A stretch of DNA of 6,095 nucleotides from Halanaerobiales bacterium (GTDB lineage: Bacteria > Bacillota_F > Halanaerobiia > Halanaerobiales > DTU029), in the NCBI GenBank assembly GCA_016278415.1, contig JADQBV010000012.1, positions 1-6,095 of the forward strand, given 5' to 3'. The translations under genes and the position numbers were made by a program. Below, piece after piece: positions 1 through 6,095 of the stretch; the stretch's first letter is position 1, and every line of letters begins with the position of its first letter. The notes under the pieces are model-generated. The model did no database searches and was not told the origin of the DNA. It saw only the letters and a list, made by a program, of their open reading frames with translations.

Positions 1-137
1 TGTATAGTGCTTTAATGAACCAGGATATGTATGTTACAGGTAGTTTTGTTCTTATGTTAAGTACTCTGACTATTATTGGTACTTTAATTTCTGATATTTC
101 TTTAGCTATTGTCGATCCTAGAATTCGATTTGAGTAA
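1..137 (+). CDS. DppB-type ABC transporter permease, C-terminal fragment (5' end outside window)
   Basis: This is the last 44 codons of an inner-membrane permease; the reading frame begins at base 3 and ends at TAA 135-137. The visible peptide has a last hydrophobic membrane segment (about SFVLMLSTLTIIGTLISDIS) and the ending LAIVDPRIRF-E. The D-P-R-I-R-F/Y ending is characteristic of DppB/OppB permeases of the peptide/opine/nickel ABC importer family. In such importers DppB pairs with DppC to form the channel. The gene lies 22 bases before a DppC-type permease, the usual B-C order, so both are almost certainly co-transcribed. Only the tail is present, so nothing can be said about its start, promoter or substrate. 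The family call is secure because of the ending and the neighbour. Confidence 0.9.
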   Translation, partial: YSALMNQDMYVTGSFVLMLSTLTIIGTLISDISLAIVDPRIRFE

Positions 138-159
138 ATGTTGAGAAAGGGGATATTAT

Positions 160-1293
160 ATGAATGAGCTAACAATTAACAAAGATTCTGCTGAAATAAA
201 TTTAAAAGAGGATAAAGCTGTAGCTAGAACCCAGTGGCAATTGATCTGGAAACAATTTAAAAGACATAAATTGGCTATTGTAGGTTTGATTATTTTAGTA
301 ATAATGTACTTTATTGGTGTATTATTTCCGGCATTTGTAGCACCTTATGGTAAGTTTACAGAATTTGATTATACATATCTACCACCACATAAATTACATT
401 TTATAGATGAAGAAGGAAATTTTCATTTACGCCCTTTTATATACAATTCTACTCAGAAAATGGATCCAGATACCTGGGAGATGATTTATACCCCTGATAC
501 TAGCAGAATGTATCCAATTAGATTTTTTGTTCGGGGAGTTGAATATAAATTATGGGGTTTATTTAAGACTGATCTTCATTTTTTTGGGGTTGATCAGGGT
601 GGTAATATTAATCTCTTTGGTACAGATTCCCTTGGCCGTGATTTGTTTAGCAGGGTTATTTATGCAGCCCGGATCTCTTTAACTATTGGTTTATTGGGGG
701 TTTTTATTAGTCTCTTTTTAGGGCTGATTTTTGGTGGTATTTCTGGTTTAGTAGGCGGCTTAGTCGATGATATTATACAGCGTGTGATTGAAATGCTAAT
801 GTCTATTCCTCAAATTCCACTATGGATGGCTCTGGCGGCAGCTATTCCACAGGACTGGGAGGCTATTAAAGTCTATTTTGGAATTACTATAATTCTTTCC
901 TTGATGGGCTGGACCGGACTGGCTCGTGTTGTCAGAAGTAAATTTATTTCATTGAGGGAAGAAGATTTTGTAAATGCAGCTATTGCCTTTAATGCTTCTA
1001 AATTAACTATTATATTTAGACATTTAGTACCTAATTTCTTGAGTTATTTAATAGTTAGTATTACCCTGGCTATTCCCGGGATGATTCTTGGAGAAACTTC
1101 ATTAAGTTTTCTTGGTATTGGACTTAGAGCTCCTGTAGTAAGTTTAGGGGTTTTGTTAAATGAAGCTCAGAGCTTTCAAACAGTAAGTATGTATCCCTGG
1201 TTATTAATTCCCGGAATTTTTGTGGTTATTGTTGTTTTAGCATATAATTTTGTAGGAGATGGTTTAAGAGATGCAGCAGATCCTTATAAATAA
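160..1293 (+). CDS. DppC-type ABC transporter permease with long external loop
   Basis: Inner-membrane permease of 377 residues, partner of the preceding DppB-type protein. A cytoplasmic N-terminus with W-x-x-x-x-K-x-F-K-R-H-K-L-A (about 30-39) leads into the first membrane segment (about 39-60). An external stretch of roughly 90 residues (about 61-151) follows, then the hallmark NLFGTDSLGRDLFSR (151-165). Further membrane segments lie near 174-195, 205-228, 238-257, 292-312 and 345-366. The ATPase-contacting EAA loop is at about 268-291 (DFVNAAIAFNASK...HLVPN). The C-terminus FVGDGLRDAADPYK is typical of the family. It is longer than the roughly 300 residues usual for DppC because of the external loop, a form I associate with importers that use very large binding proteins. 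The start is ATG 160, with AAAGGGG about seven bases upstream. The substrate cannot be read from this gene. Confidence 0.95.
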   Translation: MNELTINKDSAEINLKEDKAVARTQWQLIWKQFKRHKLAIVGLIILVIMYFIGVLFPAFVAPYGKFTEFDYTYLPPHKLHFIDEEGNFHLRPFIYNSTQKMDPDTWEMIYTPDTSRMYPIRFFVRGVEYKLWGLFKTDLHFFGVDQGGNINLFGTDSLGRDLFSRVIYAARISLTIGLLGVFISLFLGLIFGGISGLVGGLVDDIIQRVIEMLMSIPQIPLWMALAAAIPQDWEAIKVYFGITIILSLMGWTGLARVVRSKFISLREEDFVNAAIAFNASKLTIIFRHLVPNFLSYLIVSITLAIPGMILGETSLSFLGIGLRAPVVSLGVLLNEAQSFQTVSMYPWLLIPGIFVVIVVLAYNFVGDGLRDAADPYK

Positions 1294-1314
1294 AAATGAA
1301 AGGGGAATTAATCA

Positions 1315-2325
1315 ATGGAAAATGATAATAATTTGATAGATATATCGGATTTGAGAACCTATTTTCGTACCGAAGAGGGGATTGTTAAAGCTGTTGATGG
1401 TGTCTCTTTCAATATTAAACAGGGTGAAACCCTTGGTATAGTCGGAGAAAGTGGTTGTGGGAAAAGTGTTACTTCACTTTCAATTATGCAGTTAGTTCCT
1501 CAACCAAGGGGTAGAATTGAAAGTGGGAAAATACTTTTTAATGAAAATGATGGGACTTCTGTGGATATTACTCAATTAAAACCTCATGGAGAAAAAATCA
1601 GGAGGATCCGGGGTAATGAAATTGCTATGATCTTTCAGGAACCCATGACATCCTTGAATCCTGTGTATACTGTTGGGGAACAAATAATGGAGTCAGTCAG
1701 GCTTCACCAGAACCTGGATAATGAAGCAGCTAGAGAACGAGCAATTGAGATGTTAGAATTGGTAGGCATCTCTGCACCCAGGCGGAGGGTAGATGCTTAT
1801 CCGCATGAGTTTAGCGGTGGTATGAGGCAGAGAGCGATGATAGCTATGGCCCTTTCCTGTAACCCGTGTCTGTTAATCGCTGATGAACCTACTACTGCTC
1901 TTGATGTAACTATTGAAGCACAGATACTTGAATTAATGAAAGAATTACAGCAGAAATTAAAGATGTCAATTATGTTTATAACACATGATTTAGAGGTAAT
2001 TGGTGAAATGTCTGAACGAGTAATAGTCATGTATGCAGGTAAAGTGGTGGAAAGGGCAACTGTTAAAGATATTTTTTATGATAGTAAACATCCTTATACA
2101 AAGGGTTTGTTAAAATCAATTCCTAAGATTGGAACTAAAAAAACATTAGTACCTATTAAAGGATCTGTACCTGATTTGCATTCTTTACCAAAGGGTTGTC
2201 ATTTTGCTCCCAGGTGTCCATATGAAATGGATGTTTGCGGAAAAAAAGAACCGCCAGTTTCCTTAGTAGGTCCTCATCATGAGGCTAAATGCTGGCTTTA
2301 TGAAACAAAGGAGGAAGTAATTTGA
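1315..2325 (+). CDS. DppD/OppD-type ABC transporter ATP-binding protein
   Basis: Cytoplasmic ATPase of 336 residues that powers the importer, probably as a heterodimer with the next gene product. Visible motifs in order: Walker A GESGCGKS (44-51, Lys50), Q-loop IFQEPMTSLNP (Gln108), signature FSGGMRQR (166-173), Walker B LLIADEP (186-192, Asp190, Glu191), D-loop ALDV (195-198), and switch His224 in THD. The C-terminal oligopeptide/dipeptide extension holds HPYTKGLLKSIP and four cysteines (295, 301, 308, 326) in the C-x5-C-x6-C-x17-C arrangement that binds a [4Fe-4S] cluster in characterised DppD proteins. ATG 1315 follows AAAGGGG (1299-1305) and sits 21 bases after the permease stop. The length is normal and no key residue is missing. 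Its TGA stop overlaps the next gene. Confidence 0.96.
   Translation: MENDNNLIDISDLRTYFRTEEGIVKAVDGVSFNIKQGETLGIVGESGCGKSVTSLSIMQLVPQPRGRIESGKILFNENDGTSVDITQLKPHGEKIRRIRGNEIAMIFQEPMTSLNPVYTVGEQIMESVRLHQNLDNEAARERAIEMLELVGISAPRRRVDAYPHEFSGGMRQRAMIAMALSCNPCLLIADEPTTALDVTIEAQILELMKELQQKLKMSIMFITHDLEVIGEMSERVIVMYAGKVVERATVKDIFYDSKHPYTKGLLKSIPKIGTKKTLVPIKGSVPDLHSLPKGCHFAPRCPYEMDVCGKKEPPVSLVGPHHEAKCWLYETKEEVI
2307..2315 (+). promoter_or_regulatory. Ribosome binding site that decides a TTG start
   Basis: AAAGGAGGA lies inside the end of the DppD-type gene, with six bases before TTG 2322. The TTG and the upstream TGA stop share bases (TTGA), so the two ATPase genes overlap by four bases and are probably translationally coupled. 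The first in-frame ATG (2376, residue 19) would remove conserved N-terminal residues of the ATPase fold and has no comparable site before it. Confidence 0.85.
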
Positions 2326-3362
2326 GTAATGAACAGGTCATCCTCAAAGTAGAGGGATTAAGGAAATATTTCCCTATGCGTAAAGGTGTTTTTCAAAAAG
2401 TAGTTGGCCATGTAAAAGCAGTAGATGGTGTTAACTTTTTCTTAAAAGAAGGAGAAACCCTTGGTTTGGTAGGAGAAAGTGGTTGTGGTAAATCAACTAC
2501 AGGACGCTGTATAAACAAATTAATCCAGCCAACAGCTGGAAAGATTAATTATTATAAAGAGGATAAAGTTATCGATATAAATAAAGCAAATAAGAAAGAA
2601 CTGGCAGAGATCCGTAAAGATATTCAAATTATATTTCAGGACCCCTTTTCTTCCCTTGATTCCAGAATGTCAGTTCGTGATATTATTGCTGAACCCTTAC
2701 GGGTAAATAAAATTGGTAATCGCAGTCAAAGGACAGCAAGGGTAGAGAAATTGTTAGGACGGGTTGGACTTAATAGTTTTCAAATGAATAGATATCCACA
2801 TGAATTTAGTGGTGGTCAGAGACAGAGAATTGGTATTGCCAGGGCTCTTACTTTAAATCCCCGGATTATAATATGTGATGAGCCAGTTTCGGCACTGGAT
2901 GTATCTGTTCAGGCTCAGGTACTTAATTTATTAAAGGAATTACAGAGTGATTTTGAATTCACTTTTCTTTTTATTGCCCATGATTTAAGTGTAGTTGAGC
3001 ATATTAGTGACCGTGTTATGGTAATGTATTTAGGTAAGTTAGTTGAGATTGCTGATGCTGATACTATCTATCAATCTCCATGTCATCCTTATACTGAGGC
3101 ATTGTTAGGATCTATTCCTGTAGGTGATCCTATGTCAGAAAAAAAGAGGATACCTTTTGGAGGCGATGTACCTGACCCTTCAGCCCCACCATCAGGTTGC
3201 TATCTACATCCCCGCTGTCCTTATGCTCAGGATATCTGTAAAAAGAATGAACCAGAATTAAGGAGATTAGGCGATCACTCTGATCATTATTCTGCATGTC
3301 ATTTTGCAGACGAGTTAGATTTGTCAGGTTACAATGAATTGAAAGGCAAATTCAGCGGGTAA
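2322..3362 (+). CDS. DppF/OppF-type ABC transporter ATP-binding protein (TTG start)
   Basis: Second cytoplasmic ATPase of the importer, 346 residues. Visible motifs: N-terminal [13 protein letters not shown] typical of OppF/DppF, Walker A GESGCGKS (51-58, Lys57), Q-loop [14 protein letters not shown] (Gln106), signature [15 protein letters not shown] (162-176), Walker B IIICDEP (182-188, Asp186, Glu187), D-loop ALDVS (191-195) and switch His220 in AHD. The C-terminal extension has [16 protein letters not shown] and cysteines 293, 299, 306 and 326 (C-x5-C-x6-C-x19-C), a probable [4Fe-4S] site like that of its partner. The lysine-rich FPMRKG insert and PFSSLDSRM separate it from the DppD type. 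Translation most likely begins at TTG 2322, overlapping the upstream stop by four bases. All catalytic motifs are intact. Confidence 0.96.
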
Positions 3363-3379
3363 ATATATTTTATTATAAT
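3339..3379 (+). promoter_or_regulatory. Possible internal promoter ahead of the binding-protein gene
   Basis: A perfect TATAAT lies at 3374-3379, in an AT-rich stretch just after the DppF-type stop. Its best-spaced -35 (TTCAGC, 3351-3356) is poor. An alternative pairing is TTGAAA (3339-3344) with TATATT (3364-3369) at a long 19-base spacing. Extra transcription of a binding protein relative to its membrane partners would make sense, since binding proteins are usually needed in excess. AT-rich intergenic DNA gives such matches by chance, so this is tentative. Confidence 0.25.
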
Positions 3380-3385
3380 TTTTTT

Positions 3386-3394
3386 AGGAGGTGA
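3386..3394 (+). promoter_or_regulatory. Orphan Shine-Dalgarno-like sequence
   Basis: AGGAGGTGA is a near-perfect ribosome-binding sequence but has no start codon at a usual distance. The nearest in-phase candidate, TTG 3408, would give a 14-codon peptide ending at TAA 3450-3452, overlapping the next ATG by one base; the spacing of about 16 bases from the core is too long. The true site for the binding-protein gene is a second one, AAAGGAGG at 3435-3442. The first may be a relic, a ribosome standby site or chance. Confidence 0.4.
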
Positions 3395-3434
3395 AAATAA
3401 GTACATATTGCTCGTGTTATTGAATTTAATTACT

Positions 3435-3442
3435 AAAGGAGG
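3435..3442 (+). promoter_or_regulatory. Ribosome binding site of the binding-protein gene
   Basis: AAAGGAGG, nine bases before ATG 3452. It fixes the start of the binding protein at the ATG that gives a well-formed signal peptide. Confidence 0.85.
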
Positions 3443-3451
3443 AGAAAATTA

Positions 3452-5431
3452 ATGATTAAAAAATTTGGATTGTTGTTTACTCTAGTTTTAAGTTTAGTTG
3501 TTTTAGGTGTCTCTGTTTATGCTGAAGGTGCCCTTGACCCTCAAATGCCTGAAAGCTGGGCTGTAGCACCACAGAAGGCTGTAGATTTAGGAATTACAGA
3601 ATTTAATGAATCACCTATGTTAAAAGAGATGGTAGAAAATGGTGAAATACCTACATTAGCGGAACGTTTACCTGAAAATCCCCCGGTTGTAGAGCCTTAT
3701 GAAAAAGTAGGGAAATATGGTGGCACAGTAACCATCTGGAACACTGAATTATCAGGGGGTCAGGAGATCGGTAACTGGACTAGGTTTGGTGGAGGTCGTA
3801 CTATCTATAATGGTTCTGTTGCTCCTTCCTATCTTGAAGGTTGGGAATATTCAAATGATTATAAGGATATCACTATTCAACTTAGAAAAGGTCTTAAATA
3901 TTCTAATGGTAATGTTATGAATGCAGATGATTATTTATATTGGTGGGAACATATTGCTAATAATAGCGACCTCACTGCACAGGATCCCAGTGAATGGGAT
4001 ATACCATTACTTGATGTAGTTAAAAAAGATGACTGGACAGTAGTCTTTAAATATGCAAAACCTAATCCTAAAGTTCATTTTAATTTCAGGTTAGGAATGA
4101 GCCCTGCTCCTTTTGCTATTATTGCTGACAGTGAAGATATGGAAAATTATCATCCTGATTATATAGGAGAAGATAAGGCTCTTCAATTAGCCGAGGAAAA
4201 TGGTTTTAATAATTGGTTTGATTACTATAATAAGGTTGAAGAGGCTGCAAGTCAAGTTCCAGATTTCTCTTTAAGAGGGATACTAAACCCTTATATTCCT
4301 GTAGAAAAAACAGAAACTACAATTATTTTTGAACGTAATCCTTATTATCCTTTTGTAGATACTGAAGGAAATCAGCTACCATATATTGATAGAATCAAAG
4401 TAAGGTTAGCTAATAATAGGGAAATGGCAGCTATGAAAGCAACAACAGGTGAAGCTACTTTTGCTTCTGAACATCTTAATGTGTCTGATATTCCTCTATA
4501 TAAGAGAAATGAAGCAAATGAAAACTATAAAACTTATATTTATCAGCAGCCTTTTGGTTCTGCCTTTGTCTTTTATTTAAACTATACACATGAAGATCCT
4601 GAATATCAGAAAGTCTTCTAGGATGTTAAATTTAGAAGAGCACTTTCTATTTCCATTGATAGAGATAGAATAAATAATAAAGTCTTTTTTGGTAAAGCTG
4701 TACCAAGAGCAGCAACAGTACCTCCAGTAAATGAATACTTTAAACAGGAATATGCAGATGCTTATGCATATTATAATCCAGATGAAGCCAACAAATGGCT
4801 GGATGAAATAGGTATGATTGACACTGACAATGATGGGTATAGAGAAACACCTGGTGGTGAAGAATTTAATCCTACTTTGATTTATACCCAATATGAGCTA
4901 GATCCTACTCCAATTCTAGAATTGCTTAGAGAAGACCTGAAAAAGGTAGGCCTAAAATTGGATATTAAAATGCTTGATTTCTCATTATGGTATGAAAAAT
5001 GGCCTACAAATACTTCTGATATGAGCGGCTGGTCTATGAATGGTGGCCTGGGACTTAGATTTAAATCACTTGACGGCTTATGTGAATTTGCACCAGTTAT
5101 CTATCCTGGTTATGTTCAATGGCCTGAATATGTAAGATGGCATCAAAGTGATGGTGAAAAGGGAACTGAACCACCTGAAGCAATTAAAAAATTGCCAGGT
5201 TGGGCTGAAACTATTGTCGGTTCACCTAATGAAGAAGAAGTTGCAGAAGCAGCAGAAAACTTACTTAGTTCAATGGCTAAGAATCTCTGGGTTATCGGTA
5301 CTGTCGGTTTACCACCTAAACCAATTATTGTTAGTGATAACCTTAAAAATGTACCTACAACTGGTTTCTGGGGTACATCAACAGAATATTCAAGACCATA
5401 TCATACTGACCAATTCTATCTAGATGAGTAG
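3452..5431 (+). CDS. Family 5 extracellular solute-binding protein, interrupted by an in-frame TAG at codon 390
   Basis: Ligand-capturing subunit of the importer; 659 codons if the TAG at 4619-4621 is counted as sense. Residues 1-24 form a Sec signal peptide (MIKK, hydrophobic core, SVYA cut before Glu25) with no lipobox cysteine. A family-typical N-terminal extension follows (about 54-80: SPMLKEMVENGEIPTLAERL, then PENPPVV). The SBP_bac_5 core shows LRKGLKYSNGNVMNADDYLY (144-163) and ERNPYYPFVDTEGNQLPYID (294-313). After the TAG the same frame resumes with DVKFRRALSISIDRDRIN (391-408), a conserved family block, and runs 269 codons to a normal end (NLWVIGTVGLPPKP..., RPYHTDQFYLDE). No frameshift is needed; one base change would restore a complete gene. 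It may be a fresh pseudogene, a recoded gene or a sequence error. Translated conventionally, it yields a 389-residue exported fragment lacking the last 40 percent, unlikely to bind ligand. The ligand is unproven; oligosaccharides are as plausible as peptides. Confidence 0.9.
4619..4621 (+). other. In-frame amber codon inside the binding-protein gene
   Basis: The TAG falls between Phe389 and Asp391, immediately before the conserved D-V-K-F-R-R-A-L-S block. The reading frame is identical on both sides. Related proteins have an ordinary residue just before this D-V-[RK]-F, so TAG replaces one amino acid rather than marking a gene boundary. No ribosome-binding site precedes the next in-frame ATG (4814), so re-initiation would not rescue the second half. 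Confidence 0.9.
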
Positions 5432-5443
5432 AGTAATAACTAA
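5429..5443 (+). other. Terminal TAG of the binding-protein gene backed up by TAA four codons on
   Basis: The gene ends GAT GAG TAG, and the same frame continues AGT AAT AAC TAA. If UAG were read as an amino acid in this organism, the protein would grow by only four residues. TAA at 5441-5443 then stops it before the terminator hairpin. Confidence 0.7.
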
Positions 5444-5452
5444 AATTTAATT

Positions 5453-5497
5453 ATAAACTAAAGTCCAGCCTTTATGGTTGGCTTTAGTTTATTTAAA
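5453..5497 (+). terminator. Intrinsic (Rho-independent) terminator after the transporter operon
   Basis: A long hairpin: left arm 5453-5470 (ATAAACTAAAGTCCAGCC) pairs with right arm 5476-5492 (GGTTGGCTTTAGTTTAT) around a five-base TTTAT loop. The stem is about 17 base pairs, with one bulged T and one G-T pair. The G+C part sits at the top near the loop and T-rich bases follow (TTTAGTTTATTT). It lies 21 bases after the binding-protein stop and should end most transporter transcripts. Whether the following kinase gene relies on readthrough or its own promoter is unclear. Confidence 0.85.
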
Positions 5498-5527
5498 TTG
5501 ATTAAATATACTAGAGGAGCTGAATTT

Positions 5528-6095
5528 ATGGGAATAAAACATATAATTGGAGTTGATATTGGAGGAACCAAATGTGCTATAACTTATAGTCTGGTCAGTT
5601 CCGAAGATGTAGAAATAGTTAGAAAAAAGAAATTCGCTACACTAGGTACAGCTGATGAAACTATAAATAAAATATATGATACTATAGATACAATGAAAGA
5701 GTCTAAAATGGTTGATAATATTGACTGTATCGGGATTAGTTGTGGTGGGCCATTAAATAGTAAGACAGGTATGATCATATCTCCTCCGAATCTTCCCGGC
5801 TGGATTGATATACCAATCGTAAAAATGTTTGAAGAGAGATATAATATCCCATCTGCTATTCAAAATGATGCTAATGCTGGGGCTTTGGCAGAATGGCTCT
5901 GGGGGGCTGGAAAAGGGCTTGATAATATTGTCTTTCTTACATTTGGTACTGGAATGGGTGCCGGGCTTATATTAGATGGAAAGCTTTATGCAGGAACTAA
6001 TGATCTGGCTGGAGAAGTAGGACACATGAGAATTGAAAATAATGGGCCGATTGGTTTTAATAAAAGGGGTTCTTTTGAAGGTTTTTGTAGTGGTG
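5528..6095 (+). CDS. ROK-family sugar kinase (glucokinase-like), N-terminal part; gene runs off the window
   Basis: The first 189 codons of a ROK-family protein, which in this family phosphorylate glucose or related sugars with ATP in the cytoplasm. Visible features: phosphate-binding DIGGTK (10-15), GISCGGPLNSKTG (69-81), PPNLPGW (86-92), catalytic-region QNDANAGALAEW (112-123, with Asp114 the probable base), ATP-site TFGTGMGAGLI (138-148) and AGEVGHM (161-167, His166). There is no N-terminal helix-turn-helix, so it is a kinase type rather than a NagC/XylR-type repressor. The usual zinc motif C-x-C-G-x-x-G-C after the histidine is absent: the sequence reads GPIGFNKRGSFEGFCSG, with no cysteine at the metal positions. 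That suggests a zinc-free ROK subgroup with uncertain sugar specificity. ATG 5528 follows AGAGGAG (5513-5519) at eight bases. It lies after a terminator, in the same direction as the transporter. Confidence 0.93.
   Translation, partial: MGIKHIIGVDIGGTKCAITYSLVSSEDVEIVRKKKFATLGTADETINKIYDTIDTMKESKMVDNIDCIGISCGGPLNSKTGMIISPPNLPGWIDIPIVKMFEERYNIPSAIQNDANAGALAEWLWGAGKGLDNIVFLTFGTGMGAGLILDGKLYAGTNDLAGEVGHMRIENNGPIGFNKRGSFEGFCSG

Follow-up and report, generated by a model that had tools for sequence, protein, structure and literature searches.

Genes that encode pyrrolysine (Pyl) include mtmB, mtbB and mttB. A passage of one review describes Pyl as exclusive to a few methyltransferases (PMC11363022). 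For Acetohalobium arabaticum, sections of PMC3639795 list a verified tRNA-Pyl, assign three methyltransferases, two transposases and a TetR regulator to the known Pyl gene clusters, and mention five other annotated genes with an in-frame UAG, which are not conserved; an excerpt of PMC8318568 likewise cites Pyl use in this organism. A literature search combining pyrrolysine with Halanaerobi returned nothing on Pyl in Halanaerobiales as judged by titles, in the excerpt of PMC6146748 pyrrolysine is named in the reference list only, and a search for literature on in-frame stops in MAGs found nothing. The gene analysed here belongs to a different family, the solute-binding proteins of family 5 (SBP_bac_5, PF00496), and the nearest solved relatives of its product by sequence and fold are the pectin-binding SPH1118 (7ver, 7veq), the alpha-galactoside-binding MelB (6epy) and 5ipw. 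An excerpt of PMC9314435 describes SPH1118 as pectin-binding, and the title of PMC7055323 concerns pectin binding.

We analysed a window of 6,095 nucleotides, meaning the whole stretch of DNA, in which all features described here lie on the + strand. The window opens with the C-terminal end of a preceding gene (1..137), by eye an OppB-type permease, which ends in DPRIRFE and a TAA stop. Unbroken genes follow for an OppC-type permease (160..1293; PF00528 and PF12911), an OppD-type ATP-binding protein (1315..2325; PF00005 and PF08352) and an OppF-type ATP-binding protein (2322..3362; PF00005 and PF08352), the last with a TTG start that overlaps the stop of the OppD gene and with AAAGGAGG upstream. 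The gene for the family 5 solute-binding protein begins at ATG 3452, also with AAAGGAGG upstream, and the N-terminus of its product is hydrophobic and signal-like by eye. A gene for a ROK-family sugar kinase (5528..6094; PF00480) continues past the window end and probably starts at ATG 5528, with GAGGAG upstream, and not at 5474. Between these two genes, a hairpin 3′ of the binding-protein gene (5445..5498; −22.4 kcal/mol, z −7.40, with 0 of 200 shuffles folding as well) contains a terminator-like pattern at 5465-5481 and is probably an intrinsic transcription terminator. The same hairpin overlaps ATG 5474, which is the kinase start in the ORF list. No tRNA genes were found in the window, and its two Rfam matches were both far below their gathering scores.

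The gene order of such loci differs between relatives. In the best named relative (L001:8001-14360), the binding-protein gene stands before oppC, oppD and oppF, whereas in the window it stands after them; a further locus (L010) has the same order as the window. The nearest homologue of the OppC-type permease (74% identity) is labelled Halanaerobiales, and the nearest homologue of the binding protein (64% identity) comes from a MAG labelled Halanaerobiales bacterium. Both labels agree with the host group that the preliminary description had tentatively favoured, and they are the evidence for it.

As had been described, the frame that starts at ATG 3452 and runs to 5431 is broken only by a TAG at codon 390 (4619..4621), which we confirmed by reading the frame. 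The 389 codons before it (3452..4618) and the 269 sense codons after it (4622..5428) share one frame and one family, and the next in-frame stop is the natural terminator of the gene, a TAG at 5429..5431; the nearest homologue has the same last four residues. With the base composition of the window and independent bases, 269 stop-free codons are expected by chance with a probability of 4e-10, and the other two forward frames over the same stretch contain 14 and 47 stops, so that the earlier statement that such a run is improbable by chance stands. The open frame past the TAG is more than chance. GC contents by codon position are alike before (0.49/0.35/0.21) and after the TAG (0.51/0.39/0.20). 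PF00496 is matched independently by the part before the TAG (E 7.8e-25, 88.2 bits, profile positions 2-210) and by the part after it (E 2.6e-27, 96.3 bits, profile positions 215-349), and it becomes a single match when the TAG is read through (E 4.6e-59, 200.8 bits), all three above the curated cut-off of 32.4 bits. The proposed presence of the same family on both sides of the TAG is thereby borne out.

A structure model of the read-through protein was confident (pLDDT 89.5, pTM 0.85) and showed a complete family 5 fold, with 5ipw as its best PDB match and TM scores by query length of 0.76-0.82 against 5ipw and the SPH1118 entries. In the model, residue 390 lies at the end of the helix 383-390, and the next helix starts at 392. 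Given this complete fold, a truncated product would lack a large part of it. The intact protein is of the Opp type and probably binds oligosaccharides, as suggested by its relatives and neighbours. Because a ROK kinase gene adjoins, we consider an oligosaccharide a likelier substrate than a peptide. The likeness of the window's binding protein to pectin- and galactoside-binding family 5 proteins, together with the sugar kinase gene beside its own gene, indicates that the operon probably imports oligosaccharides.

A protein search with the read-through sequence as query scored 7995 candidates, 1322 of which had E ≤ 0.001. From the best 120 we aligned 118, leaving aside the truncated entry of the window itself and a protein of 387 residues that fell below a 400-residue limit. 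Alignment of orthologues at codon 390 had been proposed earlier, and it gave a uniform answer: all 118 aligned homologues (best 120 of 1322) have an amino acid at the TAG column, with no gaps, namely Gln in 48, Arg in 29, Asn in 12, Trp in 10 and others in 19, and the nearest homologue has Gln. The residue has a codon one substitution from TAG in 65 of the 118. None of these 118 sequences ends at the TAG site; two of them, both labelled partial, break off at query residues 418 and 444.

The last result bears on the proposal of a split gene, in which translation would restart past the TAG and yield a second useful polypeptide. An in-frame ATG at 4814 opens 205 codons, but by then the conserved part has already run for 64 codons; no clear ribosome-binding sequence precedes this ATG, and the resulting piece would have no N-terminal signal. 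In addition, no aligned homologue ends at the TAG site. We rejected a restart at 4814 for want of a convincing ribosome-binding sequence and consider a split gene very improbable.

That Gln is the commonest residue at the column (48 of 118) would suit a reassignment of TAG to glutamine or another residue across the code of the organism. The codon counts speak against this, as the five ORFs of the window contain 21 CAA and 31 CAG codons versus one internal TAG. The probability of at most one TAG in 53 codons would be 0.026 if TAG made up 10% of the Gln codons and 0.0001 if it made up 20%; at 5% it would be 0.25, with which rare use is compatible. The nearest homologue also ends where the terminal TAG stands, which is a weak argument because an in-frame TAA comes three sense codons beyond the terminal TAG. 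Altogether, we regard a reassigned code as exceedingly unlikely.

Because the proteins in the database were predicted with stops as ends, a test at the DNA level outweighs the protein test. A genome scan with a single query sequence gave no matches, and a scan with an alignment as query kept 80 of 457 loci, the best of them 40% identical. Across 112 scanned loci, none of the 114 aligned DNA stretches, some of which are the same gene under two locus ids, has a stop at the column or elsewhere. In the class to which the best named relative (L001, genome G001) belongs, 154 matches had E ≤ 1e-60, and none of those listed contains an inner stop. A looser search of 12 genomes of the same order gave 252 matches, and those listed include two with an inner stop, one a TGA and the other a TAG, the latter in a piece of 135 bases at the edge of a contig. 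Interrupted copies therefore do occur in the SBP_bac_5 family.

We also considered the age of the change. Averaged over 108 full-length homologues, the identity amounts to 0.368 for the part before the TAG and 0.383 for the part after it, and the mean ratio of the identity after to that before the TAG is 1.049 for the window versus 1.044 for its intact nearest homologue. Of 39 columns before the TAG that are conserved to at least 90%, the window keeps 34, and of 31 such columns after it, 30. At sites where the window differs from its nearest homologue, the latter keeps the majority residue of the others more often, with 36 versus 20 sites before and 16 versus 8 after the TAG, which is about the same bias in both parts. 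Because conservation after the TAG equals that before it, the data argue against an old pseudogene, and we ruled this candidate out. The undiminished conservation fits a recent mutation, a base-calling error and read-through alike.

Taken together, these results lead us to assign a probability of roughly 0.58 to a reading in which an ordinary ABC importer operon of the Opp type, with genes for a permease, two ATPases and a solute-binding protein, adjoins a ROK sugar kinase and the TAG is a recent nonsense mutation in its otherwise ordinary binding-protein gene. This figure and the wording chosen for the competing readings express judgement and were not computed. According to this reading, one recent substitution would have created a premature amber codon, carried by the organism at large or by a single strain within its population; translation would then end at codon 390 and leave a fragment without 270 of the 659 residues, and the truncated allele would probably be non-functional. 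The biological origin and recency of the stop, like the inactivity of the product, are inferences. Losing a single copy may be tolerated, as relatives have numerous matches in each genome (252 across 12 genomes). Against this reading, the four other genes of the window are uninterrupted, so that the locus shows no general decay. The preliminary description had offered mutation, error and recoding, with a plain mutation as the simplest explanation; the evidence leans to mutation, while the route through pyrrolysine found no support.

A consensus error in sequencing or assembly, with a sense codon at 4619-4621 in the organism itself and a full-length protein made from it, is a serious possibility that we nevertheless hold to be the less probable one. 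A base-calling error fits the results as well as a mutation does, and the reading frame is well preserved on either side of the TAG. The truncated protein is present once in the protein database, on one 6,095-base contig of which the window is probably the whole, and the TAG base thus comes from a single sequence with no independent copy to back it; a search for a second copy of the organism with the part after the TAG returned the window's own ORF at 100% and then matches at 52% and lower. No positive sign of an error was seen, as the other genes are uninterrupted and the TAG at 4619-4621 lies outside any homopolymer.

The open and conserved frame after the TAG, and a model that folds well with a residue at position 390, would also be compatible with read-through, in which a pyrrolysine system or another amber-suppressor tRNA would decode the UAG and give some full-length protein. 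The precedent of A. arabaticum is in its favour, as is a PylS profile match over the cut-off in 22 of 398 genomes sampled from the phylum of G001. The same profile stayed below its cut-off in all 72 genomes from the class of G001 and in all 17 from that of G338, the genome with the best permease match beyond the class of G001; these are the two classes with the best matches found, which may or may not include the window's own or hold the Halanaerobiales, and the completeness of their genomes is unstated. As a control, one of 14 genomes, that of Methanosarcina acetivorans, was over the cut-off. Weak matches under the cut-off occurred in all seven genomes first searched and were not counted; 13 of the 14 control genomes gave matches as well, one of them over the cut-off. 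Even in the 22 PylS-bearing genomes, none of 91 SBP_bac_5 matches (E ≤ 1e-15) has an in-frame stop in the matched stretch.

The comparison with relatives points in the same direction. A UAG at this column is not conserved in orthologues, given that all 118 aligned homologues have an amino acid there and 0 of 114 DNA stretches a stop, and SBP_bac_5 is not a family known to use Pyl. The review passage that restricts Pyl to a few methyltransferases likewise counts against read-through. The binding-protein gene also uses TAG as its own terminator. We rejected a conserved recoding site, as the relatives examined all lack a stop at the column. Although a hairpin is predicted with the TAG in its stem, folding of the RNA around this codon is not unusual; a structured read-through signal was rejected because this fold is barely better than that of shuffles (z −1.62, with 15 of 200 as good) and the Rfam matches are sub-gathering. 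The suggestion of pyrrolysine decoding found no support in these comparisons, and we regard read-through of any kind as improbable. The fuller proposal that the UAG is decoded as pyrrolysine, or as a canonical residue via an amber suppressor, with a full-length binding protein of a sugar importer made only when the suppressor is active, seems to us distinctly improbable as well. If it were true, a transporter gene would join the methylamine methyltransferases as a site of stop-codon read-through; the sense use of UAG in bacteria would then reach into transport, and nutrient uptake would be linked to the activity of a suppressor tRNA.

The likeliest explanation of the TAG is an ordinary one. 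As it stands, the case matters little: a recent mutation, variation between strains or an error in the consensus would readily account for one premature stop in a gene that is otherwise intact and belongs to a large paralogous family. The window's gene resembles the pyrrolysine-encoding genes mtmB, mtbB and mttB in its in-frame UAG with the frame kept after it, and it differs from them in that it does not encode a methyltransferase, its UAG is unconserved, and no pylS match exceeded the cut-off in either class searched. It resembles other SBP_bac_5 (PF00496) genes of Opp-type importers in the family matches of both halves and in the adjacent permease and two ATPase genes, from which it departs by the amber codon at residue 390, unseen at this column in the relatives examined. 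Nothing that we found distinguishes it from recently nonsense-mutated genes, with which it shares a single stop, conservation on both sides of that stop and intact relatives.
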